Shown piece after piece: positions 1-64,000 of a stretch of DNA of 64,000 nucleotides; within the stretch, counting starts at the first letter, position 1; every line of letters starts with the position of its first letter. A model generated the notes under the pieces. That model ran no database searches. It worked only from the letters and a program-made list of their open reading frames with translations, and was not told the origin of the DNA. A program made the translations under genes and the position numbers. The DNA comes from an uncultured Fretibacterium sp. (lineage in GTDB: Bacteria > Synergistota > Synergistia > Synergistales > Aminobacteriaceae). The stretch covers positions 1 to 64,000 of the forward strand of contig CAMGZM010000004.1 of the NCBI GenBank assembly GCA_946183145.1. Direction: 5' to 3'.

Positions 1-43
1 CCAGCGTTTATCCTGAGCCAGGATCAAACTCTCAGTAAAAATT
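1..43 (-). rRNA. rrs: 16S rRNA, 5' end (rest lies outside the window)
   Basis: Reverse complement reads AGAGTTTGATCCTGGCTCAGGATAAACGCTGG, the universal bacterial 16S 5' sequence; exact mature 5' end approximate. Confidence 0.95.
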
Positions 44-164
44 TTGTGAGATTTATTTGATTGGCTTGTTTGTACTATCGCTCATTCATTACACGCTGTA
101 TTCTCTTGTCAATTAACCTTTTGCTTCATCGCCGCTTCGGTGTATCTCGCAACGACAAGAGGGA

Positions 165-192
165 ATTATACACGCATTTTTTTTTCTGTCAA
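165..192 (-). promoter_or_regulatory. rrn operon sigma70-type promoter
   Basis: Minus strand TTGACA-16 nt-TATAAT, exact consensus hexamers upstream of the 16S 5' end. Confidence 0.8.
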
Positions 193-202
193 CATTTCAA
201 TT

Positions 203-667
203 TTATCTTTCTCTTCCGTTGCATTCGGCATCGCCCATTATCCTCAGCCACACGGATTTTACGGTGTGCAACTGACTCGCGTCCGTAATCGGTTTGCAGT
301 CGTGCGAATTTGGACGTATGCCCGCAGTAAAGATAAGGCCGAGCGCGTTTTTCCTGCCCCATATTTTTTCCTTTACGGCTTCTTCTCCGGCTTTAAACTG
401 GTAGCCGACGAACCATGTCTCACGCCTCAATTCTGTTCCCGCGTCGTTCACTCCGTAGCCGCTGTCAGCAAGATATTCCCAGTTGGCCGCGTTCTTTTTA
501 TCTGCCGCTCCCTTCTCATTAAAGCCGCTCACACCCTGAATGTAACTCATGAATGACACTATCTGATTCGTATAGCCGACAGGATTATTTGCCAGGGCAT
601 CTTGAATTGAATGGTACTTCACGCCGTTGAAACAGAATTTCATATTCATATTGCCAACTCCGCTGCT
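203..667 (-). pseudogene. C-terminal part of the same pilin in the -1 frame
   Basis: Downstream ORF (NMNMKFCFNGVKYHSIQDAL...WFVGYQFKAGEEAVKEKIWGRKNALGL...VWLRIMGD) looks like a Synergistetes-type pilin C-terminal domain; overlaps the N-terminal ORF stop as ATGA. Confidence 0.55.
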
Positions 668-873
668 CTTCCCGAAACATATGTTATACGGTCTATGTTG
701 TCTAAGTACCACGCAATTACAGCCTTCCGAATGTGAGTCAGATTGGCCACGATGTTTGAGGCTTTTGCTGTCGTTACCGCTTCAGTGCTCGAAATAATCA
801 TCATGGCCGCAAGCACTCCTATAACTATAATTACAATCAACAATTCTATAAGTGTAAACGCCCTGCGCCTCAT
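646..873 (-). CDS. Type IV pilin / pseudopilin N-terminal part (frame-split)
   Basis: MRRRAFTLIELLIVIIVIGVLAAMMIISSTEAV: class III prepilin signal FTLIE; ORF ends at TGA in mid-protein. Confidence 0.8.
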   Translation of the reverse strand: MRRRAFTLIELLIVIIVIGVLAAMMIISSTEAVTTAKASNIVANLTHIRKAVIAWYLDNIDRITYVSGRAAELAI

Positions 874-1018
874 AGCCGCTCCGCCTCCATATTCATATGT
901 ATATCTTTGGATAAAAGCATTATACAGAAAATTCAAACTCACGAAAAGTTTTCACTGTCCGCCGTGATAGAATGGCATTCAAAAATCCCAACCGCAAAAC
1001 TAAACGGAGGCTTCAAAA

Positions 1019-3841
1019 TTGAAAAGCCCGACTCAAAAACGAGAGTCCCAAAATGAAACGGGGACTCAAAAATCAAACAGCCCGGAACAGAGTCGCACGG
1101 ACAAAATCGAATCGTTTGGCGAAAAACAAGAAACTCAAAAATTTTGGCGCAAGCTGATAAATGAAGTTTTCGGAATCATTAATCAAGACGACTATATAGA
1201 GTTCGAGAAGCGAGTCTTAATCGGACGTACGAAATTCATCGACGCTTATATACCGTCAACAGGAATCGTTATCGAGCAAAAATCACAGGGCGTTGACCTC
1301 TCATTACCCGAAAGACAGTCGGACGGCTCATATCTCACTCCCTACGAGCAGGCCAAACGCTATTATGACTGGCTCCCAGTCTCGCAGAAAGGAGGCTACA
1401 TTCTCACATGCAACTTTGACGAGATACGAGTCCACGACATGGAAGCACATTCAGCACCGCCCGAAATCATTCCACGCAAAGACGCTTCACGCGGCAATCT
1501 CGGATTCCTTCTCACGCCCGGAGAGACTCTTCACCGCGATGTACGAATCTCCGTTGACGCAGGGCAGAACGTCAGAAAACTCTATGATTACCTCCTCGAC
1601 TCACTCGATGACATTTCACGCGAGAATCATTACGACAAAGACCAATACGACAAGGCACGCGATGAGATTAACGTCTTCTGCGTGAGACTCGTTTTCCTGC
1701 TTTACGCTGAGGACTCCGGGTTATTCCGCAAGTCTCAGTTCACAGATTATTTCAGGAAGGGCGCGGACGTAGCACAATCGACGCTCAAAGATTTATTCTC
1801 CGTCCTCAAAACTGAACGCCACAAACGAGACCCGTTTTTATCCGCTGACCTCAAAGAATTTCCCTACGTAAACGGCGGACTCTTTCATGATGATGTCAAA
1901 TTCCCCCCTCTTGATGACGAGGCAAAACGCATAATCCTTCATGACATGGCCGGGTTCGACTGGTCAGGCATAAATCCGACAATTTTCGGCGCAATCTTTG
2001 AAGCTACACTCAATGACGATACACGAAAGCAGGAAGGAATACATTACACATCATCAGCAAACATTCACAAGCTCATTGACCCGCTTTTTCTTGACGGACT
2101 CACAGAGACTCTCAGCGCGATTCTTGATGAGCCGGAGTCCCCCGCAAGGACTCAAAAATTGCTCGCGTTTCAGGAAAAATTATCCTCGCTGAGATTCTTA
2201 GACCCTGCGTGCGGATCAGGGAATTTCCTCACAGAGTCCTTCACGTCATTGCGCAGACTCGAAAACAGCATACTTCACGCGCTCCCTGTAACTGAAAAAC
2301 GCGCCGTAAAAGTCAAAATCACCCAGTTCAACGGAATAGAAGCAAATAATTTTGCAGTCAACATCGCAAAGACAGCATTATGGATCTCAGATCATCAGAT
2401 GTGGAAAGCGACTCAAAAGATTATGCGCCCGGACAAAGCTCCCCTGCCGCTTGAAGAATATGACGGCATAGAGTACGGCGACGCGCTGAGGTCTGACGCT
2501 CTCATTACAGGATGGAAGATTGAACATGAAGATATGCTCTATATTATGGGCAATCCTCCTTTCTTGGGATATTCGCAGAAAAACAGCGGACAGAAAGAAA
2601 TACTCAGCACAATGTTCAAGAACTGGAAAGTTGATTACGTTGCGGGATGGTTCTACGAGGCCTCGAAAATTTTGCAGGATGAAAATGTAAAGGCCGCTTT
2701 CGTCGCAACAAATTCCGTATGTCAGGGTGAACAGCCTTCAGGAATATTCAAGCCGCTTAGTGAAGACTGGCACATAAAAATCGATTTCGCGCATGAGTCT
2801 TTCGTGTGGAAAAATGAGCTTCCAGATCCAAAAAAGATGGCTCATGTTCACGTCGTCATTATCGGCTTCAGCACAGACCCGCCGGAAAAACGCAGGCTAT
2901 ATTACGACTACACAAATGAGGAAGGAGAAATACAGACAGCATACAGGGAAGTTGACAATATCAATTTCTACCTTCATGAAGACCCTGACGAGGATATAGC
3001 AGAGCCGACTGACTCGCCGATTTTCGCGAATGCCCCGGCCATGATGTCAGGAAACCGTCCGGCAGATGACGGAAAACTTATTATTAACGGTGAAGATTAC
3101 GCAGAGTTTATCAGGCGTGAACCAAGAGCTGTGAAATATATCAGGCGTTACATGATGGGAGTCGATTTCATTAACAACATATCACGCTATTGTTTGTGGC
3201 TTGTGGGCGTTAATCCTGATGAGATTCGTAATATGCCGCTCGTACACAAAAGGGTGAAGGCTGTAGAAAGTTTCAGGAAAGCAAGCAAGAGGGCAGCAAC
3301 AAAAAAGCTCGCTAATGCTTCGTGGCTTTTCGCTGAGATAAGATACGCGGGCGGTAACTATATCGCAATCCCGGAAGTGTCATCAGAGAGTCGCATATAT
3401 ATTCCGATGGGCTTTCTTGACGACTCTGTGATACCCGGCAACGGATTACGCATTATCCCCGGCGCAACACTGTATGATTTCGGAGTCCTCACAAGCCGCG
3501 TGCATATGGCGTGGGTTCGGAGAGTCTGCGGACGACTCGAAATGCGTTACAGGTATTCCGGCGATATGGTGTACAACACGTTTTCATGGCCGCGTCCCTC
3601 AGAGAGTCAGCGCGCAAAGATCGAGTCGACAGCGCAGGGGATTCTTGACGCCCGGAGCCTGTACCCTTCTGCGAGTTTCGCGGGGCTGTATGATGACTCA
3701 CTGATGCCGATTGAGTTACGGCGGGCGCATGAGAGAAATGACCGGGCTGTGTGCCGTGCTTACGGATGGGATGAGAATATCAGCGAGGGGGATATAGTGC
3801 GGAAATTGTTCGGGCTGTATCATGAGCTTACAGGTAGGTGA
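1019..3841 (+). CDS. MmeI-like (type IIL/IIG) fused restriction endonuclease/DNA methyltransferase
   Basis: TTG start with upstream GGAGG; N-terminal nuclease-like FIDAYIPSTGIVIEQK; LDPACGSGNFL (motif I) and MGNPPFLGYS (NPPF, motif IV); C-terminal putative target recognition region. Confidence 0.8.
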   Translation: MKSPTQKRESQNETGTQKSNSPEQSRTDKIESFGEKQETQKFWRKLINEVFGIINQDDYIEFEKRVLIGRTKFIDAYIPSTGIVIEQKSQGVDLSLPERQSDGSYLTPYEQAKRYYDWLPVSQKGGYILTCNFDEIRVHDMEAHSAPPEIIPRKDASRGNLGFLLTPGETLHRDVRISVDAGQNVRKLYDYLLDSLDDISRENHYDKDQYDKARDEINVFCVRLVFLLYAEDSGLFRKSQFTDYFRKGADVAQSTLKDLFSVLKTERHKRDPFLSADLKEFPYVNGGLFHDDVKFPPLDDEAKRIILHDMAGFDWSGINPTIFGAIFEATLNDDTRKQEGIHYTSSANIHKLIDPLFLDGLTETLSAILDEPESPARTQKLLAFQEKLSSLRFLDPACGSGNFLTESFTSLRRLENSILHALPVTEKRAVKVKITQFNGIEANNFAVNIAKTALWISDHQMWKATQKIMRPDKAPLPLEEYDGIEYGDALRSDALITGWKIEHEDMLYIMGNPPFLGYSQKNSGQKEILSTMFKNWKVDYVAGWFYEASKILQDENVKAAFVATNSVCQGEQPSGIFKPLSEDWHIKIDFAHESFVWKNELPDPKKMAHVHVVIIGFSTDPPEKRRLYYDYTNEEGEIQTAYREVDNINFYLHEDPDEDIAEPTDSPIFANAPAMMSGNRPADDGKLIINGEDYAEFIRREPRAVKYIRRYMMGVDFINNISRYCLWLVGVNPDEIRNMPLVHKRVKAVESFRKASKRAATKKLANASWLFAEIRYAGGNYIAIPEVSSESRIYIPMGFLDDSVIPGNGLRIIPGATLYDFGVLTSRVHMAWVRRVCGRLEMRYRYSGDMVYNTFSWPRPSESQRAKIESTAQGILDARSLYPSASFAGLYDDSLMPIELRRAHERNDRAVCRAYGWDENISEGDIVRKLFGLYHELTGR

Positions 3842-3846
3842 TACGG

Positions 3847-5754
3847 TTATTGCGGCTGGGAGTCGTCCTGGCTGCATATTTCCTCTATGACATCGAATAT
3901 AAGCCTGAAAGAAGAGAAGTCAAAATCCCGTGCAAAATCATCGTTGCTGAGAATCATTTGGGCAAAATCATCTTTGGAGAGAGCAAGAGACTTTTTATGT
4001 TCCCTGTCATGTGAATCGTCATAAACTTTTTTGTCAATGACACCATTAACTTTTACTTTATGCTGTATTTTGTCGCAGCAAGCACGATAAAAATATTTTT
4101 CATCAATGAAGTTGCCATTATCATAAAATTCACAGCCGAGAAAAAGCCTTCTCCCATTCGAAGTTTCCCTAGTTAAGTCTTCTCTCCTGTAATAATGTTC
4201 GATTGATGTATGCGAGCCGTAAATATCTTCATGAGTAATCGGAATAGCAAACGCATAAACGTTATTGCCCAATGACACATATTTTTCACTCTCCAAACGC
4301 CCGGCCAAATCTTTATCGCACTGTCTGAGTTCGTCAAAGTTATCACGGTCAAAAATGCCGATAATTTTTTCGGTGTTCGGCAAACGTGAAAAATGCTTCA
4401 GCATCGTCAAGAGAGTTTTATCTCCTCGTGTGTCTTCAAATTCATCAAAGCTGATGTCACGAGTGATGTTGAGTTTCTGCATTGCCGCTTTCAAGTGCTT
4501 CCAGTCAGTTTTTCCCTCAGTTATCACAAATGGCTTTGATGATTCCCTGATCTGTTTCTGAAGCTGACTAATTGAGGCCGAAAAATTTTCACGCTCATGA
4601 AGAAATACCGTATATGCGTCCCTGAATATTTCATTGTCAGACGGCGGGCAGGGTATTCCCCCGTTGTCGAGATCAAAAATCCTGTATGATATACTCTCGC
4701 TTTCTTCAAGCCCCAAGCCCAAGAACGGAGAATGCGATGAAACGATGAACTGTATGTTAGGAAACATCGCTATAAGTCTAGGCAGTATTTCCTTCTGGAG
4801 TTTGATGTGAAGATGCTTGTCAATCTCATCAACAAGGACTATCCCGTGAACTTTATCTGACGGGCTGAGAATTTTGTCTGACTGCCTGATAATTTCTCCA
4901 AAGAGACAGAGCAAAGCTAATTCTCCTGCTGACATACAGAAAATGCTGGGATAAATCACTTCTCTATTCTCGTTTGTAACGGAGAGCCTTGCTGCACCCT
5001 GAGCTCTTCTCCCTATTCCGATATGGACGGGGATATTCAATTTTGAAGATAGAATATTTGACAGCAGAGCATTAATTTGTTCAATAACAACAACAGCGGA
5101 TGTATCTTGAAGTACTAAGTCCAAGGCAATATCCATCAGCCAGTTTGAAACCTGCTGAATATCGGACGTAATTTCTATAGGATTGGGGAGATACCCAGCA
5201 AAATCCATATCAGTCTTGAATTTCAGCTCTGTCTTGTAGGGATCATTCAAGTAATGCGGAGTTTCGTATCTATATGCCGGAAAATACGTAAGGATTATGT
5301 GGCTGAATATTTCCCTAATGTCTTTGGAACTGCTCAATGACCAGTACTTTATGAATGAGTTATCCTTAAGAGACCGCTCCAATTCAGAAAAAGGCGCAGG
5401 GTTTTCAAGGCGAGCCACTGATAAATAATGTTCTTCGCTACACTGCCCTGTTATATTCACATAGTCATACGTATCACTGTCGCTAATGAACCTCAGGTAA
5501 AGAATTGAAGGCTTTGAAATGTCGACAGAATACAGGCTTGATGAAACCCGGTAGAATTTATGCTTCTTGTCCTCGAACTCGTTAAAGAAAGCTTTTTTCG
5601 CCAACTCGTAAAAAGCGTCTGCAATGTATGACAAGATTGTTGTTTTGCCAGTTCCGTTTACACCTGATAGCACTGATATATTTTCATTGTCGAAATCCAA
5701 CGTAAGATTCCCTGAAGGAGCTATGTTGTTCATGATGATTTTCTTCAGTCTCAT
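3847..5754 (-). CDS. OLD-family-like AAA ATPase with C-terminal TOPRIM nuclease-like domain
   Basis: Walker A GVNGTGKTT, signature-like MSAGELALL, Walker B GIVLVDEIDKHLH, then VITEGKTD ... GIFDRDNFDEL (TOPRIM E and DxD). Start set at MRLKKIIMNN. Confidence 0.75.
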   Translation of the reverse strand: MRLKKIIMNNIAPSGNLTLDFDNENISVLSGVNGTGKTTILSYIADAFYELAKKAFFNEFEDKKHKFYRVSSSLYSVDISKPSILYLRFISDSDTYDYVNITGQCSEEHYLSVARLENPAPFSELERSLKDNSFIKYWSLSSSKDIREIFSHIILTYFPAYRYETPHYLNDPYKTELKFKTDMDFAGYLPNPIEITSDIQQVSNWLMDIALDLVLQDTSAVVVIEQINALLSNILSSKLNIPVHIGIGRRAQGAARLSVTNENREVIYPSIFCMSAGELALLCLFGEIIRQSDKILSPSDKVHGIVLVDEIDKHLHIKLQKEILPRLIAMFPNIQFIVSSHSPFLGLGLEESESISYRIFDLDNGGIPCPPSDNEIFRDAYTVFLHERENFSASISQLQKQIRESSKPFVITEGKTDWKHLKAAMQKLNITRDISFDEFEDTRGDKTLLTMLKHFSRLPNTEKIIGIFDRDNFDELRQCDKDLAGRLESEKYVSLGNNVYAFAIPITHEDIYGSHTSIEHYYRREDLTRETSNGRRLFLGCEFYDNGNFIDEKYFYRACCDKIQHKVKVNGVIDKKVYDDSHDREHKKSLALSKDDFAQMILSNDDFARDFDFSSFRLIFDVIEEICSQDDSQPQ

Positions 5755-5841
5755 ATTATCGGCCTCATAAATCAAAGTATGTTTTAATTTTAGCATTATG
5801 ATGAAAGTTCAGCGCAAAATCTCGCAGAAGGGCATAAAATT

Positions 5842-5870
5842 TTGCGTTAAGGCGTAAACTGTGATATATT
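5842..5870 (+). promoter_or_regulatory. Putative sigma70-type promoter upstream of a short transcript / infC leader
   Basis: TTGCGT-17 nt-TATATT. Confidence 0.5.
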
Positions 5871-5876
5871 CTCGCA

Positions 5877-5999
5877 GGCTCTCCTGTTCGGCTTTCAACA
5901 AGAAATGCTGACGGGGAACTAAGAAGCCACACTCTGAATCTATACGCATATAACAATCAGGGAGTCAGGCTTTGAGGAATGAGCCGCCCTGATTTTTTT
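5877..5999 (+). ncRNA. Candidate infC-operon leader (attenuator) or independent sRNA
   Basis: Lies between the promoter at 5842-5870 and a strong terminator AATCAGGG...CCCTGATTTTTTT with inner hairpin GGCT/AGCC; no ORF; infC starts 48 nt downstream. Confidence 0.45.
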
Positions 6000-6047
6000 A
6001 TGCAAAACAACAAAAGCTGCGGCAGATTTTGAAAGGAGGAGGAATTT

Positions 6048-6614
6048 TTGCCCGGCAATGAAGAGAATACCCCGCGCATTAATGAGGAGATAACATCATC
6101 ACAGGTTCTTCTTGTTGACGAGAACGGGGTGAAAGTTGGAATCACAAACACGATTGATGCCATAAGAATGGCGCATGAGCAGTCCCTCGATCTTGTGGAG
6201 GTTGCACCGCTGGCACAGCCGCCCGTTTGCAGGATTATGGATTACGGGAAATACCGCTATCAGCTCCAGAAGAAAGAGAAAGACGCACGCAAGAAACAGA
6301 AAGTCCAGGAACTCAAAGAAATAAAGATGAGGCCGAAAATTGATGACCATGATTTTGACTTCAAGACAAAGGCTGTCAGGCAGTTTCTTGAGAAAGGACA
6401 CAGGGTTAAAGTGTCGGTGTTCTTCAGGGGGCGCGAGATGTCGTTTCTTGACAGGGGCGAGGAAGTTTTGAACCGCGTATTAGCTGAGTGCGAAGACGTA
6501 GGAAAATCCGAATCAAAGCCCATCATGGAAGGAAGATATATGCGGCTCTTATTGACACCGGTAACAGGAAGCACATCAACAAAACAGACGGCAAAAACGA
6601 AAGGAGAAGAATAA
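6048..6614 (+). CDS. infC: Translation initiation factor IF-3
   Basis: NEEITSSQVLLVDENGVKVG...LDLVEVAPLAQPPVCRIMDYGKYRYQ; TTG start after GGAGGAG. Confidence 0.95.
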   Translation: MPGNEENTPRINEEITSSQVLLVDENGVKVGITNTIDAIRMAHEQSLDLVEVAPLAQPPVCRIMDYGKYRYQLQKKEKDARKKQKVQELKEIKMRPKIDDHDFDFKTKAVRQFLEKGHRVKVSVFFRGREMSFLDRGEEVLNRVLAECEDVGKSESKPIMEGRYMRLLLTPVTGSTSTKQTAKTKGEE

Positions 6615-6818
6615 ATGCCCAAACAGAAATTGAAATCACATTCCGGCGCAAAAAAACGTTTCTTCAAGACAGCATCAGGGAAATTCGCATACAGGAAGTG
6701 CAGCAGGTCTCACATCCTCGTCCACAAAAAGCCCTCAAGAATGCGCCGCCTCAAGGAAACAGGTTACGTAACAGAAACACTCACCGAGCAGATGAGGCAC
6801 TTGCTCCCCTACGACTAG
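6615..6818 (+). CDS. rpmI: 50S ribosomal protein L35
   Basis: MPKQKLKSHSGAKKRFFKTASGK; position in infC-rpmI-rplT. Confidence 0.95.
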   Translation: MPKQKLKSHSGAKKRFFKTASGKFAYRKCSRSHILVHKKPSRMRRLKETGYVTETLTEQMRHLLPYD

Positions 6819-6834
6819 AAAGGACTGACACGCA

Positions 6835-7185
6835 ATGAGAGTAAAAGGAGCTTCACAGAGCAACAACAAGCGCAAAAAGTTATTCAGCATAACAAAAGGT
6901 TACTGGGGCCAGCGCAAGAACGTTTACCGCCGTGCAAGAGAAGCATATTTAGCGGCACTCTCACGGGCATACGGCGACAGGAAGCGCAAAAAGAGAGATT
7001 TCCGCAAATTATGGATTACGAGAATCAGCGCGGCAGTCAGGGCTGAGGGAATGAGCTATAGCGTATTCATGAATGGCCTCAAGAAGCAGGGAATCAATCT
7101 CAATCGTAAAGTGCTGTCAGAAATGGCGATACATGACGCAAAAGCCTTCAGCGATTTAGTCGCAAAGGTAAAGGCCGCCAAGTAA
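6835..7185 (+). CDS. rplT: 50S ribosomal protein L20
   Basis: Characteristic L20 sequence ([17 protein letters not shown]...[16 protein letters not shown]). Confidence 0.95.
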
Positions 7186-8237
7186 TGACGGAAGAAAATA
7201 TTACTGTAAATGCTGTGAGGGATTCATTCCGCGAGTCCCTCGCAGGAGCTTCAACACTTCAAGAGTTAGACGAAATCCGCGTAAAATTCACAGGCAAAAA
7301 AGGTTCACTCACTCAATTATTGAGATCACTCGGAAAATTACCCCCCGAATTACGAAAATCAACAGGCCAGGAAGTTAATACCCTCCGCGATGAAATAGAA
7401 CACGAATTAGACCACGCCGGAAGAAAAATTCGCGATGCTGAGAACGAAAAGCAGGAAATCTCACAGCGAATTGATGTAACATTGCCAGCGCATGGCCGGA
7501 CTTCAGGAGCTTTTCACCCTGTTTTGCAGACAATGCACGAAATCGCCGACATAATGCAGGGACTCGGATATTCTGTAGCGTCAGGGCCTGAGATTGAAGA
7601 GGATTACTACAATTTCGAGTGTCTCAACGTTCCGCCGTGGCACCCCGCGCGTGATATGCAGGATACTTTCTATTTTGCTGACGGGACTCTATTGCGGACT
7701 CACACATCGCCCGTACAGATCCGCTCAATGCTGAAATACGGCGCGCCGCTGAGGATCGTTTGCCCGGGAAAAGTTTACCGCCGCGACAATGATACAACCC
7801 ATTCTCCGATGTTCAACCAGATGGAAGGGCTTTTAGTCGACAAAAACGTTTCTTTCAGCGTCATGAAGGGAACAATGTCGGAAATGCTGAACGCGTTTTT
7901 CGGCAAAAGTTTACGCTACAGATTCCGCGCAAGCTATTTCCCTTTCACAGAGCCGTCAATGGAGCTTGATATAGAGTGTGTAGAATGCTCCGGCCATGAT
8001 GAACACTGCCGGGTTTGTCATGGAACTGGCTGGCTTGAAGTCGTAGGCATGGGAATGGTTCATCCGAATGTTATCCGCGCCGGGAAAATTGACCCCGACG
8101 AATATAACGGCTTCGCTTTCGGAATCGGTCTCGACAGAATGGCAATGCTGAAATACGGCATAGGTGATTTGCGTCTGCTGTTTGACGGGAATGTTTCATA
8201 TTTCATGTCAGGATTCGGGGGTGCGGAAAAATGTTAA
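7185..8237 (+). CDS. pheS: Phenylalanyl-tRNA synthetase alpha subunit
   Basis: Class II aaRS motifs, LLRTHTSPVQIRSM, GFAFGIGLDRMAMLKYGI; adjacent pheT. Confidence 0.95.
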   Translation: MTEENITVNAVRDSFRESLAGASTLQELDEIRVKFTGKKGSLTQLLRSLGKLPPELRKSTGQEVNTLRDEIEHELDHAGRKIRDAENEKQEISQRIDVTLPAHGRTSGAFHPVLQTMHEIADIMQGLGYSVASGPEIEEDYYNFECLNVPPWHPARDMQDTFYFADGTLLRTHTSPVQIRSMLKYGAPLRIVCPGKVYRRDNDTTHSPMFNQMEGLLVDKNVSFSVMKGTMSEMLNAFFGKSLRYRFRASYFPFTEPSMELDIECVECSGHDEHCRVCHGTGWLEVVGMGMVHPNVIRAGKIDPDEYNGFAFGIGLDRMAMLKYGIGDLRLLFDGNVSYFMSGFGGAEKC

Positions 8238-10648
8238 TCTCGTGGGAATTGCTGAAGAATTTTATCGACATTGAGCCGCTGAATCTCACGCCGGAAGAAT
8301 TAGCAGAGAGACTCACATTCTCAGGCTCTGAAGTCGAAAGCATTACTTACACCGCCGGAAAAATGAAGGGAGTCGTCGCCGCAAAAATTAACGCTCTCGA
8401 AGCTCATCCCAAAGACGCAAAATATTCCATCGCTCACCTTGACACAGGAACGGGGATTCATGTCTGCATTACCAGCGCGAAAAACATGAAGAAGGGCGAC
8501 ACTGTATTTTACGCGGGAGAAGGTTCAATCTTGCCTGACGGGACGCAGTTAGGCACAAGAGATTTTCACGGCGTAATGAGCTATGGAATGATGCTGTCAG
8601 CGGAAGAGCTTGGGCTTCATGATGTTGATGATCCGTCGGGACTCTTAATCCTTCCGAATGACGCGAGGCCGGGCGACAAAGCAGAGAGTCTCTATCATGT
8701 CGGTGATGTCATTCTCGATGTCTCAATCACTCCGAATAGAGGAGACTTGCTGAGTCTTCTCGGAATGGCGCGCGAAATAAAAGGCTTGTACCCAAAATCA
8801 ACGCTGAAGACTCCCGAATGGTTACGCCCTCTTAAGCAGGACAAAGAATGGTCTGAAGAGTTCGGGAAAATCTCATTACCTGATAAAGGCTGTTACGCTT
8901 ACAGATTGGGACTCGCAACAGGCGCAAAGATTTCTGACTCGCCATTAACCGCAAAAATTGACCTCGCACACTTGGGAATGAGGCCGATAAATAATGCCGT
9001 CGACGTAACAAATTATGTCATGCTCATGTTAGGACAGCCCCTTCACGCTTTCGACCTTAATACGCTGCCAGCAAGAGAAATCACAGTGAGAGCTGCTCAT
9101 GAAGGCGAGCATATGATGACTCTTGACGGAAAAGACCGGGCATTGACAGAACGAGACATGCTGATTACTTCAGGCGGAGAAGCAATTGCCCTCGCTGGTG
9201 TAATGGGAGGAGAGCAGACCGGCATCAACGACGACACAAATACAATCGTCATAGAAAGCGCAAGTTTCTCGCCCGTAAGAGTCGGACATACTTCACGCAG
9301 ACTCGGAATTAACTCGGAGGCAGCATTCAGATTCTCACGGACGGTTGACCCCGCTTTGAGCAAATCCGCTCTCATGGCCGCAACAACTCTCATTCGCGAC
9401 TGGTGCGGGGCTGTAGTTGACTACAAACCGTTATCATCTGAGAATGACATTCACGAACCCAAGCCCGTAACTCTCACCCGCAAAAAATTATCCGTCTATT
9501 TATCGTGGGACAATATGAACGAGGCCGCAAAGATTCTTGACGGTTTCGGAATCTCTCAGGTGAAAGACAACGGAGACTCGCGCGTCTTCATGCCGCCGTC
9601 CTCAAGACCTGACATAACGATAGAGGAAGACTTGATAGAGGAGATTGGGAGGTTCAGAGGCTACAACGAGACAGAAGAGAGATTGCCCGGTGAAATGCCA
9701 AAGCGCGCGGACATCGGCGACTCTATGAGGCTTGCTGGATTCGTGAGAAATACTTTGATTCCGCGAGGCTACACGGAAGTATTAACGTACAGTTTCCTTC
9801 CTGAAGATTTCCCCGAAAAGCTGCGGCTTAATCCCGATGACATTCGCGCAAAACCCCTCACAATCTCAAACCCTATCAGCCGCGATCAAATGTCAATGCG
9901 TACAACATTATTGCCGGGATTATTGTCGGGACTCAAAGTCAGCATAACTTCAGGATGGCGCGAACCAGTGAGAATTTTTGAGCAGGGAAGAGTCTTCTTG
10001 AGGGACGCTGAACAATCGCATACTGAACCCGAACACGTTGCGGGACTCATCTTCAACGGACTTGATACGCGCTCGCCTTCTGGGAATCGCAATGAAGATT
10101 TCTACAGCATAAAGGCAGATGTTGAGTCGCTGATTACGGCAAGAGGGTACAGAGTCGATTTTGTTTCCGGCCATGAAAATTTCATGCACGCAGGACAGAC
10201 GGCGGATATTTTTGCTGACGGTGTGAAGATAGGTTACGCAGGAAGATTGAAGCCCGCGATTGAACAGGAGCTTGATGTTTCAGGAGTCTACGTTTTTGAG
10301 ATTGATGTTACGGGACTCACTGAGAGCCGCAAGCCCGCGTTTACTCCCGCAAGTTCATTCCCCGCGTCATTCCGGGATATTTCGCTTCTTGTCGCTGACA
10401 CAAAGAGCAATGATGACGTGATGAAAGACATTCGGCAGTGCGTGAAAGATTCAGGAAGTGATATTACGCTGGAGTCATTGAGGCTTTTCGACATTTACGC
10501 AGGAAAAGGAATCCCGGACGGTTTCAGGAGTCTCGCATACAGTCTGAGCTACCGTTCACACGCAAAAACATTAACCGTTGATGAAGTAGAGTCGCTTCAC
10601 AACGGAGTGCGCGAATCGTTAAAGGCAAAAGGCTACGTAGTGCGCTAG
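8231..10648 (+). CDS. pheT: Phenylalanyl-tRNA synthetase beta subunit
   Basis: 805 aa with B3/B4 and B5 domains; overlaps pheS. Confidence 0.95.
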   Translation: MLISWELLKNFIDIEPLNLTPEELAERLTFSGSEVESITYTAGKMKGVVAAKINALEAHPKDAKYSIAHLDTGTGIHVCITSAKNMKKGDTVFYAGEGSILPDGTQLGTRDFHGVMSYGMMLSAEELGLHDVDDPSGLLILPNDARPGDKAESLYHVGDVILDVSITPNRGDLLSLLGMAREIKGLYPKSTLKTPEWLRPLKQDKEWSEEFGKISLPDKGCYAYRLGLATGAKISDSPLTAKIDLAHLGMRPINNAVDVTNYVMLMLGQPLHAFDLNTLPAREITVRAAHEGEHMMTLDGKDRALTERDMLITSGGEAIALAGVMGGEQTGINDDTNTIVIESASFSPVRVGHTSRRLGINSEAAFRFSRTVDPALSKSALMAATTLIRDWCGAVVDYKPLSSENDIHEPKPVTLTRKKLSVYLSWDNMNEAAKILDGFGISQVKDNGDSRVFMPPSSRPDITIEEDLIEEIGRFRGYNETEERLPGEMPKRADIGDSMRLAGFVRNTLIPRGYTEVLTYSFLPEDFPEKLRLNPDDIRAKPLTISNPISRDQMSMRTTLLPGLLSGLKVSITSGWREPVRIFEQGRVFLRDAEQSHTEPEHVAGLIFNGLDTRSPSGNRNEDFYSIKADVESLITARGYRVDFVSGHENFMHAGQTADIFADGVKIGYAGRLKPAIEQELDVSGVYVFEIDVTGLTESRKPAFTPASSFPASFRDISLLVADTKSNDDVMKDIRQCVKDSGSDITLESLRLFDIYAGKGIPDGFRSLAYSLSYRSHAKTLTVDEVESLHNGVRESLKAKGYVVR

Positions 10649-10664
10649 GATATAACACGCTGAT

Positions 10665-10707
10665 TAATCGCCTCTCTGTTACAATTAGCAGCGAGGTGAT
10701 TTTTTTT
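10665..10707 (+). promoter_or_regulatory. Hairpin with T8 tract overlapping the SD of the next gene
   Basis: AATCGCCTC...GAGGTGATT followed by T8 and ATG; the 3' arm contains the GAGGTG SD. Confidence 0.55.
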
Positions 10708-10935
10708 ATGGCCGCTAATTTGAATGACGCAGAATATTTTGCTGATACGATTATGAGCCGCGTTGAGCAATTGCTTAATGAACGAAATGTTTTGCGCCGC
10801 GAGATTGCAAGAAAGTCTGACGGAACATTAGAGCATGACAAAGCATTTGTGCGTGCGTTTCAGAACAGTGTGATTGATAACTCTTATGCCTCAGAAAAAA
10901 TTGCGAGGCTTGAACATATGCTGCTGACAAGGTGA
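10708..10935 (+). CDS. Small hypothetical protein
   Basis: ATG 10708 preceded by GAGGTG; tightly packed before a zapA-like gene. Confidence 0.6.
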   Translation: MAANLNDAEYFADTIMSRVEQLLNERNVLRREIARKSDGTLEHDKAFVRAFQNSVIDNSYASEKIARLEHMLLTR

Positions 10936-10942
10936 TAAAGTT

Positions 10943-11185
10943 ATGAGGACTTCACGCGATGTATCTCTCACTATAGGCAAGGGAATTTACACGATACATA
11001 CCCCGCTTGAGAATGAAGAAATTGACAGGATAAAGGCATTAATCGATGAGGCTTGCGGTGAAATAGTGAAGGGCGCAAAGCAGGAAGATATGTTAATGCT
11101 TACGTGCCTAAAACTTGCGTACAGTCTCGACAGCGTTAATGAAAAGCTCAGGAAGATTCTTGAACGCATTGACAGCGAGAGTTAG
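10943..11185 (+). CDS. ZapA-like cell division protein
   Basis: SLTIGKGIYTIHTPLENEEIDRIKALIDEACGEI...LTCLKLAYSLDSVNEKL resembles ZapA; post-pheT location typical for zapA. Confidence 0.55.
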   Translation: MRTSRDVSLTIGKGIYTIHTPLENEEIDRIKALIDEACGEIVKGAKQEDMLMLTCLKLAYSLDSVNEKLRKILERIDSES

Positions 11186-11189
11186 AGCC

Positions 11190-11954
11190 GTGAAATATGA
11201 TGAGCTGAAATTCAAGATACCAGTTGAGTCAGAATCATACAGGGATGACTCAGAATTTGTTACGCGCATGATACTGGCAATTCTTGATGAGCGGAGAAAA
11301 GCGAATGACAACAGGATAATCATCAACACAAATCTTAAAGCCGGCCTGCCATTGAAGGACATCAACAAAATTGCAGGGCCGTTAATTGAGGCGTGGGCAT
11401 TTGAAGTTTTTGCGGGGATAAGAGACAACAGCAATAACATTTACAGTCTGATTAACGCAGAAGCACAGGGACGCTTAGACATGGCAGACATAATTCTCCA
11501 GTTCCGCAAAGATTCTTCAGTCCTCACAGGAAATATTGACGTTAAAGCCACATCGGACGACATAAAGAAGAGCGGAAAAAGCCCAAACATAACATCATTC
11601 AGCAGAATACGTACAGCATACGTAACAGACCCGGATTTTATGTTCATCGTACTGTCAATAAAACACAAAGTATATTCCGAACGCAACAAGAACACGGGAT
11701 TAGTTGACGGAATTATGGAAATTTCAAGTTATAACGCATATGACCTGAAATTCATCAGCGAGTCGGATTTGAGCTATAACCCAGCTTTAGGCACAGGGCA
11801 AATTCAGGTGAGCGACATTCATTATGTCAGCCTTCAATACCGAACAACGTGGGAGATGTGCCAGCTTTTAGACAGAAAATATCTTCACAGCTCGCGCCGT
11901 ACAATTAATGACTTCTACAGGGAGGCGGTGAAAAACAAATGGCTGAAGGAATAA
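11190..11954 (+). CDS. Putative type II restriction endonuclease
   Basis: GTG start; RLDMADIILQF...GNIDVKAT resembles a PD-(D/E)XK core; overlaps the methyltransferase ORF by 16 bp. Confidence 0.65.
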   Translation: MKYDELKFKIPVESESYRDDSEFVTRMILAILDERRKANDNRIIINTNLKAGLPLKDINKIAGPLIEAWAFEVFAGIRDNSNNIYSLINAEAQGRLDMADIILQFRKDSSVLTGNIDVKATSDDIKKSGKSPNITSFSRIRTAYVTDPDFMFIVLSIKHKVYSERNKNTGLVDGIMEISSYNAYDLKFISESDLSYNPALGTGQIQVSDIHYVSLQYRTTWEMCQLLDRKYLHSSRRTINDFYREAVKNKWLKE

Positions 11955-12754
11955 GCGTTATATGCGGTGATGCTGTTGACGAAATGAAGAAGCTGCCAGA
12001 TAAAAGCATAAATCTTGTTGTTACCGACCCGCCGTATAATCTTGGGAAAAATTACGGTGCTACTAATGACAGAATGAACTTTGACGACTATATGACATTC
12101 TCCCGCTCATGGCTGAACGAGGCAAAACGAGTCCTCACTGATGACGGCTCAATATATATTTTCATGGGTATGCGCTTCATCTCTTACCTGTATATTATTC
12201 TTGAGCAGGAGCTTGGAATGTTCTTTAACTCCTGGATAACGTGGCATTACACGCAGGGCAGCGGCAAAACACGCGGATATTCGCCAAGACATGACGATAT
12301 ATTATTCTTCACGAAAGACAGGGACAATTTCACATTCAACCTTGATGCAGTGAGAGTCCCGCAGAAATATTACAGATCCCGCAACAACATGAAGGGCGCA
12401 AATCCCGGAAACGTCTGGGAGTTCTCACACATTCACTACTGCAATTCGTCCCGCATGAATCATCCCACACAGAAGCCGGAAGCATTATTCCTGAGAATGA
12501 TACTCGCTTCATCAAATGAGGGTGATACGGTTCTTGATCCTTTCTGCGGTTCTGGTACATCGCTGAGAGTCTGCCAGCAGTCAGCAAGAAACGCAATCGG
12601 AATCGACATAAACCCGGATTACACGGCCATGACACTTGAGAGGCTTGCGGGAGAATTTCACGGCTTCGACAGCTCGGACGCAAGAATCAACAGAGTACCA
12701 GCAGGAAAGAATCACACAAACCAGATTCCAATATGGAGGGAGGAAAATTCATGA
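11939..12754 (+). CDS. Type II DNA methyltransferase (beta-class motif order)
   Basis: TDPPYNLGKNYG near the N-terminus, MNHPTQKPEALFLRMI, LDPFCGSGTSLRVC near the C-terminus. Confidence 0.85.
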   Translation: MAEGISVICGDAVDEMKKLPDKSINLVVTDPPYNLGKNYGATNDRMNFDDYMTFSRSWLNEAKRVLTDDGSIYIFMGMRFISYLYIILEQELGMFFNSWITWHYTQGSGKTRGYSPRHDDILFFTKDRDNFTFNLDAVRVPQKYYRSRNNMKGANPGNVWEFSHIHYCNSSRMNHPTQKPEALFLRMILASSNEGDTVLDPFCGSGTSLRVCQQSARNAIGIDINPDYTAMTLERLAGEFHGFDSSDARINRVPAGKNHTNQIPIWREENS

Positions 12755-12879
12755 CACAGATAATTTTCGGGCTAATCATCATTGCGGGGATATATTTTGC
12801 GCTGAGATTCATTCACCGTGAAAGGCACTGCAAACACAACTGCAGCGAATGCCGCCACCCTTGCCACACAAGAACGTGA
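12751..12879 (+). CDS. Small Cys-rich single-TM protein (FeoB-associated-like)
   Basis: MTQIIFGLIIIAGIYFALRFIHRERHCKHNCSECRHPCHTRT, ATGA overlap with the methyltransferase stop, GGAGGGAGG upstream; absent from the supplied ORF track. Confidence 0.55.
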   Translation: MTQIIFGLIIIAGIYFALRFIHRERHCKHNCSECRHPCHTRT

Positions 12880-12920
12880 TATTATTTGCGGGTTAAATTT
12901 TTGAAGGGAGATAACTTTTC

Positions 12921-13370
12921 ATGAAGGTAATACTGAAATCAGACGTATCAAAACTCGGCAAAGCAGGCTCACTCATCGACGTAAGCGACGGACACGCAAG
13001 AAATTTCCTCATTCCCAGAGGACTCGCAATCGAGGCGACTCCCGGAAAGCTCAACGAATGGAAAAACGAGCAGGCAAGACTCAAGGCAAAAGATGAAAAA
13101 CTCCGCGCAGAAGCATTAGCCCTTCAGAAAAAATTGCAGGGAAAATCAGTAACAGTTGAAGGCAAAGCAGGCGAGAACGGCAAATTATTCGGCAGCATCA
13201 CAGCGGCGCAAGTCTCGGAAGCCCTTGAAGCACAGCACGGACTAAAAGATTTCGACAAACGAAACATCAAACTTGACGACACAATAAAGCAGCCCGGGAA
13301 TTTCCCTGTATCGCTCAAACTTTACCCCGGAATTGTTGCTGATATGACTCTCACAGTCAAAGTTTCATGA
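12921..13370 (+). CDS. rplI: 50S ribosomal protein L9
   Basis: MKVILKSDVSKLGKAGSLIDVSDGHARNFLIPRGLA. Confidence 0.95.
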   Translation: MKVILKSDVSKLGKAGSLIDVSDGHARNFLIPRGLAIEATPGKLNEWKNEQARLKAKDEKLRAEALALQKKLQGKSVTVEGKAGENGKLFGSITAAQVSEALEAQHGLKDFDKRNIKLDDTIKQPGNFPVSLKLYPGIVADMTLTVKVS

Positions 13371-14722
13371 CTCAGCGTTATTCCACGCTCCCAAACAGCC
13401 GAGACGCTGAACGCTCCGTATTAGGCTCGTGCATAATTTCACCTGAAGCACTAGGAACAGCGATAGAGATTCTCATGCCTGATGACTTCTACAACGTTTC
13501 GTACAGGGCAGTGTTTGCGATTCTCTCGTCGATGTATCTTGCTGACAAAAAGGTAGATTTTCTCACGGTCTGCGAGGAGCTTAAAGCGCGGAATCTTTTT
13601 GAGACTCTCGGCGGTCAGACGTTCATTGCGGGGCTTATGTCCTCAGTAACAACTACCGCGAACATTATCACGCACGCTGAAATTGTCCGGGATTATGCCA
13701 TAAGAAGGCGGCTTATTGAGGCGGGGAATCGAATCATTTCCCTTGCGAAGCGGACGGACAACACAACAAAGAGCATCATTGAAGAGGCAGAAAGATTAAT
13801 CTTTGAGGCGGCTCAGAACAGAAGCTCAAGCGATTTCAGGCATGTGCGCGAGATAATCGGGCCTGTCTTGGTGGGCGTTGAAGAAAGATACAAGGAGAAT
13901 GACAGCAAAGTCGCGGGTTATCCTACGAGTTTTCCTGACCTCGATAACTACACAGGAGGACTTCAGCCCGGAAGCCTCACGATAATTGCGGCTCGTCCCT
14001 CAATGGGAAAAACTGCGTTTGCCGTGAACATTGCGCAGTTCGGAGGAGGAGAGTCAAACCGTCCTGTGCTGCTATTCAGTCTAGAAATGCCCGCTGAACA
14101 GTTAGTTATGCGTATGCTTTCTGCTGAGTCGGGCGTAAATCTCTCACTCCTAAATTCAGGGACATTTGACTCTCACGCGTTTGATTATGTCCGTGAGGCT
14201 TGCGATGTTGTGGCAAAACGAAACATTTTCATCAACGACGACTCAGGCTTGACGGCTATGGATTTCCGCACAAGATGCAGACGATTCAAGACTCGTCATC
14301 CGAATCTCGCGCTTGTTATCGTTGACTATTTGCAGCTAATGAGCTCGGGCGACGGTAGGCCGGAAGGAAGGCAGCAGGAAGTTTCAGACATTTCACGGAT
14401 GCTCAAAGCTTCAGCAAGAGAACTTGAATGCCCCGTTATAGCTTTGTCGCAATTATCACGCGCTGTTGAGTCAAGAAACGAGAAGAAACCGCAATTGTCA
14501 GACTTGAGGGACTCAGGTGCAATTGAGCAGGACGCGGATTTAGTTTTGCTGATGTACAGGGGAGATTATTACGGCGAAAATGAGAACAACGACATTCAGG
14601 ACAGCGAGGCAGAAATAAGAGTCGCAAAGAACAGAAACGGCAGAACAGGAGTCTTCAAGCTCATATTCAAGCGCGAGTTCACAAGATTCCTGAGTCACGC
14701 TGAAGATATGCCCGGCATGTAG
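13367..14722 (+). CDS. dnaB: Replicative DNA helicase
   Basis: DAERSVLGS, ARPSMGKTAF Walker A, LVIVDYLQLM, SQLSRAVE. Confidence 0.95.
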   Translation: MTQRYSTLPNSRDAERSVLGSCIISPEALGTAIEILMPDDFYNVSYRAVFAILSSMYLADKKVDFLTVCEELKARNLFETLGGQTFIAGLMSSVTTTANIITHAEIVRDYAIRRRLIEAGNRIISLAKRTDNTTKSIIEEAERLIFEAAQNRSSSDFRHVREIIGPVLVGVEERYKENDSKVAGYPTSFPDLDNYTGGLQPGSLTIIAARPSMGKTAFAVNIAQFGGGESNRPVLLFSLEMPAEQLVMRMLSAESGVNLSLLNSGTFDSHAFDYVREACDVVAKRNIFINDDSGLTAMDFRTRCRRFKTRHPNLALVIVDYLQLMSSGDGRPEGRQQEVSDISRMLKASARELECPVIALSQLSRAVESRNEKKPQLSDLRDSGAIEQDADLVLLMYRGDYYGENENNDIQDSEAEIRVAKNRNGRTGVFKLIFKREFTRFLSHAEDMPGM

Positions 14723-14881
14723 CAGAAAATATAGCGGCTGGCGGCCATGCAACAATCACTTAACCGCTGACCGCTGAATTTTATTCCGTCCGCAATGCGT
14801 CAAGAGGGAAAAAAATTAATGCTATAATGTCAAATACTCACTGAAAAAATTTAGCTGTGAAAGGAAGTATCATTAATCATC

Positions 14882-15376
14882 ATGGAACCGTTATACAAGA
14901 CCTACAAACCCGCCGTAAAAGGTTTCTACAAACTTTGGCTTCTCGCGCTTCTCCTTCTCGTTCTCGCTGGAGTAGCTAATTACTTCAAGCCCGGCGAGGC
15001 GTGGCTCAAATGGTTATGGATTGCAGTTGCTGCTGTTGATGTCCTCATCATTCTTTACATCTACGCAAAACGCTGGACACTCTCACTCACAATCAAGGAC
15101 AATCCCGAAAAGCCATCGGATCAGGAAGTATCATTTGAGGAGTGCAACCCGTTAAAGCCGTTCAGCTCGGATTTCAGCAAATCAATTGAAATCAGCCTTC
15201 AGAACATTGAGCACATTGAAGTGAAACAGACGATGATGCAGAAAATTCTTGGTATCGGCGACATCATAATAGCTTCATCAGGAACTGGACGCGAAGAGAT
15301 TCAAGCTCCGAATATCCCCGACCCTCAGGCAGTACGCGACGAGATTCAGCTTCACGCGAGCAATTACAGGAAGTAG
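14882..15376 (+). CDS. Membrane protein with PH-like domain
   Basis: Two TM segments followed by a bPH2-like region (LSLTIKDN...IEISLQNIEHIEVKQTMMQKILGIGDIIIASSGT). Confidence 0.6.
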   Translation: MEPLYKTYKPAVKGFYKLWLLALLLLVLAGVANYFKPGEAWLKWLWIAVAAVDVLIILYIYAKRWTLSLTIKDNPEKPSDQEVSFEECNPLKPFSSDFSKSIEISLQNIEHIEVKQTMMQKILGIGDIIIASSGTGREEIQAPNIPDPQAVRDEIQLHASNYRK

Positions 15377-15411
15377 CATACAGAATACATTACACGCAGA
15401 AACGCAGCAAA

Positions 15412-15463
15412 AACACGGGAGCATTTGTCCATCACAAAGACATTTGCCCCCGTTTTTGTTTGC
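15412..15463. terminator. Intergenic terminator between convergent genes
   Basis: CAAAAACACGGGAGCA...TGCCCCCGTTTTTG. Confidence 0.5.
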
Positions 15464-15481
15464 CTTTTGCACGTTTACCCG

Positions 15482-17338
15482 CTATTTTTTGTTGAGGCAT
15501 TCCTTCAGTATTCTCATCATTTCGAGGCTCTTGAAGGGTTTCGGGAGATAATCATCGAATCCCATCGCTATATATTCAGCCCGCGCATTTCCCCCGGCGT
15601 TCGCAGTCAGGGCTATGAATGACGTATCAGGCGCGTACTTTTTCGCATGGCCGAGAGTCTCTACTCCGTCCATACCCGGCATTTTGTGATCGAGAAACAC
15701 AATGTCATAATGTCCCGCCTTGATTTTCTCTAACGCTTCCTCGCCTGATTCAGCAGTCTCAATATCAGCCATCGACTCTTTCAGCATTCCTTTTGCGACA
15801 ACGAGATTCACAGGAGTGTCATCAACCACAAGAATTTTCGCGCCAGGCCACACGGAAGGCCCTTCATCATTCACAGTCTCAGCGGGCGCGGCGTTTTGCA
15901 TGAACTCTTCATACTCTTTGATTGTGATATTGTCCCCGCGTGAGATTCTCTGAGGCACGTTGAAGGTTATCTTTGTACCCTCGCCGTATTTGCTCTCAAG
16001 CTGTATATTCCCGCTCATTATGTGTATTATGTCTCTCACAAGCGCAAGCCCTAAACCCGCGCCGGGTATGTGCCGAGTCTCAACGATATTAGCACGCTCG
16101 AAAGGCTCAAAGATCTTCACGGTCTCTTCCTGCCTGATTCCCATCCCGGTATCCTCAACCGTAACAGTGAGAATCACCGCTGAATTTCCGTTCCCCGTAA
16201 CATTCCCCGTAACTGTGAGCGTGATATTTCCTGACTGAGTATATTTAGCGGCGTTGTTCAGAAGATTCGTCAAAACCTGCTTCAGCCTGAGAGAGTCTCC
16301 GTGCAGATGTTCAGGGAGTGAAGGCTCTGCGTTAAGGATGAATTTCACGGGCTTCCCTGAGATTAACGGAGTAATATAGCTCTCGCAGTCCTTGAGAATC
16401 TCCCACAGGTGATAATCTGACTCGTAAAGCTCCATTTTCCCCGCTTCAATCTTTGAGATGTCAAGAATATTGTTGACGATATTCAGCAGATGTTCTCCCG
16501 CGTCCTTGATGTCGTTTGAGGCTTTTCGGGTCTCGCTGTCTTGTGCTTCCGCGTAAATCATCTCATTGATACCGAGTATTGCGTTCATAGGCGTGCGTAT
16601 CTCGTGTGATGTGCTTGCGAGGAAATTGCTTTTTGCTTTGTTCGCCGCTCCTGCTCTCTTCATTGACTCTTCTGCTGCTATTCTCGCCTCTTCTGTTTCG
16701 TTCTGCGCCCCTATCAATCGTCTGTATGTCGGTGCCTCAAGGTAGAAGAACGTGAACACAAGCATTATTGTTGCGACTGCGTAGACAAACGGAAGGTTGA
16801 GCCTGAAAAGATACTGCATCACGAATGAGTCAATCAGCAATATAAACATCAGGTTCATCACGATAAACTGCCCTTTTCCGTAATGCTCCTGAAAGATAAT
16901 CTGCAATATGAATCCTTCAATCACAAACAGGACTCCAAATCCCGGTGAAAATATCATGTATAATCTGTCATTTCTCCCGAAAACAACAAGAAGCGTAAGA
17001 CTCACCGTGAGAATGAGAAAATGTATGTCCGTGAATCTCCTGCTGATTACGTTCGTATAGGCCGCAACGTAGCACATTAAGCAGTAAGCGTTGATGTTGA
17101 TTACGCCGTAAAATATTTTCGTCCACGCTGTTACGCTCTTCATTCCCGTCGTAACATCAAGTACAAGCTCGAACACCGCCGCAATAAGAGTCGAAATCAC
17201 AAGAAGAAGATACCGCCGGTTGATTTCGGACTTAGTAGCCATTCTCCCGCCCAAAAACGCAGAGAGCACGCAAAGAAACGGAATCATAGACAGCTCTATA
17301 AAAGCCTCGTTAAAATGTAAAGCCATTGTGAAAAGCAA
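15482..17338 (-). CDS. Hybrid sensor histidine kinase / response regulator
   Basis: N-terminal multi-TM region, STSHEIRTPMNAILG H-box, GAGLGLALV, C-terminal receiver (LVVDDTPVN...DIVFLDHKMPGMDG). Confidence 0.9.
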   Translation of the reverse strand: MLFTMALHFNEAFIELSMIPFLCVLSAFLGGRMATKSEINRRYLLLVISTLIAAVFELVLDVTTGMKSVTAWTKIFYGVININAYCLMCYVAAYTNVISRRFTDIHFLILTVSLTLLVVFGRNDRLYMIFSPGFGVLFVIEGFILQIIFQEHYGKGQFIVMNLMFILLIDSFVMQYLFRLNLPFVYAVATIMLVFTFFYLEAPTYRRLIGAQNETEEARIAAEESMKRAGAANKAKSNFLASTSHEIRTPMNAILGINEMIYAEAQDSETRKASNDIKDAGEHLLNIVNNILDISKIEAGKMELYESDYHLWEILKDCESYITPLISGKPVKFILNAEPSLPEHLHGDSLRLKQVLTNLLNNAAKYTQSGNITLTVTGNVTGNGNSAVILTVTVEDTGMGIRQEETVKIFEPFERANIVETRHIPGAGLGLALVRDIIHIMSGNIQLESKYGEGTKITFNVPQRISRGDNITIKEYEEFMQNAAPAETVNDEGPSVWPGAKILVVDDTPVNLVVAKGMLKESMADIETAESGEEALEKIKAGHYDIVFLDHKMPGMDGVETLGHAKKYAPDTSFIALTANAGGNARAEYIAMGFDDYLPKPFKSLEMMRILKECLNKK

Positions 17339-17444
17339 AGCCCCTTTTGTGTGAAAATGTGATTAATTGAGTATAGCACCTTGACGGCTTTCACGCGTGA
17401 TATAATGCGCTGACATATCCCAATAAAGGACAGGCCACATAAAA

Positions 17445-18911
17445 ATGTTATTCATGATTGACACAAGCAGGCATCTTGAACGCAGACTTACGCCCCTTAA
17501 TGTATGGTCGCTCGCTTTCGGGTGCGTAATAGGCTGGAGCGCGTATGTTATGCCCGGCACAATTTTCCTTCCGAACGCCGGCCCTCTAGGAACGTTGATA
17601 GCTATGGAGCTTGCGACTCTCGTAATGCTCATAATCGCGTACAATTACAGCTACATGATCAAGAAATTTCCTCTTACGGGCGGAGAATTTATCTATGCGA
17701 AAATGGCATTCGGCGAGACACACGGATTTTTGTGCGCGTGGTTCTTGAGCCTCTCTTACTTGTCTGTTATTCCCCTTAATGCTACGGCCATGAACTTAAT
17801 CATGCGTGCTGTTGCGGGTGATACGTTCCAGTTCGGATTTCACTATGTAGTATCGGGCTATGATGTATATTTCGGTGAAATGGTGCTTGCTATTGGCGCG
17901 TTATTCCTGTTCCAGATGATTAACTCTGCTGGCGTTCATGTTACGGGGAAGATTCAGACGTTTCTTGTGATGATTCTTCTCGGAGGAATATTGATACTTC
18001 TCGGCGGAGCGATGTTCAGCCCGAATGCGTCAACAGAGAATCTCACACCGATGTTTCACCCTGTAGACTCATCATTCACGAAAGGGATTATGGCTCAGAT
18101 AATCGCGGTGTTTGTTACTGGGCCGATGTCGTTCGTAGGATTTGACACAGTGCCGCAGCTTATGGAGGAGTCAAAATTCTCATCAGACCGCGTAAAAGTC
18201 GTAATGGATACGAGCATAGTATGCGGGGGGTTTGTGTATATTGCGCTAACTATTTTTGCGTGCGCTGTAATTCCGTATGTCTATCATCATTCATGGCCGG
18301 CATATATCGCTGACTTGTCGAATCAATCCGGCACGGCGGGAATTGCGACCCTCAACGCGGCGCGGATCGTCATGGGCAGCAAGGGGCTAATCATTCTCAC
18401 AGCGTCAGTGCTTGCGGCGATGCTTACGGGGATGATTGGCTTCTACATGGCAACAAGCAGACTCCTCTACTCAATGTCGCGGGATGGAATGCTTCCGGAA
18501 TGGTTCGCGTATCTCAACAAAAACGGAGTGCCTACACACGCGGGACTCTTCTGCACGGTCATAGCTTCTCTCACGTGCTTAATGGGTCGCGCTGTAATGG
18601 GCTGGGTTTTCGACATGGCTTCAACGGGAGCGGCGATAGGTTTTGCGTACACGTCAATATCTGCGGCTAAATATTCGTGGCAGGAAAAACGAACCGACAT
18701 ATTGATATTCGGCGTGCTAGGTTTCATTCTCTCGCTGATGATGGCGGTGTTCTTATTGTTCCCTCTTCCCGGCCTTAATGTTTCGCTCGGAAATGAGTCG
18801 TATACTCTTCTGTTCTTATGGGTAGTTATCGGTACTTTGTTCTACGTGATACGGCGTACTTGGGGGGGGGGGGTCAATCGTCCGTCATTACGAGGAGAAT
18901 ATAGAGAGTGA
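17445..18911 (+). CDS. APC-superfamily amino acid permease
   Basis: Multi-TM protein with APC N-terminus (LTPLNVWSLAFGCVIGWSAYVMPGT); C-terminus crosses a G12 tract. Confidence 0.85.
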   Translation: MLFMIDTSRHLERRLTPLNVWSLAFGCVIGWSAYVMPGTIFLPNAGPLGTLIAMELATLVMLIIAYNYSYMIKKFPLTGGEFIYAKMAFGETHGFLCAWFLSLSYLSVIPLNATAMNLIMRAVAGDTFQFGFHYVVSGYDVYFGEMVLAIGALFLFQMINSAGVHVTGKIQTFLVMILLGGILILLGGAMFSPNASTENLTPMFHPVDSSFTKGIMAQIIAVFVTGPMSFVGFDTVPQLMEESKFSSDRVKVVMDTSIVCGGFVYIALTIFACAVIPYVYHHSWPAYIADLSNQSGTAGIATLNAARIVMGSKGLIILTASVLAAMLTGMIGFYMATSRLLYSMSRDGMLPEWFAYLNKNGVPTHAGLFCTVIASLTCLMGRAVMGWVFDMASTGAAIGFAYTSISAAKYSWQEKRTDILIFGVLGFILSLMMAVFLLFPLPGLNVSLGNESYTLLFLWVVIGTLFYVIRRTWGGGVNRPSLRGEYRE

Positions 18912-19034
18912 AGAAAGCAATTGACGCATGAATAAAAGCTCCGTTGATTTTGAGTCAGCGGAGTATTTTTTTGTGTTCATAGTTGAGGCTATAATATCAG
19001 CATTCATATTCATCACATGAAAGAAGGAATCATT

Positions 19035-20627
19035 ATGAGCGTCAAAAAGTTTTTGCTTGCGTTTCTGTTTTTGTGCGTAACTTTTCAGGCTGAAGCGGCA
19101 AATTTCCGTGATGAGCTTCTGAGGCTTGAAGGTGTTGTATCTGTTGACGTTATCACACAGAGTCCCGACAAAGATGGTAATGTTCCTTTCAAGGAGAAAT
19201 ATATTGCGTGGTTCTCTCAACCAATCGACTGGAAGAATCCTAGCGGTGATAAATTCCTTCAGCGGGTCGAAATAGGCTATCAGGGAATCGATAATGTGAA
19301 CGTCGCGTATGTCGGCGGCTATAATCTCAGGAATAGCGATTTCCCAAAAGATGACCGCGTAGAGCTTGTGAGAATGTACAACGCAAACTTCATCAGCTTT
19401 GAGTACAGGTATTACGGACTCTCAATGCCTGAAAGACTCTCGGACGATGTGCCAGCGTTATGGGAGCATCTCACGAACAAGAACGCCGCTAATGATTTTC
19501 ACAGCGTAATGGAAAAACTCCGGGGAATTTTGTCGGGCAATTGGGCGTTCACGGGAATCAGCAAGGGAGGACAGACGACAAATATTTTTGCGTACTATTA
19601 TCCCAATGACGCAGATGTTTACGTCCCGTATGTAGCTCCTTTGTGTTACGGCCCGGAGGATATGAGACTCCCTGAAGCTGTATTCACGTCAATCGGCAAT
19701 GAGCGTTACGGAGAGTCAAAAGCAAAACAGTACCGCGACATAATCATGAAGTATCTTGTCGAGATGATAAGGGAACGGAAATATATTCAGCCGAGATACT
19801 ACAAGTTAATATCTGATGATGTTCCTTACGGGAGCGAGGATATGTATATTTCTGCTGACGATATGCCCTCGTTTGATGTTCGCTATGAGGCAGAGCTTGT
19901 AGATATTCCTGTGAGTATGTGGCAGTATGACAAAAATTTTGCCTCGTTCGATGAGGTGCTTAACATGCCCAAGTCAACAAGCAGCGACAAAGAAGCATAT
20001 CTGCGTGAAATGCTAAGACTTCTCAGGGAGAATGACTCAGCCAGCGATACGGGCAGCGATGAGGAAAAATCCCAAACTCCCCGCGTCAGGAAGGATTATG
20101 CGTATCAAGTTCAGGTTCACAAAGAGAACGGCGCATACGGGATAATGTTGAAGTATTTCCGCGAGGCTGCAAGGAAGGAAGGACTCACCATTAAGTTCAA
20201 AGAGGAGGACGAGCCCGGATATTACTCAAGGACTGAGATAAAACCGAATCTGCTTGCTACACTCAGCTATGACAGCACACTAAGCGACAATATACGCAGA
20301 TGGTCTCACACAACAGAGTCGAAAGTCATAATGATTTACGGAAATTCTGACCCTTGGTACTTTGTGAGGATGGAAGATGTTACGGACAACCCGAATGTGA
20401 GAGTCTTTGTGGCTGATTACGGACACGGCGCAGAAATATCTATGCTTTCTTCTGAGGACAAAGCAGCTGCAACAGAAATTCTCAATGCACAGCTTCAGAC
20501 GAACACGAAAGAGAATCCGCAGGAGCTTCGAGTCCTCAATTCATCGGGCGGAAATTGCAGCTTCACAGGAACAGGAGCATTAATGCTGTCTGTATTGCTG
20601 ATGTTCATTCGCAGGAAGAAATCATGA
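19035..20627 (+). CDS. Secreted serine peptidase, PS-10/S37 tripeptidyl aminopeptidase-like, with Synerg-CTERM-like tail
   Basis: Signal peptide MSVKKFLLAFLFLCVTFQAEAA; FTGISKGGQT nucleophile elbow; C-terminal SSGGNCSFTGTGALMLSVLLMFIRRKKS. Confidence 0.7.
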   Translation: MSVKKFLLAFLFLCVTFQAEAANFRDELLRLEGVVSVDVITQSPDKDGNVPFKEKYIAWFSQPIDWKNPSGDKFLQRVEIGYQGIDNVNVAYVGGYNLRNSDFPKDDRVELVRMYNANFISFEYRYYGLSMPERLSDDVPALWEHLTNKNAANDFHSVMEKLRGILSGNWAFTGISKGGQTTNIFAYYYPNDADVYVPYVAPLCYGPEDMRLPEAVFTSIGNERYGESKAKQYRDIIMKYLVEMIRERKYIQPRYYKLISDDVPYGSEDMYISADDMPSFDVRYEAELVDIPVSMWQYDKNFASFDEVLNMPKSTSSDKEAYLREMLRLLRENDSASDTGSDEEKSQTPRVRKDYAYQVQVHKENGAYGIMLKYFREAARKEGLTIKFKEEDEPGYYSRTEIKPNLLATLSYDSTLSDNIRRWSHTTESKVIMIYGNSDPWYFVRMEDVTDNPNVRVFVADYGHGAEISMLSSEDKAAATEILNAQLQTNTKENPQELRVLNSSGGNCSFTGTGALMLSVLLMFIRRKKS

Positions 20628-20959
20628 TTGCGGACATAAAGCGCGGGAATCTCTTTTCGCCCGTAAGAAAAAGCGATGAGGAATTTTCTGAGATTCTAAT
20701 TTCGGGGAAATCAGGCGGGAGTCGTGCCGAAAGAATCATCTCACACGGCCATGTATCACCGCCGGGATTCTGGTATGACCAAGACGAATGGGAGTTTGTT
20801 GCGGTCTTGCAGGGAGATGCGGAACTTGAGTTTGAGTCCGGGACTCTGAGAATGAATCCGGGGGACTGGGTGATAATTCCGGCGCATTTACGGCACAGAG
20901 TCAAAAAGACTTCGGAGACTCCGCCGTGCGTATGGCTTGCGTTTTTCGGGAATGAATGA
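20624..20959 (+). CDS. Cupin-domain protein
   Basis: HGHVSPPGFWYDQDEWEFVAVLQGDAELEFESGTLRMNPGDWVIIPAHLRHRV; ATGA overlap with the upstream peptidase. Confidence 0.85.
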   Translation: MIADIKRGNLFSPVRKSDEEFSEILISGKSGGSRAERIISHGHVSPPGFWYDQDEWEFVAVLQGDAELEFESGTLRMNPGDWVIIPAHLRHRVKKTSETPPCVWLAFFGNE

Positions 20960-20974
20960 CAATGAGGAGAAATA

Positions 20975-21634
20975 ATGCCAAGACAGAATAATATCCCGGA
21001 GCTTGATAAACTTTTTCAGGACGTAAGAGAGTACCGCTCAAGCAAAAACTATATGGAGCTGTTAGACTTCATAAAGCGTTTCAGAAATATAGCCCCGTAT
21101 AATGCGATGCTGATTCATATTCAGAAGCCGGGAAGCAAATATGTTGCCAGCGCAAAAGATTGGTATGCGAGATTCGGACGGAGGCCCAAACCCGGAGCAA
21201 GGCCGCTGATTATATTATGGACATTCGGCCCGGTGTCGTTTGTGTACGAGCTTGAAGACACAGAGGGAGAAGAATTTCCGATTGCGATAACTCTCAACAG
21301 CAATCATGATGAAGTTACGCAGCTTGCGACGATATATCATGAATTAGGTCATATTTACTGCGGTCATCTTGGGAATCAAAAGCTGGATTATCTTCCGAAA
21401 CGTTGTGTACTACCGATAGAGGTTAAAGAATTTGAAGCGGAGTCTGTGTGCTGGCTTTTATGTGAACGCGAGGGAATCAAGAATCCTTCTGCTGAATATC
21501 TGAGCAATTATCTTAACAGCTATAATGAGATCCCGGATATAAGCATTGATACTGTACTGAAAGCAGCGGCAAAAATTGAGCAGATGAGAAATAAAGTATT
21601 AACTTCACCGCGCAAAGAGCTTAAGATAGACTAG
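20975..21634 (+). CDS. ImmA/IrrE-family metallopeptidase-like protein
   Basis: HELGHIYCGHLG zinc-binding motif with downstream EFEAESVCWLL. Confidence 0.8.
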   Translation: MPRQNNIPELDKLFQDVREYRSSKNYMELLDFIKRFRNIAPYNAMLIHIQKPGSKYVASAKDWYARFGRRPKPGARPLIILWTFGPVSFVYELEDTEGEEFPIAITLNSNHDEVTQLATIYHELGHIYCGHLGNQKLDYLPKRCVLPIEVKEFEAESVCWLLCEREGIKNPSAEYLSNYLNSYNEIPDISIDTVLKAAAKIEQMRNKVLTSPRKELKID

Positions 21635-21639
21635 CACAA

Positions 21640-21690
21640 AAAATCCCCCTTCAGCCGAACAAAAACATGGACGGAAGGGGGAAAATTTTT
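21640..21690. terminator. Bidirectional terminator
   Basis: AAAAAATCCCCCTT...AAGGGGGAAAATTTTT between convergent genes. Confidence 0.7.
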
Positions 21691-22210
21691 ATGCGTTGCG
21701 GGGTTCTGATTTGCTTTCCTCGATTAAGCGTTTCACGTCCTCAAGAGTTATTGACGGCTTACGGGAGGCGTTCCACTCAAGAAATTTCTGCACCATCGGC
21801 AATGCCATTAGTATTCCCAGCATAACAATCAGCAAGTACAGAAAGTTTTGCGTGTCTCCTATTCTCGCGTCAATATCGTGTACCCTCTGCGACAATGCAG
21901 CAACGGAAGCGGCTATGTTGCTTATGTCCTGCCTGAGAGATTTTATTTCCTTGTTCATTTCTTCTCTCACCTGTTTTATTTCTTCCCTCTGCGCTTTGAG
22001 TTCTTCTTTTATGCCCTTGATTTCCTCTCTCATTTCCTCGCGCATTTGCTTCATTTCCCGCATGATAGCATCAAATTTGCTGTTGATACTTTCCATGTGA
22101 GCATTGAAGACTTCCTTACGCACGTAAATTTCTGGGTCTGCCGTCTCTGCTCCGTAACTAGCGCCGCAAATAACAAGCACAAACATTATCATCATCATAA
22201 ACTTTTTCAT
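21689..22210 (-). CDS. Exported coiled-coil protein with C-terminal TM segment
   Basis: Signal peptide MKKFMMMIMFVLVICGASYG, long charged heptad-like region, TM LYLLIVMLGILMALPMV. Confidence 0.65.
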   Translation of the reverse strand: MKKFMMMIMFVLVICGASYGAETADPEIYVRKEVFNAHMESINSKFDAIMREMKQMREEMREEIKGIKEELKAQREEIKQVREEMNKEIKSLRQDISNIAASVAALSQRVHDIDARIGDTQNFLYLLIVMLGILMALPMVQKFLEWNASRKPSITLEDVKRLIEESKSEPRNA

Positions 22211-22304
22211 GTCCTGTTCTCCTTCCTGAAAATTAACAGCCAAGCCCGCAATGAGCCTGACTGTTATTATAGTGCAATGCTGTCTGAAAGTTTTTGCTGA
22301 AAGT

Positions 22305-24809
22305 TTACTTGTTCTCAGCGTTGAGAGTCTGAGCCGCGATTCTTCCTGACACAAAAATTTCTGTGATCGCATTTCCGCCGAGACGATTCCCGCCGTGAAT
22401 GCCTCCCGTAACTTCTCCGGCCGCGTAAAGTCCCGGAATGATTCTCCCTTTAGGCGTGAGTACGTGCCTTCCTTCGTCTACAACAATTCCGCCCATCGTG
22501 TGATGCGTACTCGGTGCCATGAGTCTTATCGTCATAATCGTGTTGTCGAGGTCATATGAGTCAACGTTGTATGAGCCGTCCGGGTTTTTCTGGACATTTC
22601 CGACAGGGCGAGAGGCTATAGCTTTTCCGACATCGGGGAACTCTGAACCAGTCATCACCGCTTTGTCGTATGCGCGTATTGTCTGTTCTACGACTTTGGG
22701 ATCTGCTTTGACTCCAAGCTCTGCGAACAATGCGGGAAGCTCTGAGATTTTCCGCCTGTAATAGCGTCCGGGGTAATCTCCCGTTTCAGGAAGCTGAGTC
22801 GGCGCGGGCATCTTCTGCTCAACGTTGTAGAACTCAAGAAAGACTCCCTTGCTGCCCTTGTAATCCATTCCGTTTTTGAACTCAGCAAGCGACAATACAT
22901 CACGTTCTGATCCCTCATCAACGAATCTATGTCCCGTAATCGGTGAAATCCAGCAGGCATAATTTCCGCCGCCGAACGCTAAATTACCGTTGTCGATCCA
23001 CGCAATTGGCATCATCTGTGTGAAGCCCATTCCCGTAGAAGCTGCCCCGGCTTTTTCGGACATTATGATTCCGTCGCCCTGAAGTGATGAGCGGTTTGTC
23101 GTTTTTGTCGACATTGTTACGTATTCGGGAGACCAGTAGACATTATCATTCACAACTTCTTTCAGGTTCGCCGCAAATCCTCCTGTCGCTACTATTACGC
23201 CTTTTGCCGCGTATGCTGTTATCTCTGTGCCGTCATAACGTTTTGCCTTTACGCCGATAACGCGCCCGCCTTCCTTGATGAGTTCCGTTGCTGTTGTGCG
23301 AGTCATGAGCTTGTTCGCGGGATTGGCTTTGTACATGGCCGTCAACGGTGCGACAAAGTATGTTCCCCATCGGCCCGGATAACTTTCTTTCGTTCCGTCG
23401 CCGTCAGTGTCAACTTCTGCGCCTACAAATTCATTCTCACGATACCATAATGCGCCGATTAATGTCTGCTGTGTGTCCTCGTGGAAAGTCGCTCCCATTC
23501 CTTCAAGCCATTCTTTGAGACCCTGCGCGCGCTCGATGAACTGTCTTACGAGATTCACATCGCCGTAAATCCATGATTTTTTGTCCGCGCTCTGTCTGAG
23601 TCCGCCGTAATATGTCTGGAATATATGAAGGTTGAGAGTCGAGAACAAAGCGAGCTGATTCTCAGGAGTCCCCGCGTCAAGTTTAGGCTGCGCCCACGAA
23701 AGATATTCGCGGATTTCGTCCTTCAACGCTTTGAGAATGGGCAAATATTCAGCGTGAACACCGTGCTTTGAGAGTTCTGCGGCATCACCTGCTACATATT
23801 CGTGTGTGTCGTAATATTTCGCGTCAAAAGGTGCTTCGTTCCAGTTGAGAATCATTTTCAGCTCATTGATACAGCCCGGCACGCTCTTGACTTTGGGATA
23901 TTCCTGGCCTGTGAAAGCGTAAATTCCTGTTGTTGCGTCAGGATTTTTCGGATTCCAAACAAGATAGGGCATGACAGATTGATATTGTCCGCCTGAAACG
24001 AGAGTATTTCCGCCTGCCTCCGCGTTTTTCTCGATGATGAGAACAGTATTTCCGTCCTGAGCTGCCTGCGCTCCTGCCGCGACTCCTGCACCGCCCGCGC
24101 CGATGATAATCACGTCATACGTATACTTTTCGGGATTGCCGGGTTTGTGTTCGACTTTTGCGGCCTTGAATGCGTCCATGTTCGTGCATGATGCTTTTTC
24201 CGCCGCGCTGTTTACGGCGTTGCGTAATGCCCTCGTCGAGAATGTCGCCCCCGATACAGCGTCAACCCCTGAGCCGTTAGCTTGAATCATTTCGGGAATC
24301 ATGATGTCGAATGCTATATCGCCAACGTGAGGAGTCTCCGTATGAGTCGTAACTTCAAGCTCTGTCATCTTGTCGGCTGTGAATCTTGCGCGGATGTGAA
24401 CAGGCCCGTTATAGCCCATTGCTTCAGCGGTATATTCACCGGGCGTGAATGATACGGGGGCGTTGTTGCTTGCTGACTCACCTCTTGCGGCCTTGAGAGC
24501 TTTGCTGACGGCTTCAACGATTCCATCTCGTGTCATTGTTGCGTTTGAGACTGCGTCAATTTTTGCCTCGCTTTTTCCGATGAGCTGCCCTTTGTAGTTC
24601 TCGAAATTCTGAACTCCGAACGGGACTTCTTCCGGCGCGTCAATCTCTACAGCAGTGATTTTGTCCGCGTCAACAGTAACCTTCACTTTGACGGGAGATC
24701 CCTCGCTGTAGCCTTTTCCTTCTCCCTCATACGTGCCGGGCGTGAATGCACCGTAAGCGCACGACGAAAGAAGCATTACACATAGAATAACGCTGAGAAA
24801 TTTTTTCAT
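22305..24809 (-). CDS. FAD-dependent fumarate/urocanate reductase-like flavoprotein with two N-terminal FMN-binding domains
   Basis: Signal peptide/lipobox LLSSCAYG; two FMN_bind-type repeats (VDAVSNATMTRDGIVEAV; VDAVSGATFSTRAL); DVIIIGAGGAGVAAGAQAA Rossmann; THHTMGGIVVD. Confidence 0.9.
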   Translation of the reverse strand: MKKFLSVILCVMLLSSCAYGAFTPGTYEGEGKGYSEGSPVKVKVTVDADKITAVEIDAPEEVPFGVQNFENYKGQLIGKSEAKIDAVSNATMTRDGIVEAVSKALKAARGESASNNAPVSFTPGEYTAEAMGYNGPVHIRARFTADKMTELEVTTHTETPHVGDIAFDIMIPEMIQANGSGVDAVSGATFSTRALRNAVNSAAEKASCTNMDAFKAAKVEHKPGNPEKYTYDVIIIGAGGAGVAAGAQAAQDGNTVLIIEKNAEAGGNTLVSGGQYQSVMPYLVWNPKNPDATTGIYAFTGQEYPKVKSVPGCINELKMILNWNEAPFDAKYYDTHEYVAGDAAELSKHGVHAEYLPILKALKDEIREYLSWAQPKLDAGTPENQLALFSTLNLHIFQTYYGGLRQSADKKSWIYGDVNLVRQFIERAQGLKEWLEGMGATFHEDTQQTLIGALWYRENEFVGAEVDTDGDGTKESYPGRWGTYFVAPLTAMYKANPANKLMTRTTATELIKEGGRVIGVKAKRYDGTEITAYAAKGVIVATGGFAANLKEVVNDNVYWSPEYVTMSTKTTNRSSLQGDGIIMSEKAGAASTGMGFTQMMPIAWIDNGNLAFGGGNYACWISPITGHRFVDEGSERDVLSLAEFKNGMDYKGSKGVFLEFYNVEQKMPAPTQLPETGDYPGRYYRRKISELPALFAELGVKADPKVVEQTIRAYDKAVMTGSEFPDVGKAIASRPVGNVQKNPDGSYNVDSYDLDNTIMTIRLMAPSTHHTMGGIVVDEGRHVLTPKGRIIPGLYAAGEVTGGIHGGNRLGGNAITEIFVSGRIAAQTLNAENK

Positions 24810-24884
24810 GATGAATCCCTCTTTGCATTAAAATTTTTTGGATGGCAATAATAATATCATGCTTTTATACTTTTCAGCTTAGGA

Positions 24885-25661
24885 TTAGAATGGAGTTGCT
24901 GTTTCTGTTAAAGCATCTTCGGACATACGTACATAACCAAAGTGGAACTGTGAATTTGATATTACCTTTTTCAGATTGGCTCCAGTGCTTATGATTCTGA
25001 ACATGTCAGCTTTCAGAGTATGCTCTTCCTTGATGTTTGTGATTTTTATCCAGAGTCTCGCGTGTTCATTTCCGCCAAATTCAACTGGCACACACGAAAC
25101 ATCATCAGGGCAGTACATACGATTCTTTGAAGTTTGAATCTCTAGCACCTCAGCTGTGTAGCAAATATCGTTTTCTTCATCTGAGACTGCGAACAGGATT
25201 ATTACTTTTTCACCGCTCCCGGCTCTGCGGTTATATTCATCTGCTTTTTCTTTGGCCATGCCGTAACTCATGCTGTCCGTAGAAAACCACGTGTAACCGT
25301 GTCCGTTAGTGGCTGCATTATTCTGGTAAGCCTTGATGACTTTATGACCGTCCATCTTGTCGCCATTTACTGAAGTCCCGATATTGAGCTTGATAAATAT
25401 GTAGTCGTTGCTGTTTCTTGTTTCTTTTGTTTCCTGTTTCGGCATATCGCTTATCCCACAGTATTTTTTCTCTAACTCAACGTAGAGTTTCTCGTCATGC
25501 GACAACATATACATTCTCAGCATTTCGGAAAGAGCTTCTGTTTTTTCGACTCCCTTGATTTTCACAAACTCATCAAATATTCTTTGAGTCTCTTCATCAG
25601 CATAAAGAGATATATATTTCGACCTTCCTATGATAAATCCGCTTCTTTCAATTGATTTTGA
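24885..25661 (-). CDS. Hypothetical protein with probable N-terminal ribbon-helix-helix-like segment (start uncertain)
   Basis: Supplied ORF starts at 25565, but the same frame stays open upstream: IERSGFIIGRSKYISLYADEETQRIFDEFVKIKGVEKTEALSEMLRMYML. No canonical start found upstream. Confidence 0.5.
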   Translation of the reverse strand, partial: SKSIERSGFIIGRSKYISLYADEETQRIFDEFVKIKGVEKTEALSEMLRMYMLSHDEKLYVELEKKYCGISDMPKQETKETRNSNDYIFIKLNIGTSVNGDKMDGHKVIKAYQNNAATNGHGYTWFSTDSMSYGMAKEKADEYNRRAGSGEKVIILFAVSDEENDICYTAEVLEIQTSKNRMYCPDDVSCVPVEFGGNEHARLWIKITNIKEEHTLKADMFRIISTGANLKKVISNSQFHFGYVRMSEDALTETATPF

Positions 25662-25743
25662 GATGTGTATATGTTAATACCGCTTAAAAAACCATGTCAA
25701 TAAATGTACCGCAAAATTGAACGAGATATTAATTCGAAACAGC

Positions 25744-25810
25744 AAATTTTTTCATGAGTGAATCCCTCTTTGCATTAAAATTTTGGGGATGTGAGTAATA
25801 ATATCATCTT
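25744..25810 (-). repeat. Degenerate copy of the 5' UTR/start region of the 22305-24809 gene
   Basis: aaattttttcatgagtgaatccctctttgcattaaaatttt...aataatatcat closely matches 24798-24863. Confidence 0.75.
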
Positions 25811-25943
25811 TCATTTTTCACATATCAGTTACATTTGCAGACTCGTGAAATTGAGTCAGCGATTTATTTTTCTGACTCTCAGACTCATATCACATGCCTG
25901 AAAATTTTTTTGCACAGTTAATTTTTGTTCAGTATATCTTCAA

Positions 25944-25972
25944 TTGACGAAACCGCGAATTTATATTAAATT
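25944..25972 (+). promoter_or_regulatory. Putative sigma70-type promoter
   Basis: TTGACG-17 nt-TAAATT upstream of the TPP-enzyme gene. Confidence 0.45.
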
Positions 25973-26049
25973 ATTCCCGTTTCCAGTAAAATTTAATTCA
26001 CTAGAAAATTTCTCATCATCATCAATCTTAAAGGAGGCAAGTTTTACGC

Positions 26050-27900
26050 ATGAGCAAAAAACTCGTAGCAGACCTCATTGTAGATTACCTTGAACGCCGC
26101 GAAGTAAGGTATATTTTCGGGCTTTGCGGACATACAGTTATCGGAATGCTTGACGCTCTAAACCGCAACGAACAGAAGGGCGGAAAACTGCGCTACATCT
26201 CCAACAGGCACGAAGCAGTAGCCTCAACAGCCGCTGACGGTTACGCGAGAGTCACGCACAAAGCCTCGGTCGTAATGTGCCACTTAGGGCCGGGAATCAC
26301 GAACGTGCTGACGGGAGTCGCAAACGCCGCATTCGATTCGATTCCGATGGTTGTATTCGCCGGAGATGTACCGAGCTACTATTACGGCAAGCACCCTCAT
26401 CAAGAAGTCAACATGCACGGCGACGCTACACAGTACAGATTGCTTGAACCAGTCTGCAAACGCTGCTGGAGAGTCGATGACGCAGAAGCATTACCCGATA
26501 TTCTCGATAAGGCGTTCAGGCTCGCGGAGTCAGGCAGGCCCGGCCCGGTGTTAATCGATATGCCGATGGACATTTGGAGCAGGGAGATTGAAGAGGATCT
26601 TTTCGCCCGCACATATCAGGACAGCCACATAACAGTGAAGCCCGCGTTAGATCCGTCATGCGCAAAGGCAATCGCAAAGAGGCTCATTGAGGCAAAAGCA
26701 CCCGTTATCCATGCCGGCGGCGGTATACTTCTCGCACAGGCTTCAAACGAGCTTGCAGCACTCGCAGAATTTCTTGACATTCCCATTTCACGCACACTTA
26801 TGGGGCAGGGCTGCGTAAGTGATTTGCACCCGTTAATGATAGGTCAGACGGGATTCTGGGGACTCGCACATACTCATGAATTTACGCTTGGTGCTGATGT
26901 GATTCTTGCGCTTGGGACTCGTTTTGCTGAGGCTGACTCGTCAAGCTGGTATCAGGGCGTAACGTTTGACCCGTCAACAACAAAATTTATGCAGATCGAC
27001 ATTGACCCGACAGAAATCGGCAGAAATTATCCCGTTGAGATCGGAGCAGTTGCAGACCTGAAATTAGCCCTCGCACAGATTCTTGAAGCCGCAAAAGAAA
27101 TCAAGCCGGAAGGAATCAAACGCGCCGGACTCCGTGAGAAAATCGCAAAGGCAAAAGCAGACTTCAAAGCCTCAAACGTAGCAATCTCCAATGACTCACG
27201 CTTCCCGATGACCCCGCAGAGAATCTTGAAAGAGCTTAAAGGCGCACTCCCTGAAGACGCGTTAATCTTCACCGATGTAGGCTGGAACAAAAACGGAGTC
27301 GCACAGCAGTATGACATAACGATTCCCGGCACTGTACATCACTCATCAGGACTCGCGACAATGGGATTCGGAGCTTCAGCGGTTCTCGGAGGAAAGAAGG
27401 CAGCCCCGGATAAAATTTGCGTTGCGTTAATCGGTGATGGCGGATTCGGTGTCAATCCTACGTGCATGGCTACGGCTGTTGAAGAGGGAATCGCGTGCAC
27501 ATGGCTTGTCATGAACAATATGGCATTCGGGACAATCGCAGGACTTGAGAACGCGAACTATCACACGCAGTACGGCACGAAATTCCACACTCCGAACGGC
27601 GAGGCATATTCCCCGAACTGGGCAAAAGTCGCAGAGGGTTACGGAGTCGACTCAATCCGCGTAAATTCTGCTGATGAGTTAGGCCCCGCATTGAAGAAAG
27701 CTGTTGAGGCGAACAAAGCCGGAAAGCCTTTCCTCGTTGAAGCAATCATGGAGAATATCGCAGTTCCTACACCCGGCTGCTGGAACATCAACGACATCTA
27801 CACGCCCGGCGACCTCGTGAAGGAAGGCAAGTTAGTCAAGAAGGACGCGAACGGCAAATACATTCCGCCGAGTCACGCAAAATCACACATCACGAAATAA
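26050..27900 (+). CDS. Thiamine-pyrophosphate-dependent enzyme (acetolactate synthase / 2-oxoacid decarboxylase superfamily)
   Basis: TPP-enzyme N domain (FGLCGHTVIGMLDAL...SNRHEAVASTAADGYAR) and C domain (ALIGDGGFGVNPTCMATAVEEGIACTWLVMNN). Confidence 0.85.
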   Translation: MSKKLVADLIVDYLERREVRYIFGLCGHTVIGMLDALNRNEQKGGKLRYISNRHEAVASTAADGYARVTHKASVVMCHLGPGITNVLTGVANAAFDSIPMVVFAGDVPSYYYGKHPHQEVNMHGDATQYRLLEPVCKRCWRVDDAEALPDILDKAFRLAESGRPGPVLIDMPMDIWSREIEEDLFARTYQDSHITVKPALDPSCAKAIAKRLIEAKAPVIHAGGGILLAQASNELAALAEFLDIPISRTLMGQGCVSDLHPLMIGQTGFWGLAHTHEFTLGADVILALGTRFAEADSSSWYQGVTFDPSTTKFMQIDIDPTEIGRNYPVEIGAVADLKLALAQILEAAKEIKPEGIKRAGLREKIAKAKADFKASNVAISNDSRFPMTPQRILKELKGALPEDALIFTDVGWNKNGVAQQYDITIPGTVHHSSGLATMGFGASAVLGGKKAAPDKICVALIGDGGFGVNPTCMATAVEEGIACTWLVMNNMAFGTIAGLENANYHTQYGTKFHTPNGEAYSPNWAKVAEGYGVDSIRVNSADELGPALKKAVEANKAGKPFLVEAIMENIAVPTPGCWNINDIYTPGDLVKEGKLVKKDANGKYIPPSHAKSHITK

Positions 27901-27930
27901 TTTTTGAGAGGAGCAAAACTAAACACAATG

Positions 27931-29409
27931 GCACATCATGAAGTAACACCTGAAGAAATCGCAATGCTTGAAGAAATGGTGAAGAAGGCCAAAGCCGCAG
28001 CAGAAGTTATCGCGACATATGACCAGGAAAGAGTCGACCGCCTTGCGCGCGCAATCTGTGCAGCACTCTACCCGCTCAAAGTCTGGGGGCCGATCTGCGA
28101 TGAAGCTGTTGACGAAACACGACTCGGCGACAAGGTAACCAAACGCAACAAGCGCAACAAGCTCAAGCTGATATTGAGAGACTGCCTCAGACAGAAGAGC
28201 GTCGGAATCATCGAGGAAATTCCCGAAAAAGGACTCGTGAAGTACGCAAAGCCCGTAGGAGTCATCGCTACACTCGTTCCCACAACTAACCCCTGTGTAA
28301 CTCCCGCAGGTCAGGCAATTTACGCCGTGAAAGCACGCGACGTTCTCATCTGCTCACCGCATCCCAGAGCGAAGAAGACAACCTGCAAGACCGTCAACAT
28401 TATCCGCGATGTTTTAGCCCGTGAAGGCGCGCCCGCTGACATCATTCAGGTAATCGAGGAGCCTAGCATCACATTAACGCAGGAATTGATGAAGATGGTT
28501 GACCTCGTAATAGCTACTGGAGGCCGTCCGATGGTGAGGGCTGCTTACTCGTCAGGAGTTCCGGCTTACGGTTCAGGCGCGGGGAACTCAACAGTAATCG
28601 TTGACAACACAGCGAACACGAAAGAACGCGCATATGAGGCAGCAACAAACACAAGAATCTCAAAGTGCGCTGATTTCGGATCAGGCTGCTCATGCGATGG
28701 AAATTTGATTGTTCATGAAGATGTCTATGATAACTTTGTAGAAGGACTCGTGAAGGAAGGCGCGTATATTCCGACATGGGAACAGGCAGAGGCAATCAAA
28801 AAAGTTATGTGGGACGAGACCGGCCACAGACTCCCCGACACGGTAGCGATTTCAGCGCAGGCACTCGCAAAGGCAGCAGGATTTGAGATTCCCGCAGACC
28901 GGAAATTCATCGCAGTACCCAACAACGGCCAGAAGGAAGGCTTCACCATCCGCAACGCTGACGACATCAAGAAGTGCATCGGCAAGCAGCATTTCTTCAG
29001 CACCGAGAAACTTACGACATTGTTGACGCTCTTCAAGTACGGCGGAGAGTTCCAGACAGCACTCGACATTATGCAGGAAATTTTCGACAAGTCCGGCGGC
29101 AAGGGACACTCATGCGGACTCTACTCGTTCGATGACGATCATATTCACCGTCTGGGAATGTGCGCTCCCGTATCACGCTGCATGATTCGCCAGCCGAACA
29201 ACCGCGGCAACGCTGGAAGCGCGACAAACGGAATGCCCCCCACGAACTCAATGGGCTGCGGCACATGGGGCGGCAACATCGTCAGCGAGAACATCACACT
29301 CAAGCACTACATGAACACGACATGGGTAGCGCGTCCGATTCCTGAGGATATGCCCTCACTGAAGGAACTTTTCGGCGAGTTCTACCAGGACGGAATGGAC
29401 GAGGAATAA
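27931..29409 (+). CDS. CoA-acylating aldehyde dehydrogenase (sulfoacetaldehyde/acetaldehyde dehydrogenase-like)
   Basis: ALDH fold; GVIATLVPTTNPCVTP, candidate catalytic Cys in GSGCSCDGNLIV, C-terminal GNAGSATNGMPPTNSMGCGTWGGNIVSENITLKHYMNTTWV. Start taken at MAHHEV. Confidence 0.8.
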   Translation, partial: AHHEVTPEEIAMLEEMVKKAKAAAEVIATYDQERVDRLARAICAALYPLKVWGPICDEAVDETRLGDKVTKRNKRNKLKLILRDCLRQKSVGIIEEIPEKGLVKYAKPVGVIATLVPTTNPCVTPAGQAIYAVKARDVLICSPHPRAKKTTCKTVNIIRDVLAREGAPADIIQVIEEPSITLTQELMKMVDLVIATGGRPMVRAAYSSGVPAYGSGAGNSTVIVDNTANTKERAYEAATNTRISKCADFGSGCSCDGNLIVHEDVYDNFVEGLVKEGAYIPTWEQAEAIKKVMWDETGHRLPDTVAISAQALAKAAGFEIPADRKFIAVPNNGQKEGFTIRNADDIKKCIGKQHFFSTEKLTTLLTLFKYGGEFQTALDIMQEIFDKSGGKGHSCGLYSFDDDHIHRLGMCAPVSRCMIRQPNNRGNAGSATNGMPPTNSMGCGTWGGNIVSENITLKHYMNTTWVARPIPEDMPSLKELFGEFYQDGMDEE

Positions 29410-29430
29410 CCGTTAATCCGAATTTCACAG

Positions 29431-29463
29431 CAGACTCCGTATCAAAGCGGGGTCTGTTTTTTT
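29431..29463 (+). terminator. Intrinsic terminator
   Basis: CAGACTCCG...CGGGGTCTGTTTTTTT. Confidence 0.75.
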
Positions 29464-29534
29464 GTGTGAGTGTTGTTTGTGCTTGTGAAAAAATTGCGGT
29501 GAATGTGTGCTGACGGCGTGAAGATATAAAAATC

Positions 29535-29610
29535 GGAAGGCTTATGCTAAAATACTGTCTGTAGGATTAGTATCACAGTACTTTAGCACGGCTATGTTTT
29601 GCCGCCTTCC
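29535..29610. other. Structured inverted-repeat element (three-way-junction-like)
   Basis: GGAAGGC(29535-41)/GCCTTCC(29604-10); TGCTAAA(29545-51)/TTTAGCA(29582-88); TACTGT(29553-58)/ACAGTA(29575-80); GGC(29590-92)/GCC(29601-03). Confidence 0.6.
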
Positions 29611-29704
29611 TGTTTGTGTTCATTATAACATAGTGAAGGGGGGTTAAGTATGGTCGTGCGTATTAATTTGTAATGAAAATTTTTCGGCGGGAGTGTGAGA
29701 TTTT

Positions 29705-30970
29705 ATGCGCTTCAGGAAAAACGGCTTGTGCAAAATTCTTCTGGTGATATTGTTTCTTGCGTTCATTTCGGGCGGCTGCGGAGGCGGCAGCAGTGGCAGC
29801 GGCGGAAACTCTCAGGGCTATAACGGCAACGGCAACAGCGACGGGAATGACGGCGGGCAGTCAGGGAAAATTAATGGAACGTGGGAGATTGTATCAGGGC
29901 GCGGAACTCTTTCAGGAGCAGGACAGACATTCCATCTCACATATGTACCGGGCAAAATTGGCGCAATCGGTGTAGAAGTTTCACCTAATACTACATGGGG
30001 AGAAAATTTCAGGGGGGCATATTGCGTTACGCTTACCGGGGAAGGTCTCGCGCAGGAAACAATCTACAAGGGAACAGGGACAATGACGCTCTACTGTACT
30101 GTTGATGAGCGTCCGAATCAATCAGCCTTGCCTGTGATGGCATTTTCAGGCGGAATGACTTTCGACTACATAGGCAACAATACTTATCAGGATACAGAAA
30201 AGACTTATGCGAAATATACAGGAGTAACACAGCGGCTTGCAGACTATGAATCAACACTGACGCTTGAAGACTCATCGACTCTTAGATGGACATACCGAAC
30301 AACAACGGCTAATAATATTCTCTCTGATTTAGCATTGGGTGAAGCTGAAACATTGTATGAAATCGTCCTCAAGAGAGCAGGAAGCAGCTACAACCCTGAC
30401 GACTACACCAACAACACCGCCCCTAACACTAACACGAACACAAACACATCTCCGACTCCGACTCCCAACACAAACACCAACACTAACACGCAATCCGACA
30501 TACCCCCGCAAATTTCCGGCACATGGCATATCACTTCAGGCAGCGGACTCACATCGCAGACCGTCTCAGGAAGACACTACGTCTCTCACCTCACGTACTC
30601 GCCTCAGCGAAACGACAAAGCATTTGACATCGACATCACGCAGAATGACACAGCGACATACTACGGAGATTACGCCGGGTTATTCTCGCTGACTCTCACG
30701 GGCCATAACATCATCAACAGCGGCTCAAAAGGTGCGGGCGCATTGAGAGTCTCTTACTCAGTCGCAGAAGCCCCCGGAAAAGAAACCAGCTTCACTTTCA
30801 CAGGCGGTAAATCTTTCAGCTACATCGGCAACGGCACATACAAACTCAGCGTCAACAATGGGACATCGTATCAGGAGCAAACTATTACGCTTGAGGATGA
30901 GTCGACAATACGATGGAAGTATACAGTTCCTTCTGATGGATGGTATGAGATTGTTTTGACGAAGGAATAA
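29705..30970 (+). CDS. Lipoprotein with two homologous domains joined by an Asn/Thr-rich linker
   Basis: Lipobox-like FISGGC; GTWEIVSGRG... and GTWHITSGSG... repeats; NTNTNTNTSPTPTPNTNTNTNT linker. Confidence 0.75.
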   Translation: MRFRKNGLCKILLVILFLAFISGGCGGGSSGSGGNSQGYNGNGNSDGNDGGQSGKINGTWEIVSGRGTLSGAGQTFHLTYVPGKIGAIGVEVSPNTTWGENFRGAYCVTLTGEGLAQETIYKGTGTMTLYCTVDERPNQSALPVMAFSGGMTFDYIGNNTYQDTEKTYAKYTGVTQRLADYESTLTLEDSSTLRWTYRTTTANNILSDLALGEAETLYEIVLKRAGSSYNPDDYTNNTAPNTNTNTNTSPTPTPNTNTNTNTQSDIPPQISGTWHITSGSGLTSQTVSGRHYVSHLTYSPQRNDKAFDIDITQNDTATYYGDYAGLFSLTLTGHNIINSGSKGAGALRVSYSVAEAPGKETSFTFTGGKSFSYIGNGTYKLSVNNGTSYQEQTITLEDESTIRWKYTVPSDGWYEIVLTKE

Positions 30971-31057
30971 ATCACAGGGCCTTGCGGAAATCGTGAGGCT
31001 CTTTTTTCTGCGCTGATATAATTATCGCATTCCATTTTCACAAAGGCAGGTTTCATT

Positions 31058-33973
31058 ATGCTGACTCAATCCTACAACAACAGATCCGATTTTGACAGAA
31101 TCATTCACGCTTTACGGCAGAAATTTTCACGCCGCGAATTACGGTTTATAGTTCCTTCACGAAAAGACAAACGCTTAATGCCGAATTATGACGAGATAAT
31201 CATATGGACGTGGCAGGATTTGTATGAAGATATTGTGCCTCCCGGAAACAGACGGCGGACTCTCTCTCCTCCCGATCATTTATTGATACTCCGCAAAATT
31301 CTTAAGGACTCAATCATCAATCACAGCGACAAAATAAAATCATTGCCCGGAGTCGAACGCGCCGGATTTTTGCCGGTGCTTTCAGGCGACATACGCGAGC
31401 TTCTGAATGAAGGAGTGAAACACGAACAATTAATCAGCAATCCCGAAAGCGATAACCCCGCAGAGTTCCTTTTGCCCGAAATTTACACCGAGTACAAGAA
31501 TTATCTTGAGACATTCAGCCTTCTTGACAGCGCGCAAATATATTCAGAGGCTTATGAATCAATACGCAATAATCAGGAATGGGGAAAAGGGTTAATCATA
31601 ATTTTCGCGGGATTCCTCTCGTTTAATCACGCGCAGTTAGAGCTTGTTGAGGCGATTCGCGACCGCTGTTATGACACAATAATCATCAAGCCTGAAGCGA
31701 ACATGCGGGGATTTCATGACGCAGGCGTTCAGCTCGGAGAACAGGAGAAGGCTTCACCGTCAGCAGGAAGAATCCTCGAAATTCCGTCAGCGGAACCAGG
31801 ACTCGAACCCGAAATTATTGCGAGGACTCTTGCTTTGTGGAACGCGGGCAAATCTGACATGGCCGGGCAGAAATTCCCCGGATTTGACGCAATAGGACTC
31901 ATGATTGACGAGGGGCGCGAGGAATCATTTTCGGAGTCATTCGCTCGTTACGGAATCCCGCATAACTTCCGGGACGGCGTTACGATAAGCAGGACTCTTC
32001 CCGGGAAAATTCTCTCAGCATTGCGACATCTCAACGCGAGGCAGTTCCCGACATATGAGACTGCAATTTTGTGGACGCAGCCATGTTTCGCGGGGTCAAA
32101 ATTTCCCGTCATGAATGCTTACAGGGCCGGGCGTTTGGGAATCGAAAGCTGGATTGAATACTTGTCAGAAAGAGCCAACGACCACGACAACAAATCGCAT
32201 GACTCATTTCACACGGCCATGATTGCGGCTGAAGCGGTCAAAAATTTCTGTGCTTTTCTTGACGCTAAGCATACCCCTGCGGAAATAATGAGTGAGTTTA
32301 ACAAGTTCCTTCACACGCCGGGGATTTGGCTTGAGCGTGATGATAATATTTCCCCTTTTCCTGAGCTTGACGAGTCAATGAGGATGACAGCAAGCGCAAT
32401 CGAGACAGTAAGCGAGAAAGTTACGGCACTTCATGAATTACTGCCTGATTTGGGACATGCAAAAGATGACAAAATCAAGGGCGATGACGCATATAATTTC
32501 CTTGAGGACTGGTGCAAAAATTCGCATATTCGCGCGCCGATTCAGCTCTCGAACTCTGTGCAGATATTCGCGGGCCGTCCTCCTGTATTAACGTCATTCC
32601 CCGTGTGGATAATGTCAGGCGTAACACAAAAATCATGGTCGCAGAGTCAGAAAGCCTCCCCGCTTTTAGGCAACGAGGAACGAACAGCCATAAACGAGAA
32701 CGGAGCATTTATCCCCCGAACGAAAGAGAAAGCAGAACAGAATGAAGCAGTATTCCGGCGGCTGATAATGACGGGTGAAAAGCTCACAGTAATTTCACGT
32801 CCTTTGCTTGATGACGAGGGAAGGCCGGTATCTGAGTCACCGTTCGTGAAGAAGTTTCTTGACGATTTTCCCGGCTGGAAGAAAGAGTCGCGTAACTCTG
32901 AGGGGATAAAAATTCTGCTTGGTGCTGACGGCTTTACGTTCCCTGAGATTGACGCGGGTGAAAATATTTCCCGCTATACTCCGTCCGTTAAGGCTCATGC
33001 GGACTCAGTTAATGCGAGCGATATACAGGAGCTGTTAGAATGCCCGTTCTTGTGGCATCAGAAGAGGAAAGCGAAACTCTTTCAGCCTGACACAGAATTA
33101 ATCCCGCCTACACAATGGGGAAATCTGCTGCATAAATATTGGGAGTCAGTCTGGAAAATTTACCGTCATGACATGGCCGCGCCCGGAAAAAATTTTGTCT
33201 CAGCCGCAAAATCAGAATGGGAAAAATTATCGGCTGTCGATGACTCATACGCTGAATTTTCATCACTGCTCAAAGATTCACGGCTCTCAAGAAAACGTGA
33301 GGGCTTGAGATTCCGCGCTGAGAGATTAGCGGTTTTACAGGGTGAAATTCTTGACGCGCTGCACAAAGATTACAGGCACGAGTCTATATTGCTTGAAGAT
33401 GAAGCACACCTTGAGACAAGAATCAGCGGCGTAAAATTTTTCGGGAAATGCGACAGGATAGAGATATTACGGGGAAATGATGACTCACTAACCGCATTCA
33501 TCACGGACTACAAAGAAGGAAGAATGCAGAGCAGAAGCTACGATGACGGAATGAAGAATCTCGGCGCAAAATTCTGGCACAAAGACGGCGAGCCTGACTC
33601 ATTCGCGCACGGTTTGCAGCTCGCGCTGTACTCGGCCATGTTCAAGGAGAAATACGGCTATGATGTCTCAGGAGTATATATTTTAGGCCATGAAGACGGG
33701 CGAGTCTGGGGGACATTCTCAGGACTCACAGCGGGAATCTTCAGGAGCTTCACGCCTTATGACAATGACGGGAAAAATGTTGCGCCTGATACGGATATTG
33801 CCGGAAGAATTGACGAGGGACGTTACGCAATGGAATGCGCCGTAAGGATTCTTGAAGCCGGGAATTTTTCGCCCGATTACGATTCGGAACGCTGCAAGAA
33901 CTGCAAGATCACCAGCATTTGCCGCAAAGGTGAATTTAGGGGAGAAATGACAGAAGACAGCGAGTCAGATTAG
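31058..33973 (+). CDS. PD-(D/E)XK nuclease family protein (AddB-like)
   Basis: C-terminal DIQELLECPFLWHQKRKAK, FFGKCDRIEI...TDYKEGR nuclease motif, C-rich end CKNCKITSICRK. Confidence 0.75.
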   Translation: MLTQSYNNRSDFDRIIHALRQKFSRRELRFIVPSRKDKRLMPNYDEIIIWTWQDLYEDIVPPGNRRRTLSPPDHLLILRKILKDSIINHSDKIKSLPGVERAGFLPVLSGDIRELLNEGVKHEQLISNPESDNPAEFLLPEIYTEYKNYLETFSLLDSAQIYSEAYESIRNNQEWGKGLIIIFAGFLSFNHAQLELVEAIRDRCYDTIIIKPEANMRGFHDAGVQLGEQEKASPSAGRILEIPSAEPGLEPEIIARTLALWNAGKSDMAGQKFPGFDAIGLMIDEGREESFSESFARYGIPHNFRDGVTISRTLPGKILSALRHLNARQFPTYETAILWTQPCFAGSKFPVMNAYRAGRLGIESWIEYLSERANDHDNKSHDSFHTAMIAAEAVKNFCAFLDAKHTPAEIMSEFNKFLHTPGIWLERDDNISPFPELDESMRMTASAIETVSEKVTALHELLPDLGHAKDDKIKGDDAYNFLEDWCKNSHIRAPIQLSNSVQIFAGRPPVLTSFPVWIMSGVTQKSWSQSQKASPLLGNEERTAINENGAFIPRTKEKAEQNEAVFRRLIMTGEKLTVISRPLLDDEGRPVSESPFVKKFLDDFPGWKKESRNSEGIKILLGADGFTFPEIDAGENISRYTPSVKAHADSVNASDIQELLECPFLWHQKRKAKLFQPDTELIPPTQWGNLLHKYWESVWKIYRHDMAAPGKNFVSAAKSEWEKLSAVDDSYAEFSSLLKDSRLSRKREGLRFRAERLAVLQGEILDALHKDYRHESILLEDEAHLETRISGVKFFGKCDRIEILRGNDDSLTAFITDYKEGRMQSRSYDDGMKNLGAKFWHKDGEPDSFAHGLQLALYSAMFKEKYGYDVSGVYILGHEDGRVWGTFSGLTAGIFRSFTPYDNDGKNVAPDTDIAGRIDEGRYAMECAVRILEAGNFSPDYDSERCKNCKITSICRKGEFRGEMTEDSESD

Positions 33974-33982
33974 CCCGTAAGC

Positions 33983-34026
33983 AAAAAAAAATCCCGCAGG
34001 AATCTCATGACTCACTGCGGGAAAAT
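33983..34026. terminator. Bidirectional terminator
   Basis: AAAAAAAAATCCCGCAG...CTGCGGGAAAATT between convergent genes. Confidence 0.7.
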
Positions 34027-34039
34027 TCTCATCACTGCT

Positions 34040-35131
34040 TTATATTTCTTCAAGCGCGCTTGTAACTTTGTAGCCTGCATCGCGCACAAGTATATCTTTC
34101 CTGAAAAGCTCCATGTCATATTTCACCATTCTTTTCACAAGCTCCGGGAATGTTACTTTGCGTTTCCAGCCTAAAACTCTTTCAGCCTTTGACGGATCAC
34201 CGAGAAGCAAATCGACTTCAGTCGGACGGAAATACATCGGATCAACCTCAATCACTGCACGGCCTGTAGCTGTGTCGATTCCTTTTTCGTCAAGACCTTC
34301 GCCGCGCCACTCGATATTTATCCCCGCTTCATGAAACGCAAGCTCAGCAAATTCCCTCACTGAATGAGTCTCACCTGTCGCAATCACAAAATCTTCCGGC
34401 TCTTCCTGCTGAAGTATGAGCCACATTGCACGCACGTAATCTTCTGAATGTCCCCAATCGCGTTTTGAGTTGAGATTTCCGAGATATGTTTTCTCCTGAA
34501 GTCCTAATGCGATTCTTGCGGCGGCTCTCGTTATCTTGCGCGTAACAAAAGTTTCTCCCCTCAATTCTGACTCGTGGTTGAAGAGAATCCCATTGCACGC
34601 GAACATGTTATAGGCTTCGCGGTAATTCACCGTTATCCAGTACGCATATAATTTAGCGGCAGCGTAAGGACTCCGGGGGTAAAACGGCGTTGTTTCTTTC
34701 TGCGGTGTCTCCTGAACTTTTCCGTATAATTCGCTCGTTGATGCCTGGTAAAATCTCGTGTGATTCTCAAGTCCCAATATCCTTATCGCCTCAAGAAGCC
34801 TCAATGTTCCGAGTCCGTCCGAGTCTGCTGTGTATTCAGGCTCCTCAAATGAGACTCTTACGTGGCTTTGCGCCGCAAGGTTGTAGATCTCATCGGGCTG
34901 AATCTCCTGCACCATGCGAATCAAGTTTGATGAGTCCGTCAAGTCCCCGTAATGAAGGAAGAATTTATGCCCCTCATCGTGAAGGTCTTTGTAGAGTCCG
35001 TCAATCCTCGCTGTGTTGAAGATTGAGCTTCTCCGTTTGAGGCCGTGAACCTCGTAGCCCTTTCTGAGCAGGAATGTCGAGAGATATGCTCCGTCCTGCC
35101 CCGTTACGCCTGTGATTAATGCCTTCTTCAT
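34040..35131 (-). CDS. gmd: GDP-mannose 4,6-dehydratase
   Basis: [33 protein letters not shown]; YxxxK SDR features. Confidence 0.95.
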
Positions 35132-35132
35132 G

Positions 35133-36419
35133 TTAAGCTCCTTTCACTGTCCATAATATATTGAGTGCCATTACGCCGGAACGTTCCATCACGCAGAACG
35201 GCGAGTCATTAAGCGGGCCTTCAAGCGTGAATGATACTGAGGGAGTATTCTTGTCATTGGGATGTATCAGCCATTCGCGCCCGAAAAGAATCACCGCAAG
35301 TGCAAGCCTCTTGTCGCCCAAATTCAGAACGTCAAGCGGAATCTCTGAGCGTATGCACACATGGCCGCAAAGATTCTGGAGTTCATTCGGCGAATTGTCG
35401 AGATCTTTCTGGAATGTCCAGTACAATAATACACCATCATGATTATACATAGCGTAGCCAATGCACAATGACTCGTCAGGTTTCGTGATTGTCCCCTCGA
35501 TTTCAGCGTAAACTTTGCCCCCGCGAGTCAACGGGCCTGTTACTGGTTTGCCGTCTGAGTCATAAATTCCGAATCTTTCAGGCAGAAAATAATCGTTAAT
35601 ACATTCGCTTTTCTTGTTGATCCATTCCGAGCGGCTTATGTTGTCTCCTGAGAGGGATAAATATTTCTTCACACCTTCAGCGGGATTTGTCGTGTCAAAA
35701 ATCATTTTCCCCCCGTCAAGGCAAATTACACGGCTGCAAAGCTGCAACACCGCGCCCATGTTATGACTCACAAAAAGAATCGTGCGTCCTTCACCCCTGC
35801 TTATCTCGTCCATTTTTCCCAGACATTTTTTCTGGAACTCCACATCACCGACAGCAAGAACTTCATCAATTATGAGAATCTCAGAGTCCAAATGAGCAGC
35901 AACAGCAAACGCAAGACGCACATACATTCCCGATGAGTAACGCTTGACGGGAGTATCAATAAACTTTTCGACACCGGAAAAATCAACAATCGCATCAAAT
36001 TTCCGTCGTATTTCGTGAGTCCTCATTCCCAGAATTGCGGCATTGAGATAAATATTTTCGCGGCCAGTCAATTCCGGGTGAAATCCTGTTCCGACTTCGA
36101 GGAGGCTTGAGACTCTTCCCCGTAATGATATTCTTCCTTCTGTGGGAGATGTGATTCTGCTGATGAGCTTCAAGAGTGTAGATTTCCCCGCACCGTTGCG
36201 GCCGATAAGCGCGAGGCGTTCACCTTCCTCAACGCTGAATGAGACGTTGCGCAACGCCCAAAAATTTTCGTCCTCCTGAGATTTTATCCGTGTGAATGGG
36301 TGAATGATTCTTTTTGCCGTCCGTGAAAGGAATCCGGCCATGACATCATAAAGCCTGTCTTCATTTCTCCGGGAGATGATATATTTTTTCCCGGCGTTTT
36401 CTATTTTTATCGCTGTCAT
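35133..36419 (-). CDS. wzt: Polysaccharide ABC transporter ATP-binding protein with C-terminal Wzt-like domain
   Basis: [46 protein letters not shown]; start at [10 protein letters not shown] overlapping the upstream stop. Confidence 0.85.
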
Positions 36420-37249
36420 TATATGTAGTCCGCAAAAAATTTCTCTGTCTTCCTGAAATACTTTAAGCCAATCACGAATATCACAGCCGAGCTTATGACC
36501 GAGATTATTACGCCCGGAACGTAAAGCCCCCCGCCGTGTATGCACCATCTGAAGCCGTCAATGACTCCCGCCATAGGGTTGACGCTGTAAATCATTCGCC
36601 ATTTCTGCGGGATTATTGAGCTTGAGAATCCTACAGGTGAGATGAATAGCCCGGCCTGTAAAATGAACGGCATAATGTGCCTGAAGTCGTGATACTTTAC
36701 ACCGAGCGCAGAAAACAAAAATCCCGCACCTAACGCAGACATAGCAGCAGGGACAAAGAAAACGGGAATGAATATCATCATTGCTGACGGGGTAAACCTG
36801 AAAATCACCATCAGTATGCACAGTACAGCGAATGAGATTATGAAGTCTATTGTGCTTACGATTACGGCTGACGCGGGAAGGATTATGCGCGGGAAATATA
36901 CCTTGCTTATCATGCTTTCGGAACGTATGAGAGCTTCTGAGCCTGCCTGCATTGAGTTCGAGAAAAACTGCCACGGAAGAAGAGCGGAGAACACCATTAC
37001 GGGATAAGGTATTCCGCCGCTGGGAAGTTTTGCGACTCTTCCGAATATCACGGAGAAAACTATCATGCTCATCAAGGGACGTATTACGCTCCACGCGACT
37101 CCGATTACGGTCTGTTTGTAGCGGACGAGAATGTCACGCCATGCCATGAAGAAAAACAATTCCCGGAACTTCACAAGCTCACGGAAAAAATCAGCGGTAT
37201 TTTTCTCAGGCTCTATTATGATGTCGAACCCTGAGTCATTCGCCGTCAT
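36419..37249 (-). CDS. wzm: Polysaccharide ABC transporter permease
   Basis: ABC-2-type permease (ELFFFMAWRDILVRYKQTVIGVAWSVIRPLMSMIVFSVIFG); start chosen at MTANDSGF. Confidence 0.85.
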   Translation of the reverse strand: MTANDSGFDIIIEPEKNTADFFRELVKFRELFFFMAWRDILVRYKQTVIGVAWSVIRPLMSMIVFSVIFGRVAKLPSGGIPYPVMVFSALLPWQFFSNSMQAGSEALIRSESMISKVYFPRIILPASAVIVSTIDFIISFAVLCILMVIFRFTPSAMMIFIPVFFVPAAMSALGAGFLFSALGVKYHDFRHIMPFILQAGLFISPVGFSSSIIPQKWRMIYSVNPMAGVIDGFRWCIHGGGLYVPGVIISVISSAVIFVIGLKYFRKTEKFFADYI

Positions 37250-38576
37250 TCTCAGTTTCACCGCCGCCCGTGAGAATATCTGCGGCCTCGTCATCAAATC
37301 CCATCATCGCGCACATCATCGCGTTCATTCCCTTGTTGTCCATAATGTTTATGTCAGCTCCGTGACTCACAAGCAATCTTATGCTGTCGAGCTGCGCCCC
37401 CCGTTTCAACGCCGCGTACATCGCAACGAGGGCAAACCATGATTTCCAGCCTTCAGCCCTGAGTCCTCCCGTGCGAATCAGTGATGACATCATCAGGCCG
37501 GGACTCCTGTCTTTGCCTCCTACAACCCATAACAGCGCGGTCATTCCGTCCTCGTCCTGCGCGTTAATGTCAGCTCCGTGTTCTATTAGTGCCTCCATTA
37601 TGCCCGGCTCTGTTCCTACATCGAGGGCAGCAAGCATTAAGGGAGTGCGTTTGTTTTTGTCCGCGATATTGGGATCTGCGCCGTAATCGAGGAGAAGCCG
37701 CAAAATTTCCTCGCTCGTTACAACTGCGTACACAAGTGAAGTGCGTCCGCTTGGGTCTCTGTAATTGGGATTAGCTCCGTTTGAAAGCAATATTTCTGTG
37801 ATGTCGGGCCTGTCTGCTGTGATTGATACGTTGATTGCGTTCGTGTATGTGTCCTCGCCTAGCGCAAAAACTTCATCAAGATCCGCGCCGTTCTCAGCAA
37901 GAAATCTCACCATGTCGGCATTGATTCCCTGTTCGCCTGTGAACATGGCCGCCGCTAACGGAGACTGCTCAACCTCAAACATACATTTTCTGTTTAAGTC
38001 CGCGCCGTTTTTCGTGATAAGCTCAAGGAAAGGAATATTTCCCGACTTCACAGCGATAATCATAGCTTCCTCGTAATTAGCTCCGCCCTTCATGAGATTC
38101 TCAATTATTGCGGGGTCAATTTTACGTTTGTTCCTGATGTGTACGATTTCGACCTGCATTAACGCTGTGTATGTCAGCGCGCTGTATCCTGCTTCTGATC
38201 TTGCGTCAACGTCAGCACCGAGATCAATCAGCCATTTCACGACACGGGGCTTGTTTGATGTTACTGCGAGAAATAGCGGGCTGTAACCGTTAGAGTCTAC
38301 TGCGTTTATATCGGCTCCGTTATCAGCAAGAAATTTTATGAGCTTCTTTTTCCCTTTCACTACTGCTGCTGTGAATCCGTCCCCCTCATTCGCTCCGTGT
38401 TCAAGAAGAACAGGTATTGCGTCATAATTCTCTTCCATCACCGCAACGAAAAGCGGAGGAACTTTCGCCCCGAAAATATACGCGCGCTTGTTTGCGTCAG
38501 CCCCGGATTCTAATGCCGACTCTATTTCCTCGCGGCCTCCTATCACACAGAGCTGCAAAAATTCTTTCTGCGTCAT
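37236..38576 (-). CDS. Ankyrin-repeat protein
   Basis: Repeated NGADINAVDSNGYSPLFLAV-type units over almost the whole 446 aa. Confidence 0.95.
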   Translation of the reverse strand: MTQKEFLQLCVIGGREEIESALESGADANKRAYIFGAKVPPLFVAVMEENYDAIPVLLEHGANEGDGFTAAVVKGKKKLIKFLADNGADINAVDSNGYSPLFLAVTSNKPRVVKWLIDLGADVDARSEAGYSALTYTALMQVEIVHIRNKRKIDPAIIENLMKGGANYEEAMIIAVKSGNIPFLELITKNGADLNRKCMFEVEQSPLAAAMFTGEQGINADMVRFLAENGADLDEVFALGEDTYTNAINVSITADRPDITEILLSNGANPNYRDPSGRTSLVYAVVTSEEILRLLLDYGADPNIADKNKRTPLMLAALDVGTEPGIMEALIEHGADINAQDEDGMTALLWVVGGKDRSPGLMMSSLIRTGGLRAEGWKSWFALVAMYAALKRGAQLDSIRLLVSHGADINIMDNKGMNAMMCAMMGFDDEAADILTGGGETENDGE

Positions 38577-38582
38577 ATAACG

Positions 38583-39377
38583 TTAATCACCCCTCGTATT
38601 TTCATGAGCTTCATCAACTATATCACCAACGCTGAAATTATCATCACTCCCATTATGCGAGACACGGCACAAAAATTCTATATTCCCTTCAGGCCCTCTT
38701 ATCGGTGAATACGTCAATCCCGTAACATGAAACTTTGTCTTCTCACGTATATAACGAATAATCCCGTCAACAACTTCTGCATGAATAGCTTTGTCCTTCA
38801 CAATACCGCGCGAAATTTTTTCCCTTCCTGCTTCAAACTGAGGCTTGATTAACACAACAGCTTCATCATCAACAACTTCATCAAGAACAGGCAGTATCAA
38901 TCTCAGCGATATAAACGAGACATCACAGCCCGCAAAATCTATTTTCTCTGGGAAATTTTCACGTGTAAGATAACGAGCGTTAGTACGATCCATAACAACG
39001 ACTCTTGAATCGCTCGCCAATCTCCAAATCAATTGCCCGTAACCTACATCGACAGCGTAGACTCTTTTCGCTCCGTTCGACAGTAACACATCCGTGAATC
39101 CTCCTGTTGAAGCTCCGAAATCAGCGCAGATTTTCCCGTCAACATTAAGGTGAAAGACCTCAAACGCCCGCAAGAGTTTCAACGCGCCGCGCCCCGCCCA
39201 TTTGGGAACGTCATCAACGGTGATATTGACTCCATGTTCATACATTGCGCCAGATTTTGTGATTACCTGATTGTTTACGCGGACTTTTCCGGCCATGATT
39301 AAAGCCTGAGCCTTTGTTCGTGTTTCAGCGAGTCCAAGCTCAGGCAGTAATTTATCGAGTCGTTCTTTATGCTTCAT
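38583..39377 (-). CDS. tlyA: TlyA-family rRNA 2'-O-methyltransferase (S4 + FtsJ-like domains)
   Basis: RLDKLLPELGLAETRTKAQALIMAGKVRVN S4 domain; CADFGASTGGFTDVLL. Confidence 0.85.
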   Translation of the reverse strand: MKHKERLDKLLPELGLAETRTKAQALIMAGKVRVNNQVITKSGAMYEHGVNITVDDVPKWAGRGALKLLRAFEVFHLNVDGKICADFGASTGGFTDVLLSNGAKRVYAVDVGYGQLIWRLASDSRVVVMDRTNARYLTRENFPEKIDFAGCDVSFISLRLILPVLDEVVDDEAVVLIKPQFEAGREKISRGIVKDKAIHAEVVDGIIRYIREKTKFHVTGLTYSPIRGPEGNIEFLCRVSHNGSDDNFSVGDIVDEAHENTRGD

Positions 39378-41199
39378 TCGTGTATGTGTCGATGATGTTA
39401 CGCGCTGTGATTCCGTAAAGCTCGCGCTGTTCTTCCTGTGTCGCATGTTTCACGCAAACGTCAGGGACTCCGAATCTCATGAGCTTAACACCGAGTCCAT
39501 TTTCCGCGATTACCGCCCCGAATGCCTCGCCGAATCCCCCGGCCATGTAGTTATCCTCAAGCACTCCTACAGCCTTGTAGCCTCTCAGAATCTCACACAG
39601 AGACTCCGAATCAATCGGCTTCACTCGTCTCACGTCATAAACAGCAGGGACATCAACGCCCTCATTCTGTGCGATTTCCCGAACGTCAAGCATGATGTTT
39701 ACGTTTGAGCCGTTCCCGAACAACGCCCAGTTTTGACCGTCAAGAATTTTTGCGACTCCGTCATCAGAATCAACGCTGAGTTTTACGGGAGTAATTTTCC
39801 CGCGCGGGTAACGAATCAGAGTCGGCCCGTTACGTTTTGAGGCGATAATCATACATTCACGCAGTGAGTCTTCATCGCAGGGGGCGTAAATTTCGAGATT
39901 GGGTACAGCTCTTCCCCATGAAATATCGAGCATACCTTGATGTGTATCACCGTCAGAACCTGCAAGCCCGGCCCGGTCAACCATAATCACAACCGGCAAA
40001 TTCTGTAGCGCAATGTCGTGCATCAACTGATCCATTGCCCTTTGCAGGAACGTAGAATAGATGAATACCCACGGGCGCATACCTCCGGCCGCAAGTCCCG
40101 CCGCCATTGTGAGCATGTGAGACTCAGCTATGCCAACGTCAAAGAATCTGTCAGGAAATTCACGCGAAAATTTTTCCAGCTTTACCCCCGTCATCATGGC
40201 CGCTGTAAAGCAGATTATTCTGTCGTCATTCATCGCTAACTCTTCTGCGATTTCTGAGGCTGCCTCGCTCCATGTCCTGAATTTTTGCGTTCCTGAGGGT
40301 GAAACTTGATGATATTTTGTCGGATCTTTTTCGGCTTCGGGGAGTCCTTTTCCCTTCACCGTGTTGAAGTGAAGTATCACGGGCTTGTAGTAATTTTTCG
40401 CAAGTGTCATCATTCGTATTGCGGTCTTCATGTCATGGCCGTCGAATGGCCCCCAGTACTTTATTCCGAGCTTGTCGAAAATGTTTATCGGCCTCGCAAA
40501 CGCTTTGAGCATGTTTCGTATACGGGCTAAAATGTTCGTGTTACCGCTGTAAGGGTGTTTCTTCTCGCTTCCGAAATGACGGCGGAAGAAATTTTTTGTC
40601 CTCCTGTAGAGAGTGTTTGCTGACAGTTCCGCAAGAACAGTTGAGAATCCTCCGACTCTGCTGCTGATTGAGTGTGTGTTGTCGTTGAGTATGATTATCA
40701 GCTTTGTGTGAGATTCGCTGACGTAATTCAGTGCCTCGAACGCCAAGCCGTTAATCAATGACGCGTCCCCGATGAACGCAATAATGTTCCTGTCCTCGTG
40801 AAGCAAATCCCGCGCCTTTGCGTAACCCAATGCCGCAGAAATTGACGTGCTTGAATGCCCCGTGTTGAAATGATCATAGGGAGACTCATTGCGCCGTGGA
40901 AATCCTGATATGCCGTCCTTCATTCGGAGCGTGTGAAACTTGTCGAATCTGTCTGTCAGAATCTTATACGGGTAAGATTGATGTCCCACGTCAAAAATTA
41001 TACGATCATTGAGAGGGTCAAAAACTTTCAGCATTGCTATTGTCAGCTCAACAACTCCGAGTGATGAGCCTAAATGCCCGCCGTTTTTCCTCACCGTATC
41101 AATAATAACTTCCCTCACCTCATTAGCAAGCAAGGGAAGATCATTATCATCAATCCGCAATAAATCTTTGTGCGTAAATCCTGTTTTCAGAAAATTCAT
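39367..41199 (-). CDS. dxs: 1-deoxy-D-xylulose-5-phosphate synthase
   Basis: NGGHLGSSLGVVELTIA, DVGHQSYPYKILT, DRAGLAGSDGDTHQGMLD. Confidence 0.95.
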   Translation of the reverse strand: MNFLKTGFTHKDLLRIDDNDLPLLANEVREVIIDTVRKNGGHLGSSLGVVELTIAMLKVFDPLNDRIIFDVGHQSYPYKILTDRFDKFHTLRMKDGISGFPRRNESPYDHFNTGHSSTSISAALGYAKARDLLHEDRNIIAFIGDASLINGLAFEALNYVSESHTKLIIILNDNTHSISSRVGGFSTVLAELSANTLYRRTKNFFRRHFGSEKKHPYSGNTNILARIRNMLKAFARPINIFDKLGIKYWGPFDGHDMKTAIRMMTLAKNYYKPVILHFNTVKGKGLPEAEKDPTKYHQVSPSGTQKFRTWSEAASEIAEELAMNDDRIICFTAAMMTGVKLEKFSREFPDRFFDVGIAESHMLTMAAGLAAGGMRPWVFIYSTFLQRAMDQLMHDIALQNLPVVIMVDRAGLAGSDGDTHQGMLDISWGRAVPNLEIYAPCDEDSLRECMIIASKRNGPTLIRYPRGKITPVKLSVDSDDGVAKILDGQNWALFGNGSNVNIMLDVREIAQNEGVDVPAVYDVRRVKPIDSESLCEILRGYKAVGVLEDNYMAGGFGEAFGAVIAENGLGVKLMRFGVPDVCVKHATQEEQRELYGITARNIIDTYTNEA

Positions 41200-41206
41200 A
41201 TCACCG

Positions 41207-42595
41207 TTAATTGAACCGCCTGAACTCATACGCCGCAAACTGTGCAATCAGTTGTAATGATGCAAGCTGTGAACGGTCAAGCGCGGTCCTTCCGTCAATG
41301 CTCGAACCAAGCGCAATGATTCCAACGAGTGAATTATCATCGCAGACAGGGAAAATGTATTTTGCTGACGACTCTTTTAGCGCGTTTTTCCACGGACACC
41401 CGGCAAGCCCCCATGACCTGAATACTGAATCGGGACTCATTGCTTCAAGGTCATAATATGCCTCGCTAACGTTCGCGCTTTTCACAGGGCCTGAAGATGA
41501 CGGCAGTAATGTCGGATCTGCTTCAGCCTTGATGTGTCCTCTTCTCTGTTCTGAAAGCGTGTAGCCTGAGCGTGAATTGTTCCACGTTGCGAGAATGCAG
41601 CTGTTCATTCTGCACTGCTCCATGAATATATCAACGAGCAATGAGAAGAATTTTGCGCGGTCTTCTGCACCCTTTAAGACTTTGAGGACGTTCGACAGTG
41701 AAAGCACCGTAAATTCTCCCGATGACATTGTAGCTTCTACCTGCCTTGACTGAACACGGAGATTGTTTATTGCGGTTGCGCGGACTGCGAGATTGCCGAG
41801 TAACTCAAGGAAATTCATTGTCTCTTTGTCGGGAAGCTCGTCCCACGTCATAAGACAGAAGAGTCTGCAATCACCTTCAGCGACAGGCAAAACGACTTCA
41901 GCGGGCGAATCACTTTTCACGACAACGGGCGCGGGCGGCAAAATCTGCTGTGCGTAAATCCCTTTTCGTTCAGGAATCGAGTCGGCTTTTCCGTTGAAGA
42001 CAGTCAGATAGCTTCCCTCGTCCTTGAGAATCGCAACAGATTTCGGGAACAAACTTTCCTGCAATACGTCAGCAAGAAACGAGGCGAAATACTGCAAGGG
42101 CATCGGCTCAAAGATTGAAGCGAGAGTGCTTTTTGTCGCAAGAATCATGTATGAGAGCCGGGATAATTTTTTCTCAGTCTCTGAAATTTTCCGCGACGTT
42201 TCCCACAAATGAATCAATCCCGCGTAAGGCTTGAGATTTTCGAGAAGTGATTTTGAATCGGCAGGCTTTTCTTTGCACAAAATGTAAAGCTCCCAATGCG
42301 CTCCCCAAATTTTTACGGCATAAGGCCATGACTCACAGTTTGAGGATGAAGAAAGCTCAAATGATTCTTTTGCGACAGATTTCGGGAATGAGTTTGTGAT
42401 TTCGTCCTTGAGAGTTAATGACGAAGGAACGAGTCCGGCAGCGTCGATAATGTTAATGACTCCGGGATTTGATGACGGCTCCGCGATAAGTGCCTTGATG
42501 TTTTGAGACGTGAGGAAATCCGTGAGACATTTTAACGCGCCTCCGCTGATGAGAAAATCTATATTTCGGTAAAGGTCATTGATATTTTCGGACAT
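41207..42595 (-). CDS. GAF-like domain protein
   Basis: Soluble 462 aa protein with GAF-like C-terminal region (SAKYIFPVCDDNSLVGIIALGSSIDGRTALDRSQLASLQLIAQFAAYEFRRF). Confidence 0.5.
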   Translation of the reverse strand: MSENINDLYRNIDFLISGGALKCLTDFLTSQNIKALIAEPSSNPGVINIIDAAGLVPSSLTLKDEITNSFPKSVAKESFELSSSSNCESWPYAVKIWGAHWELYILCKEKPADSKSLLENLKPYAGLIHLWETSRKISETEKKLSRLSYMILATKSTLASIFEPMPLQYFASFLADVLQESLFPKSVAILKDEGSYLTVFNGKADSIPERKGIYAQQILPPAPVVVKSDSPAEVVLPVAEGDCRLFCLMTWDELPDKETMNFLELLGNLAVRATAINNLRVQSRQVEATMSSGEFTVLSLSNVLKVLKGAEDRAKFFSLLVDIFMEQCRMNSCILATWNNSRSGYTLSEQRRGHIKAEADPTLLPSSSGPVKSANVSEAYYDLEAMSPDSVFRSWGLAGCPWKNALKESSAKYIFPVCDDNSLVGIIALGSSIDGRTALDRSQLASLQLIAQFAAYEFRRFN

Positions 42596-42738
42596 GAAAA
42601 ACTATGCACCTCCGGGAAAAATTTTGTCGTGATTATTTTATCGCTTTTTGCTGTCAAAATCGTATAATATTAGGCTGATTATCCCGAAAAATATTACGGA
42701 TTACGAAACTAAAAGCGAAGGGCTGGCGTTGTAATATA

Positions 42739-42957
42739 ATGATTGAAGTACATCGTCTGAACGGTGAAGCATTCCTGCTCAATTCCGACATGATAGAAAC
42801 AATAGACGTAACGCCGGATACTGTTTTGCGGCTTCTCAACGGTCATAGATATGTCGTGCGCGAAAAAGTTAAAGACGTTTACCGGAAAATTATAGCCTTC
42901 AGGAAAGCGGCGGGCTATACGTGCATAATCGCAAACACGGCGGACGAATCAGAATAA
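42739..42957 (+). CDS. flbD: Flagellar FlbD family protein
   Basis: MIEVHRLNGEAFLLNSDMIETIDVTPDTVLRLLNGHRYVVREKVKDV. Confidence 0.9.
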   Translation: MIEVHRLNGEAFLLNSDMIETIDVTPDTVLRLLNGHRYVVREKVKDVYRKIIAFRKAAGYTCIIANTADESE

Positions 42958-42982
42958 TTACAGCGGCAGAGGTGCATATACT

Positions 42983-43756
42983 TTGGATTTAACAAGTCTC
43001 ATCGGATTTCTTGCAACATGGATTCTAGTCGTAGCGTCAATGGCTTCAGGCGGCAACATCGGAGCATATATAGACGTTCCCTCATTGATGATAACAATCG
43101 GCGGCGCAATCGGAGCGACAATAATCTCAAACCCCGGCGCAAGGCTAAAAGCTATGGGCGGCTGTCTGAAGAATGTATTTATGTTTCAGGAGCCTGACCT
43201 TGTAGGAATGGTGCAGATGATTGTGAGTTTTGCGGAAAAGGCACGGCGCGAGGGACTCTTGTCTCTTGAAGCTGACGTTGCGGAAGTAGACAGCGAGTTT
43301 ATGAGGAAGGCAATACAGCTTGTAGTTGACGGAACAGACCCGGAATTAGTGCGTGCTATTCTTGATACGGAGATAGGAAATTTTGAGGACAGGCACAGCG
43401 CGAACAAAGCAGTTTTTGACCACCTTACGGAATTTGCGCCCTCGTTCGGAATGATAGGTACGCTAATCGGATTGATTGCAATGCTGGGTAACTTGTCGGA
43501 CGTTAACGCGCTCGGTCCCGGAATGGCGGTCGCACTCATCACGACAATGTACGGCTCAATGATGGCTAACATGTTCGGATCTCCCGTCAGCAAAAAACTT
43601 GCGGCACGTTCAGCGCAGGAAGTCAAATCAATGGAGTTAATGGTAGAAGGAATCTTAGCGATACAGGCGGGCGAGAACCCTCGAATCGTAGAAGAAAAGC
43701 TGAAAGTGTATCTTCCTCCCGCAATGCGTGAAGCCTTCAACCAGGAGGAGGGCTAA
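42983..43756 (+). CDS. motA: Flagellar motor stator MotA
   Basis: Four-TM MotA family; PSFGMIGTLIGLIAML; TTG start. Confidence 0.95.
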   Translation: MDLTSLIGFLATWILVVASMASGGNIGAYIDVPSLMITIGGAIGATIISNPGARLKAMGGCLKNVFMFQEPDLVGMVQMIVSFAEKARREGLLSLEADVAEVDSEFMRKAIQLVVDGTDPELVRAILDTEIGNFEDRHSANKAVFDHLTEFAPSFGMIGTLIGLIAMLGNLSDVNALGPGMAVALITTMYGSMMANMFGSPVSKKLAARSAQEVKSMELMVEGILAIQAGENPRIVEEKLKVYLPPAMREAFNQEEG

Positions 43757-43759
43757 CAG

Positions 43760-44488
43760 ATGGCGCGTCAGAAAAAACCTGAAGAGCCGGGACTCTCAGC
43801 ACCGTTTTACATGGGTACATATGGAGACATGGTTACGCTCATACTATGCTTCTTCATATTGTTGTTCGCAATGTCATCGATTGATGCTCAGAAATTCCAG
43901 AAAGCTCTATTGTCATTGCGCGGCTCATTGGGGATTCTCAAAGGCGGAGTAACGACAGAAGAGTCAACTGACCCGAACAGAAGCGGCGAAGTAGGAACGA
44001 GTCCGGGAGCGAGCGAAAGAGTCGAAATTGACACGAGGCATGTTGCGTACACGCTGAATTCTTTCCTTCGTTCTGAGAATTTGACGAGGGATATACAGGT
44101 ATCAATCAACCAGCGGGGAGTCGCCGTATCAATCAGCGATCAGTTTATGTTTTTTCCCGGTAGTGCTGAGTTGAGGCCGGAAGGAAGGCGCGCGCTGTAC
44201 AAAATTTCGGAGCTTGTGAGGGATCGAGTCCCATTTGCGGCGGTTGAGGGACATACTGATTCGGGAGTTTTGCGCGGAGGGCCTTACCGTGATAACTGGG
44301 GGCTGTCGGCCATGAGAGCGGCGGCAGTTGCGAGCTACATGCAGAGTGATGGAGGATTTGACCCCGTGAAACTTCAGGCAACGGGATTCAGTTCAGCGCA
44401 GCCTATAGTACCGAATGACACGAGCGAACACAGAGCCTTGAACAGAAGAGTAGAGATAGTGTTCTTGTCGCAATATCCTAAACGTTAA
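43760..44488 (+). CDS. motB: Flagellar motor stator MotB
   Basis: N-terminal TM with GDMVTLILCFFILLFAMSSID; C-terminal OmpA-like VEGHTDSG...NRRVEIVFL. Confidence 0.95.
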   Translation: MARQKKPEEPGLSAPFYMGTYGDMVTLILCFFILLFAMSSIDAQKFQKALLSLRGSLGILKGGVTTEESTDPNRSGEVGTSPGASERVEIDTRHVAYTLNSFLRSENLTRDIQVSINQRGVAVSISDQFMFFPGSAELRPEGRRALYKISELVRDRVPFAAVEGHTDSGVLRGGPYRDNWGLSAMRAAAVASYMQSDGGFDPVKLQATGFSSAQPIVPNDTSEHRALNRRVEIVFLSQYPKR

Positions 44489-44501
44489 GGAGGGATTTAC
44501 G

Positions 44502-44756
44502 ATGCAATTTACAGCTTGTTACACGAAACTTGACGAAACAGGCGGCTATATGGGGCAGCTTTTGGAGTGGCCGAACGTCATAACAGATGGCGAAAACCTT
44601 GAAGAATGCCGTGCATCATTGATTGAAGTCGCGGCTGAGATGGCTGATATTTATGAGGAGGACGGCTTGGAGATACCTAACGTTTCCCTTATAGTTGAGC
44701 CTGTGAATGTGCCAATAAAGAGCAAGAAAGGGTCTGTACTCGCGCATGTCGGTTAA
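44502..44756 (+). CDS. hicB: HicB-family antitoxin
   Basis: YTKLDETGGYMGQLLEWPNVITDGENLEECRASLIEVAAEM; overlaps the hicA start. Confidence 0.8.
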   Translation: MQFTACYTKLDETGGYMGQLLEWPNVITDGENLEECRASLIEVAAEMADIYEEDGLEIPNVSLIVEPVNVPIKSKKGSVLAHVG

Positions 44757-44937
44757 AAGGAGAGATATTATCCAGCACTTCAGAAAGTATGGATTTTTTC
44801 TCAAGCGTGAAGGAGCAAAGCACAGTTTTTACAGCAACGGCAAGGGAATTAATATTCCTATAAAAAGGCATAATGTATTCACTAGGATTCAAGCAAACCA
44901 ACTCTGCAAGGAAGCAGGTATCCCGCAGATATTCTAG
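44746..44937 (+). CDS. hicA: HicA-family toxin (mRNA interferase)
   Basis: MSVKRRDIIQHFRKYGFFLKREGAKHSFYSNGKGINIPIKRHNVF...LCKEAGIPQIF; conserved KHS histidine. Confidence 0.85.
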   Translation: MSVKRRDIIQHFRKYGFFLKREGAKHSFYSNGKGINIPIKRHNVFTRIQANQLCKEAGIPQIF

Positions 44938-44969
44938 GCTGTTCTCATAATTTAAGGAGGAAAAACGGA

Positions 44970-45362
44970 ATGCAATTCACAGCATGTTACACGAAACTTG
45001 AACACGGTTATATGGGAAAATTGTTAGAATGGCCGGGAGTTATTACGGAAGGTGAAGACCTTGACGACTGCCGGGAATCCCTCATAGATGCCGCGGCGGG
45101 GATGGCTCTTGCTTATCGTGATGACGGGCGCGAATTTCCACAGACAAAATTAACTCTTGAAACTCTGTCGATTCCGCTTGAAGATGAATCATTACTTTCA
45201 ACACACGGCGAATATCATGATGTTCTTGCTAATGAGGAAGGAAGCTTCATAACGCTGAAACAAGCTGATGAATTTGATGATTACACGGTGAAAGAACTAT
45301 GCAGGGAAGCAGGTATCCCGGATATATTCCAGACACAAAACAGGGAGGACAATAAAATTTGA
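44970..45362 (+). CDS. Second HicB-like protein fused to a HicA C-terminal remnant
   Basis: N-terminus near-identical to hicB (MQFTACYTKLEHGYMGKLLEWPGVITEGEDLDDCRESLI); C-terminus VKELCREAGIPDIF matches the HicA end NQLCKEAGIPQIF. Confidence 0.8.
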   Translation: MQFTACYTKLEHGYMGKLLEWPGVITEGEDLDDCRESLIDAAAGMALAYRDDGREFPQTKLTLETLSIPLEDESLLSTHGEYHDVLANEEGSFITLKQADEFDDYTVKELCREAGIPDIFQTQNREDNKI

Positions 45363-45814
45363 AGCGCATATTAATTTTTGCAGTAGTAGGACTCGTAATG
45401 TTCGGCGCAGGATTCGGAGGCGGACTCATTCTCGGACGCTCTATGACTCCTGCTGACGACAACCAAATAGGCACAGCAAAAGTCATCCAGAACCCCGGCC
45501 CGGTCGTCTCAATCGGAGAATTTACCAGCAACTTGGCCGGAGCAGGGCGGCACGTAATCAGCTTCGGACTCTCTCTTGAGCTTACCGAAAAGGAAGGAGC
45601 AGCGGCTCTCATTCAGACTCCCGGCTGGCTCATGAGAATACGCAATGAAGTTTTCATGCTCGTTAAAGACAGAGTATATGACGATCTCACAAGCGCAGAA
45701 GGAACGCTCCAATTTGCCGGCGACATAAAACGATCGTTAAACAGAATGCTTCCTGATGTCGGCGGTGAAGCTCCCATAACAAACGTGCTTTTCGAGAGCA
45801 TAGTTTTACAGTAA
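45359..45814 (+). CDS. fliL: Flagellar basal body-associated protein FliL
   Basis: N-terminal TM GLVMFGAGFGGGLILG, FliL domain, upstream of fliM; TTG start overlapping the preceding stop (TTGA). Confidence 0.85.
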   Translation: MKRILIFAVVGLVMFGAGFGGGLILGRSMTPADDNQIGTAKVIQNPGPVVSIGEFTSNLAGAGRHVISFGLSLELTEKEGAAALIQTPGWLMRIRNEVFMLVKDRVYDDLTSAEGTLQFAGDIKRSLNRMLPDVGGEAPITNVLFESIVLQ

Positions 45815-45826
45815 GAGGCCGGAAAA

Positions 45827-46846
45827 ATGCCCGACGTATTATCACAGGACGCTATTGATGCAATGCTGAAGTCAATCTCCAGCGGTGCCAAAATTGAGGA
45901 CATCGCTGCGAAGGCTGACGAATACGCAAAACTGAAAGTCTACGATTTCAAGCGTCCCGACAAATTCAGCAAAGACCAGCTGCGCGCAATACAGATGATT
46001 CATGAGTCCTTTGCGCGTCAAATGACTACAGTACTTTCTACGTTAATCCGCTCTATAGTCTCGGCAGAAATCGCTTCTGTTGAACAGCTTGCATATGAAG
46101 AGTTTGTGAATTACATGGTACAGCCGACAGTTATCGGGCTGATTGAGATGCACCCGTTTGAAGGCTCAATGCTCATTGAGATTAACCCGGCGTTAGTCTT
46201 CACGATTATTGACCGTATGTTAGGCGGGCGAGGTACATTCTTGGGAACAGTGAGAGAATTAACCGACATTGAAAAGACTGTTATCGAGCGCGTAATCATG
46301 AGGATACTGGAATTGCTTGAAGACAGCTGGAGCACCGTTGTAGATGTGAGATTCAGATTCGAGTCGATGGAAAGCAATCCGTTTTTCGTTCAGATATGTT
46401 CACCGAGCGATATGGTTCTCGTTGTCATTATGAAGCTGAGAGTCTCAGACGTTGAAGGAATGGTGAGCTTATGTTTTCCGTACTTCCTGATTGAGCCGAT
46501 AATGGACAGGCTATCGAGTCAGCAGTGGTTCGCGTCAACAAGCCACAAGGGAGATGACCAGGTCAAGCAGTGGCTGAACAACTCAATCATGAAAGTTAAT
46601 ATGCCTCTTGCAATGGAACTCGGCCATACCGTTTTGTCTCTTGCTGACGTTTACGCGCTTCAGCCCGGCGATGTCATAAAACTTGATGAGCTTAAAGACT
46701 CGCATATCGATGTGAGAGTCGGAAATCAGGTGCGCTTCAAGGCGAGACCCGGCACGCTTAACGGACATATGGCGGTCGAACTCACGAAAGTATTGACGAA
46801 CGAAATACCCGAAATTGCATCGGCAAATGAAGAAGATAACGCATGA
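45827..46846 (+). CDS. fliM: Flagellar motor switch protein FliM
   Basis: DVLSQDAIDAML, MLGGRGTFLGTVRELTDIEKTVIERV. Confidence 0.95.
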   Translation: MPDVLSQDAIDAMLKSISSGAKIEDIAAKADEYAKLKVYDFKRPDKFSKDQLRAIQMIHESFARQMTTVLSTLIRSIVSAEIASVEQLAYEEFVNYMVQPTVIGLIEMHPFEGSMLIEINPALVFTIIDRMLGGRGTFLGTVRELTDIEKTVIERVIMRILELLEDSWSTVVDVRFRFESMESNPFFVQICSPSDMVLVVIMKLRVSDVEGMVSLCFPYFLIEPIMDRLSSQQWFASTSHKGDDQVKQWLNNSIMKVNMPLAMELGHTVLSLADVYALQPGDVIKLDELKDSHIDVRVGNQVRFKARPGTLNGHMAVELTKVLTNEIPEIASANEEDNA

Positions 46847-46861
46847 AAGGAGAAATGATTA

Positions 46862-47920
46862 ATGCCTGATGATTTATTGAGTCCCGATGAGATTAACGCG
46901 CTTCTTTCAGGCGGGGGGGATTTCGGTGATGTCGATGAAATTTCGTCCTCAGATGCCGAACAGCTCGCGAAAGTAGCCGACACATTCGCAAATTCTGAAA
47001 ACAGCGTAATCAATATGCTTGCGGGGAAAAATGTTACGACAAGCGTAGGAAATCCCGAAGTAATGACTCAAGATGATTTTCGCGGGAAATTCTCAGAGCT
47101 TCCGTTTCTTTTCTCGACAACTTTCGGCGGAATGGATGACAGGCCTCTTGCGCTTGTTGTTGACCAGAAGGGAGCATTAACCCTCGCAGACTTGATGATT
47201 GGCGGAGGCGGCGCGGAAGTTCCCGAACCCAGCGATCTATATTGGAACGCGGCGCAGGAAGGATTGAGTCAGGTAGTAGGCTCTGCGTTCACGAGTCTTG
47301 CGGGATTGATGGGCGGAAGAAGACTCATGCCCGAAAACACTACGTCAGCACTTGGCGAGGATGACTGGCGCGCATTGTCCCTTGAGCCTGCCGACAAAAA
47401 GATTTGGTGCAGCCCCGTTAATGTTGTGATTGACGGACTCACACCGTTTAACATCTGGACATGTTTGACGCTCGATAACGCTCTGGACATTGCCGGATTT
47501 ATGCGTGATGCCGCTGAAGGGAAACCGCAGCCCCAGGCATCGAACAATAACCCTATGGGAGGCGGAAATATGAGCGGAGGAGCTAGACAGAACGCAGGCC
47601 CCGCAGTTGACGTAAGGCCGGCAGCGTTTCAGCCTTTGGGAGGAGGCACAAGCGGAGGCGCACCGAGTCCAATTGACTTAATCGCCGATATTCCTGTTCG
47701 TGTTACGGTTGAATTAGGCAAAGCAAGAAAGAGCGTCTCAGAAATTTTAGCCCTGACAGCAGGAGCGGTTGTTGAGCTTGACAAAATGGCCGGTGAACCT
47801 GTTGACATTCTCGTGAACGGGAAATTGATTGCTCACGGTGAAGTTGTTGTTATTGATGAAAATTTCGGAGTAAGAATCACTGACATAATTCCGGGAGGAG
47901 CAGCGCGGGCGGCCTCGTAA
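46862..47920 (+). CDS. fliY: Flagellar motor switch protein FliY/FliN-type
   Basis: LLSPDEINALLSGG plus CheC-like middle and SpoA C-terminal domain (IPVRVTVELGKARKSVSEILALTAGAVVELDK). Confidence 0.9.
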   Translation: MPDDLLSPDEINALLSGGGDFGDVDEISSSDAEQLAKVADTFANSENSVINMLAGKNVTTSVGNPEVMTQDDFRGKFSELPFLFSTTFGGMDDRPLALVVDQKGALTLADLMIGGGGAEVPEPSDLYWNAAQEGLSQVVGSAFTSLAGLMGGRRLMPENTTSALGEDDWRALSLEPADKKIWCSPVNVVIDGLTPFNIWTCLTLDNALDIAGFMRDAAEGKPQPQASNNNPMGGGNMSGGARQNAGPAVDVRPAAFQPLGGGTSGGAPSPIDLIADIPVRVTVELGKARKSVSEILALTAGAVVELDKMAGEPVDILVNGKLIAHGEVVVIDENFGVRITDIIPGGAARAAS

Positions 47921-47997
47921 AATTTTAGGCTTAATTCGTGCTATAATGCAATCAAATTCCACAAAATATATTTACATTGAAGGAGCGTTTTTCAATG

Positions 47998-48357
47998 GGA
48001 AAGAAAGTTTTGATAGTCGATGACGCGGCATTCATGCGTATGATGCTGAAAGACATTCTCACAAAAAATGATTTCGAGGTTGTCGCAGAAGCTGAAAACG
48101 GGAAGGCAGGAGTCGCGGCGTTCCAGAAATACAAGCCCGACATCATTACAATGGATATAACAATGCCGGAAATGAATGGCATAGACGCAGTGAAAGCGAT
48201 AAAAGCACTCGATCCAAGCGTGAAAGTCGTAATGGTCTCGGCAATGGGCCAGCAGCCTATGGTAATCGAAGCAATACAGGCGGGAGCAAATGATTTCATC
48301 GTAAAGCCCTTCCAGCCTGAAAGAGTCATTGAAGCAATAACGAAGGTGCTGTCATAG
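47998..48357 (+). CDS. cheY: Chemotaxis response regulator CheY
   Basis: KKVLIVDDAAFMRMMLKDIL...PDIITMDITMPEMNG...FIVKPFQPERV. Confidence 0.95.
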   Translation, partial: GKKVLIVDDAAFMRMMLKDILTKNDFEVVAEAENGKAGVAAFQKYKPDIITMDITMPEMNGIDAVKAIKALDPSVKVVMVSAMGQQPMVIEAIQAGANDFIVKPFQPERVIEAITKVLS

Positions 48358-48416
48358 AAATACAGGGCGCAAGTCTCACAGCCTATTTAATCCGGGCTGT
48401 TGTCGCGTTAATTCTT

Positions 48417-48653
48417 ATGTCGGCATTCGCGTTTGTCCTCGTAAAATTCACAAAGAAAAAAAATCTTAACGCAAAAGATTCACGCAACGTTGAAATAATT
48501 ACGTCCCTGCGCTTGAGTGCCAGGGATATATTTTTAGTTGTGCGCTGCGGGCCTGATGTTATCGCGTTCACTGTCGGGCCTCACGGTTCAAGCCTCATGG
48601 GGAGATGGAGCTATGACGAATGGACTAAATCACAAGCTGAAACGGGCAGTTAG
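48417..48653 (+). CDS. fliO: FliO-like flagellar biosynthesis protein (start uncertain)
   Basis: Single TM plus small basic domain located between cheY and fliP; the frame is open to the cheY stop. Confidence 0.5.
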   Translation: MSAFAFVLVKFTKKKNLNAKDSRNVEIITSLRLSARDIFLVVRCGPDVIAFTVGPHGSSLMGRWSYDEWTKSQAETGS

Positions 48654-49440
48654 AATCCTCGCGCCCGTGATGATTCTGCTCGTCATGATTCTTCACGGCG
48701 TATCATCTGCTGCGATTCTCAATCCTCCGAGGCCGCCGGAACTTTCCGGGACAATCCCATTACCGTCAATCACATTAGGACTCGGACAGGCTGATTCACC
48801 CCGCGACGTTGCATTAACGCTTCAGGTTTTGGCGTTGATGACAGTGCTTAGTCTTGTGCCTGCGATTCTCTTAATGGTTACAAGCTTCACGCGGATAATT
48901 ATTGTCGTCGGCTTCGTTCAGCGTGCAATAGGTCTTCAACAGTCGCCCCCTCAGCAGGTCATAGCGGGGCTGTCATTATTCCTCACAATGTTTACGATGT
49001 ATCCTACGTGGACTCAGGTCTACGAGAACGGACTCAATCCATATTTGTCCGGCAACATCAACGCGTCTCAGGCGTGGGAGAGGTCTATAGAGCCTGTGAG
49101 AAATTTCATGTTCCGTTACACGCGTCAGGAAGAATTATCCCTCATAATCTCAATGGCAGGTGCTGAACGTCCCGCGAATCAGTCAGAAGTTCCGACAAGA
49201 ATCTTGATTCCCGCGTTCATGCTGAGCGAAATGAAGACCGCCTTTCAGATGGGAGTCGTGATATATATTCCGTTCCTCGTTGTTGATATGGTTGTGTCAA
49301 GCGTATTGCTTGCTATGGGTATGATGATGCTTCCGCCTATGATGATTTCTCTGCCCTTCAAGCTGTTATTGTTTGTCATGGCCGACGGATGGAATCTCGT
49401 TGTGATGAGCGTGTTAAAGAGTTTCACAAACGTACCGTAA
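48613..49440 (+). CDS. fliP: Flagellar type III secretion protein FliP
   Basis: TSFTRIIIVVGFVQRAIGLQQSPPQQVIAGLSLFLT; start at MTNGLNHK. Confidence 0.95.
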   Translation: MTNGLNHKLKRAVRILAPVMILLVMILHGVSSAAILNPPRPPELSGTIPLPSITLGLGQADSPRDVALTLQVLALMTVLSLVPAILLMVTSFTRIIIVVGFVQRAIGLQQSPPQQVIAGLSLFLTMFTMYPTWTQVYENGLNPYLSGNINASQAWERSIEPVRNFMFRYTRQEELSLIISMAGAERPANQSEVPTRILIPAFMLSEMKTAFQMGVVIYIPFLVVDMVVSSVLLAMGMMMLPPMMISLPFKLLLFVMADGWNLVVMSVLKSFTNVP

Positions 49441-49455
49441 AGAGAGTGTGAGAAA

Positions 49456-49731
49456 ATGAATGTTACAACATTAAGCCTTCCCGATATTATGACGGGGGCA
49501 ATATGGACAATGATTAGCGTTACGCTTCCGATTCTGCTTGTGGCGATGGTGATCGGATTGTTCATCGGAATTTTGCAGACAGCTACATCAATTCAGGAGC
49601 AGACGTTGATATTTATCCCGAAAATTTTGGCCGTGTTCCTGTGCATCGTGCTTTTATCCCCGTGGATAGGCCAGCGAATGCTAGTAATGACCCGCGAAAT
49701 TTTAGGCCAGCTCGAACGGTTCATAAACTGA
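49456..49731 (+). CDS. fliQ: Flagellar type III secretion protein FliQ
   Basis: GLFIGILQTATSIQEQTLIFIPKI. Confidence 0.95.
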   Translation: MNVTTLSLPDIMTGAIWTMISVTLPILLVAMVIGLFIGILQTATSIQEQTLIFIPKILAVFLCIVLLSPWIGQRMLVMTREILGQLERFIN

Positions 49732-49738
49732 TTCACAA

Positions 49739-50536
49739 ATGCGCGGGCTTGAATTACCTTCTCAACTATTAGCCGTATACTTGCTCCTTCACCTGCGTTA
49801 TATCGGACTCGTATTCAGCTCGCCGATTTTCACATCAACAATGCCGCCGACTCCTTTCCGTTATCTTTTCGCCGTAATGCTCACGGTTTGTTCAGTCGGA
49901 ATCATCAAGGCTGAAGATATACCCATGATATATTTTGACGAGGTTATATTCATCGCGGCCGTATTCATTCGTGAATTGCTGATAGGAGTCGCGCTCGGAT
50001 TCATTTCTGCACTTCCACTTTTTGCGCTGAGAGTCGCGGGTGAACAGACTGGTACGACAATAGGCTTCTCAATGGCTCAGGTGATGGATCCTTCAACGCA
50101 GAGTGAAACATCAATTCTCGGACAGCTGAATTTCTTTGTCGCAATGTGGTTCTATTTCAAGTGGAACGGACATTTGATTATGATTCAGGCGTTAATCGAG
50201 ACGTTGAAACTTGTACCCCCCGGCCAAATATCTTTATTCCCTTCCGGTGATTTGCAGCTAGGCTCATGGCTTCAGAGTCTTTTCACGCTCGCTTTGAGGA
50301 TGGTTATTCCGTTTTACTGCGCGTTAGTTCTGTCTGACGTGGGACTCGGATTCTTGGCGCGAACTGTTCCGCAGATGAATATTTTTGTCGTAGGACTCCC
50401 GGTGAAAGTCATGCTCGGATTCATGGTGCTTGCTGCTGTAATCCCGCTGATGATGGACTTGATTCACGCAAACTTTGAACGCTGGGTAGAATTTGCGTTA
50501 AGCGTCATAAGATTATGGAGGCCCGTAAATGGCTGA
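49739..50536 (+). CDS. fliR: Flagellar type III secretion protein FliR
   Basis: FliR family multi-TM protein between fliQ and flhB. Confidence 0.95.
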   Translation: MRGLELPSQLLAVYLLLHLRYIGLVFSSPIFTSTMPPTPFRYLFAVMLTVCSVGIIKAEDIPMIYFDEVIFIAAVFIRELLIGVALGFISALPLFALRVAGEQTGTTIGFSMAQVMDPSTQSETSILGQLNFFVAMWFYFKWNGHLIMIQALIETLKLVPPGQISLFPSGDLQLGSWLQSLFTLALRMVIPFYCALVLSDVGLGFLARTVPQMNIFVVGLPVKVMLGFMVLAAVIPLMMDLIHANFERWVEFALSVIRLWRPVNG

Positions 50537-51587
50537 AGAACGAACAGAGGAAGCGACTCCACACAAGCGCGAGAAAGTCCGCGAGGAAGGCCGCGTATGT
50601 GTCAGCAAAGACATTAACGCATCGGCGGCAATCATTACGGCACTGTTAGCGATTGCGTTGCTTGGCGCGTCAATATGGCGTGTTCTCACGGGAATGATTC
50701 GCTTCATGCTAATGGCAATTGGCGACAGGGCTATACTTCAAGACGGCTGGTTTTCGTGGGTATCATGGGAGGCAATGAAGGACTATTTTGCGGCGTGGCT
50801 TCCTTTGGGCGGACTCGTTGTTCTTTTTGCTACAAGCGCGGTGATTGCTCAAGTTGGATTCGCGTTTACTGGTGAGCCTTTTGTGCCGAAATTCGACAGG
50901 CTTAACCCTTTCACGGGAATGAAGAAAATTATCTCTATGCGCTCATGCGTCGAACTGCTGAAAGGTTTGCTGAAGTCCGCAATTTTCGCCGTGATGATCT
51001 ACAACGCAATCAAGAATTATCTTCCTGTGTCGTCAAAAACAATGCAGATGCCTCTTGAATTGGGAAGCCGACAATTTTGGGATATGCTTTGGACTCTCGC
51101 AATGAGGCTCGCGCTTATGATGTTAGTGATGGCGTTTGCTGATTACGCTTATCAGAAATGGGAATTTGAGAACTCTATCAAGATGAGCAAGAAAGAAATC
51201 AAAGACGAGTACAAACAAATGGAAGGAGACCCGCAAATCAAGCAGAAAATCCGCCAGAAGCAAAGAGAAATGGCACGCAACAGAATGATGGCCGATGTCC
51301 CAAAAGCTGACGTAGTAATCACGAACCCGACTCATATCGCCGTAGCTATACAGTATGACCGCGGAGTCATGGGCGCGCCTCAGGTAATCGCAAAAGGAGC
51401 AGACTACACAGCGCAAAGAATCCGGGAGATCGCAAAGAATAATCTTGTGCCTATTGTCGAGAATAAACCGCTTGCATGGGCGTTGTATGAAAATGTAGAA
51501 ATCGGCGAGGAGATTCCAGAAGACTTTTACAGGGGAGTCGCAGAGGTCTTAGCGTTCGTTTACAGGCTCAAGGGCAAAGCGTCATAA
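50529..51587 (+). CDS. flhB: Flagellar type III secretion protein FlhB
   Basis: AEERTEEATPHKREKVREEGRV; autocleavage NPTH motif (VITNPTHIAVAI). Confidence 0.95.
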   Translation: MAEERTEEATPHKREKVREEGRVCVSKDINASAAIITALLAIALLGASIWRVLTGMIRFMLMAIGDRAILQDGWFSWVSWEAMKDYFAAWLPLGGLVVLFATSAVIAQVGFAFTGEPFVPKFDRLNPFTGMKKIISMRSCVELLKGLLKSAIFAVMIYNAIKNYLPVSSKTMQMPLELGSRQFWDMLWTLAMRLALMMLVMAFADYAYQKWEFENSIKMSKKEIKDEYKQMEGDPQIKQKIRQKQREMARNRMMADVPKADVVITNPTHIAVAIQYDRGVMGAPQVIAKGADYTAQRIREIAKNNLVPIVENKPLAWALYENVEIGEEIPEDFYRGVAEVLAFVYRLKGKAS

Positions 51588-51711
51588 ACTTTTCATACAC
51601 AATACACACAAATACGTATCACAGACTGAGTATTAATGCGCTTTAGGGGGTGGGATTGAAGCTATAATGCTTTTATCTCTGAAATTATCACGGAAAAAGG
51701 AAGGATTTTTC

Positions 51712-52179
51712 ATGAAGCGTTCAAAGGTAATTGCTGTACTTGTTGTGTGCGTTATGGTGATGGGAGTAATTCAGCCTGCATTCGCGTTTTCAGGCGGGAA
51801 GGTAGTAAAAGACACTGCGGAATATTTGCTTAAGGCAGAAAACATAAACGAGTCTGCTCGCGGTATGCGGGACGGCTTAGTGAAAACTGCTGCGAAAGAG
51901 ACAATTAAGCACGCTGCAGATACGGCTATTGTAGGTTCTGCAACTTCAACGGCTGTAACGGTTGCCGGGTATGCCGGGATGACAGCTAAAACAGGTACAG
52001 CGATTGCTGCTCTTTCGGGCGCGGCGGCTACGAATGCGACTCTATGCGCGATTGGGACTCCTGTCGTTACGACTCTGGGGATTGCGGCGGCTCCTGCTGT
52101 CGTCGGCGGTGTTATTGTCGGTGCGGCGGCGGCGGGAGTCTGTTACGGCGTTCACTGCTTAATTGACTGGATATGGTGA
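51712..52179 (+). CDS. Exported Ala/Gly-rich protein of unknown function
   Basis: Signal peptide MKRSKVIAVLVVCVMVMGVIQPAFAF and hydrophobic glycine-zipper-like C-terminal half. Confidence 0.6.
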   Translation: MKRSKVIAVLVVCVMVMGVIQPAFAFSGGKVVKDTAEYLLKAENINESARGMRDGLVKTAAKETIKHAADTAIVGSATSTAVTVAGYAGMTAKTGTAIAALSGAAATNATLCAIGTPVVTTLGIAAAPAVVGGVIVGAAAAGVCYGVHCLIDWIW

Positions 52180-52205
52180 AGCTGGTGTAAAATTGATATG
52201 TATTG

Positions 52206-52247
52206 TCCTGCATACAGAGTTTCATTCTCCGATGCAGGATTTTTTTA
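52206..52247 (+). terminator. Intrinsic terminator
   Basis: TCCTGCAT...ATGCAGGATTTTTTT. Confidence 0.75.
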
Positions 52248-52329
52248 CGCAAAAATTTCTGTCAGTTAAGCGCGTAAAATTTCCCTCTTTCTGATTTACG
52301 TTTTTTGTTATGATAAACATAACAAAATT

Positions 52330-53610
52330 ATGAAGGGGGAAAATCTTTTGCACGCAATCGAAAAGATTCTCATGAAGAACAGCGGAAAATCATCAATCGA
52401 AACCGGCGAAATTGTTACGGCAAAAATAGATTTCGCAGAGATTAACGACTTGTACCTTCAGACCGTATACTCATTCTACGAGATGGGCGGCGTAAAAGTC
52501 TGGGACAATACGAGGTGCGCTTTCGTTTTCGACCATTACGCCCCCTGCCCCGACATAAAGAGCGCGGAAAATCACAAGGCCATGCGTGAATTTGCCGTCA
52601 AAAACAACCTCAAGTATCACTTTGACACAAACGCGGGAGTCTGCCATCAGGTTTTGGCGGAAGCGGGACTCATTTACCCCGGCATGATTGTTGTTGAGAC
52701 TGACAGCCACACGACAACGCAGGGAGCATTCGGCGCAATGGGCACGGGCTGCGGAGCTACTGACATGGCTACGATTCTCATGACGGGCGAATTATGGTTC
52801 AGAGTCCCGGAAGTTATCGAGGTCAGGTTAGAGGGCGAGACTCAAAAGGGCGTTTACCCGAAAGATGTCGTGCTTGCTGTTTTGGGGAAAATCCGCGCTG
52901 ACGGTGCAGTCTACAAGGCAATTGATTTCACAGGGAGCTACGTTGACGGACTCAATGTCGCCGGGAGAATGACAATCTGCAACATGGCCGTAGAAATGGG
53001 CGCGAAAACTGCCTACATGCAGCCGAATGATGATGTGATTGATTTCGTCAGCAAAAGAGCCGTAAGACCGTATGAAGTCCAGCACACAGATAAAGGCTAC
53101 AAATACGCCGAGTCCTACGTCTTCAATGTCTCAGAATTAGAGCCTGAATTAGCATGTCCCAGCAGCGTCGAGAACGTTCACACATTGAGGAGCGTTGTTG
53201 CTGAAGGAGACGTGAAACTCAATCAGGGCTATATAGGCTCATGCACAGGCGGAAGAGTCGAGGATATAGAGATAGCCGCAAAGATTCTCAGAGGCAAACA
53301 CATTCCCGAATACACGAGGCTTGTTGTGATTCCGGCATCACGTGAAGTAATGCTTGAGTGCATAGCAAGAGGATACATCACGGACTTGATGAACGCGGGC
53401 GCAACGATTTCGACTCCGGGCTGCGGCGCGTGTCTCGGAGCGCATGAAGGGATATTAGCCCCCGGTGAAGTCTGCATTACCAGCACAAACAGGAATTTTC
53501 CCGGCCGTATGGGATCAACAGAAGCGTTAATGTATCTTGCGAGTCCTGCAACTGTTGCCGCAAGCATTCTCAACGGGAAAATCACAGACCCGCGCGAATA
53601 TCTCGACTAA
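52330..53610 (+). CDS. leuC: 3-isopropylmalate dehydratase large subunit (LeuC/homoaconitase family)
   Basis: VETDSHTTTQGAFGAMGTGCGATDMA, GSCTGGR, STPGCGACLGAHEGIL; a downstream TTG at 52348 is a plausible alternative start. Confidence 0.9.
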   Translation: MKGENLLHAIEKILMKNSGKSSIETGEIVTAKIDFAEINDLYLQTVYSFYEMGGVKVWDNTRCAFVFDHYAPCPDIKSAENHKAMREFAVKNNLKYHFDTNAGVCHQVLAEAGLIYPGMIVVETDSHTTTQGAFGAMGTGCGATDMATILMTGELWFRVPEVIEVRLEGETQKGVYPKDVVLAVLGKIRADGAVYKAIDFTGSYVDGLNVAGRMTICNMAVEMGAKTAYMQPNDDVIDFVSKRAVRPYEVQHTDKGYKYAESYVFNVSELEPELACPSSVENVHTLRSVVAEGDVKLNQGYIGSCTGGRVEDIEIAAKILRGKHIPEYTRLVVIPASREVMLECIARGYITDLMNAGATISTPGCGACLGAHEGILAPGEVCITSTNRNFPGRMGSTEALMYLASPATVAASILNGKITDPREYLD

Positions 53611-53623
53611 AGGAGGCTTCATC

Positions 53624-54127
53624 ATGCAGAAAGTTTTGACGGGAAAATGTATCGTAATCGGCGACAATATTGACACGGATCAGATTTACCCCGGGCGTTT
53701 CCTCGCAATCACTAACCCGAAAGAGATCGGCTCTCACTGTCTTTGCGGAGTGAATGAGGACATTGCCGCGAATTTCCCGGCGGGGGGATTCGTTGTCGCG
53801 GGGCGTAATTTCGGGTGCGGTTCGTCGAGGGAACATGCTCCTATTGCGCTGCTCAATATGGGAGCGTGCGCGGTGCTTGCTGACTCGTTCGCGAGAATCT
53901 TTTTCCGCAATGCCGTGAATTTGGGATTACTGCCGATTGTCTGCAAGGGTATCAATCAGCACGTGAAAGAAGGCGAGACTCTTACGCTTGACATTGAAGC
54001 CGGAACAGTGAAGAATGATGAGACGGGAGAAATCTTCCAGTGCGAAAAGTTAGGGGATCAAGCCATGAAGATTCTTGAGGCCGGGGGAATAAAGCCGTTA
54101 ATGCGGGCGAAATTTGCCGGGAAATAA
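53624..54127 (+). CDS. leuD: 3-isopropylmalate dehydratase small subunit
   Basis: DNIDTDQIYPGRFL, GRNFGCGSSREHAPIAL. Confidence 0.9.
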   Translation: MQKVLTGKCIVIGDNIDTDQIYPGRFLAITNPKEIGSHCLCGVNEDIAANFPAGGFVVAGRNFGCGSSREHAPIALLNMGACAVLADSFARIFFRNAVNLGLLPIVCKGINQHVKEGETLTLDIEAGTVKNDETGEIFQCEKLGDQAMKILEAGGIKPLMRAKFAGK

Positions 54128-54204
54128 TGAATTAGTGTGTACAGCCTGTGAGTCTTGTAAAATGATTCACTGGCTGTTATGCTAAAATATAAACAAAAGG
54201 GGCA

Positions 54205-55641
54205 GTGTTGAAACATATGTTTGAAATGCGTATAAACAGAAAAAATTTTATGATATGTATGTGCATATTTGTGGTGCTGTTTATATGCACGTTATTTCAT
54301 GAAATACCTTTCTTTTCGTATGTTTCACTTGCTGCATTCGTTCTTTTCCTGTACACGATGTTCACAAGAATGACTCATTTTATGGTGACGTATTTCGTTT
54401 TTGTGTTTCTGTCCTCTGGCCTGATTGTAGGTTGTGCCTTATGCGAGTTTAGAGATGCTTATTTGCCGGAATTTGGAGCTTGGGGACATTTTGTAGGTTC
54501 TCTGCCTTTATTAATTCTGTTGTATGTATTATTATTTCTTGCAATCGCGTTCTTTGACGGAATAAATGAAAATCGATTAAAAAATACCCAAAACACTGTA
54601 ATACAAAAGAACCATTACCCTGCTGTGTGTCACTATGTCTCCGTGCTGTGTTCAATGATAATGCTTTTTCTCTTCTTAAGGATCATAAGAAATCCTGCGT
54701 TTTTAATGGGTTATAGCCGCGGGGAATATGCAGAACAATTCGGCAACCGTTCCGGGATATTCGGCAGCCTTGATAAGAGCATGTATATCTTTCTTGCTTT
54801 TGCGCTTCTGGACTATATGAACGGATATAAACGTACGGGGAAAATAGGTATTGCATCGTATTTCCTTTATTATTTATGGAGCGGACATAAATTCGGTACT
54901 TTTTTTAATTTTGCGGTCATTTTTATATTCGTCTTCCATGATCGATTGCTTGAGATTGAAAAAAAACGATTGACTAAGTTTATTCGTACTGCTTTCGTTG
55001 CTATTTTTCTACTTTTAGGTTTAACATCCTTATTAGCAGTTAATATGTCCAGTAAAGCTATAAATTGGGGTACTATGCTCGATTTCTTACTTATGAGGAT
55101 ATCCTCGCAAGGAGGAATCTGGTATAAAACATTTGAGATAACAGATCAAACTCACTTGAATGAAATAGATGATGAGATTCAAGGAATGATAGAACGTCCT
55201 GCTCACCCTGAGAATTATATAAAGTATGGAATGTATAAGATGATGTGTTTGTGTGTCGAGCACAAAAACAAAGTAAAGTTCATAAATAAAGCTATTGAGA
55301 CTGGTTATGTATTTACTGAAGCAGCCTGTGCAAGTTCATATTACTATTTAGGGACTGCCGGAGGAATTATTTTCATCATTTTCCATGCCTTTGCCATTTC
55401 TTTAACTTTTAATTTATTATTCGCATCATTAAGACGGAATAAAGTTGTTAGAATAATTCTTTTGCTAAGAATGTACAATATTCTGAGATTTTCTCTTTTT
55501 TCACTCGAATACGTTAGTGCATACTTTAATTTATTGTCAATTATCGGATATGCGATTATTATAGTTGGCTTTTGGCAGGATCACGCGGCAAACAGAAAAT
55601 CATTTCAACATGCTGAAGCCTATAGAAATTCTTTAGCGTAA
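54205..55641 (+). CDS. Polytopic membrane protein, Wzy/oligosaccharide-polymerase-like
   Basis: Many TM segments, visibly AT-rich compared with flanks; TTG start. Confidence 0.5.
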   Translation: MLKHMFEMRINRKNFMICMCIFVVLFICTLFHEIPFFSYVSLAAFVLFLYTMFTRMTHFMVTYFVFVFLSSGLIVGCALCEFRDAYLPEFGAWGHFVGSLPLLILLYVLLFLAIAFFDGINENRLKNTQNTVIQKNHYPAVCHYVSVLCSMIMLFLFLRIIRNPAFLMGYSRGEYAEQFGNRSGIFGSLDKSMYIFLAFALLDYMNGYKRTGKIGIASYFLYYLWSGHKFGTFFNFAVIFIFVFHDRLLEIEKKRLTKFIRTAFVAIFLLLGLTSLLAVNMSSKAINWGTMLDFLLMRISSQGGIWYKTFEITDQTHLNEIDDEIQGMIERPAHPENYIKYGMYKMMCLCVEHKNKVKFINKAIETGYVFTEAACASSYYYLGTAGGIIFIIFHAFAISLTFNLLFASLRRNKVVRIILLLRMYNILRFSLFSLEYVSAYFNLLSIIGYAIIIVGFWQDHAANRKSFQHAEAYRNSLA

Positions 55642-55697
55642 AAGTCATGTCGGCTTTGTTCTCTGAAATTTCATAAACATAATAAATCTCTGGTTTA

Positions 55698-56684
55698 TCA
55701 TAAACTGTGCAATGATGGATCCGGCATTACGTCATTCATTCTGACTCCACGCTCCCACGAATTTGCGCCCGCCATCGCTATCATCACCGCATTGTCCGTA
55801 CAGCGTCCCTTAGCCGGAAGCCACGTGCGGAATCTCTCATCACTTCTCAGAGCCTCACGCAATGCACCATTCGCAGACACTCCGCCGGAAGCCGACACTT
55901 TGCGAATGCCCGTAATCTTCACAGCGAGATTCACTTTTGCCATGAGAGACTCTGTTACTGCACGCTGAAATGACGCGCAAAGATCATTCACCGGGATATT
56001 ACCGCCGTCAAATTTCTTCACCTGCCACAATAACGCCGTCTTCAACCCGCTGAAGCTGAACTCTATTTTGTCCGTGTTCTTCAACGGAATCGGGAAATCG
56101 AACGCGTTAGGATTACCCGTTTTCGCGAGCCTCTCTATCTCAGGGCCTCCCGGGTATTTCAGGCCGAGAATCCTCGCTGCTTTGTCGTATGCTTCCCCGG
56201 CAGCGTCATCACGAGTCTGGCCGAGAAGCTCATACTTCCCGAAATCATGAACGCAAATTATCTCCGTGTGTCCTCCTGAAACTATCAGCGACAAAAACGG
56301 AGGCTCTAAATCTTCAGCGTCAACAAGAGGCGCGAACAAATGCCCCTCAAGGTGATTCACTCCGATTAAAGGGACATTCCACGCCTGAGACAACGCCCGT
56401 GCGGTCATTACTCCGACAATCAGCGAACCCATCAAGCCAGGCCCGCGAGTTACCGCTATAAGGTCTAAATCATGGCCGGATATATCGCACTCTCTCAACG
56501 CCGCGTCAACCAACGGCAGAAGATTCTCAAGATGTTTACGGGCTGCAAATTCGGGTATCACTCCGCCGAATCGCGAATGATCTTTTATCTGGCTCGACAG
56601 AAATTCACAGAGTACTTCACGATCGTTGCGGATTACTGCGACTCCCGTGTCATCACAGCTTGTTTCTATTCCTAGTGTCAGCAT
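55698..56684 (-). CDS. tsaD: tRNA N6-adenosine threonylcarbamoyltransferase
   Basis: GIETSCDDTGVAVI, HLEGHLFAPL, GGHTEII, SGGVSANGALRE. Confidence 0.95.
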   Translation of the reverse strand: MLTLGIETSCDDTGVAVIRNDREVLCEFLSSQIKDHSRFGGVIPEFAARKHLENLLPLVDAALRECDISGHDLDLIAVTRGPGLMGSLIVGVMTARALSQAWNVPLIGVNHLEGHLFAPLVDAEDLEPPFLSLIVSGGHTEIICVHDFGKYELLGQTRDDAAGEAYDKAARILGLKYPGGPEIERLAKTGNPNAFDFPIPLKNTDKIEFSFSGLKTALLWQVKKFDGGNIPVNDLCASFQRAVTESLMAKVNLAVKITGIRKVSASGGVSANGALREALRSDERFRTWLPAKGRCTDNAVMIAMAGANSWERGVRMNDVMPDPSLHSL

Positions 56685-56686
56685 GT

Positions 56687-56869
56687 CTACATGTATGAGT
56701 TATCCTGCACAAATTCAGGCCATGAATGGTCAACAAAATCATCATACGCGTCAAAAAGCGGCGGTGTCATAATTTCATCGTTGAAGATATACTGCTCGAA
56801 TCCGTTTAACGCCAATTCACCAAACCACAATTTAGAGTCGCATTCTCTGTTGTGTTTGAACGCTAACAT
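56687..56869 (-). CDS. Small acidic hypothetical protein
   Basis: 60 aa ORF overlapping the ispDF end by 7 bp and ending 2 bp before tsaD. Confidence 0.5.
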   Translation of the reverse strand: MLAFKHNRECDSKLWFGELALNGFEQYIFNDEIMTPPLFDAYDDFVDHSWPEFVQDNSYM

Positions 56870-57981
56870 CTCTCAATCACCTTCCCTAATGTCGCAACAG
56901 CATGGCACGTTATGCACAATCCGCGCCCGGAGTCGTCAAGATTCTCTGCTGACTTGAATTTTATGTTTACAGGGAAAAATTCAGACAAGTTACGCATAAT
57001 TTCTTCACGGTATTTGTTGAGACGTGGAACTTGAGCCGTGATTACCGCGTCAACAAATTCTACGCTCCATCCTTCAGCCGCAACAAGCCTCATAACTTCA
57101 CGCAGCAAATTCACACTGTCAGCACCCCGGAATCTCTCATCACTCGCCGGAAAAATATTGCCGATGTCAGGAAGACCCGCGCCCCCTAAAATCGCGTCCA
57201 TTATTGCGTGTGTGAGTACATCAGCGTCAGAATGTCCCAGCAAACCCAGCGGAGAGTCTATTCTCACGCCTCCGAGTATCAATTTTCTGTCAGGTACGAG
57301 CCTGTGAATATCCCAGCCGAGGCCCGTCCGTATGATTTTCTGTTCGCTTAATGCGCGCGCTATCGTCATGTCGTCTTTCACCGTCGCTTTGAAGTTAAGC
57401 CTCTCGCCGTCAACATATCTCAATTCATGGCCGGATTTGAGCCACGATTCAGCCTCGTCTTTTGCTGACGGGGAATCTTTCACAGCCTCAATCAGTTTCA
57501 GCCGGGGAAAAACTTGCGGAGTCTGCGTGATGAATAACCCTTCACGGTCAACTGATGAGATTTTCCCCTCGTCATCAATCCTCTTCAGGGCATCGCTTAC
57601 GGGCAATAGGGGAATGACTCCGGCATCATCATTCACAGAGTCAATCAACCGCCGGAACAATTCAGGACTCGCAAAAGGTCTCGCGGCATCATGCACCATG
57701 ACATAATCACACGCGGCCATGTTCAGACCGTTCAAGACTGATTCAGCGCGTTCATTTCCTCCGTGAACAATTCGCAGGGGAATATTGTTGTTCCATTGAG
57801 GAGTCAGAGTCTCACCTTTCGGAATCACAAGTACGATTTCACGTATTGAGTCAGAAAGTTTTGCGGCATTTTCCGCGCTCCATCGCCATAATTCACGGTC
57901 TCCGAGAGTCATGAACTGCTTTTTTCCGCCGAATCTTGTTCCTTTTCCGCCTGCTGCTATGATGAATGAAAACTCCTTCAA
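56863..57981 (-). CDS. ispDF: Bifunctional IspD/IspF
   Basis: IspD: AAGGKGTRFGGKKQF; IspF: TGLGWDIHRLVPDRKLILGGV...GHSDADVLTHAIMDA. Confidence 0.95.
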   Translation of the reverse strand: MKEFSFIIAAGGKGTRFGGKKQFMTLGDRELWRWSAENAAKLSDSIREIVLVIPKGETLTPQWNNNIPLRIVHGGNERAESVLNGLNMAACDYVMVHDAARPFASPELFRRLIDSVNDDAGVIPLLPVSDALKRIDDEGKISSVDREGLFITQTPQVFPRLKLIEAVKDSPSAKDEAESWLKSGHELRYVDGERLNFKATVKDDMTIARALSEQKIIRTGLGWDIHRLVPDRKLILGGVRIDSPLGLLGHSDADVLTHAIMDAILGGAGLPDIGNIFPASDERFRGADSVNLLREVMRLVAAEGWSVEFVDAVITAQVPRLNKYREEIMRNLSEFFPVNIKFKSAENLDDSGRGLCITCHAVATLGKVIERC

Positions 57982-58556
57982 ATTTTCCGCCTTCCTTCAA
58001 GTGCTGTGTGAAGAGTCATCCTGTCAGCAAACTCAATGCTTCCTCCCAAAGGCAGACCGTAAGCAAGCCTCGTAATATTCTTGACACCGAGTCCCTTCAG
58101 AATGTCAATCAGCGTGTAATACATCATATCTCCCTCAATTCGCGGCGATGAAGCTATGATTACTTCCGACGGCTTGAGACTGCGTATATGTTTTGCGAGG
58201 AAATCGGCTGACTCGTCTGTGAGTTCTCCCGAAATCCTTCCGCCTAAAACGTGATAGAGTCCGTTGTAGATTCCTGACTGTTCAAACGCTGAGAGAGACT
58301 CTAAATCGTCAACAACGCACAATATATCCCGGTCGCGCAAAGGGTCTGTGCAAATTCTGCACGGGTCTTTCTCCGAGACATTTCCGCACTGCGAACAGGT
58401 TACGAGATTCTTCTTGAGACTGGAAATCAGCCCGCCGATTCGCTGTAATTCTTTGTCGTCCTGCTTCAGAAGGTAGAATGCTATACGCCGTGCGCTTTTA
58501 GGGCCTAACGAGGGAAATTTTTTCAGGGCGTTTATGAGGCTGTCAAGTGATTCCAT
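57978..58556 (-). CDS. recR: Recombination protein RecR
   Basis: LPSLGPKSARRIAFYLL-like HhH (FPSLGPKSARRIAF), CxxC zinc finger, TOPRIM; start at MESLDSL. Confidence 0.95.
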   Translation of the reverse strand: MESLDSLINALKKFPSLGPKSARRIAFYLLKQDDKELQRIGGLISSLKKNLVTCSQCGNVSEKDPCRICTDPLRDRDILCVVDDLESLSAFEQSGIYNGLYHVLGGRISGELTDESADFLAKHIRSLKPSEVIIASSPRIEGDMMYYTLIDILKGLGVKNITRLAYGLPLGGSIEFADRMTLHTALEGRRKI

Positions 58557-58566
58557 TGCGTGAGAA

Positions 58567-58878
58567 TTAGAGTCCCATTCCCATAGCACCGAGCGCGCTT
58601 GTTATTCCGCCCATTTTCTCGCTCATTAATTCACGGCTCTTTTTGAGTCCTTCATTCACTGCTGAGATTATGAGGTCTTCAAGCATTTCTTTGTCGTCAG
58701 GATTTATGACTTCCGGGTCAATCTTCACGGCTTTCATGTCGCCCTGCCCGGTGAAAACTGCCGTAACCATTCCGCCCCCGACGCTTGCCTCTACAGTTTC
58801 GTTCGCTAAATTCTCCTGTATCTGCATCATCTGGGACTGCATTTGTCTGGCCTGCTTCATTATGTTGTTGAGCTTCAT
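58567..58878 (-). CDS. YbaB/EbfC nucleoid-associated protein
   Basis: NIMKQARQMQSQMMQIQENLANETVEASVGGGMVTAVFTG; upstream of recR. Confidence 0.95.
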   Translation of the reverse strand: MKLNNIMKQARQMQSQMMQIQENLANETVEASVGGGMVTAVFTGQGDMKAVKIDPEVINPDDKEMLEDLIISAVNEGLKKSRELMSEKMGGITSALGAMGMGL

Positions 58879-58970
58879 TCATAACTCTCCTTGTTGTGTT
58901 GGGATTTTTCCGCGTCAATTCTATCACGTGTATAATAGGCCGAAAATGTGAAGGAGCAAAAATTTTCATC

Positions 58971-59675
58971 ATGCTGGAAATCTTCAAGTCAATCACCGCA
59001 GGAGGAACTGTATTCAATTCGCTCGCTGTAATTTTAGGAAGCTCAATCGGAATCATTGCCGGAAAATTCATTCCCGAAAAAACAAATGATACTATCTTCA
59101 ACTGTTTGGGACTCTTCACGATATATGTCGGTGTAAATATGACTCTGAAGACTCAGCACTCAATCGCCGTATTACTGAGTCTAGTGCTTGGTACATTAAC
59201 TGGAGAAATTTTAGGGATTGAGACAAAGCTGAACTCATTGGGCGATACGCTGAAAGCAAAAATTCACACGTCAAACGCAAAATTTACGGAAGGATTTGTG
59301 AGCGCGACTCTGTTGTTCTGCGTCGGATCGATGGCGATAATCGGATCAATTGAGGACGGCTTGAGGCATAACCCGGAGATTCTCATGACGAAAGGAATAA
59401 TGGACTGCATAGCGGGATCAATGCTTGCGGGGGCGTACGGAGTCGGCGTAATGTTCTCGGTTGTTCCGATGTTCATATATCAGGGAGCAATAACGCTCGG
59501 AGCTTCATGGGCTGAAAGCGTCATAACGGAGTCAATGTACGCGAATATTTCGGGGCTTGGCGGATTGATGATTATGGCAATAGGACTCAACATGATGAAA
59601 GTTACGCGGCTGAAATTGGGCGATATGCTTCCGGGGTTGATTTATGTTGTGTTCCTCACGATGATTTTTGCGTGA
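58971..59675 (+). CDS. DUF554-family membrane protein
   Basis: GTVFNSLAVILGSSIGIIAGKFIPE...LFTIYVGVNMTLKT...GTLTGEILGIE. Confidence 0.85.
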   Translation: MLEIFKSITAGGTVFNSLAVILGSSIGIIAGKFIPEKTNDTIFNCLGLFTIYVGVNMTLKTQHSIAVLLSLVLGTLTGEILGIETKLNSLGDTLKAKIHTSNAKFTEGFVSATLLFCVGSMAIIGSIEDGLRHNPEILMTKGIMDCIAGSMLAGAYGVGVMFSVVPMFIYQGAITLGASWAESVITESMYANISGLGGLMIMAIGLNMMKVTRLKLGDMLPGLIYVVFLTMIFA

Positions 59676-59716
59676 TATAATTCAGAAAATTTCCCAAAGA
59701 AAGGACGACTAACAAA

Positions 59717-59848
59717 TTGAGCTTCAGGAATAATATTCCTTACGGCTTACGGCAGTTATGCTCATTAATCAGTTCAAATAATTCCTGTTCACACAATCAG
59801 ACAATAAATTTTCCCTGCGTTATTTCGCTGCGTAAGGGGGAATGTTAA
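59717..59848 (+). CDS. Candidate 43-aa small protein directly abutting the KdsB-like gene
   Basis: TTG start after AAAGAAAGGACGACT; stop TAA immediately precedes the TTG of the next gene. Confidence 0.3.
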   Translation: MSFRNNIPYGLRQLCSLISSNNSCSHNQTINFPCVISLRKGEC

Positions 59849-60589
59849 TTGCGTGTTGTAGGAATAATTCCTGCGCGCTATGGTTCAACGAGGCTTCCGG
59901 GAAAACCGCTTAGGCTTATTCTTGGCCGGCCTATGCTCCAATGGGTTTATGAACGCACACGTTCGGTTAAGAAACTCGATGTGATATATACTGCTACCGA
60001 TGATGAAAGGATAAAGGCTGTATGTGATGAGCTGAATATCCCCGTTATAATGACTTCAGACAAGCACAGGACAGCCGCAAACCGCCTTGCAGAAGCTGCT
60101 AAGACAATAAGTGCTGATTTCTACGTGCAGATTAACGGAGACGAGCCGTTGATAGAACCACGCGCAATTGAGGCCGCAATACCTGACTATATACCGCAGG
60201 ATAAAGAGTTCGGAACGAATGTTATAACTGAAATGACAGATCCTGTACAGGTTATAGATACTTCAAACATAAAGATGGTTTTTGACTGCGGCATGAATGC
60301 TCTTTACATGTCCCGTGCCCCGGTTCCTTATCCGTTCAAGTCTCTTAACTTCAAATACTATAAGCATGTCGGCATAATCGGCTATAACAAAAAAATGCTG
60401 GATTTCTACGCTGACTCCCAGCCCGGCCGCTTTGAGCTTATCGAGGGAATTGACACGCTGAGATTCATTGACTACGGGAAACAATTGAAACTCTCAATAG
60501 TTGAAAACTGCAGATGCCTGTCAGTTGATACTGAGAAAGATTTAGAGATAATAACGCAAATAATGAAAGAGGAAAATAATGTACATTAA
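59849..60589 (+). CDS. KdsB-like CMP-sugar (Kdo-type) cytidylyltransferase, divergent
   Basis: GIIPARYGSTRLPGKPL ... VQINGDEPLIEP; usual HxSGTDR motif replaced by KHRTAANRLAEA. Confidence 0.75.
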   Translation: MRVVGIIPARYGSTRLPGKPLRLILGRPMLQWVYERTRSVKKLDVIYTATDDERIKAVCDELNIPVIMTSDKHRTAANRLAEAAKTISADFYVQINGDEPLIEPRAIEAAIPDYIPQDKEFGTNVITEMTDPVQVIDTSNIKMVFDCGMNALYMSRAPVPYPFKSLNFKYYKHVGIIGYNKKMLDFYADSQPGRFELIEGIDTLRFIDYGKQLKLSIVENCRCLSVDTEKDLEIITQIMKEENNVH

Positions 60590-62144
60590 AGATTTGAAGC
60601 TCCTCGACTGCACACTCAGGGACGGAGGCTACATTAACGACTGGAAATGGGGACGGAATACAGCAGGCAACATAATTCGCTCACTGGTGAAAGCAAAAAT
60701 CGACATTGTAGAAGCGGGCTTCCTCCGCAATACTGAAGGCTATAATCCTGATATTACAGTCTGCAATACCATTGAGGAACTCAACAGCCTTGTACCTGCT
60801 TATACCGGGCATACTATGTTTTCTGCAATGGCCATGAGAAGCAACTACGACATAAGCAAGCTGACACCTTACAGCGGAAATGGTATCGAAATGATACGCA
60901 TTACAGCTCATGATTACGATATTGCAGAAGGCTTTGTATTTGCGCGTGAAGTAAAGGAAAGAGGCTACAAACTCAGTATTAACCCAATAAACATAATGGG
61001 ATATTCAGACCGTGAAATCTTATGGATAATCGACCAGACAAACAGCATACAGCCTTATCAGTTTTCAGTTGTCGATACTTTCGGGAGCATGAAGCGGAAA
61101 GATCTCCTGCGTATTGTCTCGGCTGTTGATCATAATCTTGACCCGAATATACGTCTGGCTCTTCACTTGCACGAAAATATGTCGCTCAGTTATTCCCTTG
61201 CTCAGGACTTCATAGAGTTTCACCTTAACCGCCCTATTACCATAGATGCCAGCCTTATGGGTATTGGACGGACTCCCGGTAATCTTCCCGTTGAACTTAT
61301 TGCTGACTACCTGAATGACAATGAGGGGAAATCATACGATATTGATTACATGATGGATGCCATAGATGATTACATCACTCCCATGAGAGGCCAAGCAAAC
61401 TGGGGTTACTCGCCTTCATATTTTCTTTCAGCCCGTTTCAACCTTCACAGGAATTACGCCGAATACTACCTTAAAAAGGGAGACCTGACTCACAGGGACA
61501 TCAATCACATTCTTGCGGGTTTCGACCGCTCAAAATGCACAGCCTTTGACTCTGAGTATGCTGACATGCTTTATGAGCAGTACAAGAACAACAGCATTGA
61601 CGACACGCAGAGCCGCGAAAGCCTGAAACGTGAGCTTCACGGAAAAGATATTCTGCTTATTGCCCCCGGCGCGAGCATAACGGATCATGAGGACGAAATA
61701 AGGCAGTACATAGAGCTTCACAGGCCGGTGGTAATATCCGTTAATTTTGTTACGGACAAATTCCGCGCTGACTATTCATTTTTCGGAAACAACAGGCGTT
61801 TTGACTATAATGACAGCTTCCCGGGAAAAGTCATAGCCACGTCAAATTTGCCTGAGCGGAAAGTCGATTACAGGATTGACTACAACAGCCTGACAGGGGA
61901 TTTCAGTTACAGCTCAAGCAGTGTGATTATGGCATTGAAACTTTTGCGTGATATGGGCGTAAATAGTATCGCTGTTGCTGGTGCTGACGGCTATAAAGAA
62001 GGTGTAAAAAGCTATTATGACAGCAGCATGAGGCGTTATTCCGGGGAAGACAGCAAAATTAACGCTGCATTCGTGAAAGCTGTGAAAAGTCTCGGAATCA
62101 ATATAGAGTTTATTACGCCGTCAATTTACGCGGAAATGCTGTAG
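60579..62144 (+). CDS. Bidomain protein: HMGL/DRE-TIM aldolase-like domain plus C-terminal Rossmann-like domain (MptE/GT42-like resemblance)
   Basis: LLDCTLRDGGYINDWKWG ... LALHLHENMSLSYSLAQDF ... IDASLMGIGRTPGNLPVE; C-terminal KDILLIAPGASITDHEDEI...VVISVNFV. Confidence 0.7.
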   Translation: MYIKDLKLLDCTLRDGGYINDWKWGRNTAGNIIRSLVKAKIDIVEAGFLRNTEGYNPDITVCNTIEELNSLVPAYTGHTMFSAMAMRSNYDISKLTPYSGNGIEMIRITAHDYDIAEGFVFAREVKERGYKLSINPINIMGYSDREILWIIDQTNSIQPYQFSVVDTFGSMKRKDLLRIVSAVDHNLDPNIRLALHLHENMSLSYSLAQDFIEFHLNRPITIDASLMGIGRTPGNLPVELIADYLNDNEGKSYDIDYMMDAIDDYITPMRGQANWGYSPSYFLSARFNLHRNYAEYYLKKGDLTHRDINHILAGFDRSKCTAFDSEYADMLYEQYKNNSIDDTQSRESLKRELHGKDILLIAPGASITDHEDEIRQYIELHRPVVISVNFVTDKFRADYSFFGNNRRFDYNDSFPGKVIATSNLPERKVDYRIDYNSLTGDFSYSSSSVIMALKLLRDMGVNSIAVAGADGYKEGVKSYYDSSMRRYSGEDSKINAAFVKAVKSLGINIEFITPSIYAEML

Positions 62145-62209
62145 CAAGAGCAGCAGACAGGAGAACATTTGCCCCGCGTATTATGCTCTCCTGTCTCAAT
62201 CACAAACGC

Positions 62210-63409
62210 TTAAATCCCTGCTGCTTTCCTGAGAGTTTCTGCCCTGTCGGTTTTCTCCCACCCCGGCAAATTCTGCAGATCGATTCTACCCATATGACCA
62301 TAAGCCGCCAACTCTTTATACTGAGGCTTCCTCAAATCTAAATCCCGGATAATCGCTGCCGGCCTGAAGTCAAAGTATTCACGGAGCAGCGCAGAAATTT
62401 TTTCCTCGCTGATTTTCCCCGTTCCGAATGTGTTTACGTTGAGTGATACGGGCTCTGCGACTCCGATTGCGTACGCGACCTGAATCTGGCACTCGTCAGC
62501 AAGTCCCGCCGCAACAATATTTTTCGCCGCGTAGCGTGTCATATATGCGCCGCTTCTGTCAACCTTCGTAGGATCTTTCCCGCTGAAAGCTCCGCCGCCG
62601 TGAGGAACCCATCCGCCGTAAGTGTCAACGATAATCTTACGCCCCGTTAAGCCTGAGTCAGCAGCAGGGCCACCCTTCACGAAACGCCCCGTAGGATTCA
62701 CGAATATGCGCGTGTTTTTGTCGATGAGATTCGCGGGGACTATCGGCTCAATCACACGAGAAATCATATCAGCTCGAATCATTTCGAGGCTCGCTGAAGG
62801 GTCATGCTGAGTCGATACTACTATCGTGTCTGCGTGTACTGCCTTTCTGTTCTCGTAACGCAATGAGACCTGAGTTTTTCCGTCCGGCCTGAGATACGGC
62901 AATGTTCCGTCCTTGCGTATTTTTGCGAGCTGGCGTGCTAATGCGTGCGACAAAGCGATGGGCATCGGCATAAATTCTTCTGTCTCATTCGTAGCATATC
63001 CGAACATCATACCCTGATCCCCTGCTCCGATTTTCGCAACGTCCTCTTCTCCTGCTCCTGAGCCGCGAACCTCTATTGCGTCATCGACTCCCTGCGCAAT
63101 GTCCCCGGACTGTTCATCGAGTGCCACAAACACAGCGCATGAATTTCCGTCAAAACCGTAATCCGCGTTCGTGTAGCCGATTCCGTTTATCGTCTCTCGC
63201 GCAATTTTCTGTATGTCAACATGTGCCTTTGTCGTAATCTCGCCTGCAATCACAGCGAATCCCGTTGACACTAACGTTTCACACGCAACACGCCCCATCG
63301 GATCTTCAGCTAAAATTGCGTCAAGAACTGAGTCCGAAATCTGATCCGCTACTTTGTCGGGGTGTCCTTCTGTTACTGACTCTGATGAAAATATGAATGT
63401 ATCTGCCAT
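62210..63409 (-). CDS. metK: S-adenosylmethionine synthetase
   Basis: [52 protein letters not shown]. Confidence 0.98.
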
Positions 63410-63438
63410 CTTACAGCCTCCTTGTTATGTATAAGCAC

Positions 63439-63601
63439 AAAAAAATGTACCCTCCTGAACAATTCAAGAGAGTACACGCAAATTTTCTTCTGTCGTTCTC
63501 TCTCTCATCATCCAGCTTTGACTTGCTGCCGATATTGGCACCTGATTCAAACAGGTTGCCGGGCTTCACAGGGTCGGTCCCTCCGCCTCTCTCGATAAGA
63601 G
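63439..63601 (-). promoter_or_regulatory. SAM-I (S-box) riboswitch with terminator expression platform
   Basis: Minus strand CTCTTATCGAGAGAGGCGGAGGGACCGACCCTGTGAAGCCCGGCAACCTG...CAGGTGCCAAT...GATGAGAG (aptamer 63502-63601), then GTACTCTCTTGAATTGTTCAGGAGGGTACATTTTTTT; directly upstream of metK. Confidence 0.95.
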
Positions 63602-63625
63602 TTATATTTTCTTACGGTTTATATT

Positions 63626-64000
63626 TTACTTTGAGTACAACTCGACCGCAAGTATTTCTGTTACATCAATGGGCAGTTCCTCGCGCAAGGGTTCACGGAT
63701 TAATTTTGCGCTGAACTGTGCTTTGTCCTTCTCAAGGTAGGGTACGCTGAACGACACAAGCCCGTTGAAGTTTGACTCAACAAGAGGATTCGTGCGTGTT
63801 TTCTCCTTGAGGCTGATTACGTCATTGACCTTCACGCCGTATGACGGAATGTCTACTTTTGAGCCGTTCACGAGAATATGCCCGTGAGTAACGAGCTGCC
63901 TTGCCTGACGGATTGAGCGTGCGAATCCAGTGCGGTAAACGAGATTGTCGAGCCTGCACTCTAACGCCTTGAGCAACGCAACACCAGTCATCTCATCGCT
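63626..64000 (-). CDS. rpsD: 30S ribosomal protein S4, C-terminal part (5' end outside the window)
   Basis: [46 protein letters not shown]. Confidence 0.95.

Follow-up and report, generated by a model that had tools for sequence, protein, structure and literature searches.

Gene content of the motB-fliL junction

The window, i.e. the whole 64,000-nucleotide stretch of DNA analysed here, belongs to a genome of 2.55 Mb in 25 contigs; the named records closest to this genome are MAGs of Synergistaceae from the gut of ruminants (goat, sheep, deer, reindeer). It includes a flagellar operon in which three small genes, hicB, hicA and a fusion gene designated hicB', lie between motB and fliL (Table 1). 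The order motB-hicB-hicA-hicB'-fliL of the original prediction proved exact, and the presence of a HicBA toxin-antitoxin module inside the operon was borne out by the Pfam matches, the 11-nucleotide overlap of hicB and hicA, and the Pfam-confirmed flagellar neighbours (flbD, motA, motB, fliL, fliM, fliN/Y-like, cheY-like, fliP, fliQ, fliR). The operon is otherwise ordinary (flbD-motA-motB ... fliL-fliM-fliN/Y-cheY-fliP-fliQ-fliR), with a motB 95-98% identical to that of the closest relatives; the locus shows that a junction of this kind can accommodate toxin-antitoxin cassettes with the operon left unbroken. In the open-access literature searched, no description of a toxin-antitoxin module in a flagellar operon was found.

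Table 1 Features of the motB-fliL junction in the window.
Feature	Position	Strand	Evidence or remark
motB, flagellar stator, upstream flank	43760..44488	+	Pfam MotB_plug and OmpA
hicB, intact antitoxin gene (predicted), 84 aa	44502..44756	+	Pfam PF21748, E 3e-7, above cut-off
hicA, intact HicA-type mRNA interferase gene (predicted), 63 aa	44746..44937	+	Pfam PF07927, E 8e-6
hicB', 130-aa HicB joined in frame to an N-terminally truncated, acidic HicA remnant	44970..45362	+	
HicA-derived tail of hicB', residues 75-120	45192..45329	+	Strand 2, strand 3 and helix 2 of the HicA fold
Read-through end of hicB', QTQNREDNKI	45330..45362	+	Follows the former hicA-type stop position and reaches the fliL Shine-Dalgarno
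fliL, downstream flank, TTG start	45359..45814	+	Pfam FliL, E 1e-14

As originally described, hicB (preceded by the Shine-Dalgarno sequence AAGGAGG) starts 13 nucleotides after the end of motB, and the stop of hicB' shares four nucleotides (TTGA) with the TTG start of fliL. The accompanying claim that the module is translationally wired into the motility genes holds for the layout and the tight, operon-like spacing, whereas the fliL overlap appears to be secondary: the hicA-type stop TAG reads CAG in hicB', so that the last ten residues would stem from read-through into the fliL Shine-Dalgarno and the overlap would be a by-product. The motif GGGAGG lies ahead of the fliL TTG within this read-through sequence, and a TTG start of fliL is present in 10 of the 42 junctions read in the genus, mostly with GGGAGG or similar upstream. 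A promoter and terminator scan of the module gave counts not above those of shuffled sequences, so no isolating terminator or internal promoter can be claimed; we infer that the hic genes are co-transcribed with motB and fliL.

The hicB and hicA pair

HicB corresponds to the HicB/UPF0150 partial RNase-H fold (30.6 bits against a UPF0150 (HicB-like) cut-off of 27.3), its profile matches the solved HicB structures 6hpb and 6u0i weakly (E 0.006), and no HTH, RHH or Phd DNA-binding domain was matched in Pfam. HicA scores slightly below the HicA_toxin cut-off (26.3 versus 27 bits), and automatic annotation may therefore overlook it. It is 51-75% identical to ten other HicA proteins of the genus, and G23, H26, R41 and H42 do not vary across the 11 sequences, nor does the REGxxH motif; by motif, H26 is the counterpart of the histidine required for toxicity in the HicA proteins studied (PMC3969222, PMC11594946). 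His24 and Gly22 are required for the toxicity of Burkholderia pseudomallei HicA (PMC3969222), and HicB-type antitoxins block HicA by masking its active-site histidine (PMC11594946). In the window HicB is the evident candidate antidote of HicA, which looks intact; we infer that HicA is toxic and that both HicB and HicB' neutralise it. The dN/dS of hicB against its orthologue in G031 is 0.10, and ordinary hicB orthologues range from 0.04 to 0.28 where dS is unsaturated.

From its sequence, the pair appears to be an intact small-HicB Class 2 hicBA module as defined by Gerdes (2024, mBio, PMC10865869), with which it shares the order hicB-hicA, overlapping genes, a HicB within the 63-103 codon range and free of a DNA-binding domain, and a small HicA with a dsRBD-like domain bearing the active-site Gly and His. 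Unlike the published Class 2 modules, the one in the window belongs to a genus-specific, often toxin-less cassette within a flagellar operon; the main text of Gerdes (2024) does not mention flagella and describes no such setting. The window genome has a second, unrelated hicBA-like pair (L129, contig C5, near 83,900-84,300; HicA match of 21.7 bits) outside any flagellar operon.

The hicB' fusion gene

The start of hicB' resembles that of hicB (30 of 32 nucleotides, 94%) and a 3' repeat at 45295-45332 matches the end of hicA (33 of 38 nucleotides, 87%), both as predicted; the alignment given below shows that the repeats are not due to chance. The fusion of a HicB (residues 1-74) with a HicA remnant was likewise upheld, and the remnant is longer than originally thought, spanning 46 residues that include the position of the catalytic histidine and not only the last 14 or so. 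Residues 75-120 align gaplessly with HicA 18-63 (17 of 46 identical; BLAST E 6e-9; profile-profile probability 97.6%, E 4e-12), and all that the tail lacks is the N-terminal ~17 residues of HicA, which comprise helix 1 and the start or most of strand 1. The proposed loss of the catalytic-His region did not occur, as H26 of HicA aligns with H83, which is invariant in six fusion proteins.

The tail retains 5 of the 13 HicA-invariant residues of the shared part: H83 is kept, as is G80 in the window copy, and R41, H42, R47 and N51 are replaced, the RH motif (R41/H42) becoming Q98/A99. The net charge is reversed, from about +6 in HicA 18-63 to about -8 in the tail. With helix 1, the basic surface and the RH motif lost and the tail acidic, the toxin-derived part of HicB' should not be an RNase; the retained histidine could provide some residual HicA-like chemistry or binding. 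The orthologues of HicB' are 94, 88, 71, 66 and 50% identical to it. A structure model built from 31 sequences (mean pLDDT 76) gave the HicB fold at high confidence, and Foldseek returned the HicB structures 6hpb and 6g1c; an earlier model from six sequences was unusable (pLDDT 38). The tail was modelled at moderate confidence as strand-strand-helix, a fold that is not independent evidence given the HicA rows in the alignment. An HTH-like match in the tail (PF24718, E 0.005, 17 bits against a cut-off of 27) was not significant and HicA explains the sequence better.

Like the fused Class 12 hicBA modules (PMC10865869), hicB' encodes a small HicB followed by HicA-derived sequence in a single chain, and clustering in that paper likewise pointed to selection. 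Class 12 proteins retain the complete HicA dsRBD-like domain (helix 1-strand 1-strand 2-strand 3-helix 2) with the conserved residues, including the catalytic His, and the basic surface, whereas HicB' contains only residues 18-63 of the 63 of HicA, with H83 kept, the RH motif gone and an acidic surface; also unlike Class 12, an intact hicBA can adjoin the fusion. The truncated Phd-RelE fusion of Ralstonia eutropha (PMC4826407) similarly joins an antitoxin to a truncated, presumably dead toxin, and whether it is a dead end or functional was left undecided there; hicB' differs in its protein families and in the purifying selection acting across species on both halves.

Distribution and decay of the cassette

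The junction was read in 42 cases within the genus (rumen Synergistaceae) and in 16 outside it, a check on related genomes in which motB and fliL were 9-33 nucleotides apart in other genera and 21-1451 nucleotides apart within the genus. On a quick species tree (MotB end, FliL and FliM), the basal species of the genus and the other genera have no hic cassette, while hic DNA is present in 33 of the 36 crown-clade tips; four state changes suffice, most simply one gain in the crown-clade ancestor and three losses. The junctions contain hicB alone; hicBA; hicBA-hicBA (G022); hicB-hicBA with a phosphatase gene (G005); hicBA with a broken hicA (G010, G025, G031); hicBA plus the fusion, as in the window; the fusion alone (G030, G002, G039, G012); or the fusion with a PHP-type phosphatase gene (G001, G028). 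Every fusion examined sits within the flagellar operon. One junction is empty (G015) and another holds a 123-nucleotide remnant (G013).

The cassette decays toxin first, hicA being lost repeatedly and hicB kept. Intact hicB is present in 29 and intact hicA in 12 of the 31 assessable crown tips, a contrast to be taken as descriptive because of the non-independence of the tips; as an argument, the separate lesions weigh more. The hicA gene is frameshifted in G010 and G031 and carries a nonsense codon in G025, and separate deletions of 85 (G012), 184 (G021) and 151 nucleotides (G029) each put hicB and the hicA end into one reading frame. As the genomes are mostly draft MAGs, single frameshifts could be assembly errors, the deletions hardly so. 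Wherever hicA is intact, hicB accompanies it in the junction. Orphan or anti-addiction antitoxins (reviewed in PMC7354431) also outlast their toxins; in contrast to those, the process here is recurrent in one genus, at one site in a conserved flagellar operon, and leaves toxin remnants in frame. This single-site series within one genus (empty site, intact pair, toxin-less antitoxin, antitoxin-toxin fusion) makes it directly testable why antitoxins persist longer than their toxins and whether an antitoxin can take up a dead toxin as one of its domains.

A close hicBA relative of the subfamily is present in a distant phylum (Syntrophus sp. UBA8958, L160:2821-3229), which points to spread of the cassette by horizontal transfer. 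A phage or plasmid origin found no support, as tblastn with HicA gave no match in records of either kind. Six genomes (G001, G004, G005, G026, G028, G031; loci L065, L066, L091, L096, L083, L086) have a further gene in the motB-fliL junction, either ahead of the hic genes or following them, which encodes a metal-dependent phosphatase of PHP type (YcdX-like by eye) of ~240 aa; in G026 and G004 this gene has internal deletions. Cassettes of more than one kind seem to use the junction as a hot spot for insertion. G012 (L123, contig C93) and G009 (L124, contig C76) have a second hicBA of the same subfamily, flanked by a hybrid sensor kinase gene and a GGDEF/EAL gene; of hicA in G009 nothing but the first 20 codons is left. 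In G013 (L132, contig C131) hicA precedes the same GGDEF/EAL gene at a contig end. This site, too, lies inside an operon, next to genes for signalling. G007 has two motB-fliL loci (L089 and L090, contigs C56 and C67), one with and one without the cassette, and is probably a mixed bin; otherwise, this would be a duplication.

Selection on hicB' and its possible roles

The fusion of the window is common to G030, G002, G028, G001 and, in part, G003 and G006. Pooled over two independent species pairs (G000, the window genome, with G030; G028 with G001), pN/pS was 0.22 in the HicB part (p 2e-8) and 0.25 in the toxin-derived tail (Fisher p 1.5e-5); dS is saturated in distant pairs and only close pairs entered the test. 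hicB' is a maintained gene and not a fossil, and these values disfavour a mere pseudogene. No other HicA of the same subfamily was found in G030, G002 and G028.

We consider it probable that the locus is a domesticated, toxin-shedding hicBA cassette in a flagellar operon and that HicB' is a maintained non-toxic antitoxin. A compact hicBA would have entered the motB-fliL junction once, in the crown-clade ancestor of the genus; hicA has since been broken or deleted many times and hicB retained, presumably because the toxin is costly and dispensable, and some of the deletions left hicB and the 3' portion of hicA as a single reading frame. Among these fusions, hicB' is old, has passed to several species and evolves under purifying selection in its HicB part and its tail alike. 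HicB would neutralise HicA by covering its active site, and HicB' would bind HicA through its HicB part, its own toxin remnant being inert, thus serving as an additional antitoxin. In the window it could act against the neighbouring HicA, and in fusion-only species (G030, G002, G028) it might guard the cell against hicBA arriving from outside, a role suggested for orphan antitoxins (PMC7354431); an antitoxin role in species without this HicA is conjecture, and a role outside toxin-antitoxin biology fits the selection data equally well. A direct role of the cassette in motility is possible, and nothing demands it, because sister species do without the cassette.

Unlikely, in our judgement, is that HicB' has a new function and is no longer an antitoxin, the acidic HicA remnant being the fixed partner domain of a two-domain protein (an intramolecular plug of the HicB groove, an oligomerisation module or an RNA- or protein-binding module, possibly tuning flagellar gene expression). 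The purifying selection in species without a HicA of the subfamily, the strong and shared charge reversal of the tail and the confinement of all examined fusions to the flagellar operon speak for such a function; however, HicB' has no recognised DNA-binding domain, its HicB part retains ordinary HicB sequence, and it cannot be essential for the motility genes because many sister species have plain hicB or nothing at this site. Unlikely too is a reading in which the charge-reversed, HicA-derived tail itself does the work: what is left of the toxin would have become a lasting regulatory domain within the toxin's own antitoxin, for instance by plugging the toxin-binding groove or by mimicking nucleic acid; if true, flagellated rumen Synergistaceae would have gained a non-toxic, toxin-antitoxin-derived regulator made with, and perhaps acting on, the motor operon.

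We regard pure decay as quite unlikely, i.e. a selfish cassette on its way out with hicB and hicB' as transient remains, kept only for operon spacing or for translation into fliL. The complete loss in G015, the remnant in G013 and the damage to the hicB' orthologue of G006 and to hicB of G041 agree with it, but purifying selection is codon-specific on both fusion halves and on solo hicB, and spacing alone would not conserve amino acids.

Origin of hicB'

The original prediction derived hicB' from a tandem duplication of hicBA followed by deletion of the toxin core; as a recent event in the lineage of the window, affecting the second copy, this is in our view very improbable: the hicB starts and hicA-type ends are similar and the intact hicA closest to the tail is that of the window, but a sister grouping of HicB and HicB' was rejected (p-AU 0.00015), the two fall in different clades, in the sister species G030 the fusion has no adjacent hicBA, and the hicA genes of other species are nearly as close to the 38 nucleotides of the tail (G031, 31/38; G033 and G027, 30/38). 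In sequence identity, HicB' is closer to a HicB from a different species, G033 (71%), than to the adjacent HicB (56%). The duplication may instead be ancient and precede the divergence of the crown clade. The fusion of the window is a separate, older event than the deletions in G012, G021 and G029, and G039 carries the same kind of HicA tail on a different HicB.
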